Notes under the pieces: model-generated
Seen by the model: the letters and a program-made list of their open reading frames with translations, nothing else
What the model was told of the DNA's origin: nothing
The model's database searches: none
Assembly (NCBI RefSeq): GCF_000204195.1
Contig: NZ_AFBG01000020.1
Span: 1 to 64,000, forward strand
DNA from: Acidovorax radicis N35
GTDB lineage: Bacteria; Pseudomonadota; Gammaproteobacteria; Burkholderiales; Burkholderiaceae_C
Length of the DNA stretch: 64,000 nt
Direction of reading: 5' to 3'
Shown here: positions 1 to 64,000 of the stretch, piece after piece
How the letters are laid out: each line of letters begins with the position of its first letter
Position numbering within the stretch: the stretch's first letter is position 1
Program-made: the position numbers and the translations under genes

Positions 1-452
1 AGGCCGGTGGCGCCTTGTTGTTCCACCTGCTGTCCAAGCTGTACGAGCACACCAGCGTGATGATCACCACCAACCTGACGTTCGCGGAGTGGTCCACGGT
101 GTTCGGCGATGCCAAGATGACCACTGCGTTGCTGGATCGCTTGACCCATCACTGCCACATCATCGAGACGGGCAACGAGTCCTACCGCTTCCGCCACAGC
201 ACGCACGAAGCCAAGGGGCGCATCAAGGCCCGTGAGCAGACCAAGAAGGCAGCAGCGGCCCAGGTTAGCGAGACCGCGGAGGAAAGGGCCTCGCCTGATG
301 GCTCGGCCATACTGACCACGACTTCAAAGAAAGGAGGACCTACCGAAGCATCCACCCTATAGTTATCCACAGCTGGCTTCAAATGGAACCAGCTCTAGCC
401 CCTGGTCAATGTTCGACTGGCACTGCTGATCACGATTGCACTGGCGCTAACA
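1..452 (+). mobile_element. 3' part of an IS21-family insertion sequence
   Basis: The stretch holds the end of an istB gene and about 90 bp of downstream sequence. I place the right terminus near 452: the minus strand from there reads TGTTAGCGCC, a TGT-starting end typical of IS21-type elements. At exactly this point the conserved part of the nuclease-like reading frame on the minus strand (453-700) stops making sense. The left end of the element and istA must lie to the left of the window. The terminus is an inference from sequence style and from the broken gene, not from a matched left end. Confidence 0.6.
3..362 (+). CDS. istB: IstB-like ATP-binding transposition helper, C-terminal part
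   Basis: The frame is open from the window edge and encodes about 119 residues of the C-terminal part of an IstB ATPase, the DnaC-like AAA+ helper that works with IstA in IS21 transposition. The run [18 protein letters not shown], followed by a [11 protein letters not shown] segment and RFRHS, is the usual IstB C-terminal core holding the sensor region of the AAA+ fold. The tail after about residue 70 is Ala/Thr/Glu-rich, low in complexity and variable in the family. Walker A and B lie outside the window. The gene ends at TAG 360-362. Confidence 0.8.
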
Positions 453-700
453 AGCGCTACGCTGGTTTTGCACTGGATACTGAGCAGACTTCCATCTGAG
501 AGTTGAACTTCGATGTCATCGAGATTCCGGCCCGTCTCGAACTGAAGACGCTCTGCTACGGCGTCTCTTCTCTGCCCGAACCGAGTACCGATGGGTGTCC
601 GGCTGAGCAGATGAGCAGCGAACCATACGCTAACACCGGCCTGAAAACTCATTCCAGCCTGGGTAGCGCGCCCACCAGCGACTGGCGATAAAGACGACAT
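453..700 (-). pseudogene. N-terminal fragment of a PD-(D/E)XK (Cap4/DUF4297-like) nuclease gene, cut by the IS21 element
   Basis: Reading from ATG 700, about 82 codons survive. They show an FQAGVSVWFAAHLL helix, then ETGRNLDDIEVQLSDG and LLSIQCKTS. The spaced E, D-x-I-x-V and Q-x-K pattern is the restriction-endonuclease-like active site found in DUF4297/Cap4-type effector nucleases of defence systems. Homology after QCKTSVAL stops where the IS terminus starts, and the apparent continuation to 395 is insertion-sequence DNA. I infer that this was a longer defence protein with an N-terminal nuclease, now inactivated. The family call rests on motif pattern only. Confidence 0.45.
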
Positions 701-927
701 CTCTTAGTCCCCCCTTGACGCGGTCAGGCCACTACCTCGATGCCGCGCTTCCTCACCAAGTGCAGGAGCTTGAGCGCAGTACCCGTGGCTTCTTCTGACC
801 AATATCCTACTTATGCCCTGTTGGGCGATGTCCCGCAGTCTGTTGAACGCGTGAGCTAAAGGTGGCTGTTCCTTTCGCCTGGATGAGCGCATCCAGGGCC
901 TAGCAAGCAAAGAAGAGCGCCACCGAG
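701..927. other. Degenerate intergenic stretch without an intact gene
   Basis: No intact gene is visible between the nuclease fragment and the transposase remnant. On the minus strand, about 24 codons ending at a TGA at 724-726 read ATGTALKLLHLVRKRGIEVV and look like the C-terminus of a lost protein. I do not recognise it, and its upstream frame is broken. Confidence 0.4.
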
Positions 928-1312
928 ATGAAGTCTCGCACGAAGCCCGCACTGCGGGCGCCGCCGACTGCTGAAGTGTATATCTCGTTGCCTGATGGCC
1001 TCTGCAGGGCGTGCTGCGCAACGTGCGCCATTCCTTGCTGGGCCTGTGCACCGAGGCGGGCCAGAAGGTGCTGGCCGCCTTGATGCAGGCTGACCGTGTT
1101 GCGCTGTGCGGCCTCAAGGGCGTGCCGGATGCCGGGCGGCGTGCGGTGCCCGGCGGTAGCACCGCCAGCCAGATCGTGCTGGGCGGCCGGCGCATCGCTG
1201 TGCGCCGACTGTGGGAGCGCTTGAGAGGAATGGCGAATTGGCCTTGCCCAGCTTCGAGTGGGCAGCCAGCTGCGATCCGCTGGATGCCGCCACGCTTGAA
1301 CCAGCACGCCTT
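928..1312 (+). pseudogene. Frameshifted, truncated IS256/Mutator-type transposase
   Basis: Three consecutive frames together give the N-terminal third of a Mutator-superfamily transposase. From ATG 928 the frame reads MKSRTKPALRAP...VYISLPDGL. After a shift near 1000 it continues as VLRNVRHSLLGLC...ADRVALCG...GGSTASQIVLGGRRIAVRR. After a second shift near 1210 it reads GELALPSFEWAA..DPLDAATL. Homology ends near 1300, so the DDE catalytic region is absent. With at least two frameshifts and a deletion it cannot make active transposase. It marks old mobile-element traffic in this low-GC region. Confidence 0.7.
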
Positions 1313-1497
1313 CTAACCCGGCGAACGACAGCTTGGAAGCCAAGCAGCCCTTTGGAGAAGCGAACTCGAATGTCCTCGACCAGCCTTAAGCGGGTGCTCT
1401 CTTCGCTGTCATCGGCAGGTCTGCAGCGGTTGCGGTCGATCATCCCGTGTCGCCTGAAGACCCCCAGACAGTCAGAAGCGGACGTTTGATTGCAACC

Positions 1498-1647
1498 ATG
1501 ATCCTACTCAAAATCGATGTAGCTATTGGCGATTTGCACCTTTCGGGGGCGGAATGCACTTCATTGCTGGAGATTGCAGAGGTGCTTCAATCTGTCATCG
1601 GATGCGGCTTGTTCCGTGGGGTTGTCGTTCCTCACTACATCATTTGA
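1498..1647 (+). CDS. Possible small hypothetical protein (50 aa)
   Basis: A short frame from ATG 1498 encodes MILLKIDVAIGDLHLSGAEC and about 30 more residues ending VVVPHYII. I see no good ribosome binding site and no recognisable domain. It sits between mobile-element debris and the DUF6527-like gene, so it could equally be a decayed remnant. Listed only because its composition is protein-like. Confidence 0.2.
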   Translation: MILLKIDVAIGDLHLSGAECTSLLEIAEVLQSVIGCGLFRGVVVPHYII

Positions 1648-1691
1648 TGTCAGTGTTTCAATACGCCTATCGATAACCTAATGGACGGCAA

Positions 1692-2063
1692 ATGTTGAGA
1701 CGCATACTGCAAATCGTTGCTGGATGGTTTGGGTTGGGCAGCGGATCAGAGGCTGCCAAGAGACCTGAAGAGCAAGCGTTTGTCCTTCAAACTTTTGAAG
1801 ACCGCCGCTCAGCGACGGCCGCAGCTTCACGTCCAGGAGTTGCAGCTCTGGTCCAAAGCGGAGAGCGAGCGAAGTGGCTTCTGATGCTGTGTCCCTGTGG
1901 CTGTGGGCAACAGATCGCCCTAAACCTAATGTCGAGCCACTCGCCGAGGTGGGAAGTGAAGATCCTTTCTAAAACCAGCTTCTCTGTCCATCCGTCCGTC
2001 GATGCAACAAGTTGCGGTGCTCACTTCTGGCTCCGAAATGGTCGGGTCATTTGGTGTCAGTAG
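1692..2063 (+). CDS. DUF6527-like Cys/His protein of ubiquitin-like conjugation loci
   Basis: This 123-aa protein has a short hydrophobic N-terminus (ILQIVAGWFGL), a variable linker, and a conserved C-terminal half: AKWLLMLCPCGCGQQIALNL, SSHSPRW, then SVHPSVDATSCGAHFWLRNGRVIWC. The CPCGC cluster, two His (SHS, VHP), a CGAHFW and a final Cys look like a metal site or a Cys-His catalytic centre; which one is not evident. I recognise the pattern as the DUF6527 family, which co-occurs with Ubl/E2/E1-JAB genes. Here it converges on the E1-JAB gene and their 3' ends overlap by 17 bp. Its biochemical role is unknown to me; ligase, peptidase and adaptor are all possible. Confidence 0.65.
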   Translation: MLRRILQIVAGWFGLGSGSEAAKRPEEQAFVLQTFEDRRSATAAASRPGVAALVQSGERAKWLLMLCPCGCGQQIALNLMSSHSPRWEVKILSKTSFSVHPSVDATSCGAHFWLRNGRVIWCQ

Positions 2064-3414
2064 GCCATACCATTTCGAGAAATGGCTCAGTATCACCTCG
2101 GCCCCAGAATGAGTGGTCATCGCAAACGCAGCCATCTCGCGGTTTAATCCGATTGGTGCGCAATCGAGACTGGTCAAGTGCAAGCAATACTTCAGAAGAT
2201 TGTCGTTCGCTTCCCATGAAGCCAGTCAAGCGGTGCAGAAGCTCCATCACGGCGGCGCTTGCTGTCGCGGAAGTAAAAGCGATCACGGCAGGCGCGGGTT
2301 CGTCAAGTTCAGGCGCGTAGCCATCCCGCACTTGGCGCTGCCGATCTTCGTCCGAAAGCGCTTCAATACGGATGGCTTCTGCTGTGATACGCCCTCGACA
2401 AAAGAGACAGGCCTCACCAGGCAACAATGTCGTAACGCGGCCGTGGACACCAGAAATGCACCCATCTTTAGAGTCGACAAGAACTCCAAGGTCGAAGACA
2501 GGGGTGGAGTACCGATTTGCTAGCTGCACTAGGATTGCTCTTGGCAATTCCTTATCAGTGCATCCAAACACAACGTCACACTCTCTTAAACGCCGCGCTG
2601 TTTTTTCATGGCTGATGTGCCTTGGAATCGCTTCCACAATGGTGTTGAGCCCGATCTTGTCGAGGTGCTCCTTGAGCATCTCAACCTTCAACCTCCCGTC
2701 GTCTTGCAAGGACGAACCATAGACCCGGTTGACATTGGTCTCCGCAAATCTATCTCCGTCGAAAAGCCATAGGCTCCCAACACCGAGGCGGTAGAGTTGC
2801 TCAGCAACAGGAGACCCCGTGCCGCCCACTCCGACAATACCGATTCGGAGTCGTCCTAAAAGACGCTGAATATCTGGCCCGAAGGCCCTCACCTGCCGGT
2901 CAAAGAACGGCTCTACGGCGTCCCCAGCGTTGGGCGTCCAACTTCGAATGCGGTCACCAACAACAATGACCTCGTCGACCGCCACCTGATCCGGCATGTA
3001 CATACGCCCTTGAATATGGTGTTCCGTCAGGACTAGAGTGCCATGAATTCGCCCTGGGACGCGCGCCTGAAGAAAAGGCAGCAGTCGTGCTTCTTCTCGA
3101 TCATCTTGCTCCGAAAAATCAGACACTCCCTCGGGGTGCGAGTGCGCGAAAACGACGCTTAGTTCTTCGTATCGGGCGAGCTTAGCAACGCGCGTTAGCG
3201 CTGGCGATGCGATAGTTAAACCATACCGCTCTCGCCGTAGGTAGTCCTCGTCGGCGACTGGAAGCACCGCATGAACGATGAGCTTCACAGTGCCTTGGGA
3301 AACGGATTGCCCACACAAGAGAAAGGCGGCACCTTCAACGCCTGGCCGGTCGAAGAGCTTTTGTCGCAACTCTTCGAGCTGAGATTCAAGCATCACGATT
3401 CGCGTTGCAGTCAT
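2047..3414 (-). CDS. JAMM isopeptidase-E1 (ThiF-type) fusion
   Basis: 455 aa with two domains. Residues ~10-150 form a JAB/JAMM metalloprotease: Glu27 (GVEGAAFLL), then H91-S-H93-P followed by S101-E-Q-D104, a complete ExnHxHPx6SxxD zinc motif, so the peptidase should be active. Residues ~185-455 form an adenylating ThiF/E1 domain with the nucleotide loop GVGGTGS (195-201), a DGDRFAETNVNR segment for ATP binding, a CLFC pair and a terminal CVC that could bind structural zinc. The E1 would activate the Ubl C-terminus and the JAMM domain could trim the precursor or remove conjugates. It is the last gene of its operon; its ATG overlaps the E2 stop by 4 bp. Confidence 0.85.
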   Translation of the reverse strand: MTATRIVMLESQLEELRQKLFDRPGVEGAAFLLCGQSVSQGTVKLIVHAVLPVADEDYLRRERYGLTIASPALTRVAKLARYEELSVVFAHSHPEGVSDFSEQDDREEARLLPFLQARVPGRIHGTLVLTEHHIQGRMYMPDQVAVDEVIVVGDRIRSWTPNAGDAVEPFFDRQVRAFGPDIQRLLGRLRIGIVGVGGTGSPVAEQLYRLGVGSLWLFDGDRFAETNVNRVYGSSLQDDGRLKVEMLKEHLDKIGLNTIVEAIPRHISHEKTARRLRECDVVFGCTDKELPRAILVQLANRYSTPVFDLGVLVDSKDGCISGVHGRVTTLLPGEACLFCRGRITAEAIRIEALSDEDRQRQVRDGYAPELDEPAPAVIAFTSATASAAVMELLHRLTGFMGSERQSSEVLLALDQSRLRTNRIKPRDGCVCDDHSFWGRGDTEPFLEMVWPTDTK

Positions 3415-3800
3415 GATCTTGCGGCTCCTTGCAACTCGCGTTGAATAAGCGTGAAGTAGGACCGTAGGCTATCGACTCCAGGTCGCCATCCACCATTGAG
3501 GTGTCGAGAGAAGCGTTGCCAGGACCGCGCGAGATGGGACTCCATCACTTCCGATGCAGGCGCAAACTGACCGCTTGCTACCAAGCGAATTGGTGGATCG
3601 CAGTACCACATGTCCAGCGGTGTCATGGGGTACTGAGGAGGGATCCTAATCATGAGTTCGGTAGCCGCTGGCGTGAAGCCACCTGCTGCTACGCTGAAAT
3701 TCTTCACGATGAGGCATGCAGCACCCTGAGGATCGGGTAGCAGCTCCCAATCCAAGCCCCGCTCATTCAGAAACTTCACATCGCGCGCAGGCAGTTCCAT
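3411..3800 (-). CDS. Prokaryotic E2-like ubiquitin-conjugating protein
   Basis: 129 aa, matching the prokaryotic E2 families known from bacterial ubiquitin-like operons. Core features are IRIPPQYPMTPLDMWYCDPP and later SWQRFSRHLNGGWRPGVDSL. The only cysteines are C29 and C67; C67, in MWYCDPP just after the YP-x-PLD strand, is the best candidate for the thioester-forming residue. It follows the Ubl gene with a single base between stop and start (TGACATG) and overlaps the E1-JAB start by ATGA, so the three are certainly co-translated. Assignment to the E2 superfamily is firm by motif and context; the exact subfamily is inferred. Confidence 0.75.
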   Translation of the reverse strand: MELPARDVKFLNERGLDWELLPDPQGAACLIVKNFSVAAGGFTPAATELMIRIPPQYPMTPLDMWYCDPPIRLVASGQFAPASEVMESHLARSWQRFSRHLNGGWRPGVDSLRSYFTLIQRELQGAARS

Positions 3801-3801
3801 G

Positions 3802-4068
3802 TCACTTCCCCCCTGGGTTGATAGTGCTCGGTGCTGTGTAGAAATGCGAGCCAGGCTTGACTTCGTAGGTTGCCTCTGGATGGATCAGCTCGTCATCCCT
3901 GGGGCCAGGGACCTCTAGCCAAAGGTCCCGATCTGCCGGAACAGGAACCAAGGCACGTAGTTGTGCCCCGGTGCACGGGCTTGCAGGCAAGTCGTACTTA
4001 ACGTCATCAATAAAGATTGGAATGACGCGAGGACGCTTCTCCGACGAGTCATGTGTGGTGGATTCCAT
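3802..4068 (-). CDS. Ubiquitin-like modifier (multiubiquitin-family beta-grasp protein)
   Basis: 88 aa with the start set at ATG 4068, which has AAAGGA 8 bases upstream; more distal starts would lie in or before the promoter. Residues ~14-85 form one beta-grasp domain of the multiubiquitin type: IFIDDVKYDLP, GAQLRALV, DLWLEVPG, and ATYEVKPGSHFYTAP. Many relatives carry tandem domains; this one has a single domain. The C-terminus is NPGGK, a Gly-Gly with one extra residue, as expected of a modifier that must be trimmed before activation. It is the first gene of the operon and the likely substrate of the E1-E2 pair encoded next. Confidence 0.75.
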   Translation of the reverse strand: MESTTHDSSEKRPRVIPIFIDDVKYDLPASPCTGAQLRALVPVPADRDLWLEVPGPRDDELIHPEATYEVKPGSHFYTAPSTINPGGK

Positions 4069-4098
4069 AGGTCTCATCCTTTCAAGAAGATGGGATGA

Positions 4099-4127
4099 AA
4101 TATAGCTATAAATTAGCCAAAAAGCAA
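4099..4127 (-). promoter_or_regulatory. Promoter of the Ubl-E2-E1/JAB operon
   Basis: Read on the minus strand, TTGCTT (4122-4127) and TATATT (4099-4104) are separated by exactly 17 bp. The expected start near 4092 leaves a leader of about 24 nt that contains the AAAGGA ribosome site before ATG 4068. Confidence 0.6.
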
Positions 4128-4157
4128 TTGTTTTTGCATTGTCCACTAGCTAAAAAG
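4114..4157. promoter_or_regulatory. Paired TAGCYAAAAAG direct repeats, candidate operators for both divergent operons
   Basis: TAGCCAAAAAG at 4114-4124 and TAGCTAAAAAG at 4147-4157 differ at one base and are 33 bp apart, about three helical turns. The first overlaps the -35 box and spacer of the minus-strand promoter; the second lies in the spacer of the plus-strand promoter. This suits a dimeric or cooperative repressor acting on both promoters. The RHH and XRE proteins encoded alongside are the obvious candidates, by inference. Confidence 0.5.
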
Positions 4158-4167
4158 GCGGTATCAT
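4139..4167 (+). promoter_or_regulatory. Promoter of the RHH-GNAT-XRE-ImmA operon
   Basis: TTGTCC (4139-4144) and TATCAT (4162-4167) are 17 bp apart. A start near 4174 would place the GGAG ribosome site (4181-4184) and GTG 4191 just downstream. Confidence 0.6.
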
Positions 4168-4190
4168 TTCTGCAACATCTGGAGATCCCT

Positions 4191-4403
4191 GTGAATGCCA
4201 AGCGAACGATGACCCTCAACTTGACTGAGCCTGAGATGGCTGTACTGGAGGCACTGTGCGAAGAGAAAGATTTGAGCAAGACGGCTGTCCTTCGCCAGGC
4301 GCTACGCCTCTATCAACTGGTGAACGCTCGTTTGAAACAGGGAGAGAAACTCTTTTTCGAGGACGAGATGGCCAAGGAGAAGAAGGAAGTGGTCGTGTTG
4401 TGA
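4191..4403 (+). CDS. Ribbon-helix-helix regulator (antitoxin-like)
   Basis: 70 aa from GTG 4191, chosen because GGAG lies 6 bases upstream and the promoter immediately before; ATG 4209 is an alternative in-frame start. The strand TMTLNLTEPEM, followed by VLEALCEEKDLSKTAVLRQ and ALRLYQLV, is a classic CopG/RHH beta-helix-helix DNA-binding core. The charged tail (KKEVVVL) could contact the next gene product. RHH proteins encoded directly before a GNAT enzyme are a known toxin-antitoxin arrangement; here the stop overlaps the GNAT start. It probably represses its own promoter, and possibly the divergent Ubl promoter. Confidence 0.75.
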   Translation: MNAKRTMTLNLTEPEMAVLEALCEEKDLSKTAVLRQALRLYQLVNARLKQGEKLFFEDEMAKEKKEVVVL

Positions 4404-5020
4404 GTGAGCACCATCTTGTCCCTCTGAAAGCCGCTGATGGCAGCATTGTTGATGCCGTGCTCCATGAGCGTGTTGATGCAGGATACGGACTCAAGGTAGA
4501 CAGCAACTGGAAGGCACATCTGGCAGCCGAAACGGTTCGCGCCGTGGCCGAAGGGCGAGCGATTTCGCATCTTGAGCACGGACATTGGGAATGGGGCGAG
4601 AAGATCAAAGAATCTGCCCATCTGTTGTCATGCCCAACCCTCGCCATCGAATACGCGAATGAAACGCAAGGGCTGATGTTGGTTCAGACTGACGGCCATT
4701 TCGGCAAGTTGCCACAACAAGTCGACAAGCCCTTGGTGTATGTCGTCTACTTGGCCACAGCGCCTTGGAATCTCCGGGCTCTCGATGCAATGCCGCGCTT
4801 TTCGGGTGTCGGATTGGTGATGCTGCACGCGGCGATCCAAATGAGCATTGACAATGAATTCAAAGGCCGGATCGGCCTTCACTCACTGCCCCAAGCAGAA
4901 AAATTTTACGAAAGGCAAGGTTTTCAGTGCCTCGGCGTAGACCTCGAAAAGGAGGGCCTCAAATACTACGAACTCAGCTCGCAAGCTGCTAGCGAGTTCA
5001 TTGGCAGGAGCACACTATGA
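4400..5020 (+). CDS. GNAT-family acetyltransferase
   Basis: 206 aa from GTG 4400, which overlaps the preceding TGA (TTGTGA). The C-terminal half carries the GNAT fold: FSGVGLVMLHAAIQMSID supplies the acetyl-CoA loop in degenerate form, and GRIGLHSLPQAEKFYERQGF gives the typical final strand-helix with the Tyr that often acts as general acid. The N-terminal ~100 residues are longer than in TacT-type toxins, so a role other than tRNA acetylation is possible. Position between an RHH gene and an XRE-ImmA pair, with ATGA coupling on both sides, implies that it works as part of this operon. The substrate is unknown. Confidence 0.7.
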   Translation: MSEHHLVPLKAADGSIVDAVLHERVDAGYGLKVDSNWKAHLAAETVRAVAEGRAISHLEHGHWEWGEKIKESAHLLSCPTLAIEYANETQGLMLVQTDGHFGKLPQQVDKPLVYVVYLATAPWNLRALDAMPRFSGVGLVMLHAAIQMSIDNEFKGRIGLHSLPQAEKFYERQGFQCLGVDLEKEGLKYYELSSQAASEFIGRSTL

Positions 5021-5511
5021 AATTACAAATTTCACGCGAATGGCTAGAACACAAACTCCAGCAAGACGATGACGCGAACGTCGGCGCGGGAGGTACATCC
5101 TTGGAACAATTTAAGAAGGATGTACAGCAGCGGACAGTTACCCCTTCAGTTCTTGCCAGGGTGCCGACTGAGTTGGGCCAAGTCGTTAGATACGTCAGAG
5201 AGCAACGAGGTTGGTCTAGATCCGAGTTAGCTGACCTTGCCGACGTGGATGAGTCCGAAATCAATGCACTCGAAACCCAAACTCACTATGACCCGACTCC
5301 GCGAACGGTTGGGCAATTGGCGGATGCCTGTCACTTCTCGAGAGTCAAGTTTGCGGAACTAGCCAACCATCGCCTAAAAATTGCGGCAAACGATGGCGTT
5401 GTTCGCTATGTCGCAAAGTCAAAGGGGACCGATGCTGTATCTGATGATCAGTATGAGTTGATCCGCGCACTCGTTGAGGTATTGTCTCAAGGGGGAGAGC
5501 CTACGAGATGA
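5017..5511 (+). CDS. XRE-family helix-turn-helix regulator
   Basis: 164 aa; its ATG overlaps the GNAT stop by 4 bp. Residues ~52-108 form an XRE HTH: LGQVVRYVREQRGWSRSELA, then DVDESEINALE and TVGQLADACHF. The flanking N-terminal segment (SREWLEHKLQQDDD...) and the C-terminal region are not recognised. XRE proteins encoded immediately before an ImmA/IrrE protease are commonly repressors inactivated by proteolysis, as ImmR by ImmA in ICEBs1; the same logic is likely here and would make the operon inducible by damage or infection. Confidence 0.8.
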   Translation: MKLQISREWLEHKLQQDDDANVGAGGTSLEQFKKDVQQRTVTPSVLARVPTELGQVVRYVREQRGWSRSELADLADVDESEINALETQTHYDPTPRTVGQLADACHFSRVKFAELANHRLKIAANDGVVRYVAKSKGTDAVSDDQYELIRALVEVLSQGGEPTR

Positions 5512-6458
5512 ACAACATTTTCCTGGACGCGAGGACGATCCGCGACATCGACAAGGTGGTTGACCGAGTGCATCTCGAGCTTGGCTACAAAGATGGTGCT
5601 ATTGATCTGCGAGATGTGCGGGAGGCCTTGAGATTGGATCTGAAGTACTACCGTCTTGATGATCCTGGGCTGCTCGACGAGGTTGTTCATAAGTTAACCG
5701 TCGGAGCAAAACAAGTGATCGCGCGACCAGGTTTACTCGTGGAAGCCGTCAGGACGTTCAACCTAAGTGCCCTATTTTTGCCAGATCGTAAGCGGATCTT
5801 TGTCGACCAAAGTGTTCCCGAACTTAAAAAGCGCTGGTATGAAACGCATGAAATCGCGCATAGTTTGATTCCATGGCACGCTGACTATACGCTTGGCGAC
5901 AATCGGAGCACGCTTTCGCAGGGATGCCACGAACGCATTGAGGCCGAGGCAAACTACGGCGGCGGGCGGCTTCTCTTTCCAAACGAAGCCTTCACGCACT
6001 GTCGGCTGTCAGGCCCCATGAGCGTGGGGCGGGTGCGAGAAATCGCAAAACACTTCGGCAACACTATCACGAGTACTCTTTGGCGCTGTGTAGAGCAGAG
6101 CGACGAGCTCATGTTCGCTGCAATTGGGGAGCATCCCCGACGCCCGCGAGATGGCAAACCGGTCGTCGAGTATTTCATCCGATCAAAGACGTTTGAGACG
6201 CAGTTCCCAGGGGTCACTGACATGGATGTTTGGAACTGGATGTCCGGCTACTGCGTCGGTAAAACGACCGGCCCTCTTGGTACAACAGAGATTCCTGTCC
6301 AGGACAGGAATGGGCAGTCGCACATCTTTCTTATCGAATCGTTCGGCAATGGCTATAACGCATTGACCATGGCAAGGTGGCTACGAAAGGCTCCCGCAAT
6401 AGTCTCCGTGGGGGGACTGACAGCACCGTTGCTTATTGCACCTCTAGCGGGGCAATAG
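5508..6458 (+). CDS. ImmA/IrrE-family zinc metalloprotease
   Basis: 316 aa; ATG overlaps the XRE stop by 4 bp. The zinc motif H114-E-I-A-H118 is intact, followed by HERIEAEAN (141-149), whose Glu145 is the expected third ligand, and GGGRLLFP, typical of ImmA/IrrE. The C-terminal ~120 residues (from KPVVEYFIRSKTFETQFPG) form a second domain found in longer family members, possibly a sensor. The expected function is cleavage of the XRE partner in response to a signal. It is the last gene of the four-gene operon. Confidence 0.85.
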   Translation: MNNIFLDARTIRDIDKVVDRVHLELGYKDGAIDLRDVREALRLDLKYYRLDDPGLLDEVVHKLTVGAKQVIARPGLLVEAVRTFNLSALFLPDRKRIFVDQSVPELKKRWYETHEIAHSLIPWHADYTLGDNRSTLSQGCHERIEAEANYGGGRLLFPNEAFTHCRLSGPMSVGRVREIAKHFGNTITSTLWRCVEQSDELMFAAIGEHPRRPRDGKPVVEYFIRSKTFETQFPGVTDMDVWNWMSGYCVGKTTGPLGTTEIPVQDRNGQSHIFLIESFGNGYNALTMARWLRKAPAIVSVGGLTAPLLIAPLAGQ

Positions 6459-6633
6459 CGTAAGTAGAGTGTTCCCGGATCGACTTCTCGTGCTGTCTTA
6501 AGCGGTATACGCCGCAAGCCTCCATCATCCGGCTGTCATTTCACATCGAAAGTGACGCGGGGGTGTACGCCAAAGGACCTAAGGATACGAGCGGTCTGAG
6601 CCACATGGACGGCGATTACTTCAGCGGTGTATG

Positions 6634-6663
6634 TTGGAGTGCCCGGCAAGTGATGGCTATAAT
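6634..6663 (+). promoter_or_regulatory. Promoter for the 48-aa membrane protein
   Basis: TTGGAG (6634-6639) and a perfect TATAAT (6658-6663) with an 18-bp spacer. This gives a leader of about 125 nt before ATG 6794. The preceding 6459-6633 shows nothing I can identify. Confidence 0.5.
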
Positions 6664-6793
6664 TTTCATATCAGTCGGGTCGTTGCTACCGTTCTTGACT
6701 GAAAAGCGAAAGCGAATAACTGGAAAATGGCAACGTAGTCTGGGCGCACCTGCCGACTCTATGAAGACCGGTGCACATTTGAAGGGAGGGCTT

Positions 6794-6940
6794 ATGCCTA
6801 ACTCGAAAAATAGCCCAGCGGCCTTTGCTGTGAAGTTGTCGGCTTTCGGTTCTTTGTTCGGAGCGCTTTGCGTGACGTTCGATCCACTGACTGCCTTCAT
6901 CCTCGCGCTGGCTGCTTCGGCAGTACTAGCAAACATTTAA
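6794..6940 (+). CDS. Small membrane protein (48 aa)
   Basis: ATG 6794 follows a strong GGGAGGG ribosome site 3-4 bases upstream. The product begins MPNSKNSPAAF, has a first hydrophobic stretch VKLSAFGSLFGALCVTF and a second LTAFILALAASAVLANI: a two-helix or hairpin membrane peptide with a short charged N-terminus. No family is recognised. Its own promoter and downstream terminator argue that it is a real monocistronic gene. Small membrane peptides near defence loci can be holin-like or toxin-like, but nothing here shows that. Confidence 0.5.
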   Translation: MPNSKNSPAAFAVKLSAFGSLFGALCVTFDPLTAFILALAASAVLANI

Positions 6941-6950
6941 GGTGTCTGGG

Positions 6951-6982
6951 ATGGCCTGTTGCGTAAGCTTCAGGCCATTTTC
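6951..6982 (+). terminator. Rho-independent terminator after the 48-aa gene
   Basis: ATGGCCTG and CAGGCCAT form an 8-bp stem with a 12-nt loop, followed by a short T run (TTTTC). Confidence 0.5.
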
Positions 6983-7560
6983 ATCCGCAAAGTGATGCGA
7001 AATTGCGAGTACGCTTCGCGATCATCAAACTGTGCTCTACAGCAAAAACAGTCTATCTCGACCAAACGCACGAGCTAGCTGGCCCAAATTAATCGACCCA
7101 ACTAATCTAGACGCCGTCGAGCCTCAAATCCGAAGCCTATTGGCAGATACATCGGCATATCGGTGGGAATCCGATCGAGGAAGCACCGTGAACTTCAAGT
7201 CGTGCTAACGACCGATTCGAGTCGGTAGCTGTCTTCCGATCGACGGAAGCCGAGTGGCTGCAACCAGCCTGAAGCCGCCGCATGGCCAAATCGCTGCCCT
7301 TCGCGTCAAGCGTTTAGGCGCGGCGCCGAGTAGAAAGATCCCGAGCTGACTGCGTACCGAACGGCCCGACTGGAAAAAATACAAGACTCAGTGAGAAACG
7401 CCCGGGAAAGTACAACACTGAAGGAATAAAAAGTACAAAGGTAGGCCCTTGGTGTTGTTCCAAGTCGTTGATTTCTCGAATTCGGCAGTACAACACTCAG
7501 CGCATATCGACAACTGCCGGGATTCAGGCGGACTATTTGCAAATTATTGAATTAACATGT
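6983..7560. other. Gene-free, AT-richer right edge of the accessory region
   Basis: No convincing gene on either strand. Base composition changes from about half GC to clearly GC-rich after about 7600, so this stretch is the likely boundary of the acquired region. It carries the TACAA repeat cluster listed separately and a small inverted repeat, CGGCAGT (7484-7490) with ACTGCCG (7514-7520). Confidence 0.5.
7380..7501. repeat. Cluster of TACAASACTSA repeats
   Basis: TACAAGACTCAG at 7380, TACAACACTGAA at 7411 and TACAACACTCAG at 7490 are close direct copies; TACAAAGG at 7434 and an inverted GGTGTTGTTCC near 7451 are weaker. Repeated short sites at an island edge resemble integrase arm sites or IS-end motifs, but no integrase gene is in view. 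Confidence 0.45.
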
Positions 7561-7782
7561 TGATTTAAAAGGTGTTTTTTGCATATTTCGAAGACGCAAT
7601 GCACTTGACTTCCTGTTGTCGGAGTCCTGGCGGTGTCGGTGGTTCCGGCACTTTGGTGCCCCGCTTTGCGATTGGTGCGACTTTTGGAACAGTCTGTTCA
7701 TGATCCAGCAATTTTCTCCCCCGCTGGCATTGCACCCCCCGCTATGGCAGACTGCATCGCCCAACGCCTTCGGGAGACGCGC

Positions 7783-8130
7783 ATGACCGAGCCGACTGCC
7801 CTTTGTGACATTCTTGTTGTCACCACCACGGTGGCCACCGAGGCGGAAGCGCGGCGGCTGGCACAGCTGGTCTTGCAGGCGCGGCTGGCAGCCTGTGTGC
7901 AGGTGGAGCCCATCACGGCTTACTTCCGCTGGCAGGGCGCCTTGCAGGAGGACCGCGAACTCCGGCTGGTCTGCAAGACCGTGCCCCGTGCGCTGCAGCC
8001 GCTGTTGGGCTTGCTGCGGGCACAGCATCCCTATGCGCTGCCGCAATTGGTGGTGCACGCGCAGCAGGGCTCTGCAGAATATGCCGACTGGGTGGATGCA
8101 CAGGTGGCCCGCGCCACGGTGCTGGCCTGA
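7783..8130 (+). CDS. cutA: CutA-type divalent-cation tolerance protein
   Basis: 115 aa from ATG 7783, with GGGAG 6 bases upstream; an upstream in-frame ATG (7744) would give an atypical extension. The family core is clear: ILVVTTTVATEAEARRLAQ, LAACVQVEPITAYFRWQG, LVCKTVPRALQPLLGLL, and HPYALPQLV. CutA proteins are small cytosolic trimers related in fold to PII; they were first linked to copper tolerance, but their true ligand is uncertain. It is the first core-genome gene after the accessory region. Confidence 0.9.
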   Translation: MTEPTALCDILVVTTTVATEAEARRLAQLVLQARLAACVQVEPITAYFRWQGALQEDRELRLVCKTVPRALQPLLGLLRAQHPYALPQLVVHAQQGSAEYADWVDAQVARATVLA

Positions 8131-8173
8131 TCGCTGGGCGTCACCCGGGTTTTTCGGGCCCTCTGACCGAGGG

Positions 8174-8191
8174 GGGGCCGCCAGCGGCCCC
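8174..8191. terminator. GC-rich hairpin between convergent genes
   Basis: GGGGCCGC and GCGGCCCC pair perfectly with a 2-base loop between cutA and the convergent downstream gene. There is no clear T run, so it is only a possible terminator. Confidence 0.3.
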
Positions 8192-8203
8192 TTGGCTTTC
8201 GGT

Positions 8204-9268
8204 CTATACGTTCAGGTCGATTTGCTGCACGGTGCCTGCGCTGCCGTTCTCTCGCAGGTAGATGCTGGTGGAGCGCACGGCGCCCAGGCTGCCGTTGTCC
8301 GCCGTGCGCAGGGCGAAGGGCGTTGCCTGGGCTCCAAGCTGTATTGCCCCCACGCCCAGTTCCTCCAGGGTTTGCAGCCTGCCCGTGCCATCCGCGTTCG
8401 GGGTCCACACGCGCAGCTGTTCGAAGACCGGGTCGGCCTCGTCGATCCAGCCATTGCCATCGCTGTCATGCCGGGCCAGCTCTGAAAAGCCGTTGCCCGT
8501 GTCGGGCCCGAAGAGTTCCAGGCCGTTGTCGATGCGTGCGTTCTGGTTGGTGTCCAGCGCCAGGTAGCCCCGGTTGCCAGCGAGCAAGGGTACCTGTTCG
8601 GTCTGCCCGTCGCCGTCCAGGTCGAAGGCAAAGCGCAGGTTTTGCAATTGGGCGGCGGTGCCGTCGAAGTTGACGACCAGCGGGTCTACCGCCACAGCGT
8701 CGCCCAGCCGCAGGCTGACCGAGGATTCCTCGCGGTAGCTGCGCTGCATGTCCAACTGCAGCGTGAACCGGATCTCCTGGCCATCGGCGGTGCGCACGGT
8801 GCCCGCCGCCGCAAACTGCGTACGCTCGGTTTCTTCCAGCACCTCGCGCTGTTCATAAATCACGCCAAAGCCCGCTCGCGGGCGGGGGGCTGCTGCCGTG
8901 CTGTTCGCTGGGGCCGGAGTGGGCGGGGTGGCCGCGGGCGCGTCGGTGGACTGCGGCCCGGCATAAATGCGGACGAGCACCCCGGTCATGCGTTCGATCA
9001 GGTCGCGGATCATGGCGAGCTGGGGCGTCAGGCCTTCGTCGGGGTCGCGCTCCGGCAGCGGTTCGACCGAGGCTGCAGCGGCATGGGTAGCATGGGCGGC
9101 ATGGGCCAGGCGGGCTGCATGGGATATCTGCAACGGTGGGGCCGGGCGGGCGGGGGATGTGCCGGTGGGGCGGTCACCCACCCACATTTCCAGGCGGCTC
9201 GTCTGGCTGTGCATGCGCGTGGCGGCATGCTGGGCCTGCATCTGCAGGGTGGACGACTCGATTTTCAT
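8204..9268 (-). CDS. Calcium-loop (EF-hand/dockerin-like) hypothetical protein
   Basis: 354 aa from ATG 9268, supported by GGAGG 6 bases upstream. The N-terminal ~130 residues are Ala/Pro/His-rich with no signal peptide. The middle (FGVIYEQREVLEETERTQFAA) leads into a region predicted to be beta-rich. The C-terminal part carries three aspartate-rich loops: FDLDGDGQTEQ, DTNQNARIDNG and DSDGNGWIDEA. The DxDxDG spacing is that of calcium-binding EF-hand or VCBS-type loops. I know similar uncharacterised proteins from related bacteria but no function. Confidence 0.6.
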   Translation of the reverse strand: MKIESSTLQMQAQHAATRMHSQTSRLEMWVGDRPTGTSPARPAPPLQISHAARLAHAAHATHAAAASVEPLPERDPDEGLTPQLAMIRDLIERMTGVLVRIYAGPQSTDAPAATPPTPAPANSTAAAPRPRAGFGVIYEQREVLEETERTQFAAAGTVRTADGQEIRFTLQLDMQRSYREESSVSLRLGDAVAVDPLVVNFDGTAAQLQNLRFAFDLDGDGQTEQVPLLAGNRGYLALDTNQNARIDNGLELFGPDTGNGFSELARHDSDGNGWIDEADPVFEQLRVWTPNADGTGRLQTLEELGVGAIQLGAQATPFALRTADNGSLGAVRSTSIYLRENGSAGTVQQIDLNV

Positions 9269-9380
9269 GGGGCACCTCCATGGTTTCCACGGAGGCTCGG
9301 CCCGGGGCTGGCTGGCGTGGCCCTTGGTTATCGGCACTTCTGGGCGGCAACTTGAAAGCAATCCCGACACCGGCGCGAGG

Positions 9381-12053
9381 TCATCCGCCAGGGGCACCCG
9401 CTGGACCCAATGCCTCCAGTGCCACCCCTTCAAAATCTTCCAGCACCATCGGCCTGCCAAACAGATAGCCCTGAAATGCCTTGCAGCCATGCGCCAGCAG
9501 AAACTGGTGGTGTGCTGCTGTTTCGACCCCCTCGGCGATCACGTCCAGGCCCAGGCTGCCAGCCAGCGCGATGATCGAGCGCGCGATGGCCGCGTCATTC
9601 GGGTCCAGCAGCACATCGCGGACAAAGCCCTGGTCGATCTTGATCTGGTCCAGCGGCAGGCGCTTGAGGTAGCTCAAGGACGAATAGCCGGTGCCAAAGT
9701 CGTCCAGCGAAAAGCCCAGACCCTGGGCCTTGAGTGCGCGCATGGTGGCGATCACGCTGTCCACGTTGTCCAGCAGCAGGCTTTCCGTCAGTTCCAGCTT
9801 GATGTGCGCCGGGTCGGCTCCGGTGCGTTGCAGCAGGGCGAGCACCTGCACCACGAAGTCTTCCTGCAGGAACTGGCGCGCACTCACGTTGATGGCCAGG
9901 CTCAGGTGGGCCAACGGTGGGTTCTGGCGCCATCGGGCCTGTTGGCGCATGGCAGTTTCCATCACCCAGTGGCCCAGAGGCAGAATCAGGCCGGATTCTT
10001 CAGCCAGGGGGATGAACTCAGACGGCGGGACCATGCCTTGCACGGGATGTTGCCAGCGCACCAGCGCCTCGGCGCCGGTCACCCGCCCCCGGTGGTCTAC
10101 CTGGGGTTGGTACAGCAGCAGAAACTGCGACTGCCGCAGGCCGTTGTGCAGTTCGGTTTCCAGCAGTGCGCGGCGGTTCACGGCCTGCTGCATGTCGGGG
10201 TCAAAAAAGCGCAGGGTGTTGCGGCCCGCGTCCTTGGCGCGGTACATGGCCATGTCGGCTTGTTTGAGCACCTCGTCCACCGAATCGCGGGGGTCGCGCA
10301 GCAGCGTCACCCCGATGCTGGCGGTGAAGTGGTGTTCGTGCCCGGCCAGTTCATAGGGTTGGCGCAGCTGGGCCAGGATCAACTCGCCCAGCGTGCGCGC
10401 CTGGGCTGCGGCTTCCGGAGGGTCATTGCTGAGGTTCTGCAGCACCACCACAAACTCGTCACCGCCCAGGCGCGCCACGGTGTCCTGCTCGCGCACGCAG
10501 CCGCGCAGGCGCAGCGCCACCTCCTTCAGCAGCAAGTCGCCCACCTCATGGCCTCGGGTGTCGTTCAGGGTCTTGAAATTGTCCAGGTCCACAAACAGCA
10601 CGGCGGTGGTCAGCCCCGATCGGGCACTGTTGGCCAGCACCTGCTGCAGCCGGTCTACCAGCAGGCGGCGGTTGGGCAGCTGCGTGAGGGCATCGTAGAA
10701 GGCCAGGTACCGTGCTTCGTCCTCGGCGGCCTTGCGGCCTGAGATGTCGATGTCGATGCAGAACATTTCTGGTGGGTGGCCGGGCACCTGGATATAGGCG
10801 TGGCTCGAGAAGACATGCACGGGCGTGCCGTCCTTGCGCCGCAGCTGCAGCTCGCCCGCCGGAATCACCTCGCCCGTGGCGAACATGTGGCGCACGTGCT
10901 CACGCACAGCGTCCCACATGGGTGGCGGGATGATGAGGTCGAGCAGGTTGCTGCCCAGCGCTTCCTCGGCCGTGTAGCCATACAGCTGTTCGGACGCCTG
11001 GTTCCAGTAGCTGGTGGTGCCGTCTGCAAGATAGCCCTGCACCGAGATGGACGGGATGTTGCGCAGCAGCGAGCGAAAGCGAAGCTCCGACTCGCGCAGC
11101 GCACTCTCTGCACGTTTGCGCTTGGTGATGTCCCGCGCCAGGAAGACCACGGCCGCCTGGCCCCCCACCCTCACGCCCAGGGGCTGGGCGCGCCCTTCAA
11201 ATTGCCGCGTGCCCGACAGCGTCTGCATCTCGTATTCCACGCTCTGCGTCTGGCCCGACAGCAAGGTATTGCGGATCAGCTCCAGAAACATGTCGGCCTG
11301 CTCTGCCGGCAGCACGTCGTGCATCCGCTTGCCCACCAGATGGGGCGGGCTGGCTGCCAGCGGGGCGTCGTCGGGCGAGAGCACTTCCACATAGCGCCCC
11401 TGGGCATCCAGCACGAGCAGCACGTCGGGAATGGCCTGGGCAATGGCCCGCAGCCGTGCCGCCGTGCCGTGCAGTGCGCGTTCGGTGGCCAGGCGTTCTT
11501 CCACATCCTGCAGCAGCAGGCCCAGCACCACCGTGGCGGGCGTGAAGGTCAGCAGAAAGGGCAGGGCCAGCGTCTGGTTGACGCGCTGGACGACCTCGGC
11601 GGGAAGCAGCTGGAACACCGCCAGGACGGCGGTGTGCACCAGCAGGCCGAACAGTGCCAGCGTCACAGGCTCCACCCCCAGGCGTCCGCGTGCGCGGCCC
11701 TCGCGGTAGACCAGGCCCAGCGCAGTGCACAGCGCAATCACCATCAGGCCCACCTCCGCCCCCGCGCCGCCCAGCCACAGGCGACCCGTGGCGGCCATGG
11801 CGGCAGCGATGCAGGCCACCAGCGGGCCACCGAACAGGCCCGCCATGCTGAGCACCACCGAGCGCGCGTCAAAGATCACACCCGGCATCAGCACCACCGG
11901 TGTGAGCATGCCCACCACGCAGATGGTGCCAAAGAGGATGCCGGAGAACACCTGCCCGGTGCGGGGATGCTGGCGCCACAGGCGGATGTTGAACCCATGC
12001 AAAAAGCACAGCGCCAACAGCAAGGCAACACCTTTGACCAGCTCAATGAACAT
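9381..12053 (-). CDS. Membrane-anchored PAS-GGDEF-EAL cyclic-di-GMP protein
   Basis: 890 aa. Residues ~1-180 hold a multi-helix membrane region resembling the LytS-type 5TM receptor. Two PAS domains follow (AIPDVLLVLDAQGRYVEVLS and IPSISVQGYLADGTTSYWN), then a diguanylate cyclase domain with the intact signature ARLGGDEFVVV, then an EAL phosphodiesterase domain with EALVRWQHP, NVSARQF, LELTESLLL and DDFGTGYSSLSYLKRLP. All key catalytic motifs of both output domains are present, so it could be bifunctional, with the sensory part choosing the direction. It lies 112 bp upstream (in minus-strand sense) of the calcium-loop gene, possibly in one unit. Confidence 0.9.
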   Translation of the reverse strand: MFIELVKGVALLLALCFLHGFNIRLWRQHPRTGQVFSGILFGTICVVGMLTPVVLMPGVIFDARSVVLSMAGLFGGPLVACIAAAMAATGRLWLGGAGAEVGLMVIALCTALGLVYREGRARGRLGVEPVTLALFGLLVHTAVLAVFQLLPAEVVQRVNQTLALPFLLTFTPATVVLGLLLQDVEERLATERALHGTAARLRAIAQAIPDVLLVLDAQGRYVEVLSPDDAPLAASPPHLVGKRMHDVLPAEQADMFLELIRNTLLSGQTQSVEYEMQTLSGTRQFEGRAQPLGVRVGGQAAVVFLARDITKRKRAESALRESELRFRSLLRNIPSISVQGYLADGTTSYWNQASEQLYGYTAEEALGSNLLDLIIPPPMWDAVREHVRHMFATGEVIPAGELQLRRKDGTPVHVFSSHAYIQVPGHPPEMFCIDIDISGRKAAEDEARYLAFYDALTQLPNRRLLVDRLQQVLANSARSGLTTAVLFVDLDNFKTLNDTRGHEVGDLLLKEVALRLRGCVREQDTVARLGGDEFVVVLQNLSNDPPEAAAQARTLGELILAQLRQPYELAGHEHHFTASIGVTLLRDPRDSVDEVLKQADMAMYRAKDAGRNTLRFFDPDMQQAVNRRALLETELHNGLRQSQFLLLYQPQVDHRGRVTGAEALVRWQHPVQGMVPPSEFIPLAEESGLILPLGHWVMETAMRQQARWRQNPPLAHLSLAINVSARQFLQEDFVVQVLALLQRTGADPAHIKLELTESLLLDNVDSVIATMRALKAQGLGFSLDDFGTGYSSLSYLKRLPLDQIKIDQGFVRDVLLDPNDAAIARSIIALAGSLGLDVIAEGVETAAHHQFLLAHGCKAFQGYLFGRPMVLEDFEGVALEALGPAGAPGG

Positions 12054-12116
12054 GGGCGTCCGTGCCTTTCCTGGGGAAAGCCCATCATGGGGGAATTGCT
12101 GCCGTTCGTAAACGTG

Positions 12117-12138
12117 AAAATGGCCCCGAGGGGGCCAT
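12117..12138 (-). terminator. Terminator of ftsY
   Basis: On the minus strand ATGGCCCC and GGGGCCAT pair around a 3-base loop and are followed by TTTTC. Confidence 0.65.
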
Positions 12139-12180
12139 GGATTACTGTCGGAAGCGGGCGGGCGCTCTTTGAACAGGTTC

Positions 12181-13620
12181 TCAGGTCAGCAGCGCCTGCG
12201 CAAACTCTCGCGCGTTGAAGGTTTCCAGGTCTTCGAGCTTTTCGCCCACGCCGATGAAATACACCGGGATCGGACGCTCCTGCGCGATGGCAGCCAGCAC
12301 GCCGCCCTTGGCGGTGCCATCGAGCTTGGTCACGATGAGGCCGGTGAGCTGCAGCGCATCATCAAACGCCCGCACCTGGGCCAGCGCGTTCTGGCCGGTG
12401 TTGCCGTCGATCACCAGCAGCACCTCGTGCGGGGCCGTGGCGTCGGCCTTGGTCACCACGCGGCGAATCTTTCGCAGCTCTTCCATCAGGTGCAGCTGCG
12501 TGGGCAGGCGCCCGGCGGTGTCCACCAGCACCACGTCCTTGCCGCGCGCCTTGCCGGCGGTCACCGCGTCAAAGCTCACGGCGGCCGGGTCGCCGCCTTC
12601 CTGGCTCACGATTTCGACCGTGTTGCGGTCGGCCCAGACACCGAGCTGCTCGCGCGCTGCCGCGCGGAAGGTGTCGGCCGCCGCCAGCAGCACGGCCGCG
12701 CCTTCGCCAGCGAGGTGTTTGGTGAGTTTTCCGATGGAGGTGGTCTTGCCCGCGCCGTTGACGCCCGCCACCATGATCACCGTAGGGGTGTGCTCGCCGA
12801 TGACCAGGGCTTTTTCGAGGGGGCGCAGCAGGTCGGTCAGCGCATCGGCCAGCAGGCCCTTGACGGCGGCGGGGTCGGTGGCCTTGGCCTCCTTCACGCG
12901 GCGCTTGAGGTCGGCCAGCAGGTGGGTGGTGGCCTTGACGCCCGTGTCGGCCATGAGCAGCGCTTCTTCCAGCTCTTCATACAGCGCATCGTCGATCTGC
13001 GTGCCGGTGAATACCGTGGTGATGCTGCTGCCCGTCTTGCGCAGGCCGGCCTTCAGGCGATCCAGCCAGCCCTTGCGTTCGGCCACGGGTTCGGGAATCG
13101 CGGGCGTCGGGACTTGAACAGCGAGGGGCGCCGGGGCTGCCGGGACAGGCGAAGACGCTACGGGCGCAGGTGGCGGGGTGAAGCTGGCAGGCGACGGGCG
13201 CACCACGGGCTGGGGCGTGGGGGCTAACTGCGTGGGCGCAGGCGTCAGCGGAGCAGGAGCGGCAACAGAAATCGGCGTTGCCACGGGCGCAGGCACCGCT
13301 GGCTCGGGCGGCTTGCTGCCAAACGGGTTGCGCAGCCAGCCAAACGCAGAGGGAGCTGGCGCGGGGGCGGGCACAACGGGTGCAGCAGGCAGGGCGGGGG
13401 GGACCACCGATGGCATGGGCGCTGGAGCGGGAGCCCATGGGGCGGGCGAGGGCGTGGCGACGGTGGGCGGGACCGGCGCGAACCCGGGCAATGGGGCCGG
13501 CGGTGTACCAGGAGGCGTGGCAGGCGTTGCAGCAGGTGCCAGCGGGGCCACTACAGGTGCGGCGGCCTCCGGTGTGGGGGCGGACTCGGGGGTGGGCTTT
13601 TTCTTGAAAAAACTGAACAT
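12181..13620 (-). CDS. ftsY: Signal recognition particle receptor FtsY
   Basis: 479 aa when started at the internal Met giving MFSFFKKK, the usual N-terminus of relatives; an upstream ATG at 13644 is also in frame, and neither has a clear ribosome site. The C-terminal NG domain is complete: P-loop GVNGAGKTTSIGKL, DTAGRLPTQ, and TKLDGTAKGG. The first ~180 residues are an unusually long Ala/Pro/Val-rich linker in place of the acidic A-domain of E. coli FtsY. The protein is a GTPase that docks SRP-ribosome complexes at the membrane. It is divergent from the M16 peptidase genes with under 30 bp between starts. Confidence 0.93.
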   Translation of the reverse strand: MFSFFKKKPTPESAPTPEAAAPVVAPLAPAATPATPPGTPPAPLPGFAPVPPTVATPSPAPWAPAPAPMPSVVPPALPAAPVVPAPAPAPSAFGWLRNPFGSKPPEPAVPAPVATPISVAAPAPLTPAPTQLAPTPQPVVRPSPASFTPPPAPVASSPVPAAPAPLAVQVPTPAIPEPVAERKGWLDRLKAGLRKTGSSITTVFTGTQIDDALYEELEEALLMADTGVKATTHLLADLKRRVKEAKATDPAAVKGLLADALTDLLRPLEKALVIGEHTPTVIMVAGVNGAGKTTSIGKLTKHLAGEGAAVLLAAADTFRAAAREQLGVWADRNTVEIVSQEGGDPAAVSFDAVTAGKARGKDVVLVDTAGRLPTQLHLMEELRKIRRVVTKADATAPHEVLLVIDGNTGQNALAQVRAFDDALQLTGLIVTKLDGTAKGGVLAAIAQERPIPVYFIGVGEKLEDLETFNAREFAQALLT

Positions 13621-13647
13621 TGGAGGGTTCTTAGAATCAGCCATTCT

Positions 13648-15093
13648 ATGAAACGCGCTTTCACCCTACTGGGCCTGCTGGCCTGCCTCTCGTCCGGGGC
13701 TGCCTTTGCGGCAACGCCTCCCGCCCCTCAACCCCCCGCTGCGCCTTCCACCACGCCGTCCGTCACGGCCTCTGGCGCGCAGCAGTTCACGCTCAAGAAC
13801 GGCATGCAGCTCATCGTGCAGCCCGACCGCCGCGCCCCCACGGCCGTGCACATGGTCTGGGTGCGGGTGGGCTCCATGGACGAAGTGGACGGCACCACGG
13901 GCGTGGCCCATGTGCTCGAACACATGCTGTTCAAGGGCACCAAGACGTTGCCGCCGGGCGAGTTCTCGCGCCGCGTGGCCGCCCTGGGCGGGCGGGAGAA
14001 CGCGTTCACCAGCCGGGACTACACAGGCTACTACCAGCAGATCCCTTCCAACCGGCTCGAAGACGTGATGAAGCTCGAATCCGACCGGTTCGCCCACAAC
14101 CACTGGCCGGATGAGGAATTCAAGAAAGAGCTGGAGGTGGTGAAGGAAGAGCGCCGCCTGCGCACCGAAGACCAGCCCCGCGCCATGCTGGCCGAGCAGC
14201 TGTTTGCCGCCACCTTCACCGCGTCGCCCTACCGCCGCCCCATCGTGGGCTGGATGAGCGACCTCGATGCCATGACGCCCAACGACGCGCGCGCCTTCTA
14301 CCGCCAGTGGTACACCCCCACCAACGCCGTGGTGGTGGTGGCCGGCGATGTGGATGTGGCCCAGGTGCGGGCGTTGGCCGAAAAGTACTACGGCAGCATT
14401 CCCGCCCATGCGCTGCCCGAGCGCAAGCCGCGCACCGAGCCCACGCAGCAGGGCCTGCGCCGCATTGCCGTCAAGGCCCCGGCCGAACAGGCCTATGTGG
14501 CGCTGGCCTTTCGCACCCCCAGCCTGGACCGCGTGGAAAACCTTACCGACACCGACCGCGACGCCCTCGCGCTGATGGTGCTGTCGGCGGTGTTCAGCGG
14601 CTACGACGGCGCCCGCCTCGACCGTGCGCTCACCCAGGGCGAGAACCGCGTGGCCGACAGCGCCAACAGCAGCGCCATGGTCACGGGGCGTGGCCCCAGC
14701 CTGTTCATGCTCAACGGCGTGCCCGCTGCAGGCAAGACGGCCCAGCAGGTGGAAGACGCCCTGCGCGCCGAGGTGGCCCGCGTGGCCCGCGATGGCGTGA
14801 GTGAGGCCGAACTCGCCCGCGTCAAGACGCAATGGATCGCCTCCACCGTGTACGAGCGAGATTCGGTGATGAACCAGGCGCAGGAACTGGGCGGCAACTG
14901 GGTGCAGGGCTTTCCGCTCGACGCCAACGAACGCCTGCTGGAGCTGCTGCGCACCGTCACGCCCGCCCAGGTGCAGGCCGTGGCTGCCAAGTATTTTGGC
15001 GACGACCAGCTCACGGTGGCCACTTTGCTGCCACAGCCCCTGGATGCCCCCCGCGCCCGCCCCACACTGCCGCCCGGCGCTGTGATCCGTTGA
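13648..15093 (+). CDS. M16 (pitrilysin) zinc peptidase, catalytic subunit
   Basis: 481 aa with a signal peptide (MKRAFTLLGLLACLSSGAAF, cleavage near AFA-AT). The inverted zinc motif H88-V-L-E91-H92 is intact, followed by the family GRENAFTSRDYTGYY segment and the downstream acidic KEERRLRTEDQPR stretch that contributes the third ligand. This is the active subunit of the paired periplasmic M16 peptidases common in betaproteobacteria. The next gene encodes the non-catalytic partner, starting 22 bp downstream. Confidence 0.9.
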   Translation: MKRAFTLLGLLACLSSGAAFAATPPAPQPPAAPSTTPSVTASGAQQFTLKNGMQLIVQPDRRAPTAVHMVWVRVGSMDEVDGTTGVAHVLEHMLFKGTKTLPPGEFSRRVAALGGRENAFTSRDYTGYYQQIPSNRLEDVMKLESDRFAHNHWPDEEFKKELEVVKEERRLRTEDQPRAMLAEQLFAATFTASPYRRPIVGWMSDLDAMTPNDARAFYRQWYTPTNAVVVVAGDVDVAQVRALAEKYYGSIPAHALPERKPRTEPTQQGLRRIAVKAPAEQAYVALAFRTPSLDRVENLTDTDRDALALMVLSAVFSGYDGARLDRALTQGENRVADSANSSAMVTGRGPSLFMLNGVPAAGKTAQQVEDALRAEVARVARDGVSEAELARVKTQWIASTVYERDSVMNQAQELGGNWVQGFPLDANERLLELLRTVTPAQVQAVAAKYFGDDQLTVATLLPQPLDAPRARPTLPPGAVIR

Positions 15094-15115
15094 ACCCGCA
15101 CTGGGGCCTTTGTAC

Positions 15116-16462
15116 ATGATTACTCTCAAAAACATAGCTGCTCGCGCTTTACTGATAAGCGCTGGAGCCGTTTTTTATTCAAACTCTGCCTGGGCGTTGC
15201 TGCCGATCCAGCACTGGACGGAGCCCAGCGGCGCCAAGGTCTACCTGGTCGAAAGCCCGGTCATCCCCATGGTGGATGTGCAGATCGACTTTGACGCCGG
15301 CAGCCGCCGCGACCCTGCGGCCCAGGCGGGCCTGGCCAGTGCCATGGCCGCCATGGCCAGCAAGGGCGTGAAGGCCCTGGGCAATGAGCCCGCGCTCGAC
15401 GAGAACGGCCTGGGCGAGGCCTGGGCCGACCTGGGCGCCAATTTCGAGGCGGCCGCCGACAATGACAGGCTGCAGTATTCGCTGCGCTCGCTCACCGACC
15501 CACCACTGCTCGACAAGGCCGCCCGCCTGGCCGCGCGCCAGATCGGCGAGCCCAGCTTTCCAGCCGACGTCTGGCCACGCGACCGCGCCCGCTGGAGCGC
15601 CAGCATCAAGGAGTCGCTGACACGCCCGGCCACTGTGGCCAACCACGCGTTTGAAGCTGCCGTGTACGGCAGCCACCCCTACGGCGTGCAGACCACCGCA
15701 GAGACGCTGGCGCGCATCAACGTGGCCGACATGCAGGCGTTCCACACCCAGCACATCGCCGCCTGCCGCGCCAAGGTCAGCATCGTGGGCGCCGTGTCGC
15801 GCGCGCAGGCCCAGGCGCTGGTGGCCACGCTGCTGTCGCGCCTGCCCGCCAGCACCGGCTGCGCGCCGCTGCCGCCCGTGGGCGAGATCAGCGCGCTGGC
15901 CGCGCCGGTGGAGCAGACCCTCCCCTTCACCTCGGCCCAGGCCCATGTGCTCATCGGCCAGCCGGGCTTCCAGCGCCGCGACCCGGACTTTGTGGCGCTG
16001 CTGGTGGGCAACCACATCCTGGGCGGAGGCGGTTTTGTCTCGCGCCTGACCAACGAGGTGCGTGAAAAGCGCGGCCTCAGCTACAGCGTCTATAGCTACT
16101 TCGCCGCCGGCATGCATGCCGGTGCCTTCACTGTGGGCCTGCAGACCCGCCCCGACCAGGCGGCCCAGGCCGTGAAGGTCTCGCGCGACGTGATCGCGCG
16201 CTTCGTGGCCGAAGGCCCCACCGAAGCCGAGCTGCGCGCCGCCAAGGACAACCTCATCGGCGGCTTTGCGCTGCGCATCGACAGCAACAAGAAACTCCTG
16301 GGCAACGTCGCCAACATCGCCTGGAACGAGCTGCCGCTCGACTACCTGGACCAGTGGACGAAGAAGGTCGAAGCCCTCACCGTGGCCGACGTGCGCACGG
16401 CCATGGCCAAGAAGCTGCAACCCGAACGCATGGTGACCGTGGTGGTGGGGGGCAAGCCATGA
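15116..16462 (+). CDS. M16 family peptidase-like protein, non-catalytic subunit
   Basis: 448 aa from ATG 15116; TTG 15110 is an alternative. It has a signal peptide ending ...FYSNSAWA and two M16 domains. The HxxEH position reads GLASAMAAMASKG, so zinc ligands are missing; VREKRGLSYSVYSYFAAG, typical of the M16 C-domain, is present. Such partners help substrate handling by the catalytic subunit. The signal-peptide region is built from the dispersed repeat described at 15134-15170. The stop overlaps the rsmD start (ATGA). Confidence 0.85.
   Translation: MITLKNIAARALLISAGAVFYSNSAWALLPIQHWTEPSGAKVYLVESPVIPMVDVQIDFDAGSRRDPAAQAGLASAMAAMASKGVKALGNEPALDENGLGEAWADLGANFEAAADNDRLQYSLRSLTDPPLLDKAARLAARQIGEPSFPADVWPRDRARWSASIKESLTRPATVANHAFEAAVYGSHPYGVQTTAETLARINVADMQAFHTQHIAACRAKVSIVGAVSRAQAQALVATLLSRLPASTGCAPLPPVGEISALAAPVEQTLPFTSAQAHVLIGQPGFQRRDPDFVALLVGNHILGGGGFVSRLTNEVREKRGLSYSVYSYFAAGMHAGAFTVGLQTRPDQAAQAVKVSRDVIARFVAEGPTEAELRAAKDNLIGGFALRIDSNKKLLGNVANIAWNELPLDYLDQWTKKVEALTVADVRTAMAKKLQPERMVTVVVGGKP
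15134..15170. repeat. Dispersed palindromic repeat within a signal-peptide coding region
   Basis: ATAGCTGCTCGCGCTTTACT followed by GATAAGCGCTGGAGCC matches the repeat family seen at 18941, 24438, 27564, 32155 and 51727, but lies inside the M16 partner gene and encodes part of its leader. Confidence 0.6.
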
Positions 16463-17160
16463 GCCGCTCGACCCTGAAAACCACCGCCATCAACGCTGAG
16501 ATCCGCAAGGCCCAGACCGCGGCGGCCACCCCCCCGGCTGCCGCCACCGGCAAAAAGGGCGCGCCCAAAAACAAGGACAAGGCGGCCGCAGCCGCTGCGC
16601 CCAAGGGCGCGGGCGAAATCCGCATCATCGGCGGGCTGTGGAAGCGCACCCGCCTGCCCGTGGCGCAGCGACCCGGCCTGCGCCCCACACCCGATCGCGT
16701 GCGCGAGACCCTGTTCAACTGGCTGGGGCAGGACCTGGCGGGCTGGCGCTGCCTGGACGCCTTCGCGGGCACCGGCGCCCTGGGGCTGGAGGCTGCCTCA
16801 CGCGGTGCCAGCGCCGTGCAGCTGGTGGAAAGCGATGCCGCCCTGGTGGCCCAGCTGCACACCCTGCAGCAGCGCCTGCAGGCCACCGCCGTGCGCGTGC
16901 AGCGCGGCGACGGGATTGCCGCCCTCAAGCAGGCGGCGCCTGCCAGCATCGACCTGGTGCTGCTGGACCCGCCGTTCGACAGCGACCTGTTCAGCGCCGC
17001 CCTGCAGGCCGCCGCCAAGGCGGTGGCCGCCGATGGGTTTGTGTACCTCGAAGCGCCCCGCGTTTGGGCCGATGAAGAGCTGGCCCCGTGGGGACTGGCT
17101 GTGCACCGCCACCTCAAGGCGGGTGCGGTACACGCGCACCTGCTCAAACGCAGCGCCTGA
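16459..17160 (+). CDS. rsmD: 16S rRNA (guanine-966-N2) methyltransferase
   Basis: 233 aa; ATG 16459 overlaps the preceding stop. The first ~50 residues are Ala/Lys-rich and basic, longer than usual and probably RNA-binding. The methyltransferase core follows: IIGGLWKRTRLPV, RPTPDRVRETLFNWL, the SAM loop DAFAGTGALGLEAASRGA, and the catalytic LLDPPFD (variant of NPPY/F). It methylates G966 in helix 31 of 16S rRNA. RsmD is commonly followed by coaD; here coaD is about 10 kb away. Confidence 0.92.
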   Translation: MSRSTLKTTAINAEIRKAQTAAATPPAAATGKKGAPKNKDKAAAAAAPKGAGEIRIIGGLWKRTRLPVAQRPGLRPTPDRVRETLFNWLGQDLAGWRCLDAFAGTGALGLEAASRGASAVQLVESDAALVAQLHTLQQRLQATAVRVQRGDGIAALKQAAPASIDLVLLDPPFDSDLFSAALQAAAKAVAADGFVYLEAPRVWADEELAPWGLAVHRHLKAGAVHAHLLKRSA

Positions 17161-17193
17161 GCCGAAGCTGCGGGCCCGCAGGCCCGCGGCACC

Positions 17194-18924
17194 CTACCGT
17201 TTCAACGTCGCCAGCCGGGCGCTGCCGTCGGCCTCGGTGCCCGACATGTTCCAGCGCAGCGTCTGAGGCAGCCCCGCCAGCGTGGGCTGGCGCACCCAGG
17301 CCAGGTGCACCGTGTAGTTGCCAGCGGGTGGGCTCGGCAGGGTCCAGGTGGTGTTGATCTGTGCGGGCTGGCCCGGAAGAATCGCACGCGCCTGGGCGGC
17401 GCTCAGCAGCTCCCGGCTGGCCACCACCTGGCCTGCGACATTGCGCAGCTGCGCCTGCAGTTGCCAGGGGGTGTAGAGCGGTGCGTTGCCCGTGTTGTCC
17501 ACGCGCGCCTGCACCTGCACCGTGCTGGGCGTGGGGGTCGTGACGGTGATGGGCCCCAGGGCAAAGCGGTAGCCCGCCTCGCGCCCCACGGCGGCCAGGT
17601 CGGCCTGTTCGGTGCCCGGGAAGCTGGACCACGGCGCGTTCAGGTTGCCGTTGCCCACGGTGGACACATGAAAATCGCGCACCTGCTGCAGCGCGGTGGC
17701 CGCGTTGGTCTTGGTGTCCCCGGGGCCGAAGGGGCAGAACTCCGCGATCCAGGGGGCGGTCTTCCAGCGGTCCGAGATCTGTGCCCAGTCGCTCGGGCGG
17801 TCGGTCCACTGCTTCATGAAGCCGTCCTGCGCCAGGCAGTCCCAGCGCAGGCCCACGGGCAGCGCGGTGGTGGTCTGCTGGAAGAACGCATATTGCAGCG
17901 TGTCCAGATTGGCATGCGGGATGAGCATCGCATGTTGCGCATTGGGAAAACTGTCGAAATGCATCTGTGCAAGGCTGCGCTTGGTGGCGTTGGAGGCCGG
18001 GGTGATGCCAGGGGGCGCCGTGGTGTAGACCACATTGGTGGTGTTCATGGCCCACTCGCCATATTGCCCATACAGGCCCACGTCGATCCAGGCCAGGTCG
18101 GAGGTATCCCCCAGCCCGGTGGCCACGGCCTGCAGCAGGGCCTGCATGCGCTCCAGCACATAGGGGTGGTTCCAGTTGGGCACCAGCGTGGGCGGCAATG
18201 CGGGCGCGGGCGGGGTGGGGGCGGGCATCGGGGCCGTCCACACGCAGGCGGGGTTGGGTGCCGAGCATTGCGGCTGTGCCGTGCCCGCACCGTGCAGGTA
18301 GGTGGGCACGTCCAGCGTGTTGGTGCCGTAGCCGCGCATGGCCTGGATGCGAAAGGCAAACTGCCGGCCCGCAGCCCGCGCGGCATCGCGCGCGGCCACC
18401 AGGTTGCCGAGGTTGTATTGGCCGGGTGTGTTGCCTTCCAGGTCTTTCCAGAGGTAGCGCTGGTAGGCGGCCTGGGGCGGTGCCGATTGTGCGAGCGGCA
18501 CGTCACCCGGGTCCGAGCGCCACTGGTAGTAGCCCCGGCCGGGGTTGGGGGTCAGGTCGCTGGCGATGGCCAGGGGCGTGAGCAGGGAGTTCACCGAAAC
18601 CACGCTCCATCCCGCGCTGGGCGGGGGTGGCGCCGGAGGCGGTGGCGGTGGCGGTACCGAGGGGGGCTGCGATGGCGGCGGCGATGGGGGTGGTGCAGAC
18701 GGGGGCTGCACCGGCGGTGCCGTGGGGGCGGGCGGGGGCGGCGCTGGGGGTTCCGGCGTGGGCCCCGGTGCGGGTGCGGGGGCCGTGCCTGGGGCGGGAG
18801 TGGGAGTGGGAGCCTCGTTGGCGTCCCCGCCGCCACAGGCCGCCGCAAACAGGGCAGCCGCCAGGGCCGTGAGCCGCGCCATGCGGACAGGGTGCAAGGT
18901 GCTGAGGGTGTTCATGGACGCCAT
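17194..18924 (-). CDS. DUF4874/DUF4832-type secreted lipoprotein
   Basis: 576 aa. The N-terminus is a lipoprotein signal with lipobox LFAAAC followed by GGGDANE, then ~70 residues of Pro/Ala/Thr-rich linker. The folded part begins NPGRGYYQWRSDPGD, typical of DUF4874, and continues through a DUF4832-like domain with a TIM-barrel-type pattern (LAWIDVGLYGQYGEW, FCPFGPGDTKTN) to a beta-sandwich end (VQVQARVDNTGNAPLYTP). Families of this type are suspected glycoside-binding or glycoside hydrolase-like proteins; no activity is proven. An internal Met at 18915 is another possible start. Confidence 0.7.
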   Translation of the reverse strand: MASMNTLSTLHPVRMARLTALAAALFAAACGGGDANEAPTPTPAPGTAPAPAPGPTPEPPAPPPPAPTAPPVQPPSAPPPSPPPSQPPSVPPPPPPPAPPPPSAGWSVVSVNSLLTPLAIASDLTPNPGRGYYQWRSDPGDVPLAQSAPPQAAYQRYLWKDLEGNTPGQYNLGNLVAARDAARAAGRQFAFRIQAMRGYGTNTLDVPTYLHGAGTAQPQCSAPNPACVWTAPMPAPTPPAPALPPTLVPNWNHPYVLERMQALLQAVATGLGDTSDLAWIDVGLYGQYGEWAMNTTNVVYTTAPPGITPASNATKRSLAQMHFDSFPNAQHAMLIPHANLDTLQYAFFQQTTTALPVGLRWDCLAQDGFMKQWTDRPSDWAQISDRWKTAPWIAEFCPFGPGDTKTNAATALQQVRDFHVSTVGNGNLNAPWSSFPGTEQADLAAVGREAGYRFALGPITVTTPTPSTVQVQARVDNTGNAPLYTPWQLQAQLRNVAGQVVASRELLSAAQARAILPGQPAQINTTWTLPSPPAGNYTVHLAWVRQPTLAGLPQTLRWNMSGTEADGSARLATLKR

Positions 18925-18940
18925 TTTTTGAATGAAATTG

Positions 18941-18977
18941 GGCTCTAGCGCTTATCCGATAAGCGTTAGAAGCTATT
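18941..18977. repeat. Dispersed palindromic repeat
   Basis: CTAGCGCTTATCCGATAAGC followed by GTTAGAAGCTATTG: an imperfect palindrome of the gcgcttat(n)aagcgc family, between two minus-strand genes, overlapping the 3' end of the next by a few bases. Confidence 0.7.
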
Positions 18978-19389
18978 GTTTTTGATGTGATCTGTCCGGC
19001 GCAGTGGCCAGGGCTTCCGGGATCACCGTCAACCGCAATACATCGCCCTCCAGCGTGTAGGCGAAGGTGTAGTGGCCCGGCTCCAGGGTGGCGCGGCCTT
19101 GGGGGAAGGAGGTGTCGGTCACGTCGACGAGCTGGCGCTGGGCCAGCTGGATGCGCGTCTTGCGGTAGTGCGCCAGCATGGCCGGAAAGGCGTGCCACCG
19201 GCTGGTCTGGCCGGGCCGCAAGGGGCCGAGGTCCACGTCGCTGCGGGTGCCCGGCAGGCCCTGCCAGACATGCTCGAACACCTCCTGGCTGTGGTTGCGC
19301 ACGCGCAGCCACACCGTGGGTTGGTCCTGCGCGTGGGCCAGTCCGGGTGCCAGCATGGGGAGCAGCCGCAGGAGTGTGCGGCGCATCAT
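18973..19389 (-). CDS. Small secreted hypothetical protein
   Basis: 138 aa from ATG 19389 (MMRRTLLRLLPMLAPGLAHA, a clear signal peptide). The mature part is predicted beta-rich (VWLRVRNHSQEVFEHVWQGL, RATLEPGHYTFAYTLEGD). No domain is recognised. The start overlaps the stop of the LprI-like gene by 4 bp, so the two are co-translated; both are exported proteins of similar size. Confidence 0.6.
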   Translation of the reverse strand: MMRRTLLRLLPMLAPGLAHAQDQPTVWLRVRNHSQEVFEHVWQGLPGTRSDVDLGPLRPGQTSRWHAFPAMLAHYRKTRIQLAQRQLVDVTDTSFPQGRATLEPGHYTFAYTLEGDVLRLTVIPEALATAPDRSHQKQ

Positions 19390-19856
19390 TCCGAATCCTT
19401 CAGGCTTTGCAGGTCCATGCTCAGGTCGCACACCCGCGCGCGGCGGCGTTCCAGCGCGGCGCCAGCGATGTTGAGCGCGGCCGATGTGCCCTGGTCGGCA
19501 TGCAGCATGGCGTCCCAGTGGCCCTGCGCGGTGTCAAACGCCAGCCATGCGCGCTGTGCCGCACGCAGGGCGTCGCGCCGGGTCGGGCCGGCGGCCTTGA
19601 GGGCCTGGGCGTAGATGCGGTTGAGCTCCTTGTCCCATGCGGCGTAGGCGGCAGACTGGGCGTCGCGCAGGTCCACCGTCACGCCGCCGCTGCGCTCGGA
19701 CGCCGCCGCCAGGGCCTTGTCGATGGGGTGGGCGGTGGGCTGCCCGCAGAAGTGTTCGGCTGCCTGGGCTGTCTGTGTCCCGGTAGCCAGCAGGGTGAGT
19801 GTGGTCAGCAGTGCGAGGGTGGTGCTGCAAAGCGGCTTGAGCAAGGGATGGTGCAT
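19386..19856 (-). CDS. Lysozyme-inhibitor LprI-type (DUF1311) secreted protein
   Basis: 156 aa from ATG 19856 with AAGGA upstream. Signal peptide MHHPLLKPLCSTTLALLTTL...AQA. The mature part shows the DUF1311/LprI pattern: paired cysteines (HFCGQP and ARVCDLS), AYAAWDKELNRIYAQAL, and RDALRAAQRAWLAF. LprI family proteins can inhibit lysozyme in the periplasm; the function is inferred from the family. It is followed in an overlap by the small secreted protein gene. Confidence 0.7.
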   Translation of the reverse strand: MHHPLLKPLCSTTLALLTTLTLLATGTQTAQAAEHFCGQPTAHPIDKALAAASERSGGVTVDLRDAQSAAYAAWDKELNRIYAQALKAAGPTRRDALRAAQRAWLAFDTAQGHWDAMLHADQGTSAALNIAGAALERRRARVCDLSMDLQSLKDSE

Positions 19857-19909
19857 GGAGGCTTGTCCTTCTTTGCGGATTTTTTCTTTCGAGGAGGGGT
19901 GCCGCCAGC

Positions 19910-20230
19910 TCATGCGCCCACCCACAGCAGCGCTGCCACGGTGGCCAGCAGCGCCAGCACGGTGTAGGCGACCACCGCGCCACCGGTGGCGGCAGCGACG
20001 CTGGCCACGGTGGACCAGCCGCGCGCCTGGCCCCAGTGCGCGAGGTGACGCGCCAGCCACAGCGCGCCGATCCAGCCCAGCACCAACAGCCCGGCCAGGG
20101 TGCCCAGCAGTTTTCCGCCCTGCGCGGAGTTCATGCCGTTGCTGCCCAGCAGTGCCGTGAACATGAAGAACAGCGCGGGCAGCAGGCTGGCGGCGCCAGC
20201 CAGGAGCATGGCGAAGGTCGAGGCAGACAT
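19910..20230 (-). CDS. Small integral membrane protein
   Basis: 106 aa with three likely membrane helices: FAMLLAGAASLLPALFFMF, LLGTLAGLLVLGWIGALWLA and VVAYTVLALLATVAALLWV. No family is recognised. It lies between the LprI-like gene and the TPM-fusion gene, 16 bp after the latter's stop in the same direction, so the four genes 21953-18973 may form an operon of envelope proteins. Confidence 0.55.
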   Translation of the reverse strand: MSASTFAMLLAGAASLLPALFFMFTALLGSNGMNSAQGGKLLGTLAGLLVLGWIGALWLARHLAHWGQARGWSTVASVAAATGGAVVAYTVLALLATVAALLWVGA

Positions 20231-20246
20231 GCCGAACGCTTGGTCC

Positions 20247-21953
20247 CTATTCCGTCACGCTGTAGCTCAGCACGTCCAGCGACTGCGTGTCCTTGGGGTT
20301 CCACGACAGGCCCGCCGCACGCGCGATCAGGGTGTAGGTCTTGCCCTGCTCCAGCTTGCCGCCGGGCTGCAGCGCCATGGTGCGCGGGTCGACGTAGAGC
20401 ATCGTGGTCAGCCCCTCGGCGCTGCGCATCAGCACGGCCTGCTTGCCGTTTTTGACCTTCGCATCGTTGACCCAGGCGGCCTTGTTGCCGGCGGGCGGAT
20501 TGAGCGCCTCGACGGTGCCCGACAGGCGCACGATCTTGCGCCAGACCTTGCTGTCCTTCGGGTTGGTGACCTTGCCGTTTTCAGCGGCATCGGCCTTTTG
20601 GATGTCGCCCAGCGACTGGTAGGCGATGGTCCAGTCGGCGTGGCTGGTATCGCGGCGCAGGTGGTCGGCTGCGAGCATCAGGTTTTCGGTCCAGTTGCCG
20701 CAGGCGCTCTTTTTCTTGCACAGCGCCCAGGCCGTGTTCATCCAGCGCTTGAGCTGCTCCGTCTTGTCGTGGCTGCCCATCTCCAGCGCGACGCCCGATC
20801 CCAGCACGGCGGCGGCCTGGTTCTGCTCAGGTGCCACCACCAGCACGGCACCGTTGCCCACATCGAGCTTGCCCACGCGCAGCTGGCGCATCATGGCGTG
20901 GGCGTATTCCTCGGCGGTCTTGCCGCCCAGGTCCTTCACCAGCAGGGTGACGATCTCCACGCCCGTCTTCTGCGCATGGTCGTACATCTGCTTTTCAAAC
21001 TGCGCACGGATGGCCGGGTCCAGGATGCCGAACTCGTCGTAGATGAACTGTGTGCCCTTGGACGGGATGGCGGCAGCGTCCACCTTGGGCAGGGTTTCGG
21101 CCGCGGCGGCCAGGGCTGGGGCGGGCGTCTTGGCCGAGGGCACCGCGGGTGCTGCAGTGGGCGCCGGCGCCTTGGCCACCGTGGTAGCTGGTGCCGGGGC
21201 GGGTGTTGCGGCAGCGGGTGCCGGTGCAGCGGGGGCAGCCGCTGCGGTGCGCACCGGCAATCCGCCCGAGCACTGCGGCCCACCGCCTTGCAGCTCGCAG
21301 GCTTCCTTCCAGCCAGATTCGATGGCGGCCAGGCGTTTCTTGCGGCCGGGGTGGGTTTCGCCGTCCTTCTCGGGGATCAGCGTGGCGATGGCGCGCTGGG
21401 CGTCGGCCAGCGGCGCGCCCATCTTGTAGAGCACAAAGCCGCTGAACTTGTCGGACTCCAGCTCGATGGGCGGCTGGCTGCCGCCGGGCACGATGGTGTG
21501 GCCCGACAGGTGGTGTCCGATCTCGTGGGCCATGATGCTCACAGGCGCCCAGTTGTTGGATTTGGTGGCCTGGATCACCTCGCCCATGAAGCCGGGGTTG
21601 TAGGCGATCACGCGGCGCGGGATCTTGTCCGGCCCCGCCATGATCACCGCCGCCGCATTGGGCACCTTGCCCTCCACCACCACAAAGTTGGCGGGCAGGC
21701 CGGTGTATTTCATGATCTCGGCCACCACCTGCTTGCCGGTGGCGCCGCCCTTGGACAGGTCGGGCGGCGAGAACGCCAGCGGGCTGCCGTCGTACGAACA
21801 CGCCTGCAGGGTGGCCGCCAGTTCGGCGGCCAGCTGGGCCTTGCTGGGCTTGGCGACAGCGGCGGTCTTTTGCGCCATGGCCAGGCCCCCAAAGGCCAGG
21901 CCCATCATTGCGGCGCAGGCGAAGGCGACGGGGCGAACATTGCTGTGTTTCAT
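20247..21953 (-). CDS. Secreted HEIGHH zinc protease fused to a TPM domain
   Basis: 568 aa with a signal peptide (MKHSNVRPVAFACAAMMGLA...AMA). Residues ~70-230 form an M48-like metalloprotease with HEIGHHLSGH and the downstream Glu in IELESDKFSGF. An Ala/Pro-rich linker leads to a TPM (YgcG-type) domain: FGILDPAIRAQFEKQMYDHA, EIVTLLVKDLGGKTAEEYA and GNGAVLVVAPEQ. The last ~150 residues are unassigned. TPM domains occur in periplasmic or thylakoid quality-control proteins; their fusion to a zinc protease suggests a protein-quality role in the periplasm, which is inference. Confidence 0.7.
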   Translation of the reverse strand: MKHSNVRPVAFACAAMMGLAFGGLAMAQKTAAVAKPSKAQLAAELAATLQACSYDGSPLAFSPPDLSKGGATGKQVVAEIMKYTGLPANFVVVEGKVPNAAAVIMAGPDKIPRRVIAYNPGFMGEVIQATKSNNWAPVSIMAHEIGHHLSGHTIVPGGSQPPIELESDKFSGFVLYKMGAPLADAQRAIATLIPEKDGETHPGRKKRLAAIESGWKEACELQGGGPQCSGGLPVRTAAAAPAAPAPAAATPAPAPATTVAKAPAPTAAPAVPSAKTPAPALAAAAETLPKVDAAAIPSKGTQFIYDEFGILDPAIRAQFEKQMYDHAQKTGVEIVTLLVKDLGGKTAEEYAHAMMRQLRVGKLDVGNGAVLVVAPEQNQAAAVLGSGVALEMGSHDKTEQLKRWMNTAWALCKKKSACGNWTENLMLAADHLRRDTSHADWTIAYQSLGDIQKADAAENGKVTNPKDSKVWRKIVRLSGTVEALNPPAGNKAAWVNDAKVKNGKQAVLMRSAEGLTTMLYVDPRTMALQPGGKLEQGKTYTLIARAAGLSWNPKDTQSLDVLSYSVTE

Positions 21954-22020
21954 GGGGATGGGTTCCTTGGGTTGGGATCAGTGAATGCGGTGGCCGTTTG
22001 CGCTGCGTGTTGCGCGCAGC

Positions 22021-22151
22021 CGTCGAAACTGGCGCGCCCCAAGCCAGGGCGACCGAGCAACGGCCGCCCTGCAGTGAGGGCCGCGTCCCCTTGCCCGCAT
22101 TGCGCAGCAATGCGAGAGCGGGGGGAAGGCGCCGAAGGCGACTCAGGGGGG
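22021..22151. repeat. GC-rich intergenic repeat, copy A
   Basis: Starts CGTCGAAACTGGCG and ends GGCGACTCAGGGGGG, ending 5 bp from the stop of the LuxR-type gene. A second copy with the same ends and the same distance to a stop codon is at 47184-47285. Confidence 0.65.
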
Positions 22152-22155
22152 TGTC

Positions 22156-23337
22156 TCATGCTGTCACGAGGGCCGCCACGCGCAGCACGCGCTGGGCCAG
22201 TTCGGCCTGGCCGCGTGTGCCGGTCTTGGCGTACAGGCTGGCCAGCTGGGAGCGCACGGTGGGCATCTTCACGTGCCGGTTGTCGGCCATTTCGCGCGGC
22301 GTCATGCCCTGCAGCAGCAGGGGCAGCAGGGCGGCTTCGGCGGGGGTCAGGCCATAGAGCGCGCTGCACACCGACACCGTGGCACCCGCGTGGGGCGGTG
22401 CCTCGGGCACCAGGATGAACTGGGCCAGCGGCTCGGCGGCGGGCCCCGGGCCATTGCGCAGCGGCGCGGCCAGGGCCACCAGCGTTCCCGGCGCCGGGTC
22501 CTGCTGTGTCTGCAGCCGGGCCGAGACGGGCGAGCGTGTGCTCAGGCTGGCGGTGAGCAGTGGCGTCAGCCCGGGGTGGATCTGCGCCAGCTGCAGGGGC
22601 TGGCGCGCCTGCCAGCCCGTGGCGTTGCGCAGCAGGATGCGGCATTCGTCCTCCACCCCCAGCCAGGCGCGGGCATGTTCGTTCAGGTAACGCACCTCGC
22701 CACGCTGGTTCGCATGCATCAGCCCCAGGGGCAACTGGTCCAGCGTGCGCTCCAGCGCACTGCTGTGGCGGCGGGCCCGCTGCAGGCGGCGCTGGGCACG
22801 CATGAGGCTGCGCACCCAGGGCGTCACGGCGCGCAGCCGGGCAAATTGTTCGGGGGTGAACTCGCTCTGGCCCAGGTCGTTGTACATCGCCAGCACGTGC
22901 ATGCCCACCTCGGGCGAGGCCTCCACGATGCTGTTGACCATGGCGTCGATGCCCAGGGGTTTCAGGTAGTCGGCATAAAACGCGCCCCGGCGCAGCGCCT
23001 GGGTGCCCACCAGCTGCTGGCTCAGCGAGCCCCCGCGTGCCAGCGCCTGGGCCTGCTGGCGCTCCAGCGCCTCGCTCCAGGCATCGCTGCCCTGGATCAG
23101 GTTCGCGTAGCGCGCCAGAAAATCATCGGGCATGCCCCATTGGTAGGCGGCCAGCGGGTCGTCCGAGCCGGGCAGGGGGCAAAACAGCACCACCTTGTGG
23201 CTGCCCAGCGATTCGCCCACACGGTGCAGCAGGCGCTCCACCATGCCGGGCTCGCCCAGGGCCTCCAGGCTTTCGGCCATCAGGGTCTCGAAACCCGGTA
23301 TTCCCACAGGCTGCGGGTCCCGCTCTTCACCGCTCAA
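22156..23337 (-). CDS. LuxR-family transcriptional regulator (first of two)
   Basis: 393 aa from TTG 23337, chosen because GAGGAG lies 6 bases upstream and the promoter lies between 23374 and 23420; the ATGs at 23401-23406 are inside the operator palindrome. The N-terminal ~200 residues form an unrecognised domain, followed by a PAS-like stretch (LDQLPLGLMHANQRGEVRYL). The C-terminal HTH is LuxR-type: LTPAEAALLPLLLQGMTPRE, MPTVRSQLASLYAKTGTRGQ. It resembles the second regulator at 25657-26898 in length, layout and control region, so they are paralogues or a functional pair. Confidence 0.8.
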   Translation of the reverse strand: MSGEERDPQPVGIPGFETLMAESLEALGEPGMVERLLHRVGESLGSHKVVLFCPLPGSDDPLAAYQWGMPDDFLARYANLIQGSDAWSEALERQQAQALARGGSLSQQLVGTQALRRGAFYADYLKPLGIDAMVNSIVEASPEVGMHVLAMYNDLGQSEFTPEQFARLRAVTPWVRSLMRAQRRLQRARRHSSALERTLDQLPLGLMHANQRGEVRYLNEHARAWLGVEDECRILLRNATGWQARQPLQLAQIHPGLTPLLTASLSTRSPVSARLQTQQDPAPGTLVALAAPLRNGPGPAAEPLAQFILVPEAPPHAGATVSVCSALYGLTPAEAALLPLLLQGMTPREMADNRHVKMPTVRSQLASLYAKTGTRGQAELAQRVLRVAALVTA

Positions 23338-23373
23338 TGGGGGCTCCTCATCAGGTTGAATGATCTGCGCCGG

Positions 23374-23420
23374 ATGGTAGGGTCGATGTCCCCGCCGCAA
23401 CATCATTCAGATGAAGGATG
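23374..23420 (-). promoter_or_regulatory. Operator palindrome and promoter of the first LuxR-type gene
   Basis: CATCATTCAGATGAAGGATG (23401-23420) is a 20-bp imperfect palindrome. On the minus strand a TACCAT -10 box (23374-23379) follows at 21-22 bp, then CCG. The same layout recurs at 24300-24345 and 25493-25538. The palindrome would cover the -35 region, as for a LuxR-type activator. Confidence 0.65.
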
Positions 23421-23462
23421 TGGCTGCGGCCCGACAGGTTTTCATGAACTTGTTCACGGTTT

Positions 23463-24263
23463 TCAGGCGCCCATTTGCCACAGCACGAGTTCGACCACTG
23501 CGCGGGCATAAAGCTGGGTGGCCTGCCACTTGAGCGCCGCGAACAGCGCGCCGGCCAGCAGCAGCCGCCAGCCATCGCGCCGCAGGTCCAGCACCAAAAA
23601 CTGCCGCAGCGCCACCATGAGCATCAGCGTCTGCAGCGCCGTCATGTACCAGGGCGACCAGGCCTTGTGCCACTTGAGCAGGCCGGGAGACGGCGCCAGC
23701 ACCAGCGGCAGCTGGTTGACCATCTGCAGCGCAATGAACACCGCCTGGCAGTACAGCGCCAGGGCCAGCAGCTCGGCCGCGTTGTAGCCCCACCGGCGGA
23801 AGACCATCCACATGCTGGCAAACGCCGCCACCGCACCCAGCGAGAACGACCACTTGGAATACCCGGCGACCAGCGCGTACATGCGCTGCGCCGCCTCGCT
23901 GGGCAGCTCGGGCCGCAAATAGTCGGTGTGGCCCAGCACGATCAGCAGGAAGCCGATGGCCAGGCACAGCAGGGTCAGCGGGTGGGGGTGGTCCTTGCGC
24001 TGGCCCAGCACGTATTCGCGTGCGGTGGTGCCGGGCTGGGGCAGCACGCGCAGTGCGTTGCGGATGGTGCTCCATTCAAACCAGCGAAAACGCTCCCAGG
24101 CCTCCTTGCGCACGGTGCTGCTGCCCATGCGCGCGGCCTTTTTCTGCCCGCACTGCGCACAAAACGGGCCGGTGAGCGGTGCACCACAGTTCAGGCAGGC
24201 CTGGGTGTTGAACAGCGCGTCGCTGACGGCGGTGGGGGTGGGCCGGGGCGGGGTGAGGGTCAC
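23463..24263 (-). CDS. DUF3667-type zinc-ribbon membrane protein
   Basis: About 266 aa if started at GTG 24263; the frame is open further up, but the promoter at 24300-24345 rules out starts before about 24290. The N-terminus holds a zinc ribbon ACLNCGAPLTGPFCAQCGQK, followed by a soluble part and four or more membrane helices (LTLLCLAIGFLLIVLGHT, LGAVAAFASMWMVFRR, LLALALYCQAVFIALQ). This is the DUF3667 layout. The function is unknown. Its control region is a copy of that of the two flanking LuxR-type genes, so it is a likely target of them. Confidence 0.65.
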   Translation of the reverse strand: MTLTPPRPTPTAVSDALFNTQACLNCGAPLTGPFCAQCGQKKAARMGSSTVRKEAWERFRWFEWSTIRNALRVLPQPGTTAREYVLGQRKDHPHPLTLLCLAIGFLLIVLGHTDYLRPELPSEAAQRMYALVAGYSKWSFSLGAVAAFASMWMVFRRWGYNAAELLALALYCQAVFIALQMVNQLPLVLAPSPGLLKWHKAWSPWYMTALQTLMLMVALRQFLVLDLRRDGWRLLLAGALFAALKWQATQLYARAVVELVLWQMGA

Positions 24264-24299
24264 AGAAGAAGGCGCGTGCCGTGCAGGGATGGGCTGCGG

Positions 24300-24345
24300 A
24301 TCGTAGGCCGTAACGTGGCGCCCGCCATCGTTCACATGAACGATG
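24300..24345 (-). promoter_or_regulatory. Operator palindrome and promoter of the DUF3667 gene
   Basis: CATCGTTCACATGAACGATG (24326-24345) is the most symmetric of the three palindromes. On the minus strand TACGAT (24300-24305) follows, then CCG, at the same distance as in the two regulator promoters. Confidence 0.65.
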
Positions 24346-24437
24346 TGGCGCGGGGCATTGGCTGGAGGCGTGCGTTGCCAACCCTGTGCGGATCGGCTGC
24401 CAAGTCTGCGCTGCAGACGCTGAATTGCTATATTTTG

Positions 24438-24480
24438 TATAGCTATTGGCGCTTGATGGACAAGCGCCAGGGGCCAAAAA
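24438..24480. repeat. Dispersed palindromic repeat at a 3' end
   Basis: TATAGCTATTGGCGCTTGAT then GGACAAGCGCCAGGGGCC: same repeat family, placed directly after the stop of the leucine-rich-repeat gene, where its stem GGCGCTTG/CAAGCGCC could end transcription. Confidence 0.65.
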
Positions 24481-24483
24481 GGC

Positions 24484-25284
24484 TTAAAACTGCTTGCGGC
24501 GCAGCGCCGCCATGCCCACCGTGGCCGCCCCCAGGGCCAGCAGGATCAGCGCCCACTCGCTCAGGGTGGGAACGGGGGTGGCAGCGGGCGGGGCGCTGCA
24601 GGTGGCGTGCCAGGGCGTGCTGCCTGTGGCCGTGTCCCAGGCAGCGCTGGCCGAAGGGGTCAGCTGGTTGGGGCACAGGGCCGACGCGCTTGCCACCAGG
24701 GCTGCGGGCGGGGCGGGCACCGGGCCGGTGAGCTGGTTGTTCTCCACGCGCAGCTGCTCCAGCGTTGGGGGCAGGGCGGGCAGCGGGCCTGTGAACTGGT
24801 TGTTGTGGGCGTGGTAGCGGAAGAAGTGGGTCAGGCCCGAAGGGCTGGGCAGCGTGCCTTGCAGGTCGTTGTGGGAGACGTCGAGCGACCTCAGCTCTGG
24901 CAGCCCCGAAATGGGGGGCAGCCGCCCAGCCAGTTGGTTGTCGCTGAGGTTGATGGTGCGGATGTCTGGCAGCGCGGACCAGTCGGGCAGCAGGGCGCCC
25001 ACGGGGTCCGTGAGGTTGTTGCTTTGCACGCTCAGGGCGGTCACGGTGTTTTCGCCGGCGTCGCAGGTGACACCAATCCAGGTGCATTCGGTGCCCGGTG
25101 CGCCCAGCCAGTTGTTGCTGAAGTTCCAGGCGGGGCCATTGGTGTGGTGGTAGAAATCCACCAGAAACTGCCGCTGGCCGGCCGGTATGGCGGCCTGGGC
25201 CGAGGTGGCGGTCAGCACGGCCAGGGCCATGGCCACGCTGGCGCCAGCGCGGCGAAAAAGGGGGGAGGTGCAGCAAGAATTCAT
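24484..25284 (-). CDS. Secreted leucine-rich-repeat protein with IPTL-CTERM sorting signal
   Basis: 266 aa. Signal peptide through TATSAQA; a plant-type LRR cap follows (FYHHTNGPAWNFSNNWLG, CTWIGVTCD), then about five repeats of the L-xx-L-xLs-xN-xLtGplP type (IRTINLSDNQLAGRLP, LRSLDVSHNDLQGTLP). The C-terminus VPTLSEWALILLALGAATVG followed by MAALRRK is an IPTL-CTERM tripartite tail (motif, membrane helix, basic end), recognised by exosortase XrtH in other bacteria. It is probably a surface protein. It lies between the DUF3667 gene and the second LuxR gene but has no copy of the palindrome. Confidence 0.85.
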   Translation of the reverse strand: MNSCCTSPLFRRAGASVAMALAVLTATSAQAAIPAGQRQFLVDFYHHTNGPAWNFSNNWLGAPGTECTWIGVTCDAGENTVTALSVQSNNLTDPVGALLPDWSALPDIRTINLSDNQLAGRLPPISGLPELRSLDVSHNDLQGTLPSPSGLTHFFRYHAHNNQFTGPLPALPPTLEQLRVENNQLTGPVPAPPAALVASASALCPNQLTPSASAAWDTATGSTPWHATCSAPPAATPVPTLSEWALILLALGAATVGMAALRRKQF

Positions 25285-25492
25285 GGGGAAGGGGTCGGAA
25301 TAGAGGAAACGAAAATTGCTCGCCTGCCCTGCCGAGGGCCCAGGCGGCGGCGTGGCCAGAATGTAGAAATGGGGCCCTGGCCTGCCTATCCGCCACCTGG
25401 AGGAGTCGCGTGGGTCCGCACTGCTCTGGCGCTGTGAACGGGTGGGATGTCTCTTTGGGTAACAAGTGGTCGCAAGCGTCGGCGCCGTGCGA

Positions 25493-25538
25493 CATCATTC
25501 GCTTGAACGATGTGGCGGCAGCCGGTGGGCCGTACCAT
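25493..25538 (+). promoter_or_regulatory. Operator palindrome and promoter of the second LuxR-type gene
   Basis: CATCATTCGCTTGAACGATG (25493-25512), then TACCAT (25533-25538) and CCG. The GATG-to-minus-10 spacing is 24 bp, against 24-25 bp in the other two copies. Confidence 0.65.
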
Positions 25539-25656
25539 CCGCCGCTCTTCGTTGTGCGAGGCCTCAGAGCCTCGCGCACCGGTCTTCGGGGCGGCCAGGA
25601 ACTCCGGGTGGTCCGGTGCCCGGCGAGATCGTGAACAGGCCCTTGAGGGGCCCCTT

Positions 25657-26898
25657 TTGGAAAGGTTTTTGTTGCACCACGCTCTGGGTGAATTGCTGGG
25701 CTCCGTGGCCGACGATGCGCGCTGGAGCGACGCGCTGGCCCGCTACGCCGCCAGCTTTCGCGCGGACCTGCTCGGTGGCGCCTTCCTGGCCAGCGGCCTG
25801 GACCAGCTGGCGCAGTGGGGCGCTGAGTTTGCGGCGCACCCCGAGGTGGATTACTGGCTGCAGTCGCCCTCGAGCGACGGCGCGCCCGCGCTGCTGGCGA
25901 TGGGCGTGACCCCCGAGGCGGCGCGGCGTTATGCCACGCACTTTCGGCTGCAAGACCCGCTGTGGGACGACGCGATGGCGCAGCGCGCGCGCCTGGGCGC
26001 AGCGGGCACTTGGGTGGCCACGGACGCGCCCGTGCACGCCACGCGTGGCTTTCGCCGCACCGAGATCTACAGCGACTTCCTGCGCGAATACGGCATCGGA
26101 ACCCGCATGTTTGGCGGCAGCCAGGGCGCATCGCACCCGGTGGGCAATCTGTTCATGTCGGTGTACCGCCAGGGGGATGACGAGGGGTTTGCGCCGGAGG
26201 AAGTCGCGCGCTTTCGCGCGGAGTTTGGCGGCGTGCAGCGCGCCGCGTTTCTGCACCGCGAGATGGTGGCCCTGCGCGCGCGCACCCAGGGCGTGGAGTC
26301 GCTCATGGAGCAGATGCCCATGGGCCTGCTGTTTTTTGACACGGCGGGCCGCCTGTTGCACGCCAATGCGCGCACCCGGCTGCTGAGCGCCCGGCCGGAA
26401 AGCGCCGCCCTGCGGGCCCTGCTGCGCGGTCCGCTGCTGGCCAGCACGGCCGATGCGGCGCTGCGCGCGCTGTTCCAGCAGTCACTGTTGGGGCGCAGTG
26501 GCTGTGTGGAACTGCCCGGCACGGAGGGCGGGCTGCTGCTGGTGACGCTGCCCCTGAGCGACCTGGCCGCGCTGGGCGTGTGCCTGCGCGCGCCGGGCGT
26601 CGCCTGGGTGGTGCTGGAGCGCAGCCTGTGCAGCGAGGCCGCCGTGGCCCTGGCCCGCCAGGCCTACCGCTTGAGCCCGTCCGAGGCCGACCTGCTGCTG
26701 GCGCTGATGCGCGGCCAGACCCCGCAGGATTTTGCGGACGCGCGCGGCTCGCGCATCTCGACCGTGCGCACGCAGATGAGCGCGCTCCTGGCCAAGACGC
26801 GCACCCAGCGCCAGCAAGACCTGGTGGCACTGGTGGCCCGGCTGATGCTGCTGGCGCCGGGCCAGGTGGCGCAGGGAGCGTTGCCGGCGGGCCCGTAG
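25657..26898 (+). CDS. LuxR-family transcriptional regulator (second of two)
   Basis: 413 aa from TTG 25657, which has GAGGGG 6 bases upstream, the same arrangement as in the first regulator; upstream in-frame codons lack a ribosome site or lie within the operator. The layout repeats that of its relative: unrecognised N-terminal domain, PAS-like middle (MEQMPMGLLFFDTAGRLLHA), and C-terminal HTH YRLSPSEADLLLALMRGQTP with ISTVRTQMSALLAKTRTQRQ. The leader between the -10 box and TTG is about 110 nt. It is likely autoregulated through the palindrome. Confidence 0.8.
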   Translation: MERFLLHHALGELLGSVADDARWSDALARYAASFRADLLGGAFLASGLDQLAQWGAEFAAHPEVDYWLQSPSSDGAPALLAMGVTPEAARRYATHFRLQDPLWDDAMAQRARLGAAGTWVATDAPVHATRGFRRTEIYSDFLREYGIGTRMFGGSQGASHPVGNLFMSVYRQGDDEGFAPEEVARFRAEFGGVQRAAFLHREMVALRARTQGVESLMEQMPMGLLFFDTAGRLLHANARTRLLSARPESAALRALLRGPLLASTADAALRALFQQSLLGRSGCVELPGTEGGLLLVTLPLSDLAALGVCLRAPGVAWVVLERSLCSEAAVALARQAYRLSPSEADLLLALMRGQTPQDFADARGSRISTVRTQMSALLAKTRTQRQQDLVALVARLMLLAPGQVAQGALPAGP

Positions 26899-27044
26899 CG
26901 GCGCAGGTCTGCCACGCGCCGGTGCACTGCGACCTCATGTTGCAGTGCACTGCATAATGCGCGCACGCGGCCCGGCTGGCCTCCACAGGGCAGGCGCCCG
27001 GGGCCGGGGCCAACGTCATTCCGCCAGACAGGAGACAACCAGCC

Positions 27045-27545
27045 ATGGCCCAGAACGTGCTCGCCGTTTACCCCGGAACCTTTGACCCCATCACGCTGGG
27101 CCATGAAGACGTGGTGCGCAGGGCCACCCAGTTGTTCGAACGCGTGATCGTGGCCGTGGCGGCGGGGCACCACAAGAAGACCCTGTTCAACCTGGAAGAG
27201 CGGATCGACATGGTCCGCGAGGCGGTCAAGGGCTACCCCCAGGTGCAGGTCGAAGCCTTCTCGGGCCTGCTGCGCGACTTTGTCGTGGAGCGTGGCGGCA
27301 AGGCCATGGTGCGTGGCCTGCGCGCCGTGACCGACTTTGACTACGAGTTCCAGCTGGCGGGCATGAACCGCAGCCTGATGCCGCAGGTGGAAACCGTGTT
27401 CCTCACCCCCAGCGACAAATACCAGTTCATCAGCAGCACCTTTGTGCGCGAGATTGCCGTGCTGGGCGGGGAGGTGCACAAGTTCGTGTCGCCCTCGGTG
27501 CAGGAGCGGCTGGCCGAGAAGGTCCGCACCCTCACGCCGCCCTGA
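27045..27545 (+). CDS. coaD: Phosphopantetheine adenylyltransferase
   Basis: 166 aa from ATG 27045, with AGGAGA about 10 bases upstream. The nucleotidyltransferase motif YPGTFDPITLGH is intact, with RGLRAVTDFDYEFQLAGMNR and the adenine-binding ISSTFVREIA. It makes dephospho-CoA from ATP and 4'-phosphopantetheine, the penultimate step of CoA synthesis; cytosolic hexamer in the family. It is preceded by about 145 bp of non-coding DNA and followed by a dispersed repeat. Confidence 0.97.
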   Translation: MAQNVLAVYPGTFDPITLGHEDVVRRATQLFERVIVAVAAGHHKKTLFNLEERIDMVREAVKGYPQVQVEAFSGLLRDFVVERGGKAMVRGLRAVTDFDYEFQLAGMNRSLMPQVETVFLTPSDKYQFISSTFVREIAVLGGEVHKFVSPSVQERLAEKVRTLTPP

Positions 27546-27563
27546 GTTTTGCCTGAAAACAGG

Positions 27564-27600
27564 TACTGGCGCTTATCCGTTAAGCGCTGCTAGCTATTTA
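27564..27600. repeat. Dispersed palindromic repeat
   Basis: TACTGGCGCTTATCCGTTAA followed by GCGCTGCTAGCTATT, between the convergent coaD and lysR genes. Member of the same family as 18941 and 51727. Confidence 0.7.
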
Positions 27601-27632
27601 ATTAATAGCGTTCGTGCCGCCAGGGGTGGTGG

Positions 27633-28571
27633 CTAAGCCAACGCCTGAAGGCGGCGCGCCACTTCCGCAGCTTCGGCCCGCAGGGCCTCCAGCATGGGCA
27701 ACACCTCGGGCAGCGGTGGGCGGTACAGCGGCAGCACGGCCGCCACGCTGAACGGGATCGAAAACGCGAGCCGCCGCACCACCAGCCGGCCATTCGCCGC
27801 AGCCGTCAGGGCCGTCAGCGGGTTGACGATGGCCAGCCCCAGGCCGTGCTCCACCATCGCGCACACCGCTGCGGCGCTGTGGGTTTCCATGCGCAGCGTG
27901 CGCGGCACGGCGGCCTCGGCAAAGCGCGCGTCAATGATGCGGCGGTAGGGGTCGTCGGCCGACAGGCTCACAAAGGGCTGGCCGGCAAAGTCCGCCAGCT
28001 GCAGCACGGGTTGCCGGGCCAGGGCGTGGTCGGCGGGCAGCACGGCCACTTCGTCCAGGGTGAGCAGCACCTCGGCGCGGGTGCCGGGTGGGGCGGCGGT
28101 CTGCTCGCACAGGCCCAGGTCAAAACGCTGGGCACTCATCCATTCTTCGAGCAGCGGCGAATCCTGCGGCGTGACCGACAGGCGCGCGTGGGGCTGCACC
28201 TGCATCAGCCGCGCCGCCGCACCGGGCAGCAGTGCGTGCGCCAGCGCGGGCAAGCACAGCACTGCCAGCTGCACAGCGTCGGGACGGCCCAGCGCCACCG
28301 CGCGGCCCACCACGCGTTCCAGGCCCTGCCACGAGCGCTGCACCTCGTCCCAAAGCGCCAGTGCCCGCGCGTTGGCCCGCAGGCGGCCCTGGATGCGTTC
28401 GAACAGCGCATAGCCCAGCAGCGATTCCAGCCGGGCCAGCTCGCGGCTCACCGTGGGCTGCGAGCTGTGCAGCAGGTCGGCCGCGCCGGTGGCGCTGCCG
28501 GCGGTCATCACGGCGCGAAACACTTCGATGTGCCGGTGGGTGATGCGGTGGGCCAGTGGCGTGTCGGTCAT
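27633..28571 (-). CDS. lysR: LysR-type regulator, probable activator of lysA
   Basis: 312 aa from ATG 28571. The N-terminal HTH reads HIEVFRAVMTAGSATGAADL, HSSQPTVSRELARLE; the C-terminal effector domain has the two-lobed periplasmic-binding fold (GLGLAIVNPLTALT). It is divergent from lysA with 111 bp between starts, the same arrangement as lysR/lysA in E. coli, where LysR activates lysA and senses diaminopimelate/lysine. The symbol is given on the combined strength of similarity and position. Confidence 0.85.
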   Translation of the reverse strand: MTDTPLAHRITHRHIEVFRAVMTAGSATGAADLLHSSQPTVSRELARLESLLGYALFERIQGRLRANARALALWDEVQRSWQGLERVVGRAVALGRPDAVQLAVLCLPALAHALLPGAAARLMQVQPHARLSVTPQDSPLLEEWMSAQRFDLGLCEQTAAPPGTRAEVLLTLDEVAVLPADHALARQPVLQLADFAGQPFVSLSADDPYRRIIDARFAEAAVPRTLRMETHSAAAVCAMVEHGLGLAIVNPLTALTAAANGRLVVRRLAFSIPFSVAAVLPLYRPPLPEVLPMLEALRAEAAEVARRLQALA

Positions 28572-28595
28572 GCGCGGAGCATATCCAAAATGAAT

Positions 28596-28618
28596 GAATG
28601 TTGGAAATAAAAGCATTC
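28596..28618. promoter_or_regulatory. Candidate LysR-binding inverted repeat
   Basis: GAATG and CATTC flank 13 bp in the lysR-lysA gap, an AT-richer dyad of the size used by LysR-type regulators. Confidence 0.35.
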
Positions 28619-28682
28619 GACCAAATACCTGTCAGGGGGCATCATCCGGGCTTCCATTCAGCCTTGTGTCTTCGGAGTCTCC

Positions 28683-29927
28683 ATGTCCAACCCCTTCTCG
28701 CCCGCCCAGTTGTGGTCTTTGGCCGACCAGTTCGGTACCCCGCTGTGGGTGTACGACGCGGCCACCATCCGCCAGCGCATTGCCCAGGTGTCCAACTTCG
28801 AGACCATCCGTTTCGCGCAGAAGGCCTGCTCCAACATCCACATCCTGAAGCTCATGCGCGAGCAGGGCGTGAAGGTGGATGCGGTCTCGCGCGGCGAGAT
28901 CCTGCGCGCGCTGGCGGCGGGCTACACGGCCGGCGGAGAGTCGTCAGAGATCGTCTTTACCGCCGACCTGTTCGACGCCGCCACGCTCGACTGCGTGGTC
29001 GAACACGGCGTGCCGGTCAACGCGGGTTCCATCGACATGCTGCACCAGCTGGGCGCGCGCTCGCCCGGCCACGCCGTGTGGCTGCGCATCAACCCCGGGT
29101 TTGGCCACGGCCACAGCAACAAGACCAACACCGGCGGCGAGCACAGCAAGCACGGCATCTGGCACACCGACCTGCCTGCGGCGCTGGCCGCGATCGCGCA
29201 GCATGGCTTGAAGCTGGTGGGCCTGCACATGCACATTGGCTCGGGCGTGGACTACAGCCACCTGGCCGAAGTCTGCGGCGCCATGGTGGGCCTGGTGCGC
29301 ACGGCCCATGCGGCGGGGCATGACCTGCACGCCATCTCGGCCGGTGGTGGCCTGTCCATCCCCTACCGCAGTGGCGACCCGGTGGTCGACACCCAGCACT
29401 ACCACGGCCTGTGGGACGCTGCACGCCAGCAGGCCGAGGCCATCGTGGGCCACAAGCTGGGCCTGGAGATCGAACCCGGCCGCTACCTGGTGGCCGAATC
29501 CGGCGTGTTGCTGGGCCAGGTGCGTGCCACCAAGAACGCAGGCAACAACCACTTCGTGCTGGTCGATACCGGCTTCAACGAACTCATGCGCCCGTCGATG
29601 TACGGCAGCTATCACGCCATGAGTGTGCTGCGCCGCGATGGCGCCACGGAGGCAGAGCACCCCACCGTGGTGGCGGGACCCCTGTGCGAATCCGGCGACG
29701 TGTTCACGCAGGGCGATGGCGGCGTGGTGCTGCCGCGCGACCTGCCAGGCGCCCAGGTGGGTGATCTGCTGGTGATCCACGACACGGGGGCCTATGGCGC
29801 ATCGATGTCCTCCAACTACAACACGCGCCCCTTGATTGCCGAGGTGCTCGTCGATGGTGGCCAGGCGCGCCTCATCCGCCGCCGCCAGACGGTGGACGAG
29901 CTGCTGGCGCTGGAACAGGGGCTTTGA
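28683..29927 (+). CDS. lysA: Diaminopimelate decarboxylase
   Basis: 414 aa. PLP lysine K47 lies in FAQKACSN; other fold-III landmarks are HMHIGSGVDY, SAGGGLSIPY, EPGRYLVAESG for the phosphate, and GPLCESGDVF with the catalytic Cys from the partner subunit. It makes L-lysine from meso-diaminopimelate in the last step of lysine synthesis. The lengths and motifs match the E. coli-type LysA. The start ATG follows GGAG within 6 bases or so and is preceded by the LysR control region. Confidence 0.95.
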   Translation: MSNPFSPAQLWSLADQFGTPLWVYDAATIRQRIAQVSNFETIRFAQKACSNIHILKLMREQGVKVDAVSRGEILRALAAGYTAGGESSEIVFTADLFDAATLDCVVEHGVPVNAGSIDMLHQLGARSPGHAVWLRINPGFGHGHSNKTNTGGEHSKHGIWHTDLPAALAAIAQHGLKLVGLHMHIGSGVDYSHLAEVCGAMVGLVRTAHAAGHDLHAISAGGGLSIPYRSGDPVVDTQHYHGLWDAARQQAEAIVGHKLGLEIEPGRYLVAESGVLLGQVRATKNAGNNHFVLVDTGFNELMRPSMYGSYHAMSVLRRDGATEAEHPTVVAGPLCESGDVFTQGDGGVVLPRDLPGAQVGDLLVIHDTGAYGASMSSNYNTRPLIAEVLVDGGQARLIRRRQTVDELLALEQGL

Positions 29928-30068
29928 TCGCGCTGGGGGGCGGGTACCGCTCCGACAGCCGGTAGGCATGCGCCTACGGCCATGCGCAGTGCAGGCGCAC
30001 AAGGGCGGGAAAAGCGGGGCCATACAGTGAAATCACTTATCCCCTTCAACCTTTCTCAGGAGATCACT

Positions 30069-30143
30069 ATGCCCATCATTGCTTGGCTGCTCGGCGTCCC
30101 ATTGTCCGTGGTTCTGTTGCTCATGCTGTTCGGCGTGTTCTGA
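30069..30143 (+). CDS. 24-residue hydrophobic peptide
   Basis: ATG 30069 has AGGAG 7 bases upstream, and the product MPIIAWLLGVPLSVVLLLML...FGVF is a single membrane helix. A strong terminator follows 22 bp after the stop, so the unit looks deliberate: short leader, strong ribosome site, tiny membrane peptide, terminator. I believe similar peptides exist in related genomes but cannot verify it here. No function is known to me. Confidence 0.5.
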   Translation: MPIIAWLLGVPLSVVLLLMLFGVF

Positions 30144-30164
30144 TCGCGCCCCGCGAGGGGTCCT

Positions 30165-30210
30165 AAAAAAAGCCGCAGTGCGCCCGTTTCGGGGCGCCCT
30201 GCGGCTTTTT
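30165..30210. terminator. Strong bidirectional terminator
   Basis: AAAAAGCCGCAG and CTGCGGCTTTTT form a long stem with an inner GCGCCC/GGGCGC hairpin; T runs on both strands. Confidence 0.85.
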
Positions 30211-30417
30211 GCTGGGCGGTGCCGGGAGTGGCCCCCGCATGCCTTTTGCCAAGGCCGTCCGGCCGTTGGTCCGCTTCCCGCATTGCCCCGGGCTGCAATG
30301 GAACGAGGAAGCCGCTAAGCTGCACTTCCTCTCTCAATGGAGCGCCGAGGGTCCGGCTGCTTGGCGCCACGCACAGGGCGCGGGTAGGTGGGGCGCATCA
30401 GAAGAACTGGAGTCCCC

Positions 30418-31104
30418 ATGCATGCCGAAGAACAGACGATTGTCGAGCTTGCCTACCCGGGCGAGTACCTGAGCCGCCTGGGATGTCCCGAGACCAAGAC
30501 CTGCAAGATCCGCCTGTCGCGCAAGGGCCAGGGGCTGCTGGCCCGCATGTATGCCCGCAAGGGCTACAGCATGCAGGCCACCTTGTCGCACGACTGCGAC
30601 CTGAGCAGCCTGGTGGTGCAGATCGACGGGCAGTCGCAAGGGACGATTTCGGTGCGCATGGACGACGGGCACCTGGCGGCCGAGGAGCAGTACCCCGAGT
30701 TCATCGCCGAACTGCGCCAGCGTGGCGCGCGCATCTGCGAAATGGGCAAGCTCGCGATGGACCCGGAGGTGCGCTCCAAGCATGTGCTGGGTGCCATCTT
30801 CCACATTGCGTGGATCGTGGCCTTCCGGGCACGGCGGGCCACCGACATCGTCATCGAGGTGAATCCGCGCCACGCCCCGTTCTATCGGCGCATGCTGTGT
30901 TTTGACCAGATCGGCCCCGAGCGCATGTGCGAGCGTGTGGGTGCGCCCGCCGTGCTGCTGCACATCGGCGCCGACAAGGGGCGCCGCCTCATCGACCAGT
31001 TTGGTGGCCAGCCCAAGCTGGCCAGCGAGGAGCGCAGTTTTTACCCGTATTTTTTCCACCCCGACGATGAAGAGGGGCTGCTGCGGCGCCTGTCGGTGGG
31101 GTAA
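30418..31104 (+). CDS. N-acyl amino acid synthase FeeM-like protein (GNAT fold)
   Basis: 228 aa from ATG 30418, with GGAG 5 bases upstream. The pattern ATLSHDCDLSSLVVQIDGQS, GKLAMDPEVRSKHVLGAIFH, and VIEVNPRHAPFYRRMLCFDQ is that of the FeeM-like N-acyl amino acid synthases, GNAT-fold enzymes that acylate an amino acid from acyl-ACP. The C-terminal part with FFHPDDEEGLLRR is typical of proteobacterial members lacking a neighbouring acyl carrier gene. The product may be a membrane lipid precursor or signal; substrate not visible. Confidence 0.7.
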   Translation: MHAEEQTIVELAYPGEYLSRLGCPETKTCKIRLSRKGQGLLARMYARKGYSMQATLSHDCDLSSLVVQIDGQSQGTISVRMDDGHLAAEEQYPEFIAELRQRGARICEMGKLAMDPEVRSKHVLGAIFHIAWIVAFRARRATDIVIEVNPRHAPFYRRMLCFDQIGPERMCERVGAPAVLLHIGADKGRRLIDQFGGQPKLASEERSFYPYFFHPDDEEGLLRRLSVG

Positions 31105-31143
31105 CCCTCACGGTGCTGTGCAAGGGGACTGCGTCACACCTTC

Positions 31144-32157
31144 TCAGAGCTCGCCCCGGGGGCCGCGCCCCATGAGCTGCGCCACGGCCTCGGCAGGTTG
31201 CAGGCGGCCGTCGAGCAGGGCCACGGCTGCCTCGGCGATGGGCATGTCCACGCCCAGGGTCTGTGCACGCTGCACCACGGTGCGGGCGCTGTAGACGCCT
31301 TCTGCCACATGGCCCAGGGATTCCACCGCCTGCGCCAGGGTCTGGCCCTGCGCCAGCAGCATGCCCACGCGCCGGTTGCGCGACAGGTCGCCGGTGGCGG
31401 TCAGCACCAGATCGCCCAGGCCGGACAGGCCCATGAAGGTGTCGGGGCGTGCGCCCAGCGCCAGGCCCAGCCGCGTCATCTCGGCCAGCCCGCGGGTAAT
31501 GAGGGCGGCGCGGGCGTTGAGCCCCAGCGCCAGCCCGTCGCACAGGCCGGTGGCGATGGCCAGCACGTTTTTCACCGCCCCGCCCACTTCCACGCCCACG
31601 ATGTCTTCGTTGGCGTACACGCGCACACTGGGGCTGTGGAAGGCGTTGACCAGTGCATCACGCACGGCGGCATGGGGGCTGGCGGCCACCAGGGCCGTGG
31701 GCTGCCCCAGCGCCACTTCCTGCGCAAAGCTTGGGCCGCTGAAAACACCTGCTATCAAATCAGGAGCTACTTGCGCTTGTACCTCATGCGCCAGCAGTCC
31801 AAAAGATGCTGAATCGGCACCGGTGGCCACGGCCTCAAAACCCTTGCACAGCCACGCCACAGGGGCGGTGCAGCCGGCAAGCGCCCGCAGCATGCCGCGC
31901 AGCGCCGCCATGGGTGTGGCCACGATGACCAGGTCGGCACCCGGCAGCAGCGTGGCAAAGTCGCCGTCTGCAATGGTGAGGGAAGCGGGGAAGGCGATGC
32001 CGGGCAGGTAGCGCGGGTTCTGGCGCTCCCCACGCATGCTGCCTGCCTGGGCGGCGTCGCGCGCCCAGAGCGTGACCGCATGGCCGGCAGGGTGCTGGGC
32101 CGCGCTCATGGCAAGCGCAGAACCCCAGGCACCGGCACCCAATACTATGATTTTCAT
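31144..32157 (-). CDS. gpsA: Glycerol-3-phosphate dehydrogenase [NAD(P)+]
   Basis: 337 aa. NAD-binding loop [10 protein letters not shown] at the N-terminus, KGFE and [14 protein letters not shown] in the middle, and the catalytic-domain [19 protein letters not shown] with its conserved Lys. It supplies glycerol-3-phosphate for phospholipid synthesis. It is downstream of secB in the same direction, as in the E. coli yibN-grxC-secB-gpsA block. A stretch of AT-richer codons (31748-31790) resembles the dispersed repeat family. Confidence 0.93.
31748..31790. repeat. Repeat-like segment inside gpsA
   Basis: CTGCTATCAAATCAGGAGCT followed by ACTTGCGCTTGTAC resembles the flank of the repeat at 51727 (gctatcaaattggtagc) and contrasts with the surrounding GC-rich codons. 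It stays in frame. Confidence 0.4.
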
Positions 32158-32210
32158 AGCTTTTGGCGCTTATCTATCAAGCGCTAGAGGCCAAAAAGCC
32201 TCTAAACGCT
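32155..32210. repeat. Dispersed palindromic repeat between secB and gpsA
   Basis: CATAGCTTTTGGCGCTTATC, then TATCAAGCGCTAGAGGCC; an extra AGAGGC/GCCTCT hairpin follows. It overlaps the first codon of gpsA and fills the whole gap. Confidence 0.7.
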
Positions 32211-32215
32211 GATGA

Positions 32216-32674
32216 TTACTGCGTGATGATGGGCGAAGCCTGGCCGGCGGCCTGCGCTTGTTGCTGCTCGTACATGGCCTGGAAGTTGATCTCGGCCAGG
32301 TGCACGGGCGGGAAGCCGGCGCGGTTGATCACGTCGGCCACGTTGCCGCGCAGGTAGGGGTACACGATCTGTGGGCAGGCGATGCCCATGATGGGGCCCA
32401 TCTGGTCTTCCGGCACGTTGCGGATTTCAAAGATGCCGGCTTGCTTGGCTTCGACCAGGAACACGGTCTTGTCCTTGATCTTGGTCTGCACGGTGGCGGT
32501 CACGGCCACTTCGTAGATGCCTTCGGCCACGGGAGTGGCTTCCACACCCAGCTGGATGTCCACGCTGGGCTGCTCTTGTTCGAGCAGGATGCCGGGGGAA
32601 TTGGGTTGTTCCAGCGACAGGTCCTTCAGGTAGACGCGTTGGATCTGGAATACGGGGTTTTCTTGGTCGGCCAT
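32216..32674 (-). CDS. secB: Protein-export chaperone SecB
   Basis: 152 aa from ATG 32674 ([20 protein letters not shown]). SecB landmarks include [55 protein letters not shown]-type core (in parts), and the C-terminal helix with [12 protein letters not shown]. It is a homotetrameric cytosolic chaperone that delivers preproteins to SecA. It lies in the order rhodanese, grxC, secB, gpsA, all on the minus strand. Confidence 0.96.
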
Positions 32675-32779
32675 GGTGAAGTCTCTTATGCAAACGGGTT
32701 TCAGCAAAACGAAACCCGCCGGGGATCAGCTCCCGCAGCGGGCACATGGGGCTGCATTATGCAGCGCCCGGTGAGGGGG

Positions 32780-33040
32780 TCAGGCGGCGCCCAGCAGGGG
32801 CATCAGCTCGCCGCGACTGTCCAGCGCCACCAGATCATCGTGGCCACCCACGTGGGTGTCGCCGATGTAGATCTGCGGCACCGTGCGGCGGCCGGTGATC
32901 TCCATCATATGGACGCGCGCGGCGGGGTCGGTGTCGATGCGGATCTCTTCGATCTGCTCCACGCCTTTGGACTTGAGGATCTGCTTGGCCCGGATGCAGT
33001 AGGGGCAGACAGCAGTGGTGTACATCTTCACGGGTTGCAT
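32780..33040 (-). CDS. grxC: Glutaredoxin 3
   Basis: 86 aa. The redox site C12-P-Y-C15 is in YTTAVCPYCIRAK; the cis-Pro TVPQIYIGD and the GSH-binding HVGGHDDL are present. It reduces disulfides with glutathione. It sits between the rhodanese and secB genes, a conserved neighbourhood across proteobacteria. Confidence 0.95.
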   Translation of the reverse strand: MQPVKMYTTAVCPYCIRAKQILKSKGVEQIEEIRIDTDPAARVHMMEITGRRTVPQIYIGDTHVGGHDDLVALDSRGELMPLLGAA

Positions 33041-33108
33041 GGCGGTTCTTCCTGTTGGGCAACGAGACCAGGCACAAGCCTATCGTCGATGGAATAACTG
33101 GGGGCGGT

Positions 33109-33516
33109 TCAGGCTTTTTCCACAGGCAGGCTGGCTTCGCGCCACGCCTTGAGGCCGCCGGCCATGGCCTGGGCGTTCTCATAGCCCAGCTTCTTGGCCA
33201 TGGCCACGGCACGGTTGGCGCGGGCACCGGTGGCGCACACCAGCACCAGGGGCAGGGCCTTGTTCTTGACCACGGTGGGCAGGCGCTCTTCGAGCTGGCC
33301 CAGGGGCACGTTCTTGGCACCGTTCACATGGCCTGCGGCGAATTCCTCGGTTTCGCAGACGTCGATGACCACCGCCTTTTCGCGGTTGATGAGCTGCACG
33401 GCCCGCGCGGGTGTCAGCGAGCCGCCACTGGCGTTCTTGAGGACAGGCCACAGCAACATGCCGCCCGAAGCCAGTGCAACAAAGATCAGATACCAGTTGT
33501 CGATAATGAATTTCAC
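33109..33516 (-). CDS. Membrane-anchored rhodanese-like sulfurtransferase
   Basis: 135 aa from GTG 33516 with AAGGAA about 7 bases upstream. An N-terminal membrane helix (NWYLIFVALASGGMLLWPVL) is followed by one rhodanese domain with active-site loop VC94ATGARANRA and IDVCETEEFAAGHVNGAKN. It corresponds to the YibN-type protein at the head of grxC-secB-gpsA in E. coli. Probably a persulfide carrier at the inner membrane face; the role is not defined. Confidence 0.88.
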   Translation of the reverse strand: MKFIIDNWYLIFVALASGGMLLWPVLKNASGGSLTPARAVQLINREKAVVIDVCETEEFAAGHVNGAKNVPLGQLEERLPTVVKNKALPLVLVCATGARANRAVAMAKKLGYENAQAMAGGLKAWREASLPVEKA

Positions 33517-33603
33517 GAAGATTCCTTGGGTTGGCGAACAGCGTAATTCTAGAATGCTGGGTTTTGGCCCGCATTTCTTTGACCCGCCTTTCCTGGGGAA
33601 ACC

Positions 33604-34347
33604 ATGTACAAACTCGTCCTCATCCGCCACGGTGAATCCACCTGGAACCTTGAAAACCGTTTCACCGGCTGGACCGACGTGGATCTCACGCCCACTGGCG
33701 TCTCCCAGGCCATGTCGGCCGGCAAGCTGCTCAAGGCCGAGGGCTATGAGTTCGACCTGGCGTTCACCAGCGTGCTCAAGCGCGCCGTCCACACGCTGTG
33801 GTACGCGCTCGACGAAATGGACAGCACCTGGCTGCCCGTGGTCAAGGACTGGCGCCTGAACGAACGCCACTATGGCGCCCTGCAGGGGCTGAACAAGGCC
33901 GACATGGCCAAGCAGTACGGCGACGAGCAGGTGCTGGTCTGGCGCCGCAGCTACGACACCCCCCCGCCAGCCCTGGAGGCTACGGACCCCCGCAGCGAGC
34001 GCAACGACCGCCGCTACGCCGCCCTGGCCGAAGGCAGCGTGCCGTTGACGGAATGCCTGAAGGACACGGTGGCCCGCGTGCTGCCGTTCTGGAACGATGC
34101 CATGGCACCCGCCATCCGCTCAGGCAAGCGCGTGGTGGTGGCGGCGCACGGCAACTCCATTCGCGCCCTGGTGAAGTACCTGGACAACATCTCCGAGTCG
34201 GACATCGTGGGCCTGAACATTCCCAACGGAATCCCACTGGTATACGAACTCGACGCCGATCTCAAGCCCATCCGCCACTACTATCTGGGCGATGCCGAGG
34301 CGGCCGCGAAGGCTGCAGCGGCGGTCGCGTCGCAAGGCAAGGCGTAA
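33604..34347 (+). CDS. gpmA: 2,3-bisphosphoglycerate-dependent phosphoglycerate mutase
   Basis: 247 aa. The phosphohistidine H9 lies in [34 protein letters not shown] and [17 protein letters not shown] complete the active site. It interconverts 3- and 2-phosphoglycerate in glycolysis. It is divergent from the rhodanese-grxC-secB-gpsA block, with 87 bp between starts. Confidence 0.96.
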
Positions 34348-34469
34348 AGCCGGGGTAAAGACAGGGAAAACCTGCCGATATTCTGTCGAAAGTGAGCGCC
34401 TGTGCGGAACCGCAGCGGGTTTGGTCCTTCCAAGGTGTATATTGGTTTTGAAGCGGTAAAAGGTGTTGT

Positions 34470-35906
34470 ATGGGCCACAAACTCAAAATTGCAGGATGGG
34501 TGTCGGTAGGTGTCGTGGCTGGGGCTCTGACGACGGTATCGTTGCAGACGGTAGCCCGCGGCGCGATGACCCCGCTGCCGCTGGAGGAAATCCAGCAGCT
34601 GTCGGCGGTGTTTGGCCTCGTGAAAACCGACTACGTCGAGCCGGTGGATGACAAGAAGCTCATCACCGACGCCATTTCCGGCATGGTGGCCAGCCTCGAT
34701 CCGCACTCCCAGTATTTCGACAAGAAGTCCTTCAAGGAATTCCGCGAAGGTACCTCGGGCCGTTTTGTGGGGGTTGGCATCGAGATCACCCAGGAAGACG
34801 GCTTGATCAAGGTGGTATCGCCCATTGAGGGTTCGCCCGCCTTCCGTGCCGGCCTCAAGACCAATGACCTGATCACCAAGATCGACGAAACGGCGGTCAA
34901 GGGCCTGTCGCTCAACGATGCGGTCAAGCGCATGCGCGGCGAGCCCAACACCAAGGTCACGCTCACCATCTTCCGCAAGGACGAAAGCCGGACTTTCCCC
35001 GTCACCATCACGCGCGAAGAGATCAAGACCCAGTCCGTCAAGGGCAAGGTGGTGGAGCCTGGCTACGGCTGGATCCGCCTGTCGCAGTTCCAGGAGCGCA
35101 CGGTCGATGACTTCGTGCGCAAGGTGGAAGAGGTCTACAAGCAGGAACCCAACCTCAAGGGTCTGGTGCTGGACCTGCGCAACGATCCCGGCGGCCTGCT
35201 GGATGCCGCCGTGGCCATCTCGGCGGCATTCCTGCCGGAAAACGTAACGGTGGTCACGACCAATGGCCAGCTGGCAGACAGCAAGGCCACCTACAAGGCG
35301 TCACCCGACTACTACCAGCGCCGCGGCGGTGGTGATCCGCTGCGCCGCCTGCCTGCAGCCCTCAAGTCCGTGCCGCTTGTGGTACTGGTGAACGAGGGCT
35401 CTGCATCGGCCAGCGAGATCGTGGCTGGCGCCCTGCAGGACCACAAGCGCGCCACCATCATGGGCAGCCAGACCTTTGGCAAGGGCTCGGTGCAGACCGT
35501 GCGCCCGCTGGGGCCGGATACCGGCATCAAGCTGACCACCGCGCGTTACTACACCCCCAGTGGCAAGTCGATCCAGGCCAAGGGCATCGTGCCCGATGTG
35601 ATGATCGACGAGTCGGAAGAAGGCAACGTCTTTGCGGCCCTGCGCATGCGCGAGGCCGATCTTGACAAGCACCTGGGCAGCGGCCAAGGCGAGGAAAAGA
35701 AGGACGAAGCCCGTGAAAAGGCCCGCGAGAGCGCCCTCAAGCGCATGGAGGAAGAGGCCAAGAAGCCAGCCACGGAACGCAAGGCTCCGGAGTTCGGCTC
35801 GGACAAGGACTTCCAGCTTGTGCAGGCGCTGAACCAGCTCAAGGGACGGACGGTGCTGGTCAGCAAGACGTTGACAGAACGCAAGGACGAGAAGAAAGAG
35901 AATTGA
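34470..35906 (+). CDS. C-terminal processing peptidase (S41, PDZ)
   Basis: 478 aa. An N-terminal signal anchor (LKIAGWVSVGVVAGALTTVS) is followed by a PDZ domain (VGVGIEITQEDGLIKVVSPI, GSPAFRAGLKTNDLI) and the protease core, with the catalytic Ser in NEGSASASEIVAGALQDHKR and the Lys in QTFGKGSVQ. The tail after ~residue 400 is a Lys/Glu-rich predicted coiled coil. It degrades or trims periplasmic proteins by their C-termini. A terminator follows 21 bp after the stop. Confidence 0.93.
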   Translation: MGHKLKIAGWVSVGVVAGALTTVSLQTVARGAMTPLPLEEIQQLSAVFGLVKTDYVEPVDDKKLITDAISGMVASLDPHSQYFDKKSFKEFREGTSGRFVGVGIEITQEDGLIKVVSPIEGSPAFRAGLKTNDLITKIDETAVKGLSLNDAVKRMRGEPNTKVTLTIFRKDESRTFPVTITREEIKTQSVKGKVVEPGYGWIRLSQFQERTVDDFVRKVEEVYKQEPNLKGLVLDLRNDPGGLLDAAVAISAAFLPENVTVVTTNGQLADSKATYKASPDYYQRRGGGDPLRRLPAALKSVPLVVLVNEGSASASEIVAGALQDHKRATIMGSQTFGKGSVQTVRPLGPDTGIKLTTARYYTPSGKSIQAKGIVPDVMIDESEEGNVFAALRMREADLDKHLGSGQGEEKKDEAREKARESALKRMEEEAKKPATERKAPEFGSDKDFQLVQALNQLKGRTVLVSKTLTERKDEKKEN

Positions 35907-35927
35907 GCTTTCGCTCCCTGCGCTGAA

Positions 35928-35959
35928 GGCCGGATTTCCAGCGAGATCCGGCCTTTTTT
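35928..35959 (+). terminator. Rho-independent terminator after the S41 peptidase gene
   Basis: GGCCGGAT and ATCCGGCC pair around a 10-nt loop, followed by six T. Confidence 0.9.
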
Positions 35960-35986
35960 CTTGCTTCTTTTCCAGAGATTTTCGCC

Positions 35987-36736
35987 ATGACCGATGACCA
36001 GCTCCTGCGGTACTCCCGCCACATCCTGCTCGATGAGATGGGCATTGAGGGACAGGAGCAGGTGCTGGCGTCCCATGCGGTCATCGTAGGGGCGGGTGGT
36101 CTCGGTTCGCCTGCGGCGCTGTACCTGGCGTCTGCCGGTGTCGGCCATATCACCCTGGTGGACGACGATGTGGTGGACCTCACCAACCTGCAACGGCAGA
36201 TTGCCCACACCACTGCCCGGGTGGGTCGGCCCAAGGTGGAGTCGGCAGCCAGCGCCATGGAGGCCATCAACCCGGGAGTGCGGGTGACGGCGTTGCAGGC
36301 GCGTGCCGATGCCACCGTGCTGGATGCGCTGGTGCAGGACGCCTCGGTGGTGCTCGATTGCAGCGACAACTACGCCACGCGCCAGGCCATCAATGCAGCT
36401 TGTGTGCGCCATCGCAAGCCCCTGGTTGCGGGGGCTGTCATCCGCTTTGATGCGCAGATCACGGTGGTGGACCCGCGCCACGCCGCGTCGCCCTGTTATG
36501 CCTGCATTTTTCCGCCCGAGGCGGAATTTGAAGAGGTGCGCTGTTCCACCATGGGGGTGTTTGCGCCGCTGGTGGGCGTAGTGGGGGCCATGCAGGCGGC
36601 TGAGGCTCTCAAGCTGCTCGCGGGCATCGGAACATCGCTGGCGGGGCGCTTGCTGATGCTCGATGGGCGAACCATGGAATGGAGCACCATGAATGTAGCG
36701 CGCGCTGCGCACTGCACGGTGTGTGTTGTTCGGTAG
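35987..36736 (+). CDS. moeB: Molybdopterin-synthase adenylyltransferase MoeB (HesA/ThiF family)
   Basis: 249 aa. Starts DDQLLRYSRHILLDEMGIEG, then the nucleotide loop VGAGGLGSPAALYLASAGVG, DDVVDLTNLQRQ, and zinc pairs CYAC (near 170) and CTVC (near the end). The Cys in EEVRCSTMGVFAP matches the family active-site region. It adenylates the C-terminal Gly-Gly of MoaD (or ThiS). This is a separate, ordinary housekeeping E1-like enzyme, distinct from the JAMM-E1 fusion at 2047-3414. Confidence 0.85.
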   Translation: MTDDQLLRYSRHILLDEMGIEGQEQVLASHAVIVGAGGLGSPAALYLASAGVGHITLVDDDVVDLTNLQRQIAHTTARVGRPKVESAASAMEAINPGVRVTALQARADATVLDALVQDASVVLDCSDNYATRQAINAACVRHRKPLVAGAVIRFDAQITVVDPRHAASPCYACIFPPEAEFEEVRCSTMGVFAPLVGVVGAMQAAEALKLLAGIGTSLAGRLLMLDGRTMEWSTMNVARAAHCTVCVVR

Positions 36737-36849
36737 GATTATTCCTACAACATCCACGTGTGGTGGCTGGCAGAATCCGTTCAGCCGAACCTCTAAATTT
36801 GAGGCTCGACAAGCGCAAACGTGCGCTGACCGTGAAACTGGGCCCTTCT

Positions 36850-37278
36850 GTGAAACTCCGCACCTACATCGTTGAAGACAACGCCACCATTCGAGAGAAC
36901 CTGATCGGGACGCTCGAAGAGTTGGCGTCCGTAGAAGCGGTAGGGGTTGCGGAGACGGAGGACGAGGGCAAGAACTGGCTTGCCACCCACGGCGAACAGT
37001 GGGACCTGGCGATCGTGGATCTTTTCCTGCGCCAGGGCAGCGGGCTGGGTGTGCTGGCGGCGTGCCGCTCACGCCGCCCCGGCCAGAAGATGGTGGTACT
37101 GAGCAACTACGCGACGCCCGATGTGCGCATGCGCTGCGCGCAACTCGGGGTGGATGCGGTTTTTGATAAATCCAACGAAATTGATGCGCTGGTGGATTAC
37201 TGCATCCAGCACAGCAGCAGCCCTGCGGGAATGGATGCTGCCAACCAATCCTTCTCGGCGCCTGGCCACTCGCTGTGA
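36850..37278 (+). CDS. Single-domain response regulator
   Basis: 142 aa from GTG 36850 (MKLRTYIVEDNATIRENLIG); an in-frame GTG at 36832 is an alternative. It is a receiver domain with the acidic pair ED at the start, phosphoacceptor Asp in LAIVDLFLRQG, Ser in VVLSNYA and Lys in AVFDKSNEID. No output domain follows: about 20 unstructured residues end the protein. It lies next to a histidine kinase and a NarL-type regulator and may act as a phosphate sink or shuttle for them. Confidence 0.8.
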   Translation: MKLRTYIVEDNATIRENLIGTLEELASVEAVGVAETEDEGKNWLATHGEQWDLAIVDLFLRQGSGLGVLAACRSRRPGQKMVVLSNYATPDVRMRCAQLGVDAVFDKSNEIDALVDYCIQHSSSPAGMDAANQSFSAPGHSL

Positions 37279-37383
37279 CGTTCGGCCCTGCCGCGCGGGA
37301 TGCGCGGCGGGGCTTCTTGTTTTTACCGCTCCTGTTGTCTGGCTGAGCAAGCCGCCAGGACCCCGGACTGAGGCCACCCCATG

Positions 37384-38016
37384 TCAGTCAATCAGGCGGT
37401 TCTTGAGCGCGTAGTAAGTCAGATCGCTGTTGGACGACAGACTCATCTTTTCCATCAGCCGTGTGCGGTAGGTGCTCACCGTCTTCACGCTCAAAGACAA
37501 GGCCTTGGCGATATCGCCCGCCGTCTCCCCCTTGGCCAGCTTGAGGAACACCTGAAACTCGCGTTCAGACAGCTGCTCGTGGGGCGGTGCGTCATCCTTG
37601 CGATTGAGCTGCTGGGCCAGCAGTTCGGCCACGGCAGGCGTCAGGTAGCGCCGGCCCAGCGCAATGGTGCGGATCGCCTCCACGATTTCCGAGGGTTCGC
37701 ATTCCTTGTTCAGGTAGCCGCTCGCACCCTGGCGGATCAGGTTGATCGCATAGTGCTCTTCGGGATATCCGCTCAGGATCAGGATGCCCATGTCGGGAGC
37801 CTTGGCGCGCAGCATGGCCAGGGCATCCAGACCGCTCTGGCCGGGCATCGAAAGGTCCATCAGCAGGACATCAATTTCCTTGTTGCGCACGAGGTCGATA
37901 GCTTCGCGCCCGTTGGAGGCTTCGCCCTCCACCCGCAGATCCACATGCTCCGACAGGAACTGCCGCAGCCCGGAACGAACAATCGCGTGGTCATCCACAA
38001 TGCCAATCTTGATCAT
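37384..38016 (-). CDS. NarL/FixJ-family response regulator
   Basis: 210 aa from ATG 38016. Receiver domain IKIGIVDDHAIVRSGLRQFL with phosphoacceptor in VLLMDLSMPGQSG and Lys in GYLNKECEP; C-terminal LuxR-type HTH LSEREFQVFLKLAKGETAGD, LSVKTVSTYRTRLMEKM. It is divergent from the CHASE3 histidine kinase gene (125 bp between starts) and is its most likely partner. Confidence 0.9.
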   Translation of the reverse strand: MIKIGIVDDHAIVRSGLRQFLSEHVDLRVEGEASNGREAIDLVRNKEIDVLLMDLSMPGQSGLDALAMLRAKAPDMGILILSGYPEEHYAINLIRQGASGYLNKECEPSEIVEAIRTIALGRRYLTPAVAELLAQQLNRKDDAPPHEQLSEREFQVFLKLAKGETAGDIAKALSLSVKTVSTYRTRLMEKMSLSSNSDLTYYALKNRLID

Positions 38017-38140
38017 CGATCTTTCTTTCGCAGGGCGGTGATGCCGCTCCTGATGTTTGTTGGTTGCAAATTGTTCCGGCACTTCACCCCTGGTGGCAGG
38101 GTGGTGCCCGGGTCTACACACATTATCCAGAATACCGCGT

Positions 38141-39544
38141 ATGAGTCTTAAAGAAAACACCCGCATCTGGCTGCCCAAAGTCCGCAGGATGGCACTGAGC
38201 CTGCCCATGGCGTTGCTGGCGGCCATGGTGCTGGTGGGTATCAATGAAACGGGCCACATGCGGTCTCAGGATGCGGTGGAGCAAATGACCCACGGCCAGA
38301 ACACGCGCAAGGCCGTCAATCTGCTGCTGCAGAGCATGCTGGACGCAGAAACAGGGCAGCGTGGTTACCTGCTCACCGGCAACGAGACTTACCTGGAGCC
38401 GTACGACAAGGCCGTGGCCACCGTGCAGACCAACCTGGACGGCTTGCGTGGGCTGTTCATGGACGCCCCGGATGACATGCAGGAGTTTGCGCTGCTGTCG
38501 CGGCAGATATCCCGCAAGCTCGCGGAGATGGAGCTGAGCCTGCGCTTGCGCCGGCAGGGCAACGAAGATGCCTGGAAGTTCATCCTGCACACCGATGTGG
38601 GCAAGGAACACATGGAGGCGATCCGCAAACACGCGCTGGAATTGATTGCCCGCAGCGACCAGCACGTGAAACAAGGTCAGGAGCAGATCGAGCAGTCGCT
38701 CATGCTGTCGCGCATCGGCATTGCCACCGTCACCGTGATTGGCTTGTTGGCGTTTTACATGTACCTGCGCCAGGCGCAGGCGCTGCAGGTGGTCAACCTG
38801 CGCGAGCAGGCCCTGCTGGAGCGCGAACGAGACCGCCTAGAAGGCCTTGTGAAGGTCCGCACGGCAACACTTTCCGAGCTGGCGAACCACCTTCAACAAG
38901 TGCGCGAAGACGAGCGCGGGCACCTCGCGCGGGAGCTGCACGATGAACTGGGCGCGTTGCTCACAGCGGCAAAGCTCGATGTGGCGCGGCTCAAATCCAA
39001 GATCGACGCCAATGCCCCTGAAGTGGCAGAACGGCTCAAGCACCTGACCGAAACGCTCAACAGCGGCATTGCGCTCAAGCGCCGCATCATCGAGGACCTG
39101 CGCCCTTCGTCGCTTTCCAATCTCGGCTTGACGGCCGCGATCGAGATTCTCACGCGCGAATACGCCGAGCGCGCGGGCATCGAGGTCGAGACCAGCCTGG
39201 AGGCGGTCCAGCTGCCCGATGCGTCGCAACTCACGGTGTACCGCATGGTGCAGGAGGCGTTGACCAACATTGGCAAATATGCCAAGGCCAGCAAGGTGCT
39301 GGTGTCGGTGCATGGCTACCCCACCCATGTGGCCGTCCAGGTGCGCGACGATGGCGAGGGGTTTGACCCGGCCACGGTGCGGCCTACGTCGCACGGGCTT
39401 TCTGGAATGCGCCACCGGGTGGAGTCTGCGGGCGGCAGGCTCTCCATTACCTCCCGCCCTGGCAACGGCACCCTGGTTTCCGCCGTGCTGCCGCTGCAGC
39501 GCCGCAGCGCCGAGTCGCCGCAGGTCCCCGCACTGGATGCTTGA
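38141..39544 (+). CDS. CHASE3 sensor histidine kinase (HisKA_3 type)
   Basis: 467 aa from ATG 38141. An N-terminal membrane helix, a CHASE3 extracytoplasmic domain (LLLQSMLDAETGQRGYLLTG), a second helix (IGIATVTVIGLLAFYMYL), a coiled coil, then the NarX-type dimerisation region with the phosphoacceptor His in RGHLARELHDELGALLTAAK, and HATPase N and G boxes (VQEALTNIGKYAKA, RDDGEGFDP, GLSGMRHRVES). The HisKA_3 type pairs with NarL-family regulators, fitting the divergent neighbour. Confidence 0.9.
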   Translation: MSLKENTRIWLPKVRRMALSLPMALLAAMVLVGINETGHMRSQDAVEQMTHGQNTRKAVNLLLQSMLDAETGQRGYLLTGNETYLEPYDKAVATVQTNLDGLRGLFMDAPDDMQEFALLSRQISRKLAEMELSLRLRRQGNEDAWKFILHTDVGKEHMEAIRKHALELIARSDQHVKQGQEQIEQSLMLSRIGIATVTVIGLLAFYMYLRQAQALQVVNLREQALLERERDRLEGLVKVRTATLSELANHLQQVREDERGHLARELHDELGALLTAAKLDVARLKSKIDANAPEVAERLKHLTETLNSGIALKRRIIEDLRPSSLSNLGLTAAIEILTREYAERAGIEVETSLEAVQLPDASQLTVYRMVQEALTNIGKYAKASKVLVSVHGYPTHVAVQVRDDGEGFDPATVRPTSHGLSGMRHRVESAGGRLSITSRPGNGTLVSAVLPLQRRSAESPQVPALDA

Positions 39545-39731
39545 CGAGGATCGAGCCGGGGTGCAGCAGGTCCCGTCCTACAGGCGGCTCGCTGTGCCGC
39601 CGACAGGCCCGCGCGCCGGGCACCGGCATCTTTGGCCCCGAAGGTTCCCTACAGTGAATCCCAGGCGCTGAAGTTCTTGTGCCAACCCAACCGCCGGCAA
39701 CCGGCCACCTCAAGAGGAGAAGGAGAAAGAA

Positions 39732-39896
39732 ATGTTGCACTACGCAGTTGTTTTTCTGGTGATCGCGTTGATCGCTGCCCTGTTCGGCTTTGGCGGTATT
39801 GCTGCCGGTGCCGTGGGCATCGCCAAGATTCTGTTCTTCGTGTTCGTCATCATGGCGGTCGTGACCTTTGTACTGGGTCTGCTCAAAAAGGGCTGA
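39732..39896 (+). CDS. DUF1328-family small membrane protein
   Basis: 54 aa from ATG 39732, with AGGAGA(A) upstream. [39 protein letters not shown] and a short basic end: the two-helix DUF1328 (YtjA-type) protein. Members are often induced by envelope or osmotic stress. It is followed by the DUF883 and BON genes in the same direction, a common stress-gene grouping. Confidence 0.9.
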
Positions 39897-39950
39897 CGCC
39901 CCGGACCGCGCAATCAAGCACCCGCATCCACCCTTTCAAGGAGTTTCCGC

Positions 39951-40343
39951 ATGAGTATCCAGACCGCTACCGATAAAGTTGCCAACAGCGCCCGCCATCT
40001 TGCCGACGACGTGCTGCAGAGCGCACAGGACGCCGTGCAATCCACCCGCACGGCCGCCAACAACTCGTTGGAAAAAGCAGAGGAAGGTGTGCGTGCGCTG
40101 CGCAGCCAGACCGACCCGGTCATTGACGATCTTGCTGCACGTGCGCAGGATCTTGCAGCACGCAGCATTGGCTACTGCGCAGAGACAAGCGCCCGGGCCC
40201 GCCGCCAGATGCTGCAAGCCGCAGACGCCACGAACAAATATGTTGCCGAGCAACCCGGCAAGTCGCTGGTGATTGCCGCCGCCTCGGGCGCGGCACTGGC
40301 CACGCTGGTGCTGTGGATGTCGCGCCGTCGGCACGCCTACTGA
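39951..40343 (+). CDS. DUF883 (ElaB/YqjD-type) membrane protein
   Basis: 130 aa from ATG 39951 with AAGGAG 8 bases upstream. A long amphipathic helical region (DKVANSARHLADDVLQSAQD...) and a C-terminal anchor with VAEQPGKSLVIAAASGAALA, typical of YqjD/ElaB, which associate with ribosomes at the inner membrane in stationary phase in E. coli. Confidence 0.85.
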   Translation: MSIQTATDKVANSARHLADDVLQSAQDAVQSTRTAANNSLEKAEEGVRALRSQTDPVIDDLAARAQDLAARSIGYCAETSARARRQMLQAADATNKYVAEQPGKSLVIAAASGAALATLVLWMSRRRHAY

Positions 40344-40452
40344 GCCGCACCCATCTCCCTACAGTCCGCCGGTCGCGGAGGGTGCAACAGACCGGCAGAT
40401 TGCAATCTTCCAGCACCCGCGTTCCCAACCATTCTCAAAGAAGGACAACACC

Positions 40453-40770
40453 ATGAAATACGCACGTGCACTCGCTTTTGCCGCTGTCGCTGGCATCACC
40501 ATCATCACGGCCACTGGCTGCTCGGTAGCCCGTGAACAACAAACCGTTGGCTCCTATGTGGACGACGCCGGCATCACCACCGCCGTGAAAGCCAAGATGG
40601 CGGAAGACAAAAACGTATCGGCCACTTCCATCAGCGTAGAGACGCTCAACGGCACGGTACAGCTTTCGGGCTTCGCCAAGTCGCAGGCTGAAAAGAACCA
40701 GGCGGAAGCCATTGCACGCAACACCAAGAATGTGCGTGAAGTGCGCAACAGCATCGTGGTTCGTCCCTGA
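40453..40770 (+). CDS. BON-domain lipoprotein
   Basis: 105 aa from ATG 40453. Lipoprotein signal with lipobox ITATGC; one BON domain DDAGITTAVKAKMAEDKNVS...ISVETLNGTVQLSGF...VREVRNSIVV. OsmY-like single-BON proteins bind phospholipid and are stress-induced. A strong terminator follows. Confidence 0.88.
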   Translation: MKYARALAFAAVAGITIITATGCSVAREQQTVGSYVDDAGITTAVKAKMAEDKNVSATSISVETLNGTVQLSGFAKSQAEKNQAEAIARNTKNVREVRNSIVVRP

Positions 40771-40836
40771 CCGGATTGCCTGACACCATGCGCCTGCGGT
40801 CTTCCAAAGCCGAAGGCGCATAGGCACTGACCGCCA

Positions 40837-40871
40837 AGCAGGCTCCGGGCATGTCCTGGAGCCTGCTTTTT
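40837..40871 (+). terminator. Rho-independent terminator after the BON gene
   Basis: AGCAGGCTCC and GGAGCCTGCT pair perfectly (10 bp), followed by TTTTT. Confidence 0.9.
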
Positions 40872-40944
40872 GCATGGGTGCATCTATTGGTGCCTCCCAA
40901 GCCTTGTGCGTTGGCCACACTCCACGGGGTATAAGCTTCACACC

Positions 40945-42126
40945 ATGCGGGTATTCAATTGCGACCATTGCGGTCATCTGGTTTTTTTCGATAGCGTGCA
41001 GTGCCTGCACTGTGGCAGCGCGCTGGCATTTTTGCCCGATGTGCTGACCATCGCGGCCCTCGCGCCTGCGCCGCAGGACGGTGCCGACCTGTGGAGGCGC
41101 AGGGGCGGGCGCGGCAGCACCGACTACAGTGGCCGCCTGTACCGCATGTGCCGTAACCATACCGAGCACCAAGCCTGCAACTTTGCGGTGCCGGCCAACG
41201 ACTACGCCGAACTGTGTGTGTCCTGCCGCCAGACCCGGGTGCTGCCCGATCTTTCGGAGGCGGCCAACATGGGCCGCTGGATGCAGATCGAGGCTGCCAA
41301 GCGGCGCCTGTTTTACAGCCTGGCCCGTCTGGGCCTGGAGCCGGCACCGGGGCGCACCGGGCCGGTTTTTGAATTTCTGGCGGAATTGCCCGGTGGGCCC
41401 CCTGTCATGACGGGCCACCACGGCGGGACGATCACTCTCAATGTGGCCGAAGCGGACGATGACGAGCGCGCACGCCGCCGCATCGCGCTGGGCGAACCTT
41501 ACCGAACGCTGATTGGCCACCTGCGCCATGAGTCTGGCCATTTTTACTGGGACCAGCTAGTGCGTGACGGTGGGCGCCTGGAAGACTTCCGCCAGATGTT
41601 TGGCGACGAGCGCCAGGACTATGCCGCCGCGCTGGAGGCCCACTACGCCAAGGGCAACGACCTGGGCGACTGGGCTGATCACCACGTCAGCGCCTATGCC
41701 GCCGCCCACCCCTGGGAGGATTGGGCGGAGACCTGGGCCCATTACCTGCACATGATTGATCTGCTGGAGACATCGGCCAGCTATGCCACCGAGGTCACGA
41801 TCCCTGGCATCTATGGCGCGCAGCGCAGCAGCGCCATCGACCCGTTTGCCAGCCCGGCACCTGATTTCCAGTCCATGGTGCAGCACCTGGTGCCGCTGAC
41901 ACTGCTGCTCAACAGCCTCACGCGCAGCCTGGGACAGCCCGATGCCTATCCGTTTGCGCTGGCCGGCGAGGTGCTCGCCAAGCTGAGGTTTGTGCATGAC
42001 GTGGTGCGCGAAGCCGCCCAGCGACCGACCCCGGTCGCGGCTCCTGCCCCATCGGTGCCCCCTGTACCTGCCGCCAAACCCATCAATAAAAAGAATAGCA
42101 AGATAACCAGCAAGGACATGCGCTAG
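40945..42126 (+). CDS. Zinc-ribbon putative metallopeptidase (COG4307 type)
   Basis: 393 aa from ATG 40945. The N-terminus has two Cys pairs (FNCDHCGHLVF, VQCLHCGS), a further C..C set (CRNHTEHQACN, CVSCRQTR), and a thermolysin-like HESGHFYWDQ motif with downstream acidic residues (DDHHVSAYAA-like, WEDWAETWAHYLH). This layout fits the uncharacterised zinc-ribbon metallopeptidase family. The C-terminal ~45 residues are Pro/Ala/Lys-rich. The substrate is unknown. Confidence 0.8.
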   Translation: MRVFNCDHCGHLVFFDSVQCLHCGSALAFLPDVLTIAALAPAPQDGADLWRRRGGRGSTDYSGRLYRMCRNHTEHQACNFAVPANDYAELCVSCRQTRVLPDLSEAANMGRWMQIEAAKRRLFYSLARLGLEPAPGRTGPVFEFLAELPGGPPVMTGHHGGTITLNVAEADDDERARRRIALGEPYRTLIGHLRHESGHFYWDQLVRDGGRLEDFRQMFGDERQDYAAALEAHYAKGNDLGDWADHHVSAYAAAHPWEDWAETWAHYLHMIDLLETSASYATEVTIPGIYGAQRSSAIDPFASPAPDFQSMVQHLVPLTLLLNSLTRSLGQPDAYPFALAGEVLAKLRFVHDVVREAAQRPTPVAAPAPSVPPVPAAKPINKKNSKITSKDMR

Positions 42127-42446
42127 CGCCTGATTTTTCTCAAATTCTGCCGTTATCCAAGGGTTGGGGCGACCACGGCCTGGAACTTGCTAAATGTCTG
42201 CGAGGAGATTGGCTCTCATGCAGAAGTTCAACGCGATGGTTATTCCGCTGCCCCCGCAGCGTTGGAGCGGTGTGGCGGGTTGGTCTGGTTCGCCAGGCGT
42301 GATGCCGGTGCGCCCTGCCGGGGCAGGGTTTGCGCACGGCGCGTGCGCAAACCCTTGGCGTGGTAGGCCGCCAAGACAACCGGGGTGCCGGGCGAGCCAC
42401 CCCCACCGAGGCGAATGCACACACATCACCAAGGGAGGTCACGACC
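42127..42446. other. Intergenic region with two strong hairpins upstream of the alpha-E gene
   Basis: No gene is convincing here. It contains a CCCTGCC/GGCAGGG palindrome (42313-42328) directly joined to a 12-bp perfect stem GGGTTTGCGCAC/GTGCGCAAACCC (42326-42354, 5-nt loop). These could be terminator-like or leader structures for the downstream alpha-E transcript. Confidence 0.5.
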
Positions 42447-42602
42447 ATGCTGAGCCGCACTGCTGATCACCTGTTCTGGATGGCCCGCTACACCGAGCGG
42501 GCAGAAAAGCCCTGCGCAGCCGGGCTTTCGACACAACACCGCCAGCGTGCGCAGCACGCCCGGGGTTCTCTGCCCCCGTTGAACAAGGAGGCCGTATGCT
42601 GA
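42447..42602 (+). CDS. 51-aa leader formed from a duplicated alpha-E gene start
   Basis: ATG 42447 has GGGAGG 8 bases upstream. Its first 20 codons (MLSRTADHLFWMARYTERAE) repeat those of the alpha-E gene 149 bp further on almost base for base, then the sequence diverges (KPCAAGLSTQHRQ...). Its stop TGA overlaps the start of the real gene (ATGCTGA), so translation of the leader would feed ribosomes onto the alpha-E start. It could be a chance partial duplication or a translational coupling device. Confidence 0.45.
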   Translation: MLSRTADHLFWMARYTERAEKPCAAGLSTQHRQRAQHARGSLPPLNKEAVC

Positions 42603-43555
42603 GCCGCACTGCCGACCACCTGTTCTGGATGGCCCGCTACACCGAGCGGGCAGAGAACACCGCCCGCATGCTGGACGTCAACTACCAAAGCGCGCTGCTG
42701 CCGCAATCCACCGAAGTGGCCATGCAGGGCTGGCAGGGGCTGTTGTCCATCAGCGAGCTGCTGCCCGCCTACACCGCCCAGCATGGAGAGGTGACCCCGG
42801 CGAAGGTGCTGCATTTCATGGTCAAGGACCCGGCCAACCCGTCGTCCATCGTGGCCTGCCTGCAGGCCGCGCGAGAGAATGCCCGGGCCGTGCGCGGTGC
42901 GCTGAATACCGAGGCGTGGGAGATCCTGAACCAGACCTGGCTCGAGGTGAACCGGCTTATTGACGGCGGTGCACTGGAGAGGGACCCGGCGCGGTTCTTC
43001 GAATGGGTGAAGTTCCGTTCGCACCTGTCGCGTGGCGTCACGGTGGGCACCATGCTGCAAGACGAAGCTCTGCACTTCATGCGGCTGGGCACCTTCCTGG
43101 AGCGGGCCGACAACACGGCGCGCCTGCTGGACGTGAAGTTCCACGCCGTGCAGAGCGACTTCATGGGCACGGCCACGGAGCAAGACCAGGATTACGACTT
43201 CTACCACTGGAGCGCGATCTTGCTGAGCGTGTCCGGCTTTGAGACCTACCGCAAGGTCTACCGCGACGTGATCACCCCCGAGCGGGTGGCCGAACTGCTG
43301 ATCTTGCGTGCCGACATGCCACGCTCACTGCATGCCTGCATGAAGGAGGTGCTGGGTAACCTCGACATGCTGGGCAGCGGCCAATCTGCAGAGACGCAGC
43401 GGCATGCGGGGAGGCTTCTGGCCCACCTGAAGTTCGCGCGCATCGACGAAATTCTGACCCACGGATTGCATGCTTATCTCACGCAGTTTCTGGAGCGCGT
43501 GAACGACCTGGGCGCGCGTATCAGTCAGGATTTCCTGGTGCCTTCGACGGCATGA
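42596..43555 (+). CDS. Alpha-E domain protein
   Basis: 319 aa from ATG 42596 with AAGGAGG 5 bases upstream. The alpha-E fold is all-helical; here MLSRTADHLFWMARYTERAE, WEILNQTWLEVNRL, LRLGTFLERADNTARLLD-like segments and KFARIDEILTHGLHAYL mark it. Alpha-E proteins are encoded beside circularly permuted ATP-grasp and transglutaminase genes and are thought to assist a peptide-ligase system. It converges on the transglutaminase gene, with a 35-bp overlap of 3' ends. Confidence 0.88.
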   Translation: MLSRTADHLFWMARYTERAENTARMLDVNYQSALLPQSTEVAMQGWQGLLSISELLPAYTAQHGEVTPAKVLHFMVKDPANPSSIVACLQAARENARAVRGALNTEAWEILNQTWLEVNRLIDGGALERDPARFFEWVKFRSHLSRGVTVGTMLQDEALHFMRLGTFLERADNTARLLDVKFHAVQSDFMGTATEQDQDYDFYHWSAILLSVSGFETYRKVYRDVITPERVAELLILRADMPRSLHACMKEVLGNLDMLGSGQSAETQRHAGRLLAHLKFARIDEILTHGLHAYLTQFLERVNDLGARISQDFLVPSTA

Positions 43556-44489
43556 CGGGGGCCACTTCGGGTGCCGCTGCGGGTTCGCTGACCGGCACGG
43601 GCTCCACGGTCACCCCCACCTGCAGCACATGGTGGTCGCCACCATGGATCACGCCGCGCAGCGGCGACACATCCGAGTAGTCGCGCCCAACAGCCAGGGT
43701 CACATAGTCTTCGCCAGCAGCACGGTCGTTCGTCGGGTCCAGGTCAAACCACTCCGTGTCCTCTGCCGTGCCCTCGCTGTCCTTGGCTGCGGGAGACCAC
43801 ACCGAAACCCAGGCGTGCGAGGCGTCGGCCCCCACCAGCCGTGGCTGGCCCGGCGGGGGCTCGGTCAGCAAGTAGCCGCTCACATACCGCGCCGCCAGGC
43901 CCATGCTGCGCAGGCAGCCGATCATCACGTGGGCAAAGTCCTGGCATACGCCCCGGCGCAGCCGCAGGGATTCGAGCGCGGGCGTGCCGGCATCCGTGGC
44001 GTGGGCCGTGTAGACGAAGTCGGCATGGATGCGCGACATCAGGTGGCTGGCCACCGCCATCAGCGGGCGCCCTGGCGCAAAACTCTCGCGGGCATAGGCC
44101 ACAAAGTCGGTGTGCCGGGGGATGTAGGGCGAGGCAAAGCCAAATTCGGCGGCAGGGTGGAAGGGCATGCCACGCCGGTAGGCCAGGCGTTCACGCACCG
44201 CCTCCCAAGGTTCGCCGGGTGGTGCTGGCGGCGGCGGTGCGGTCTCCAGCAGGCTTTCGGCGCGCACGTGCAGCCGCTCGTGGGTGAAAGGCAGGTTGAA
44301 GAATGCGCGGGTGTTGCCAAACACATCCTGGGCGGTTTGGCACTGTGTTGGGGCGGGTTCCACGTGCAGCGTGTGGGTCAGCACGCGCTGCACCAACCCA
44401 GTGCGCGGCCGCAGGTGGGCCATGTGCTGGGCGTTCTGCACCGCCGGCGTGTACTGGTACACCGTTTCGTGGATGACGCGCAATCGCAT
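43521..44489 (-). CDS. Transglutaminase-like cysteine peptidase
   Basis: 322 aa from ATG 44489. An N-terminal beta domain (MRLRVIHETVYQYTPAVQNA) precedes a transglutaminase core with the triad Cys in RGVCQDFAHVM, His in DASHAWVSVW and Asp in WFDLDPTND. The C-terminus is a Pro/Ala/Val-rich tail. It lies 2 bp downstream of the ATP-grasp/alpha-E gene in the same direction and probably acts as an amide hydrolase or ligase partner. Confidence 0.85.
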   Translation of the reverse strand: MRLRVIHETVYQYTPAVQNAQHMAHLRPRTGLVQRVLTHTLHVEPAPTQCQTAQDVFGNTRAFFNLPFTHERLHVRAESLLETAPPPPAPPGEPWEAVRERLAYRRGMPFHPAAEFGFASPYIPRHTDFVAYARESFAPGRPLMAVASHLMSRIHADFVYTAHATDAGTPALESLRLRRGVCQDFAHVMIGCLRSMGLAARYVSGYLLTEPPPGQPRLVGADASHAWVSVWSPAAKDSEGTAEDTEWFDLDPTNDRAAGEDYVTLAVGRDYSDVSPLRGVIHGGDHHVLQVGVTVEPVPVSEPAAAPEVAPVMPSKAPGNPD

Positions 44490-44491
44490 GG

Positions 44492-47131
44492 TCAAGCTCC
44501 GATGCTGTACCGCAAGGCATCCACTGAATGGGTGAAATAGCGCGTGGCCAGCACCTCCGACAGGCCCATCACACCCCGCACACAGCTGCCCAGGTACTGC
44601 TCCAGCGCGGCATGCCGGCCCTCGGCATCCTGCGCGCACAAGGCGACCAGCGACAGGTCGGACGCTTCGGGGATGCCCGTGGCCGCGGACTCTCCGGGTG
44701 TCCCTGCGGCCGCCTCGATCTTGGCAATGCGCCCGCGCAGCGTCTGGGCCACCCAGGCCAGGGACCGGGGGTTGTCGCGGTCGATCACCAGCAGGTCGAG
44801 CAGCGCGGGCATGTCGCGCCGCTGCTGGTACTGGGCGTGGAAGGTGATGGTGCTGTCAAACAGCGCGATCATGGCCTCGAAGCCACTTTCGTCGAACACC
44901 GCTTCCGTCTGCAGGCCACTTTCGAGCGCAGCGGCCAGAAAGCCCAGGCGCTCCAGGTGCCTCCCGATCGACAGCAGCCGCCAGCCATCGTCGCGGGTCA
45001 TGCGGTCGGTCTGCTGGCCGGTCATGGCGGCGGTGCGGCCGCTCAGGGCTTCGAGCTGGCGCAGCGCGTCCAGCGGTGAATAGTCGCCGTCTTCCGCAAC
45101 GCCCGGGCCTTGCGCAAAAAACTCGGCCTCGGCATTCACGATGAGGTTCCAGTGCTCCTGCGACAAGCGGTCACGCACGGCCGAGGCCGCCCCGAGGATG
45201 CCGCGCAGGTTGTAGCCCACGCTGGTGATCTGGGCGGCATTCGTCAGCCCCGCGATGAGCGAGCGCTCGAACACGCGACGCGCCTGCGTGGCCGGCGGCA
45301 CGGTGGACAGCACCAGGCCCTGGCCCACGGCCATCGCCCCCAGCCAGGCCAGCAGTGGCTGGGACGACTGGTCTTCGCCGTTCAGGCATTGCAGCGCAAT
45401 GCGTGCCAGGCGGGTCACGTTCTCGGTGCGTTCGGTGTAGCGGCCCAGCCAGAAGAGGTTTTCGGCCGCGCGGCTGGTCACCTGGCGGCTGCGGTGCACC
45501 ACGGCCGGGGCGCTCTGGTTGTGGGCGAGCAGCGTGGTGGTGTCCACCTGACCGTCGGTCAGCACCCAGACATCGGCGCTGCTGCCACCACGCTGCATGG
45601 ACGTGATCTCGCTGTCACCGGTGGCAATGCGCGCCAGCCCGCCCGGCAGCACCCGCCAGGAGCCCGGACCATCACACACGGCAAACACGCGCAGCATCAC
45701 CGAACGGGGCGCAATGCTGCTGCGCGGTGGCTGCCCCGGCGGGCCGGGGTGCCACGTCGGCATCTGCGACAACGGCAGGTGGGCCTGCACGGTGTATTCG
45801 TCCCCCTGGCCCTGGATGCGCTGGGACCACTGCGTCAGGTCTTGGGGCGACTGTGCACCGCCGAGCACCGGCACCCGCTGCCCCATGGGCCAGGTGGGCC
45901 GGATCACGCTGTGGGCCAGTTGCGGCAGCACCGCCTGCATGGCAGAGCGCTCGCCACACCACCAGGTGGGCAGCGACGGCAGCGCGAGCTCTTCGCCCAG
46001 CAGGTGGCGCGAGAGCGCGGGCATGAAGCCCAGCAATGCCGACGATTCCAGGAACGCCGACCCCGGCGCATTGGCCACCAGCACGTTGCCCGCGCGGATG
46101 GCCTGCAGCAGGCCGGGCACGCCCAGGCGCGAGTCGCTGCGCAGCTCCAGTGGGTCGAGAAACTCGTCGTCCAGGCGCTTCAGGATGCCGTGCACCGGCT
46201 GCAGGCCGTGCAGCGTCTTGAGGTACAGGCGCGCATCGCGCACGGTGAGGTCGTTGCCTTCGACCAGCGTGAGGCCCAGGTAGCGCGCCAGGTAGGCGTG
46301 CTCAAAGTAGGTTTCGTTGTACGGGCCGGGCGTGAGCAGCACGATGCGCGCATCCTGCCCGGCTGGGCTCATCTGCCGCAGCCCGTCGAGCAACGCGCGG
46401 TAGGTGGCGGCCAGGCGCTGCACATGCATCTGGCGGAAGGCCTCGGGGAACAGGCGCGAGATGAGCAGCCGGTTCTCCAGCAGGTAGCCCAGGCCCGACG
46501 GCGCCTGCGTGCGCTGCGTGACGACCCACCAGTCGCCCTGCGCATCGCGCGCCATATCGAACGCAGCGATGTGCAGGTGCGTGCCGCCCACGGGCTGGAC
46601 CCCATGCATGGCGCGCAGGTAGCCCGGGTGGCCCTGCACCAGCGCGCTGGGGAGCAAGCCTTTGTGCAGCAACTCTTGCGGGCCATACACGTCGGCCATC
46701 ACGCGGTCGAGCAGGCGCACGCGCTGCAACACGCCACGCTCGATGTGTGCCCAGTCGCCTTGCGAGAGGATCAGCGGAAACAGATCGACCGACCAGGGCC
46801 GCTGTGGGCCGTCGGCATCGGCGTACACGTTGTAGGTGATGCCGTTGTCGCGCACCTGGCGCTGCAGGCTCTGCATGCGCCGGTCCAGGTCCTGGAAGCC
46901 CTCGGGCCCCAATTGATCGAAGAATTGGGCCCAGGCGCTAGTGATATCTGGCTTGTTTGCTATTGATTTTGGAGTGCCTGATGCAGTGGCAGCACCGGGG
47001 GCGTCCGCCACGCTGGCACCCCGCAGCTCGTCAAAATGCCCGGCCGCCGCAGCAGGCGCCAGTGCAGCCGCCAACTGGGCTGCGCTGTCAGAAGGGTCGG
47101 GGGTGGGGAGGCTGTCGTTGAGGTGGTTCAC
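44492..47131 (-). CDS. Circularly permuted ATP-grasp protein fused to an alpha-E domain
   Basis: 879 aa. After a ~60-residue Ala-rich N-terminus, residues ~65-480 form the circularly permuted ATP-grasp type 2 domain: NGITYNVYADADGPQRPWSV, LLTPGPYNETYFEHAYLARY, VEGNDLTVRDARLYLKTL, VANAPGSAFLES and LPSLPTWWCGE. The C-terminal ~330 residues are an alpha-E domain (SRAAENLFWLGRYTERTENV). In many genomes these are two genes; here they are fused. Predicted role: ATP-dependent amide-bond formation on a peptide or similar substrate. Confidence 0.85.
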   Translation of the reverse strand: MNHLNDSLPTPDPSDSAAQLAAALAPAAAAGHFDELRGASVADAPGAATASGTPKSIANKPDITSAWAQFFDQLGPEGFQDLDRRMQSLQRQVRDNGITYNVYADADGPQRPWSVDLFPLILSQGDWAHIERGVLQRVRLLDRVMADVYGPQELLHKGLLPSALVQGHPGYLRAMHGVQPVGGTHLHIAAFDMARDAQGDWWVVTQRTQAPSGLGYLLENRLLISRLFPEAFRQMHVQRLAATYRALLDGLRQMSPAGQDARIVLLTPGPYNETYFEHAYLARYLGLTLVEGNDLTVRDARLYLKTLHGLQPVHGILKRLDDEFLDPLELRSDSRLGVPGLLQAIRAGNVLVANAPGSAFLESSALLGFMPALSRHLLGEELALPSLPTWWCGERSAMQAVLPQLAHSVIRPTWPMGQRVPVLGGAQSPQDLTQWSQRIQGQGDEYTVQAHLPLSQMPTWHPGPPGQPPRSSIAPRSVMLRVFAVCDGPGSWRVLPGGLARIATGDSEITSMQRGGSSADVWVLTDGQVDTTTLLAHNQSAPAVVHRSRQVTSRAAENLFWLGRYTERTENVTRLARIALQCLNGEDQSSQPLLAWLGAMAVGQGLVLSTVPPATQARRVFERSLIAGLTNAAQITSVGYNLRGILGAASAVRDRLSQEHWNLIVNAEAEFFAQGPGVAEDGDYSPLDALRQLEALSGRTAAMTGQQTDRMTRDDGWRLLSIGRHLERLGFLAAALESGLQTEAVFDESGFEAMIALFDSTITFHAQYQQRRDMPALLDLLVIDRDNPRSLAWVAQTLRGRIAKIEAAAGTPGESAATGIPEASDLSLVALCAQDAEGRHAALEQYLGSCVRGVMGLSEVLATRYFTHSVDALRYSIGA

Positions 47132-47183
47132 TGCGCTCGATTTTCGGGCATTTGTTCGACAACACTCTGCGGGTAACCCGCAC

Positions 47184-47285
47184 CGTCGAAACTGGCGGGG
47201 CCGATGCCAGAGACGCCAAGCAAGGGCCGCCCCGCAGCAAGGGCGTCGTCCCCCTGGGGGGAAGGCGCGCAGCGACTCAGGGGGG
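47184..47285. repeat. GC-rich intergenic repeat, copy B
   Basis: Starts CGTCGAAACTGGCG and ends GCGACTCAGGGGGG, 5 bp from the stop of the DUF2126 gene; it matches copy A at 22021-22151 with a shorter middle. Confidence 0.65.
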
Positions 47286-47290
47286 CTTCT

Positions 47291-50200
47291 CTACCTCCGC
47301 ATCGTGCGCCGCAGATCCAGTGTGAACGGAAACTCCCGGCTGCCCGGCAGCTCAATCGTCGCAGGCGGCACCGCCAGCCTGCCCGGTGTGTGGCCCATGC
47401 GCGAGAACCGCGCGAGGCGGCGGCTTTCGGCCTCGTAGGCGTTGACTGGGAAGGTGTCGTAGTTGCGCCCGCCCGGGTGCGCCACGTGGTACTGGCAGCC
47501 GCCCAAAGAGCGGTTCATCCAGGTGTCCACGATGTCGAACGTGAGCGGCGCATGGGCGCCAATGGTCGGGTGCAGGGCCGAGGGCGGGTTCCAGGCCTTG
47601 TAGCGCACGCCCGCCACAAATTCGCCGGTGGTGCCGGTGCTTTGCAGCGGCAGAGGCTGGCCGTTGACGGTGACCACATGGCGGCTTTCGTTCATGCCCG
47701 TCACGCGCACCTCGATGCGCTCCAGCGACGAGTCCACATAGCGCACGGTGCCCCCGGCTGAGCCTTCCTCGCCCATCACATGCCAGGGCTCCAGCGCGTT
47801 GCGCAGGGTCAGCTCCACACCCATCGACTTGACGGTGCCGACCATGGGGAAGCGGAACTCGAACTGCGGTGCAAACCAGGCCGCGTCAAACGCGTAGCCT
47901 GCGGCGTTCATCTCGGCCACCACATCGTGCATGTCCTGCTGGATGAAGGTGGGCAGCATCCAGCGGTCGTGCAGCTCGGTGCCCCAGCGGGCGGCGGGGG
48001 CACGGTAGGGCGTCTTCCAGAAGCGTGCAATCAGGGCGCGCAGCAGCAACTGCTGCACCACGCTCATGTGGGCGTGGGGCGGCATCTCGAAAGCGCGCAG
48101 CTCCAAGAGGCCCAGGCGGCCGGTGCTGCTGTCGGGCGAGAACATCTTGTCGATGGAAAACTCGCTGCGGTGGGTGTTGCCCGTCACGTCCACGAGGATG
48201 TTGCGCAGCGTGCGGTCCACCAGCCAGGGCGGCATGTCCTGGCCGTACAGGGCGCGGTTGGACTCAATCTCGCGCAGCGCGATCTCCAGCTCGTACAACT
48301 GGTCGTTGCGCGCCTCGTCCACACGCGGCGATTGGCTGGTGGGGCCGATGAACAGGCCGCTGAACAGATAGCTCAGGCTGGGGTGGTTGTGCCAGTAGAG
48401 CAGCAGGCTGGCCAGCAGCTCGGGCTTGCGCAAGAACGGCGAGTCGGCCGGTGTGGCGCCACCCATCACGAAGTGGTTGCCGCCCCCGGTGCCGGTGTGG
48501 CGGCCATCGGTCATGAACTTCTCGGCCGACAGGCGCGTCTCCCACGCGGCCTGGTACAGAAACTCGGTGTGCTGCACCAGCTCCTTCCAATGGCTGGCGG
48601 GGTGGATGTTCACCTCGATCACGCCCGGGTCGGGCGTGACTGCCAGCACCTTCAGGCGTGCGTCGCGCGGGGGCGGGTAGCCTTCCAGCACGATCTTCAT
48701 GCCCAGCTCTTCGGCCGTGGCTTCGATGGCGGCCAGCAGGTCCAGGTAGTCGTCCAGGCGCGCCAGCGGCGGCATGAAGACATACAACACGCCATACTTT
48801 TCACCCACCGCTTCCGCCTTGGGGCCGCTGGACCGGCGCGGGTCGCGCACCTCGACGCACATCGCAGTGCGCGACAGCCCGGCGGCCGACTGGAACTTGC
48901 CTGGGGGCTGCATGCCCGCATGGGGATCGGGCTGGCCCGCCTGGCGTGCGTGGTCGCCGCCTGCGGTGCCTGCAACGCCTTGGGCCACCCGGCGTGCCTC
49001 GCTGGGGGCGGTGGCACCTGCCAGGTAGGGCAGGTCACGGTCGCCGGTGACGGGGCCCGGTGGAACGGAATACCGTGCGCGCAGCGTGGTGGCGGCGGCC
49101 AGCGGGCCCTGGGGGGCGGTCGGGTCTGGCGGGATCAGGTGGTCGGTGTCGGCGGCCTTCACCCAGGGCAGGGCGTCCAGGGGCAGCCGGTAGCCCATGG
49201 GCGAATCGCCGGGGATGAGCAACATGCGGTCGTCGCGGAAGAACCAGGGGCCGGTGCTCCACACGCTGCCCACCAGCTTGCCCGACCCTTCACCCGCCTG
49301 CAGCGGCAGCACATAGCCGATCACGCTGTCGAGCTTTTGCTCGAACACGCGGCGCAGGCGAGCGCGCTCCAGCTCGTCGTCCAGGCGCGCGTCAAACGGG
49401 TCCACGTTGACCGGCAGGCGCCGCTCGCGCCACAGGTAGTAGAAGGTGTCCTCGTAGCCGGGCTGGATATAGCGATCGGTGATGCCCAGCTTGCGCGTGA
49501 GGTGGTGCACAAAACGTTCTGCGTCCGCGCTGGTGTAGTGCGATGGGTTGCGTTCGTCGGCAAACAGCGCGGGGTTTTTCCAGGCCGGCTGGCCGTCGGC
49601 GCGCCAGCAGATCGACAACGCCCAGCGGGGCAACTGTTCGCCGGGGTACCACTTGCCCTGGCCAAAATGCAGAAAACCACCCTGGCCATATTCGGCGCGC
49701 AGCTTGTGCACCAGCTCGGTGGCAAAGCCGCGTTTGGTGGGCCCCAGGGCGTCGGTGTTCCACTCGGCAGCGTCGCGGTCGCCCACGGCCACAAAGGTGG
49801 GCTCGCCGCCCATGGTCAGGCGCACATCGTTCGCGGTCAGGTCGGCATCCACCTGGTCGCCCAGCGCCTGCACGGCCTGCCACTGGTCTTCGGTGTAGGG
49901 CTTGGTCACGCGCGGCGATTCGAAGATGCGCGTCACGCGCATCTCGTGGTTGAACTCCACCTCGGCCTCGTCCACCCCGCCTTCAATCGGCGCGGCGCCG
50001 GAGGGCTGGGGCGTGCAGGCCAGGGGGATATGGCCCTCGCCCGCCATCAGGCCGCTGGTGGCGTCCAGGCCGATCCAGCCCGCGCCGGGCAGGTAGACCT
50101 CGCACCAGGCGTGAAGGTCGGTGAAGTCCACTTCGGTGCCACTCGGGCCATCGAGCGCCTTCACGTCGGGCGTGAGCTGGATCAGGTAGCCCGACACGAA

Positions 50201-50797
50201 CCGCGCCGCCAGCCCCAGGTGGCGCAGCAGCTGCACCAGCAGCCAGCCAGAGTCGCGGCACGATCCACTGGCTTTTTGCAGTGTCTCCTCGGGGCCCTGC
50301 ACGCCGGGCTCCATGCGGATGAGGTAGCGGATGTCCTGCGACACCTGCTGGTTGAGCTTGACCAGGAAATCGATGGTGCGCTGCTCGGTGCGGTCGATCT
50401 TGTCGAGGTAGGCCTGGACCAGCGGGGTGACCGGGTCGGCCGCCAGGTACGGCGCCAGCTCTTGCTGGATCTCTGCGCTGTAGTGGAACGGAATCTGCTC
50501 GGCCTCGGGCTCCAGGAAGAAGTCGAAGGGGTTGTACACCGCCATCTCGACCACCAGGTCCACCGTGATCTTGAAGCTGCGCGTCTTCTCGGGGAACACC
50601 AGCCGTGCCTGGTAGTTGGCAAACGGGTCTTGCTGCCAGTTGATGAAATGCTGCGCGGGCTCGACCTTGAGCGAATACGAAATGACGTTGCTGCGGCAAT
50701 GGGGGGCGGGACGCAGGCGAACGGTTTGAGGCCCCAGGCCAACCAGCCGGTCGTATTGATAATGCGTGACGTGGTGGAGCGCGGCGTGGATGGGCAT
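47291..50797 (-). CDS. DUF2126 protein with N-terminal transglutaminase domain
   Basis: 1168 aa. Residues ~1-290 are a transglutaminase domain: beta N-domain (HAALHHVTHYQYDRLVGLGP) and triad Cys in KASGSCRDSGWLL, His in DLHAWCEVY, Asp in IGLDATSG. The rest is DUF2126 (LTMGGEPTFVAVGDRDAAEW, RGFATELVHKLRAEYGQGG, FVMGGATPADSPFLRKPELL), which resembles amidoligase or GCS-type enzymes. This is the largest gene of the ATP-grasp/alpha-E/transglutaminase cluster. Followed 160 bp on by the ATP-grasp/alpha-E gene in the same direction. Confidence 0.88.
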   Translation of the reverse strand: MPIHAALHHVTHYQYDRLVGLGPQTVRLRPAPHCRSNVISYSLKVEPAQHFINWQQDPFANYQARLVFPEKTRSFKITVDLVVEMAVYNPFDFFLEPEAEQIPFHYSAEIQQELAPYLAADPVTPLVQAYLDKIDRTEQRTIDFLVKLNQQVSQDIRYLIRMEPGVQGPEETLQKASGSCRDSGWLLVQLLRHLGLAARFVSGYLIQLTPDVKALDGPSGTEVDFTDLHAWCEVYLPGAGWIGLDATSGLMAGEGHIPLACTPQPSGAAPIEGGVDEAEVEFNHEMRVTRIFESPRVTKPYTEDQWQAVQALGDQVDADLTANDVRLTMGGEPTFVAVGDRDAAEWNTDALGPTKRGFATELVHKLRAEYGQGGFLHFGQGKWYPGEQLPRWALSICWRADGQPAWKNPALFADERNPSHYTSADAERFVHHLTRKLGITDRYIQPGYEDTFYYLWRERRLPVNVDPFDARLDDELERARLRRVFEQKLDSVIGYVLPLQAGEGSGKLVGSVWSTGPWFFRDDRMLLIPGDSPMGYRLPLDALPWVKAADTDHLIPPDPTAPQGPLAAATTLRARYSVPPGPVTGDRDLPYLAGATAPSEARRVAQGVAGTAGGDHARQAGQPDPHAGMQPPGKFQSAAGLSRTAMCVEVRDPRRSSGPKAEAVGEKYGVLYVFMPPLARLDDYLDLLAAIEATAEELGMKIVLEGYPPPRDARLKVLAVTPDPGVIEVNIHPASHWKELVQHTEFLYQAAWETRLSAEKFMTDGRHTGTGGGNHFVMGGATPADSPFLRKPELLASLLLYWHNHPSLSYLFSGLFIGPTSQSPRVDEARNDQLYELEIALREIESNRALYGQDMPPWLVDRTLRNILVDVTGNTHRSEFSIDKMFSPDSSTGRLGLLELRAFEMPPHAHMSVVQQLLLRALIARFWKTPYRAPAARWGTELHDRWMLPTFIQQDMHDVVAEMNAAGYAFDAAWFAPQFEFRFPMVGTVKSMGVELTLRNALEPWHVMGEEGSAGGTVRYVDSSLERIEVRVTGMNESRHVVTVNGQPLPLQSTGTTGEFVAGVRYKAWNPPSALHPTIGAHAPLTFDIVDTWMNRSLGGCQYHVAHPGGRNYDTFPVNAYEAESRRLARFSRMGHTPGRLAVPPATIELPGSREFPFTLDLRRTMRR

Positions 50798-50984
50798 ATG
50801 CAGGGCATGCTAGCAAGTCCCGAGCCATCGTGGTAAACAATCCCCGCGCCGGTGCCTTGTGTTCACGGCCTGTTCACAATCTGCGGTGCCGGTCTTTCCT
50901 TTCCAGTGGGCGACGCCGAACCCTCCACCGTCCGCCCCCATTCCTTCACAGCACCATCTTGGTGATTCACCCTGCCGCATAGCC

Positions 50985-51707
50985 ATGTCCCAGCCACCCC
51001 AACTCCTGCTTTTGCCCGGCCTGGCGGCCGATGAACGTATGTGGCGGGGTGTCTTGCCCCATATGCCCGAGGCCCTGCGCCCGGTGGTGGCCACCGCCCA
51101 CCAGGACGCCATGCTGCACACCATCGAGGATTTCGCCGCCCGGTTGCTGGCGCAGCACGCGGGGCCGCTGGTGCTGGCCGGTGCCTCCATGGGCGGGATG
51201 GTCGCGATGGAGGCCGCGCGCCAGGCGCCCGAGCGCATTGCGGGCCTGGCGTTGCTGGGCACCACGGCGCGGCCTGAAACGCCGGACATGCGGGCGCTGC
51301 GCGAGGCTGCCATCGAACTCTTTGAACAAGGCCGCCTGCGCGAAGTGATCGAGCCCAACGTGGCCTTTGCCTTCCACCCGGACAACGCCACGCGGCCTGA
51401 GCTGGTGCAGGCCTACCTCGACTTTGTGCTGGGCGCTGGCGCCGCGCACCTAGTGCGCCAGAACCGCGCCGTCATCCACCGGCCCGATGCCCGCCTGCAC
51501 CTGCCCGGCATGGCATGGCCGGTGCTGGTCGTGTGTGGTGAGGCCGACCAGCTCACGCCGCCCGAATGTTCTGCCGAGATCGCGGCGCTGGTTCCCCATG
51601 CCGATCACACCCTGCTGGCCCACAGCGGCCACATGCTGACCATGGAACAGCCCGAGGCCGTCAACCACCTGCTGGTGCAGTGGCTGGCCCGCAATGGGTG
51701 GATTTGA
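50985..51707 (+). CDS. Alpha/beta-hydrolase
   Basis: 240 aa from ATG 50985. Nucleophile elbow GAS68MGGM, catalytic His in HSGHMLTMEQPEAV, and Asp in CGEADQLTPP; N-terminal LLLLPGLAADERMW. It has the size and motifs of small serine esterases, possibly a carboxyl esterase of BioH/PcaD type. It is divergent from the DUF2126 gene and followed by a dispersed repeat and panC. Confidence 0.8.
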   Translation: MSQPPQLLLLPGLAADERMWRGVLPHMPEALRPVVATAHQDAMLHTIEDFAARLLAQHAGPLVLAGASMGGMVAMEAARQAPERIAGLALLGTTARPETPDMRALREAAIELFEQGRLREVIEPNVAFAFHPDNATRPELVQAYLDFVLGAGAAHLVRQNRAVIHRPDARLHLPGMAWPVLVVCGEADQLTPPECSAEIAALVPHADHTLLAHSGHMLTMEQPEAVNHLLVQWLARNGWI

Positions 51708-51726
51708 ACCGGGTTTTGAATGTTTT

Positions 51727-51773
51727 TGGCCGCTGGCGCTTATCCAATAAGCGCTAGAAGCTATCAAATTGGT
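51727..51773. repeat. Dispersed palindromic repeat
   Basis: GGCCGCTGGCGCTTATCCAA followed by TAAGCGCTAGAAGCTATC, between the convergent hydrolase and panC genes. Confidence 0.7.
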
Positions 51774-51779
51774 AGCAAA

Positions 51780-52625
51780 TCAGAATTCGAAGTTGTCGAT
51801 CAACCGCGTGCTGCCCAACCGCGCAGCCCCCAGCGCCACCAGCGTGCCTGCCGCATCGGCCGCCGTGGCGGGCAGCAGGTCCGCACGGCGGCGCACGGTG
51901 AGGTAGTCGGGCAACCATCCCCGGGCGCGCAGGGCTTCCAGGGCCTGCGGCTCCAGCGCGTTGCGGTCGCCGGGGGGCGTGTTCAGCCACTGCTGGGCCA
52001 GTTGCTTCAATGCCGAAGGCAGCGCCACAGCCTCTTGCCGTTCTTCCCGGCTCAGGTAGCCGTTGCGCGAACTCAGCGCCAGGCCATCGGCCGCGCGGCA
52101 GGTTGCGCCCGCCACCACCTCAATGGGCAGCGCAAACTGCTGCACCATGTGGCGGATCACCATGAGCTGCTGGTAGTCCTTCTTGCCGAACACGGCGGTG
52201 CCGCCGGTCTGGCCCAGCACGCAGGCAAACAGCTTCATCACCACCGTGCTCACGCCCACAAAAAAGCCGGGGCGAAAGTGCCCTTCCAGCATGTCGGCCA
52301 GCGCCGGGTCGGGGTGCACCTTGAACGTCTGGGGCTGCGGGTACAGGTCTGCTTCGCGCGGGGCAAACAGCACATCGCAGCCCGCAGCCTGCAGCTGCGC
52401 GCAGTCGGCCTCCCAGGTGCGGGGGTAGCTGTCGAAGTCCTCGTGCGGCAGAAACTGCAGGCGGTTCACAAAGATGCTGGCCACCGTCACGTCGCCCAGG
52501 GGCTTGGCCTGGCGCACGAGGGCGATGTGTCCCTCGTGCAGGTTGCCCATGGTGGGCACGAAGGCGGGGCGGCGGTGGGGCGCAAGGGCCTGGCGCAGGT
52601 CGGCGATGGAGTGGGCAATCAGCAT
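51780..52625 (-). CDS. panC: Pantothenate synthetase
   Basis: 281 aa. Nucleotidyltransferase signature PTMGNLHEGHIALV, pantoate-binding FFVGVSTVVMKLFACV, and FGKKDYQQLMVIR, ALSSRNGYLS. It condenses pantoate and beta-alanine with ATP. It lies 41 bp after panB in the same direction. Confidence 0.95.
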   Translation of the reverse strand: MLIAHSIADLRQALAPHRRPAFVPTMGNLHEGHIALVRQAKPLGDVTVASIFVNRLQFLPHEDFDSYPRTWEADCAQLQAAGCDVLFAPREADLYPQPQTFKVHPDPALADMLEGHFRPGFFVGVSTVVMKLFACVLGQTGGTAVFGKKDYQQLMVIRHMVQQFALPIEVVAGATCRAADGLALSSRNGYLSREERQEAVALPSALKQLAQQWLNTPPGDRNALEPQALEALRARGWLPDYLTVRRRADLLPATAADAAGTLVALGAARLGSTRLIDNFEF

Positions 52626-52666
52626 GGGGCGAAAGGGAGTCAGTGGGCGAAAGTGAGGGGTGGCGG

Positions 52667-53548
52667 TTACCAGGCGTGTTGGGCGTTGTCGGGAAAGCTC
52701 CCCTGCTTGACGGCCTGCACGTACGCCTCCATGGCGCCGCGCACACTGCCAGCGTCGTGCATGAAGTTGTGGACGAACTTCGGCATTTTTCCGAGGTTCA
52801 TGCCCAGCATGTCGTGCAACACCAGCACCTGGCCCGCGGTGCCGTTGCCCGCGCCGATGCCGATGGTGTGGCAGTGCAGCAGCTCGGCCGTGAGGTCGGC
52901 CGCCAGCACGGCAGGCACCATCTCCAGCACCAGCATGGTGGCGCCTGCATCCTGCAGCTCATGCGCCTCTTTGCGCAGGGTGCGGGCGTCATCGTCGGTC
53001 TTGCCCTGCACGCGGTAGCCGCCCAGGGCGTGCACTGTTTGCGGCGTGAGGCCCAGGTGGGCGCACACCGGCACGCCGCGCTGCACCAGGAACTCCACCG
53101 TGGGCGCTGTCCAGCCCCCACCTTCCAGCTTGACCATGTGCGCTCCCGCCTGCATCAGCACGCAGGCACTGCGCAGGGCCTGCTCGCGGCTCTCGGCATA
53201 GGTGCCATAAGGCAGGTCGGCCACAAGCCACGCCGTGCCTTGCACGCGGTGCAGGCCGCGTGCCACGCTGGCCGTGTGGTAGGCCATGGTGTCCAGGCCC
53301 ACGCCCACCGTGCTGGGCAGCCCCTGGCACACCATGCCCAGCGAATCGCCCACCAGAATGCACTCCACCCCCGCCGCATCGGCCACGGCCGCAAACGTGG
53401 CGTCGTAGGCCGTGAGCATGGTGATCTTCTCGCCTGCGGCGCGCATCTGCTGCAGGCGCGGCAGGCTGACCGGGCGGCGCTGGGGCAGGGGCGATGCGGG
53501 CGGCAGGGTGCCGTAGGGCGTGGCGGAAACGGTGTTCGTGGCAGTCAT
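52667..53548 (-). CDS. panB: 3-methyl-2-oxobutanoate hydroxymethyltransferase
   Basis: 293 aa. The TIM-barrel enzyme shows [54 protein letters not shown] and the metal ligands in these loops. It makes ketopantoate, the first committed step to pantothenate. It is divergent from nadC, with an inverted repeat in the 132-bp gap. Confidence 0.95.
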
Positions 53549-53587
53549 GGGGCCTCCGTATGCAAAAATTTGCCGCGAGTCTATGCG

Positions 53588-53612
53588 ACCAATAATGGGT
53601 GTACTTATTGGT
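53588..53612. promoter_or_regulatory. Perfect inverted repeat in the panB-nadC gap
   Basis: ACCAATAA and TTATTGGT flank 9 bp. An AT-rich perfect dyad in a GC-rich region, placed between two divergent cofactor operons, is a good operator candidate; the regulator is unknown. Confidence 0.4.
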
Positions 53613-53680
53613 TTCCTGCCCGGTAGAAAGCGGCCCGTGTTGGCGCAGTGGCCTTTGCGTTCCCGGTATGCTCGCGGCCC

Positions 53681-54562
53681 ATGACAGCAGCGTTACACCC
53701 CGCGAACACCACGATGAGAGACACCGATGTAGCCGCCCTGGCCCAGGCCGACGTGGCCCGTGCCCTGGCTGAAGATGTGGGCCCTGGCGACCTCACGGCC
53801 GGCCTGATCGACCCCACCCGCCGCGCCCGCGCCCGCATCCTGGCGCGCGAGTCCGCCGTCATCTGCGGCGCCCCCTGGGCCGAAGCTGCCTTGCGCGCGT
53901 TGGATCCCACTGTGTTGATCACCTGGCATGTGGCCGAGGGCCAGCGCTGCGCCCCGGACCAGGTGGTGCTGGAGCTCACGGGCAATGCCCGCGCGCTGCT
54001 CTCCGCCGAGCGCACGGCGCTCAATTTTTTGCAACTGCTGTCGGCCGTGGCCACCAAAACCCGCACCTATGTGGATGTGGTGGCTGGCACCCGTGCCCAC
54101 ATCGTGGACACGCGCAAGACGCTGCCCGGCCTGCGCCTGGCGCAAAAGTACGCCGTGCGCGTGGGTGGCGGCACCAACCACCGCATCGGCCTGCACGATG
54201 CCGTGCTCATCAAAGAGAACCACATCGCAGCCGCAGGCGGCGTGACGGCAGTGCTGCGTGCCGCCGACCCCGTGGCGGCGCAAGCGAAGTTCATCGAAAT
54301 TGAGGTGGAAACGCTGGAGCAGTTGACCGAGGCGCTGAACGCGGGCGCGAAGATGGTGCTGCTCGACAACATGCCCCTGCCCACGCTGCGCGAGGCCGTG
54401 CGCATCAATGCTGGCCGGGCGATTCTGGAAATCTCGGGTGGCGTCACGCTCGAAGGCCTGCGCGAACTGGCTGAGACGGGGGTGGACCGCATCTCCATCG
54501 GCACGCTGACCAAAGACGTGAAAGCCACCGATTTCTCCATGCGCCTGCAGGAGCTGTCATGA
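53681..54562 (+). CDS. nadC: Nicotinate-nucleotide diphosphorylase (carboxylating)
   Basis: 293 aa. Quinolinate-site motifs [55 protein letters not shown], and phosphate loop [11 protein letters not shown] are all present. It converts quinolinate and PRPP to nicotinate mononucleotide. Its stop overlaps the nadA start (ATGA), giving an order nadC-nadA. Confidence 0.96.
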
Positions 54563-55696
54563 CCACCACTGCCGTGCTGAACCGCATCGACGTGGAATAC
54601 GACCAGCCACTGGATGCCCTGGCTGGCGGTGGGGCGTGTTCCACCCAACACGCCTGGGCCCGCGTGCCGCCCGAGCCCACGCAGGCTGAGCGCGCCGCGC
54701 TCAAGGACAGGATCCGCCGCCTGCTCAAAGAGAAGAACGCGGTGATGGTCTCGCACTACTATGTGCACCCCGACCTGCAGGACCTGGCCGAAGAAACCGG
54801 CGGCCTCGTCAGCGATTCGCTGGAGATGGCGCGGTTTGGCCGCGACCACGCCGCGCAGACGCTGGTGGTGAGCGGCGTACGCTTCATGGGTGAGACGGCC
54901 AAAATTCTGAGCCCCGAAAAGACGGTGCTCATGCCCGACCTCGATGCGACCTGCTCGCTCGACCTGGGCTGTCCCATCGAAGAATTCAGTGCGTTCTGCG
55001 ATGCCCATCCCGACCGTACGGTGGTGGTCTATGCCAACACCAGCGCCGCTGTGAAGGCGCGGGCCGACTGGCTGGTCACATCGAGCTGCGCGCTCGACAT
55101 CGTCGGCGCCTTGAAGGCCGCAGGACAAAAAAATCCTGTGGGCACCCGACCGTCACTTGGGCGCCTACATCCAGCGTGAGACCGGCTCCGACATGGTGTT
55201 CTGGAACGGCGCCTGCATCGTGCACGACGAGTTCAAGGCCTTCGAGCTGGAGGCGCTCAAAAAGGAGCACCCCGGCGCCAAAGTGCTGGTGCATCCCGAG
55301 AGCCCTGCCGACGTGGTGGCACTGGCCGACGCCGTGGGCTCCACCAGCGCCATCCTCAAGGCCGCGCGAGAGATGGACGCCACCGAATTCATCGTGGCCA
55401 CCGACAACGGCATGATGCACAAGCTGCGCACGCTGAATCCCGGCAAGACCTTCTACGAAGCGCCCACGGCCGGCAACAGCGCCACCTGCAAGAGCTGCGC
55501 GCACTGCCCCTGGATGGCGATGAACGGCCTGGCCGATGTGGCGCGGGTGCTGGAAACCGGCGCCAATGCGATCCATGTGGACCCGGCACTGATCCCGCGC
55601 GCGCGCCAGCCCATCGACCGCATGCTGGCCTTCACTGCCGCGCTGAAGAACGGGCAGCCAACCGCAGGCCTGGTGCCGGGCATCGGGGCCGCCTGA
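54559..55696 (+). pseudogene. nadA: Quinolinate synthase, split by a +1-base frameshift
   Basis: Two overlapping frames together encode a full NadA of about 378 aa. Frame one (54559 on) runs [40 protein letters not shown], and the first Fe-S Cys in [14 protein letters not shown], to [16 protein letters not shown]. Frame two resumes with [19 protein letters not shown] and carries the remaining Cys ([21 protein letters not shown]). The break is at seven A (55127-55133); six A would restore [13 protein letters not shown]. Everything on both sides is conserved, so it is a very recent mutation, a sequencing error in a homopolymer, or slippage-tolerated. Confidence 0.9.
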
Positions 55697-55725
55697 GCCC
55701 AAGCGGAAGACTGGGTGGTGGCGGC

Positions 55726-56481
55726 TTATGCCACACCGTCCAAGATCACCTGGGGTGTGCCCAGCGAGCAGCTTTCGATGCGCGCCCGGATGCGGTAGAC
55801 CTCGCGCAGCATGTCTGCCGTGATCACTTGGTCGCACGGGCCGCTGCGCAGCGCCTGGCCGTTGGCGATCACCAGGGCGTGGTCGCAGTAGCGCAGCGCC
55901 TGGTTGATGTCGTGCAGTGCGATGAACACGATCAGCCCCCGTTCCCGTGCCAGCACGCGCATGAAGTCCAGCACCTGGATCTGGCGGTGCAGGTCGAGCG
56001 CGCTGGTGGGCTCGTCCATGAGCAGGATCTCGGGGTCGCGCGCCAGCGTCTGGGCAATGGACACCAATTGCCGCTGGCCGCCACTGAGCTCGCCCAGATT
56101 GCGAAACGCCAGCTCCGCAATGCCAAGTGACGCAGCAATGGCGCCCACATGCCCCAGCTCTGCATCGGTCACGGCCCAGCCCTGGTGCTGCTGCTTGGCT
56201 GCCAGCAAAATGGATTCGTAGACCGTGAGACGGGCGTTGGCGCTGATGTCCTGCGGCATGTAGCAGATGCCTGCGTGGCCTTTGCGCGAACCCTGCAGCA
56301 GTACCTCGCCCGGGCCCTTGAGCATGCCGGCCATGCGCTTGAACAGCGTGGACTTTCCGGCCGCGTTCGGTCCGATCACCGCCACCATTTGCCCGGCGTG
56401 GAACACCGGCGTGCTGATGCGCTGCAGCGCCGTGCGGCTGCCATAGCGCGCGCCCAGGTCCTGCAGTTGCAATGTCACCAT
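55726..56481 (-). CDS. Iron-siderophore ABC transporter ATP-binding protein (FecE/FepC type)
   Basis: 251 aa. Walker A GPNAAGKST, signature LSGGQRQLVSIAQTLA, Walker B ILLMDEPTSALD and the switch His in FIALHDINQAL. It is the last gene of the importer; its start overlaps the permease stop by 7 bp. It powers uptake of ferric siderophore across the inner membrane. Confidence 0.92.
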   Translation of the reverse strand: MVTLQLQDLGARYGSRTALQRISTPVFHAGQMVAVIGPNAAGKSTLFKRMAGMLKGPGEVLLQGSRKGHAGICYMPQDISANARLTVYESILLAAKQQHQGWAVTDAELGHVGAIAASLGIAELAFRNLGELSGGQRQLVSIAQTLARDPEILLMDEPTSALDLHRQIQVLDFMRVLARERGLIVFIALHDINQALRYCDHALVIANGQALRSGPCDQVITADMLREVYRIRARIESCSLGTPQVILDGVA

Positions 56482-57539
56482 GAGCGCTCCTTGCTGCCCA
56501 GGATGAGCGAGATGAAGAAGGGCACGCCGATCAGCGAGGTCACCACGCCGATGGGAAAGATGGCCCCAGGGATCAGCGTCTTGCTGACCACCGAGCTGAT
56601 CGACAGCAGCAGCGCGCCGGTCATCACCGACGCGGGAAGGAAAAACCGCTGGTCCTCGCCGATCAGCATGCGCGCGATGTGCGGGCCCACCAGACCCACA
56701 AAGCCGATGGTGCCCACAAACGCTACCGGGAACGCGGCCAGAAGGCTGATCAGCACCAGCGTTTGCAGCCGCAGGCGCGCCACGTTGATGCCGAAGCTGG
56801 CGGCCTTGTCATCGCCCAGGCGCAGGGCCGTCAGTGCCCAGCTGTTGCGCGCAAAGAGGGGCAGCGTGACCACGAGGACCAGGCAGGTCACACCCAGCTT
56901 CGGCCAGGTGGCCTTGGTCAGGCTGCCCATGGTCCAGAACACCACGGCCGCCACGGCCTGCTCGGTGGCGAAATACTGCACCAGCGCCAGCAGCGCATTG
57001 AAGGTGAACACCAGCGCAATGCCCAGAAGCACGATGGTCTCGGTGGTCACGCCGCGCTTCAGGCTCAGCAGGTGGATCAAGCCGGCCGACAGCATCGCCA
57101 TCACAAAGGCATTGAGCGGCACCACATACCCTGCGACCGTGGGGAAGAGGGCGACGCCGAAGGCCAGACCGAGCGCGGCGCCAAAACTGGCCGCCGCCGA
57201 GATGCCCAGCGTGAACGGGCTGGCCAGGGGGTTGTTCAGCGTGGTCTGCATTTGCGCACCGGCCACCGACAGCGCCGCGCCCACCGCCAGCGCCATGAGT
57301 GCGGTGGGCAGGCGGATGTCCCACACCACCACTCGCAGTTGTACCGGCACGCTGTCAGGCCACAGCACGGCCTGCACCACGTCCTTCACGCTGTACCCCA
57401 CCGGCCCGAGCGCCAGGTCCAGCAGCAGGCTCAAGGTCGTGAGCACGAAAAATCCCAGCAGCAGCCAGCGCTTGCGGCGCACCAGGGCACGGTAGCCAGC
57501 GCCCTGGCTTGCAGGGGGGGCCATCGCAGTGGCCGTCAT
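56475..57539 (-). CDS. FecCD-family siderophore ABC permease
   Basis: 354 aa with about ten membrane helices. FecCD signatures: LPTALMALAVGAALSVAGAQ, TLNNPLASPFTLGISAAASF, and GFVGLVGPHIARMLIGEDQR, the EAA-like loop that meets the ATPase. A single permease gene suggests a homodimer. ATG overlaps the binding-protein stop by 4 bp. Confidence 0.92.
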   Translation of the reverse strand: MTATAMAPPASQGAGYRALVRRKRWLLLGFFVLTTLSLLLDLALGPVGYSVKDVVQAVLWPDSVPVQLRVVVWDIRLPTALMALAVGAALSVAGAQMQTTLNNPLASPFTLGISAAASFGAALGLAFGVALFPTVAGYVVPLNAFVMAMLSAGLIHLLSLKRGVTTETIVLLGIALVFTFNALLALVQYFATEQAVAAVVFWTMGSLTKATWPKLGVTCLVLVVTLPLFARNSWALTALRLGDDKAASFGINVARLRLQTLVLISLLAAFPVAFVGTIGFVGLVGPHIARMLIGEDQRFFLPASVMTGALLLSISSVVSKTLIPGAIFPIGVVTSLIGVPFFISLILGSKERSW

Positions 57540-58759
57540 GGGGCAGCCTTGGCCGTGGAGGGCGCCGCAGGTGTTGCGCCATCCAGGCTCACGAAGTAGC
57601 CGGGCTCATAGGGCACGGGCAGGAAACGCGCATGCATCTCGCGGTAGGTGGCGTCCGGGTCGAGGTCTGTGAACAAGGCCGGGTGGAACCACTTGGCCAG
57701 CTGCTGGATGGCCACAAACTCGTACGGGCTGTTGTAGAACTGGTGCCATATGGCGTGGAACCTGCGGTCCTGCGCAGCCCGGGTGCCAGCGTAGGCGGGG
57801 CGGCGGGTATAGGTTTCCAGCTTGCGCCGGGCCTCCACCAGGTCCGCGCCGGGGCCTACGCCAATCCAGTGGCCCGACGGTACGTAGGCCTCCCAGTTGG
57901 CGCTGGTGACCACGACCTGGTCAGGGTTGGATGCCATCACCTGCTCGGGGTTGAGCTGGCCAAAGGTGCCGGGAATCACACCTTTGGCAACGTTCGTGCC
58001 ACCCGCCACTTCCACGAATTTGCCAAAATTTTCGTTGCCAAAGCTCAGGCAGCAGTCTTCGGTGTAGCCGCCGATGCGTTCAATGAACACCTTGGGCCGC
58101 GCAGGCTGGTGGGCGGCGATGGTATCTGCCACGCGCCGGATCTGCGCCGCGCGGTAGGCGATGAACTCCTCGGCGCGCTCTTCCTTGCCGAGCAGCCGGC
58201 CGATCAGGCGCATGGTGGGCTCGGTGTTTTCCATGGGGTGGTGGCGAAAGTCCACATACACCACCGGAATCCCCAGCGCCGCCAGTTTCTCGATGTAGCG
58301 CGCGTCATCGGTGGCACGTTGGGCCTCGATGTTCAGCAGGATCACGTCGGGCTTCTGCGCAATGGCCTGTTCGATGTCGAAGGTGCCGTCTTCAAAGCCA
58401 CCAAAGGTGGGAATGTCGGCGATGCGCGGAAATTTCCTGGCGTACGCCGAATAGGTGTCGGGGTCGGCCTGGATCAGGTCCTTGCGCCAGCCCACGATGC
58501 GCTGGATCGGGTTGTCCGTATCGAGTGCGGCCACCAGGTACAGCTGCCGCCCTTCACCCAGGATCACGCGCTGCACAGGCACCTGCACCTGCACGTTGCG
58601 CCCCAGCAGGTCGGTCACCATGATGCTGTGCCTGCCGGAGGGCGGGGGGGATGCAGCGCCTTCGGGGGCTGCGGCCGGAGAAGCCAGAAAAATGCCGGCG
58701 GCGATGCCTGCCAGCACAAGGATAAGAAGCGCGATGCGCCAGCGGTGACCCATTGCCAT
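57536..58759 (-). CDS. Periplasmic iron-siderophore binding protein
   Basis: 407 aa. An N-terminal membrane anchor (WRIALLILVLAGIAAGIFLA) takes the place of a cleaved signal. The Fep/BtuF-like fold shows VTDLLGRNVQVQVPVQRVIL, IPTFGGFEDGTFDIEQAI, KPDVILLNIEAQ and GTFGQLNPEQVMASNPDQVV. A CC pair in TEDCCLSFGNENFG is unusual. It is the first gene of the import operon, 66 bp downstream of the exporter gene. Confidence 0.88.
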   Translation of the reverse strand: MAMGHRWRIALLILVLAGIAAGIFLASPAAAPEGAASPPPSGRHSIMVTDLLGRNVQVQVPVQRVILGEGRQLYLVAALDTDNPIQRIVGWRKDLIQADPDTYSAYARKFPRIADIPTFGGFEDGTFDIEQAIAQKPDVILLNIEAQRATDDARYIEKLAALGIPVVYVDFRHHPMENTEPTMRLIGRLLGKEERAEEFIAYRAAQIRRVADTIAAHQPARPKVFIERIGGYTEDCCLSFGNENFGKFVEVAGGTNVAKGVIPGTFGQLNPEQVMASNPDQVVVTSANWEAYVPSGHWIGVGPGADLVEARRKLETYTRRPAYAGTRAAQDRRFHAIWHQFYNSPYEFVAIQQLAKWFHPALFTDLDPDATYREMHARFLPVPYEPGYFVSLDGATPAAPSTAKAAP

Positions 58760-58825
58760 GTAAAGACTCTTTGTGAATGAAGGGGTGGGGTAGGAAAAGA
58801 AGCGACGCGCCTCGTGCCTTGTCGG

Positions 58826-60091
58826 TCACGGCCCGGCAAGGCTGGCTGCGCCTGGCCGGGCGCGGCTGTGGCGCAGCACGGCGACGATCACCGCCAGGGC
58901 GGCGGCATAGGCCCCCGCCACGAGGAAGTAGGTGGTGTGCAAGCCCAGCAGCTGGGTCAGGCCCCCGCCCAGCGCGATGCCGGCCATGGACGAGAACTGG
59001 GCGGTGCTTTGCGCCACGCCCAGGATGCGCCCCTGCCGTTGCCCGCTCGTGGCATGCGAAATCAGGGCCATCAGCACCGGCGTGGTGGCGCCCAGCAGCA
59101 CCCCCCAGGCAAAGTGCAGTGCGATAAAAAAAGCCACGCTGTGGGTGGCCCCCGCCAGCACCGTCAGCAAGGCGCAGGCGGCGGCCACCCAGGCCATGCG
59201 GACCAGGGCGTCGGGGCCCTGCAGGCGTTCGAAGTAGCGCGCCCAGAGTGTGGCCGACACGATGAACCCCATGGAAAGAAGCCCGTAGCACAGGCCCACC
59301 ACCCAGTTATCCACGGCAAACACCGAGCGGACATACATCGCAAACGGGGTTTGCGTGAGCATGCGGGCCACCAGCAGGATGCCCAACACGGCCAGCAGCC
59401 CGGCCACGGGGGACGCAAACCAGGATGGTGGTTGCAACGGCGCTGCGTTGCCTGATGGCGATGGCGGCGATGGGATCGCCGTCACGCCCAGGGCGCTGCC
59501 TGCGGCAGGACGGGGCGGCAGCAGTGCGGCTACGGCGGCGGCGCACAGTGCGCACAGCAGTGCGGCGCTGAGGTTGATCCAGAAGAACGTGGCGTGGTCC
59601 AGGATGAGTCCGCCCGCCAGTGCCCCCGCCAGCGAGCCCATGTTGGTGGACACCTGCAGGTAGGCAAACAGGCGCCCCCGGACCGCTGGCACCACGGCGC
59701 TCACACCGTAGGCCTGTGCCGGTGCCAGATAGCCTGCGCACGCCCCCTGCAGAAAGCGCAGCGCCAGGACCGTCCAGACATCCTGCGTGAAGGCCAGGGC
59801 CAGCTGTGTGACTGCGAGGCCCAGGAGCGCACGGACCATCATGGGCTTGTGCCCGAAGCGGTCCCCCACCTTGCCCCAGAACGTGCTGGTGAGCGCCACG
59901 CCCAGCATGGGGCCCACATACACGGCAATGCCCGCAAACGCCAGGACGCCGGGCGATGCGTCCAGCGATTGCAGGTGCACAGGCCAGAAAGGACCGCTCA
60001 TTTCCATGGCGCCCATGGAAATGAGCTGGATCACGAACAGCGCGTGAACCAGGCGGGGCAGGGCCCCGGAGGCGGCTGGCGTGGGGGCCAT
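58826..60091 (-). CDS. MFS transporter, probable siderophore exporter
   Basis: 421 aa with 12 likely helices. Major-facilitator loop GKVGDRFGHKPMMVRALLGL between helices 2 and 3, and RGRLFAYLQVSTNMGSLAGA. Its ATG shares a base with the stop of the NIS synthetase gene (TGATG), tying it to siderophore synthesis. In staphyloferrin-type clusters the MFS protein exports the product. Confidence 0.85.
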   Translation of the reverse strand: MAPTPAASGALPRLVHALFVIQLISMGAMEMSGPFWPVHLQSLDASPGVLAFAGIAVYVGPMLGVALTSTFWGKVGDRFGHKPMMVRALLGLAVTQLALAFTQDVWTVLALRFLQGACAGYLAPAQAYGVSAVVPAVRGRLFAYLQVSTNMGSLAGALAGGLILDHATFFWINLSAALLCALCAAAVAALLPPRPAAGSALGVTAIPSPPSPSGNAAPLQPPSWFASPVAGLLAVLGILLVARMLTQTPFAMYVRSVFAVDNWVVGLCYGLLSMGFIVSATLWARYFERLQGPDALVRMAWVAAACALLTVLAGATHSVAFFIALHFAWGVLLGATTPVLMALISHATSGQRQGRILGVAQSTAQFSSMAGIALGGGLTQLLGLHTTYFLVAGAYAAALAVIVAVLRHSRARPGAASLAGP

Positions 60092-62010
60092 CACACCTTC
60101 CCGCAGGTCGGGGGCGCGCCCAGCGGGTTGGGCAGCCGGTGCTGCAGGCGGTAGTCTGCGTATTGCTGCAGGTGCATGCGCAACACCGAGCGCGTGGGCC
60201 AGGCCGCATGCAGAAACTGCTCGCGTTCCGCGTGCCAGAACTGCGGCTCGACACGCGCCTGCACCGCATCGAAGGCGCCTTCGGTTTCCTCGCGAAGAAT
60301 CTCCCACAGCCAGGTGGCGGGCAACCGGTACTCGTGTGTGAGCGCCAGGGCCAGTTCATGCAGGTGGCAAACAAAACAGGCGTCCAGCACGAAGGTGCGC
60401 ACGGGCTCGATGTCGTCCCGGAAGACGGTGGGCAGGATGCCCGGGTGCACATAGGGCTGCAGGGTGTGGCCGCGTGCTTCCAGCAACGGGGCAAACGTGC
60501 GCCCGTCGCCAAAGTCCCGGATCAGCAGGCCCCGCGGGCTGCCATCCTCGGCGCACAGCACGGACGTGTTTTGCTGGTGGGCCTCCAGGCCGATGCCGTA
60601 GAGCAGGTAGATCGCCACCACAGGCCGTGTGACGGCGCGCGCGTACTGCCTGAAATACGCGCCCACTGCTTCGGGCGTGGCACGGCCTGCGGTGCGTTCG
60701 ATCAGTTCTGTCACCAGCGGCCGTCCGTCCAGCGGCGAGGCCGTGAACAGGGTGGCCACCGTGATGGGCAGCAGACCGTCGCTGCGGTCCAGCGCCTGGC
60801 GGGCCGCGCGGTAAGCCACCGAGAGGTGCCGCCCCGGGCGGTCCTCCTGGCGGACCGCGTGGCGGTAGTGCAGCGCCACTTCTTCGGGAAAGATTTCCAG
60901 CCGGTGGTCAAAGCCGTTTTCCTCGGCCAGGATGCGTTCGATCACTGCACTGATGCGCGGCCCCATGTGGATCGACTTGGCCTGCAGGCTGCGCTGTTCG
61001 CTGGTGAGCCACAGGGCCAGGGGCAGCTTGATGAACGGCGTGGCCCCAGGCAGCTGCGGCACCATGGTGCGAAACGACATGGTGGGGCGGGTGTCGATGT
61101 CGATGCCGTCGGTGACGAGCACACCCTCGGCTATTTCGTCCGCGTAGGTTTCCTTCACGTAGTGCTCCAGGTGCCACGTGTGAATGGGCAGGGGCAGCCA
61201 ATCGTCGGTGTTCTGGTGCCGGGACCGAAGGCTATCGCTCCAGCGCTGCCACACGTCCGGGAACTGCTGGGAAAACCAGATGCGGTAGTCCAGCACATGG
61301 GGCATGCGCTCCACATAGGCCATGTCGGCCCGCAGCGCGGCGATGCGCACGGGAACGCATGCATTGAATTCCGGTGACAGCTGCGCGACTTCGGCGGGGC
61401 TCAACTGGGGCTTGCTCTTCCAGGTGGGGTAAAAAGGGTGCCCTTCGAGCGAGCCCCACTGCTCCAGCAGCACCGCAGCATCCCGCGCAGTACGGTGGTG
61501 GCGCACCCAGTCCACCAGGCCCTTGGAGCCGGTGTCCAAAACGGCTTGCCGCAGTTCTTCGTTCCAGTGGCGGCGGTGGCCGCGTGCCAGTGCGTCATTG
61601 GCGACGCTGTTGGCCATGTCGTTCTTCAGCCCGGCGACGCCCTGGGACGTGGCGGTGAAGTCAAAACAGGGCGCGAGCAGGTCGATGAGCTGGTCGGGCG
61701 TGTCGATGGCCGTCTTCTTGCCGCTCGGCTCCACCAGGGTGATCGTGCCGTCGAGCAGGAACGTGCGGGCGGGTGCGGCCCGCAGCGCGGAGAAATACAC
61801 CAGGGCATGTTGTTCCCACAGCGGAAACCAGGCCGTATCGCCGTGGGGGGCAAAAACCAGCGACCCGCTGTCGAGAATGCCTTCGGCAAACAGGCAGCGC
61901 ACCAGGCGCCGCAGCGCGTTGTGCTGCGCGAAAGCCTGTGCGTCTTGTGGCGGAGGGATGGAGTCCGAGTTGGGTTCTGGCCGGGCCAGGGTATGGGTAG
62001 AGAGGTGCAT
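60091..62010 (-). CDS. IucA/IucC-type NRPS-independent siderophore synthetase
   Basis: 639 aa from ATG 62010. Core motifs of the family: SFRTMVPQLPGATPFIKLPL, SIHMGPRISAVIERIL, HRLEIFPEEVALHYR, LPITVATLFTASPLDGRPLV, EAHQQNTSVLC (the conserved HxQN) and the C-terminal FhuF-like part with CFVCHLHELALAL. These enzymes join a citrate or related carboxylate to an amine with ATP. Only one synthetase is in view; further ones may lie past the window. Confidence 0.9.
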   Translation of the reverse strand: MHLSTHTLARPEPNSDSIPPPQDAQAFAQHNALRRLVRCLFAEGILDSGSLVFAPHGDTAWFPLWEQHALVYFSALRAAPARTFLLDGTITLVEPSGKKTAIDTPDQLIDLLAPCFDFTATSQGVAGLKNDMANSVANDALARGHRRHWNEELRQAVLDTGSKGLVDWVRHHRTARDAAVLLEQWGSLEGHPFYPTWKSKPQLSPAEVAQLSPEFNACVPVRIAALRADMAYVERMPHVLDYRIWFSQQFPDVWQRWSDSLRSRHQNTDDWLPLPIHTWHLEHYVKETYADEIAEGVLVTDGIDIDTRPTMSFRTMVPQLPGATPFIKLPLALWLTSEQRSLQAKSIHMGPRISAVIERILAEENGFDHRLEIFPEEVALHYRHAVRQEDRPGRHLSVAYRAARQALDRSDGLLPITVATLFTASPLDGRPLVTELIERTAGRATPEAVGAYFRQYARAVTRPVVAIYLLYGIGLEAHQQNTSVLCAEDGSPRGLLIRDFGDGRTFAPLLEARGHTLQPYVHPGILPTVFRDDIEPVRTFVLDACFVCHLHELALALTHEYRLPATWLWEILREETEGAFDAVQARVEPQFWHAEREQFLHAAWPTRSVLRMHLQQYADYRLQHRLPNPLGAPPTCGKV

Positions 62011-62035
62011 GGGAAAACAGGGCAGGGCACGCCCG

Positions 62036-63175
62036 TCAGGCGGGCCAGGTGGATGGGAAGTAGTCGAGCGCCGAGCCGCGCAGGCCCTGCATGTAGCCCA
62101 CGTTCCAGTCGAAGATCTCCTGGATGTGGGGCAGTGGCACGTCCAGCCGCCGTCCCATTTCCACCAGCACGGCCAGGCCGTAGGCGACATCCTCCTGGAA
62201 CGCACGGCTGTCCTTGTCGATCACGTAGCCGGGCTGGCCGGCGGCCTGCACCATCGGGGCTTCGATGGCGTCGTAAGCCTGGTTGGAGCGCAGCACGGAC
62301 AGCAGGGTGCGGGGGTCGCGTATCTGGTCTCCGTAGGCTTCGACGATCTCCTGGTGCAGGGGTTTGACCGACGACAGGTTGATGCCCAGGCGTTGCTCGG
62401 CGGCCTTGCACAGCCGCTGGTTTTCTTCGTCGCTGCGCGCGAGGAAATACGCGCCCAGCTCGGTGCAGTCCGTCCACCAGCAGACGGGCGCAGGAAAGGT
62501 GCGTCCGTGCCACTGGCTATAGGGGCCTGCCAATCCATAGACCACCGAGCTGTGCATGATGGGGTTGCCCGGCGTCAGCGTGATTTCGAGGTAGTGGTCG
62601 AGCAAATCCACCGGCGCTGCGTACAGGCGCTGCAGCATCCGTTGCAGGGCAGTGCGTGCGCTGGCGCTTTCCCGGGCGTGGGTGCCCACGTGGAGCACCT
62701 GCTTGGCGCCCCCCATGCGCACCGAAAAACCGGGGTGCAGGTCGTACGCGGTGTGGGGCACGTCCTTCATGCCCCAGATCACGGCGTTGGGCCGTTCTGC
62801 CAGGATGTTCTCGGCCAGCCAGTCAAAACCGCAAAAGCCCGGAATGGCCCCCACATACACGGGTTTGTCGCGCGGCAGCGCCTGCACCATGCCGCGCAGC
62901 CAGGCGGCACGCACGTGGGCCGGCACGGTGAGGATCACCAGGTCTGCGTGGGCGACCAAGGTGGCATCGTGGCCCACTGCGTCCAGCCGCGCCCGCAGCG
63001 GGGGGGAGTCCGGCACCAAGGCGGTGAGGCCGCCGGGGCTTTCCTGGTGGTGTGCGATGACGTCCGCCCGCGTGGTGAGCAGGGACACGCGAACGCCGGG
63101 CACCTGCTTGAACAGCACCGCGTTCAGGTGCCCCGTCCGTCCGCCGCCGCAGACGACGACATTCAGGTCTTGCAT
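62036..63175 (-). CDS. NAD/NADP octopine/opine dehydrogenase family protein
   Basis: 379 aa from ATG 63175. Rossmann loop VVVCGGGRTGHLNAVLF at the N-terminus, then VILTVPAHVRAAWLRGMV and, in the helical C-terminal domain, TLTPGNPIMHSSVVYGL with the catalytic His typical of the octopine dehydrogenase domain. The family includes staphylopine and pseudopaline dehydrogenases. Here it lies between the SbnA-like gene and the NIS synthetase, so it probably makes or cleaves an N-(carboxyalkyl) amino acid for siderophore assembly. Confidence 0.8.
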   Translation of the reverse strand: MQDLNVVVCGGGRTGHLNAVLFKQVPGVRVSLLTTRADVIAHHQESPGGLTALVPDSPPLRARLDAVGHDATLVAHADLVILTVPAHVRAAWLRGMVQALPRDKPVYVGAIPGFCGFDWLAENILAERPNAVIWGMKDVPHTAYDLHPGFSVRMGGAKQVLHVGTHARESASARTALQRMLQRLYAAPVDLLDHYLEITLTPGNPIMHSSVVYGLAGPYSQWHGRTFPAPVCWWTDCTELGAYFLARSDEENQRLCKAAEQRLGINLSSVKPLHQEIVEAYGDQIRDPRTLLSVLRSNQAYDAIEAPMVQAAGQPGYVIDKDSRAFQEDVAYGLAVLVEMGRRLDVPLPHIQEIFDWNVGYMQGLRGSALDYFPSTWPA

Positions 63176-63186
63176 GGCACCCACGT

Positions 63187-64000
63187 TCAGGCCACCTTCA
63201 GCAGGTCGTTGGCACGCGGCAGTTCTTCCACCACGTCCTTGGCCAGCCAGCCGTCGAGCTGTGCCCAGACCGTGGGGTCGATGATGTTGCGCTCCTTGAG
63301 CCAAGCCTCGTTGAACACGGTGTGCAGGTACTTCTCGCCCCCGTCCGCCACCACCGCCACCACGTTGCCCGCGATCATGCCGCTGTGGATGAACTCCAGG
63401 GCCTTGTAGAGCACGCCGCCGGTGGAGCCGCCCACCAGAAGGCCCGTGTGCTGCGCGAAGTAGCGGGCGGTTTCAAAGGCCTGTGCATCGGTCACCTGCA
63501 CGCCCAGGTCGATGCAGCTGTAGTCCAGCACCAGGCCCACGGTGTCTCCCTTGGGCGTGCCCGTGCCCGACTGGTAGTACGGCCGCCCTGGCTGCCCAAA
63601 GATGATGGAGCCCGCAGGCTCGACCGCGATGGTGCGGGTGCGGGGGTTGTGCAGCTTGAGCCCGCGTGCGATGCCCGTCATCGAGCCACCCGTGCCCACG
63701 CAGCCCACATACGCGTCCACCGGGCCTTGGACCTGGTCGATCACTTCGCGCACGAAGTCGAAGTAACCGCCCGCGTTGGCCACGTTGTCCGACTGGTTCA
63801 TGAACACCGCACCGGGGATCTTGGAGGCCACCTCGGCCGCCAGGCGCTGGCGCTCCACCACGGCCACCTCGTCCTCGCGGTAGTCGCCCTCCACGTAGCG
63901 GATCTCCGCACCCAGTGCGCGCATCACGGCGATCTTGTCGGGCGCGGCATGGTGGTCCACCACCGCGATAAAGCGCAGGCCGAACTCGATGGCGGCAATG
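63187..64000 (-). CDS. SbnA-like PLP-dependent synthase, C-terminal part
   Basis: About 270 residues are in view; the N-terminus with the PLP lysine lies past the edge. The cysteine-synthase fold is clear: VFMNQSDNVANAGGYFDF, VGCVGTGGSMTGIARGLK (phosphate loop), VEPAGSIIFGQPGRPYYQ, and VGGSTGGVLYKALEF. The close match in style is to SbnA, which joins O-phosphoserine and glutamate en route to diaminopropionate. It is followed by the opine dehydrogenase gene after 11 bp. Confidence 0.8.
   Translation of the reverse strand, partial: IAAIEFGLRFIAVVDHHAAPDKIAVMRALGAEIRYVEGDYREDEVAVVERQRLAAEVASKIPGAVFMNQSDNVANAGGYFDFVREVIDQVQGPVDAYVGCVGTGGSMTGIARGLKLHNPRTRTIAVEPAGSIIFGQPGRPYYQSGTGTPKGDTVGLVLDYSCIDLGVQVTDAQAFETARYFAQHTGLLVGGSTGGVLYKALEFIHSGMIAGNVVAVVADGGEKYLHTVFNEAWLKERNIIDPTVWAQLDGWLAKDVVEELPRANDLLKVA

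Follow-up and report, generated by a model that had tools for sequence, protein, structure and literature searches.

A probable controller of a Bub operon in Acidovorax radicis: a four-gene cassette shared with other defence systems

The Bub operon of Acidovorax radicis N35

The DNA analysed, hereafter the window, comprised positions 1-64,000 of contig NZ_AFBG01000020.1 of Acidovorax radicis N35 (GCF_000204195.1). Genes for a ubiquitin-like modifier (Ubl), an E2-fold protein and a JAB-E1 fusion, together with a convergent DUF6527 gene, were all present between positions 1692 and 4068. The first-pass annotation had proposed this conjugation set, and it was borne out by Pfam, by homology to BubCD and BubB and by a model of the Ubl. 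Judged from its genes, the set is a Bub (bacterial ubiquitination-like) operon, type 6e in Iyer 2006 (PMC1779556); Bub operons are the subject of Gong 2025 and Ye 2026, as cited in PMC13373217.

The JAB-E1 fusion of BubCD type (2047-3414, minus strand; ThiF, E = 3.2e-32; Prok-JAB, E = 1.5e-7) is a homologue of the solved Citrobacter BubCD 9ea4 (E = 3.9e-43), and the A. radicis genome holds one full-length match to its E1, two more matches covering part of the ThiF domain only. The annotation had described all key residues of the set as intact. This was correct for the JAB residues (E27, H91, H93, S101 and D104) and the E1 nucleotide loop GVGGTGS, which are present and conserved in the alignment of relatives, and incorrect for C67 of the E2 and the diglycine of the Ubl. 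The E2-fold protein of BubB type (3411-3800, minus strand; Prok-E2_E, PF14462, E = 6e-41) is a homologue of the solved Citrobacter BubB 9eae_C (E = 1.4e-9). Residues S98, R99, H100, W105 and D110 are kept in all 49 relatives. Position 67 holds Cys in 14 of them, Leu in 14, Ala in nine and Phe in seven, and Val in Citrobacter BubB, so C67 was ruled out as the catalytic cysteine. From the alignment, the window protein has the E2 fold but lacks a catalytic cysteine that is conserved, as in the BubB type, and such a protein of the Prok-E2_E kind was described for type 6e by Iyer 2006 (section 14, PMC1779556).

The modifier of BubA type (3802-4068, minus strand) is a single-domain Ubl of 88 amino acids, whose Multi_ubiq score of 24.2 bits is slightly below the cut-off of 24.5. 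Structure prediction, suggested in the annotation as a check, gave an AlphaFold2 model with a mean pLDDT of 79. Since this model best matched a solved bacterial multi-ubiquitin protein (9d5a, E = 6.3e-5, TM 0.70), with 9d59 also matched, a beta-grasp fold is supported by the prediction. The tail consists of INPG and two further residues, and the nearest relatives end in NPGAR, NPGAT and NPGTN; the first Gly is common to the relatives and the second is not, which ruled out Gly-Gly as the terminus. A single Ubl domain had been considered less usual, which was mistaken: type 6e operons have one to three Multi_ubiq repeats (Iyer 2006, PMC1779556), and a single short Ubl gene was also found in seven further loci (L034, L035, L036, L051, L057, L058 and L059).

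The DUF6527 gene (1692-2063, plus strand; PF20137, E = 1.4e-20) encodes a zinc-type protein, is present in one copy in the genome and overlaps the 3' end of the E1 gene by 17 bases. Its convergence with the E1 gene, also called less usual, is indeed so as a count, being seen in two of the 38 scorable Bub loci, both from the window's own clade. Among 46 sequences C67, P68, W87, P101, S102 and H111 are invariant, and C71, C108 and C122 are found in 42. The protein presumably corresponds to the C-x3-C..H-x2-C protein of Iyer 2006; the second half reads C-x2-H in the window. The model (pLDDT 88.5) gave no PDB match by Foldseek at E <= 0.001, and further structural comparison gave Z of at most 3.5, which does not establish a new fold. 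The conjugation genes themselves are thus a further example of the known Bub kind, and it is the adjoining regulatory operon that is the surprise.

A four-gene cassette beside defence operons

The four-gene regulatory operon noticed in the first pass proved real, and became the most interesting part of the locus. It lies at 4191-6458 on the plus strand, in the order RHH, GNAT, HTH, M78, and each start overlaps the preceding stop by four bases. The ribbon-helix-helix (RHH) protein (4191-4403; RHH_1 21.9 bits, cut-off 20.5), the proposed repressor, begins with a GTG codon chosen by homologue comparison. Its identity to 14 other cassettes is 55-75%, compared with 22-28% for the HTH protein, and its strand MTLNL is found in 83 of 85 cassettes. 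The GNAT-type acetyltransferase (4400-5020; Acetyltransf_10 27.2 bits, cut-off 23.6) carries RxxGxG at residues 133-138 and is conserved across cassettes; its profile had no sequence match in the PDB at E <= 1. The HTH protein (5017-5511; HTH_31, E = 1.7e-11; PADLOC capH, E = 1.5e-5) appears CapH-like by position and partner, and the cassette profile matches 7t5u (E = 2.8e-6) and SinR. The last gene (5508-6458; Peptidase_M78 22.8 bits, cut-off 22; PADLOC capP, E = 2e-11) encodes an M78 metallopeptidase of the ImmA/IrrE/CapP-like kind with intact HEIAH and EAEAN motifs, in which H114, E115, H118 and E147 are invariant in 14 sequences. Its profile matches IrrE 3dte (E = 4.9e-6), 8slm and CapP 7t5t (E = 3.8e-4), the likeness to CapP being remote and by profile only.

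When 80 GTDB loci were picked by the M78 protein alone, all four genes were found in 78, the other two being truncated by a contig end. A recognised defence neighbour was present in 72: Bub in 42, CBASS in 23, Bil in four, and 6A-MBL, type I R-M and CAP12-TIR in one each. No defence neighbour was recognised in the other eight, of which two are truncated by a contig end. Because several cassettes are identical, these are not 80 independent cases. E1 scores were weak in six of the loci counted as Bub, and likewise in four of the five held-out loci described below; in the weak loci examined (L049, L171, L174 and L178), DUF6791 replaces JAB. Among 17 distinct plasmid records, counted at >= 80% cover of M78, the neighbour was Bub in 11, CBASS in three, Bil in two and Cas9 in one. 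Bil operons carrying the cassette include L050, L062 and L103. On a tree, the Bub, CBASS and Bil labels require at least six changes, and therefore the cassettes have exchanged partner systems. An initial genome-contig scan with a single E1 sequence gave no match, and no E1 or GNAT match was found in 50,697 phage records. Viral contigs yielded no relatives of M78 or E1, and a GNAT alignment search of them returned 11 weak loci (L137-L147). No description of the cassette appeared in the search listings of the literature covered, a library with few subscription papers and without preprint servers.

A candidate operator in the defence promoter

An apparent promoter of the Ubl operon lies at 4099-4127 on the minus strand, with a -35 element TTGCTT (4122-4127), a 17-base spacer and a -10 element TATATT (4099-4104). 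Within it is the candidate operator TAGCTA-N5-TAGCCA (4103-4119), an exact match to TRGCYA-N5-TRGCYA; the genome has five exact matches, of which this alone is of the TAGC type. An apparent promoter of the RHH operon (TTGTCC-17-TATCAT, 4139-4167, plus strand) holds a further TAGCTA half-site in its spacer (4147-4152); with one promoter-like site against 0.4 expected in shuffles of the region, this promoter is weak evidence alone.

After removal of L133, in which the start of RHH could not be recognised, and of nine duplicate regions, the exact operator was found in 67 of 85 intergenic regions and with at most one mismatch in 76; two or more mismatches were present in the other nine. In 1,700 mononucleotide shuffles it was never exact and reached one mismatch or fewer in 0.6%, and alternative half-site spacings from 0 to 15 each occurred in at most one of the 85 regions. 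The cassette loci, 1.42 Mb in all, contain 73 exact sites, and 71 of these are no more than 200 bases from the start of the RHH gene. For 13 Bub loci that lack the cassette, the 185 kb scanned held no exact operator and four one-mismatch sites (in L151, L154 and L155); these loci were scanned whole because Ubl or E2 was unrecognised in L150, L152, L154 and L155, where the true promoter might otherwise have been missed. Nine loci had been held out; four were repeats of L078, L102, L121 and L122 and were dropped before counting, and in each of the remaining five the cassette and the exact operator were found together with DUF6527 and a Bub-type E1 in divergent orientation, E1 scores being weak in four. 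A promoter score of at least 8 of 12 around the operator was reached in 49 of 76 loci, compared with 9.4% when the flanks were shuffled; the operator sits inside the apparent defence promoter.

Proposed control and relation to known systems

The adjoining operon is probably the controller of Bub, and is one instance of a portable RHH-GNAT-HTH-M78 cassette, found next to CBASS, Bil and a small number of other defence operons as well. We read the cassette as a CapH/CapP-like, presumably damage-sensing pair joined by an RHH repressor and an acetyltransferase, and thus as a further family of immune-operon controllers. RHH dimers would bind adjacent TAGCTA half-sites, which are spaced 11 bases apart and fall between the -35 and -10 elements of the defence promoter; in the window the extra half-site in the RHH promoter would be bound as well, so that both operons would be silenced. 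HTH and M78 would form a repressor-protease pair like CapH/CapP, DdrO/PprI and ImmR/ImmA, in which single-stranded DNA produced by damage or by attacking phage may activate M78, and cleavage of HTH by M78 would then free the promoters. GNAT might acetylate one of the regulators, setting or clearing repression. After release, JAB would shorten the Ubl so that its tail ends in INPG, E1 would adenylate the trimmed Ubl, and the E2-fold protein, in which no catalytic cysteine is conserved, may help pass it to targets. In its most specific form, an RHH repressor on TAGCTA-N5-TAGCTA licensed by a CapP-like protease and an acetyltransferase would be an acetylation-gated, damage-triggered switch common to CBASS, Bub and Bil, which we put forward tentatively, as a rather doubtful proposal.

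The shape of the half-sites and the near-invariant RHH strand weakly suggest that RHH rather than HTH reads the operator, weakly because only one cassette has a changed strand (MTLIL in L050, where the operator is degenerate). RHH adjoining GNAT is a known toxin-antitoxin arrangement, and the adjacent genes found here have this feature. The CapH-like HTH might then read the operator, an RHH-GNAT toxin-antitoxin pair travelling with an ordinary CapH/CapP controller; in agreement with this, L036 and the plasmid loci L053 and L055 have only HTH and M78 beside Bub, the latter two without recognisable RHH or GNAT. However, L036 and L055 have no operator anywhere in 13.4 and 14.8 kb, the four genes stand together in 78 of 80 loci, and no other member is as well conserved as RHH, a pattern to be expected if RHH recognises the near-invariant site. 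These points make this explanation unlikely. Still less probable is that the cassette forms a defence or stress system of its own, which resides in defence islands and does not control its neighbour. Cas9 lies downstream of it in L052, and eight GTDB loci had no recognised partner. In the GTDB loci L065-L068 and in Jiella (L040) it is convergent with Bub and does not face the Bub promoter, and in L065-L067 the exact operator lies beside RHH and nowhere else, so control of Bub is less clear there. Against such independence, the cassette is divergent from its neighbour in 36 of 41 Bub, 22 of 22 CBASS and two of two Bil loci scored, with the operator inside the apparent defence promoter.

The HTH and M78 genes may also be simply the CapH and CapP already counted beside Bub by Chambers 2026, the RHH and GNAT genes having accompanied them without being remarked on, the most plausible of the alternatives and nevertheless one we would not favour. 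CapH and CapP matched by profile and by PADLOC, and the association with Bub is published: according to the accessible part of Chambers 2026, CapW or CapH with CapP stands beside 219 of 544 Bub operons. That same part of the source does not name the RHH, the GNAT or the operator, and the similarity to CapP is remote, as given above.

With the cassette as controller of its neighbour, a set of genes with one operator, interchangeable among Bub, CBASS and Bil, would argue that Bub serves the same circumstances as CBASS. If the acetylation-gated switch is true, Bub would be wired as an immune pathway, and acetylation may be a further level at which bacterial immunity is regulated. The annotation had mentioned that Bil/Bub-type systems are linked to phage defence; for Bub itself such a link is unproven, as according to Chambers 2026 Bub operons have not been shown to protect a host against phage. 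The cassette would offer a direct handle on when Bub switches on, through the repressor or DNA damage, and the operator motif and cassette could be used to search for new defence operons.

Compared with known systems, the window shares with Bub operons the Multi_ubiq Ubl, Prok-E2_E, the N-terminal JAB fused to E1 and a DUF6527-like metal-binding protein. It differs in the convergent DUF6527 gene and in having one separate Ubl with a tail that extends two residues beyond the conserved Gly. Its Multi_ubiq domain number (24.2 bits and the model match), the N-terminal JAB on E1, Prok-E2_E without the conserved Cys and the DUF6527-like protein are those of type 6e. Bil (BilABCD) likewise has Ubl, E2, E1 and JAB, and some Bil operons bear the cassette, but the Bil JAB is a separate gene (BilC) whereas that of the window is fused to E1; the best PADLOC matches of the window E1 are E1-E2 models, BilD not being among the best, and the window operon is not a Bil operon. 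CapH and CapP control CBASS (Lau 2022, as reported in PMC10233336, PMC10904395 and PMC13373217) and share with the cassette an HTH protein and an M78 peptidase beside an immune operon, the profiles matching 7t5u and 7t5t; the cassette differs in the RHH and GNAT genes at the front of the operon, in its divergent arrangement and in the ribbon-helix-helix-style site TAGCTA-N5-TAGCTA. CapK with CapS, and CapW, can replace one another as controllers beside Bub, CBASS and Bil (PMC13373217). The cassette has the same interchangeability but does not belong with them, WYL, GHKL and STAS domains being absent from the Pfam matches of its four proteins.

The conjugation operon and its kind

The conjugation genes claimed by the first-pass annotation at 1692-4068 were present: a DUF6527 gene on the plus strand, and JAB-E1, E2-fold and single Ubl genes on the minus strand. 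Pfam backed all four, with the Ubl slightly below its cut-off (24.2 versus 24.5 bits). A model of the Ubl, built from 15 sequences (mean pLDDT 79), had the order strand-strand-helix-strand-strand-strand, and its best structural matches were bacterial multi-ubiquitin proteins, 9d5a (E 6.3e-5, TM 0.70) followed by 9d59, 8u38, 9cd2 and 9d5b. The closest solved relatives of the JAB-E1 and E2-fold proteins were Citrobacter BubCD (E 3.9e-43) and BubB (E 1.4e-9), respectively. The folds expected from the annotation were obtained, beta-grasp for the Ubl by the model and E2 by homology to BubB rather than by a model of its own. In the DUF6527 protein (1692-2063), which starts with a helix, an invariant Pro-Ser pair (P101, S102) accompanies the metal-type residues; no match to its fold was found in the PDB at E <= 0.001.

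The JAB key residues were conserved (E27 in 46, H91 in 46, H93 in 48, S101 in 48 and D104 in 46 of 51 sequences). Four zinc-type cysteines of the E1 (C336, C339, C429 and C431) are found in the window protein and shared by 34 or 35 of the 51, and beyond these four the 51 aligned sequences held no near-invariant cysteine except C285, which in our reading sits in the usual ThiF loop. The E2 cysteine C67, put forward as a key residue, is not shared by the family: of 49 distinct relatives, 14 have Cys at this site, 14 have Leu, 9 have Ala and 7 have Phe, and BubB has Val. This variability agrees with the E2-like domain of type 6e, which lacks the cysteine in the description by Iyer 2006 (PMC1779556). 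Residues L11, D63, M64, P69, S98, R99, H100, W105 and D110 were invariant in all 49. A Gly-Gly end of the Ubl was not upheld either; the window protein ends in INPGGK, but its nearest relatives end in INPG followed by AR, AT or TN. Short Ubls of three compared loci (L034, L035, L051) likewise end in INPG plus one or two residues, and many multi-domain Ubls terminate in TTEG. As the tails run past INPG, trimming by the JAB or DUF6527 protein is likely.

As outlined by Iyer 2006 (PMC1779556), type 6e comprises an N-terminal JAB-E1, one to three Ubl repeats in one protein, an E2/RWD-like protein that lacks the cysteine and a small protein that binds metal, exactly the parts of the window set. Chambers 2026 named such loci Bub and reported 544 of them, with CapW or CapH+CapP beside 219 and CapK+CapS beside 59; the same paper states that Bub had yet to be shown to protect against phage. 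Given the match to both descriptions, the window set is an already known kind of operon. A quick tree, inferred from 95 concatenated cassettes and showing several long branches, placed the window in one fully supported clade with loci of Thiobacillus (L057), Sulfuritalea (L058) and Lysobacter telluris (L059). A separate short Ubl is common to these four loci. In L057 and L059 the gene for DUF6527 is convergent, like in the window, and L058 stops short of that gene. Identity between the window and L057 was 57-79% across all eight proteins.

DUF6791 (PF20590) replaces JAB on the E1 of Bub-like operons in L049, L171, L174 and L178, which show weak DUF6527 matches, with Multi_ubiq in L049; they probably correspond to the operons without JAB described by Iyer 2006 (PMC1779556). 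At L034:4431-5200 and L035:4153-5190, Bub operons are divergent from or adjoin an RHH gene with a Fic-family gene after or before it, perhaps a different controller on the same plan.

The four-gene cassette and its operator

The adjoining four-gene operon of the earlier claim was found on the plus strand with 4-base overlaps between neighbours: RHH (4191-4403), GNAT with an RxxGxG motif (4400-5020), HTH (5017-5511; PADLOC capH, weak, 1.5e-5) and M78 peptidase (5508-6458; PADLOC capP, 2e-11). Family profiles matched IrrE 3dte (4.9e-6), 8slm and CapP 7t5t (3.8e-4) for M78, and SinR and 7t5u (2.8e-6) for HTH; no solved relative of GNAT was found by profile among PDB sequences at E <= 1. The M78 HExxH and downstream Glu were invariant among 14 aligned proteins. 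The contig starts with the end of an IS21 IstB gene (15-362), past which no Pfam match was found up to 1690 in the ORFs tried. CutA1 lies at 7633-8130 and may mark the chromosome beyond an island. On cyanobacterial plasmids, GNAT relatives occur without other cassette genes; the one in L056 is near a DISARM drmD gene.

Upstream of the RHH gene lies TRGCYA-N5-TRGCYA, mostly two TAGCTA 11 bases apart. It was exact in 67 of 85 distinct regions and within one mismatch in 76; in 1,700 mononucleotide shuffles the figures were 0 and 0.6%. Other spacers from 0 to 15 gave an exact match in at most 1 of 85 regions. Exact operators were present for both main partners (Bub 37/45 regions, CBASS 22/23), and 71 of the 73 exact sites in 1.42 Mb (80 loci) lie by an RHH gene. 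The exact operator was absent from 13 Bub loci without the full cassette (185 kb scanned), which held four one-mismatch sites. The window alone is not significant (3 sites within one mismatch versus 1.5 expected); its genome has the pattern at 5 places, the TAGC type only at 4103-4119. The operator is flanked by the -35 and -10 boxes of an apparent defence promoter, with 49 of 76 loci scoring at least 8 of 12, versus 9.4% when flanks were shuffled and the site kept. In the window, an apparent Ubl promoter (TTGCTT-17-TATATT) overlies the operator, and an apparent RHH promoter (TTGTCC-17-TATCAT) holds a third TAGCTA.

Partners, layout and distribution

GTDB contigs were searched using only the M78 alignment, which made the choice of loci independent of neighbours, and the best 80 of 124 relatives were kept. 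Profiles derived from plasmid loci recognised all four genes in 78 of these, and the remaining two end at a contig edge. Profiles alone gave Bub in 41, CBASS in 22, Bil in 2 and other in 15; further searches of the last group recognised a Multi_ubiq gene (L084), type II CBASS (L120), Bil (L074, L103), E2-E1-JAB with MBL (L069), type I restriction (L061) and a CAP12-type TIR (L076). The cassette thus adjoins a defence operon in 72 of the 80 M78-selected loci; after both searches none was recognised in 8, two of them truncated. At first count the layout was divergent for Bub in 36/41 (4 others convergent, 1 co-directional), CBASS in 22/22 and Bil in 2/2. Seventeen distinct plasmid records, counted only with M78 cover of at least 80%, had Bub in 11 (just HTH and M78 being recognised in two), CBASS in 3, Bil in 2 and Cas9 in 1. 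The cassette is rare (2/369 genomes of the class and 2/398 of the phylum, the window's own counted in each; 8/396 of one order).

With the motif already defined, five new loci, whose M78 proteins share 55-72% identity with their nearest known relative, served as a held-out set; four more were excluded as already in the earlier set. All five had the four genes, faced a Bub-type E1 with DUF6527 and carried the exact operator. E1 scores were weak in four, and the three examined have DUF6791 at the JAB position, reminiscent of the subset without JAB noted by Iyer 2006 (PMC1779556).

Seven partner labels required 14 changes on the cassette tree versus 38.5 when shuffled, and Bub, CBASS and Bil at least 6, which indicates that partners are mostly co-inherited with the cassette, yet exchanged. 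A Methylocystis bryophila plasmid (L051) has the cassette with CBASS and a cassette-free Bub operon about 7 kb off; in Marinibacterium anthonyi (L052:6608-12137) a gene annotated Cas9 follows the cassette on the same strand; in Jiella pelagia (L040:10677-11932) the cassette is convergent with Bub, from which a second HTH-ImmA pair is divergent.

Proposed control and known systems

RHH proteins suit short paired half-sites spaced one helical turn. RHH is also the most conserved cassette member (55-75% identity to the window), and its DNA-contacting strand is MTLNL in 83 of 85. Because of the half-site spacing, this conservation and the near-constant strand, RHH is taken as the putative reader of the operator, although HTH could read it instead. 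With RHH as reader, HTH and M78 would form a sensing arm and GNAT would modify one of these proteins; alternatively, GNAT could be a toxin. Against control of Bub by the cassette stands the layout of L040 and L065-L068, in which the cassette does not face Bub.

CapP and PprI are described as ssDNA-activated peptidases that cut an HTH repressor (PMC10904395, PMC10233336). No description of the cassette was found in the literature searched, which left out key Bub papers. The cassette has a similar pair of HTH and peptidase, joined to RHH and an acetyltransferase; judged by its sequence, it represents control of the CapH/CapP type, extended by two genes and by a defined operator.
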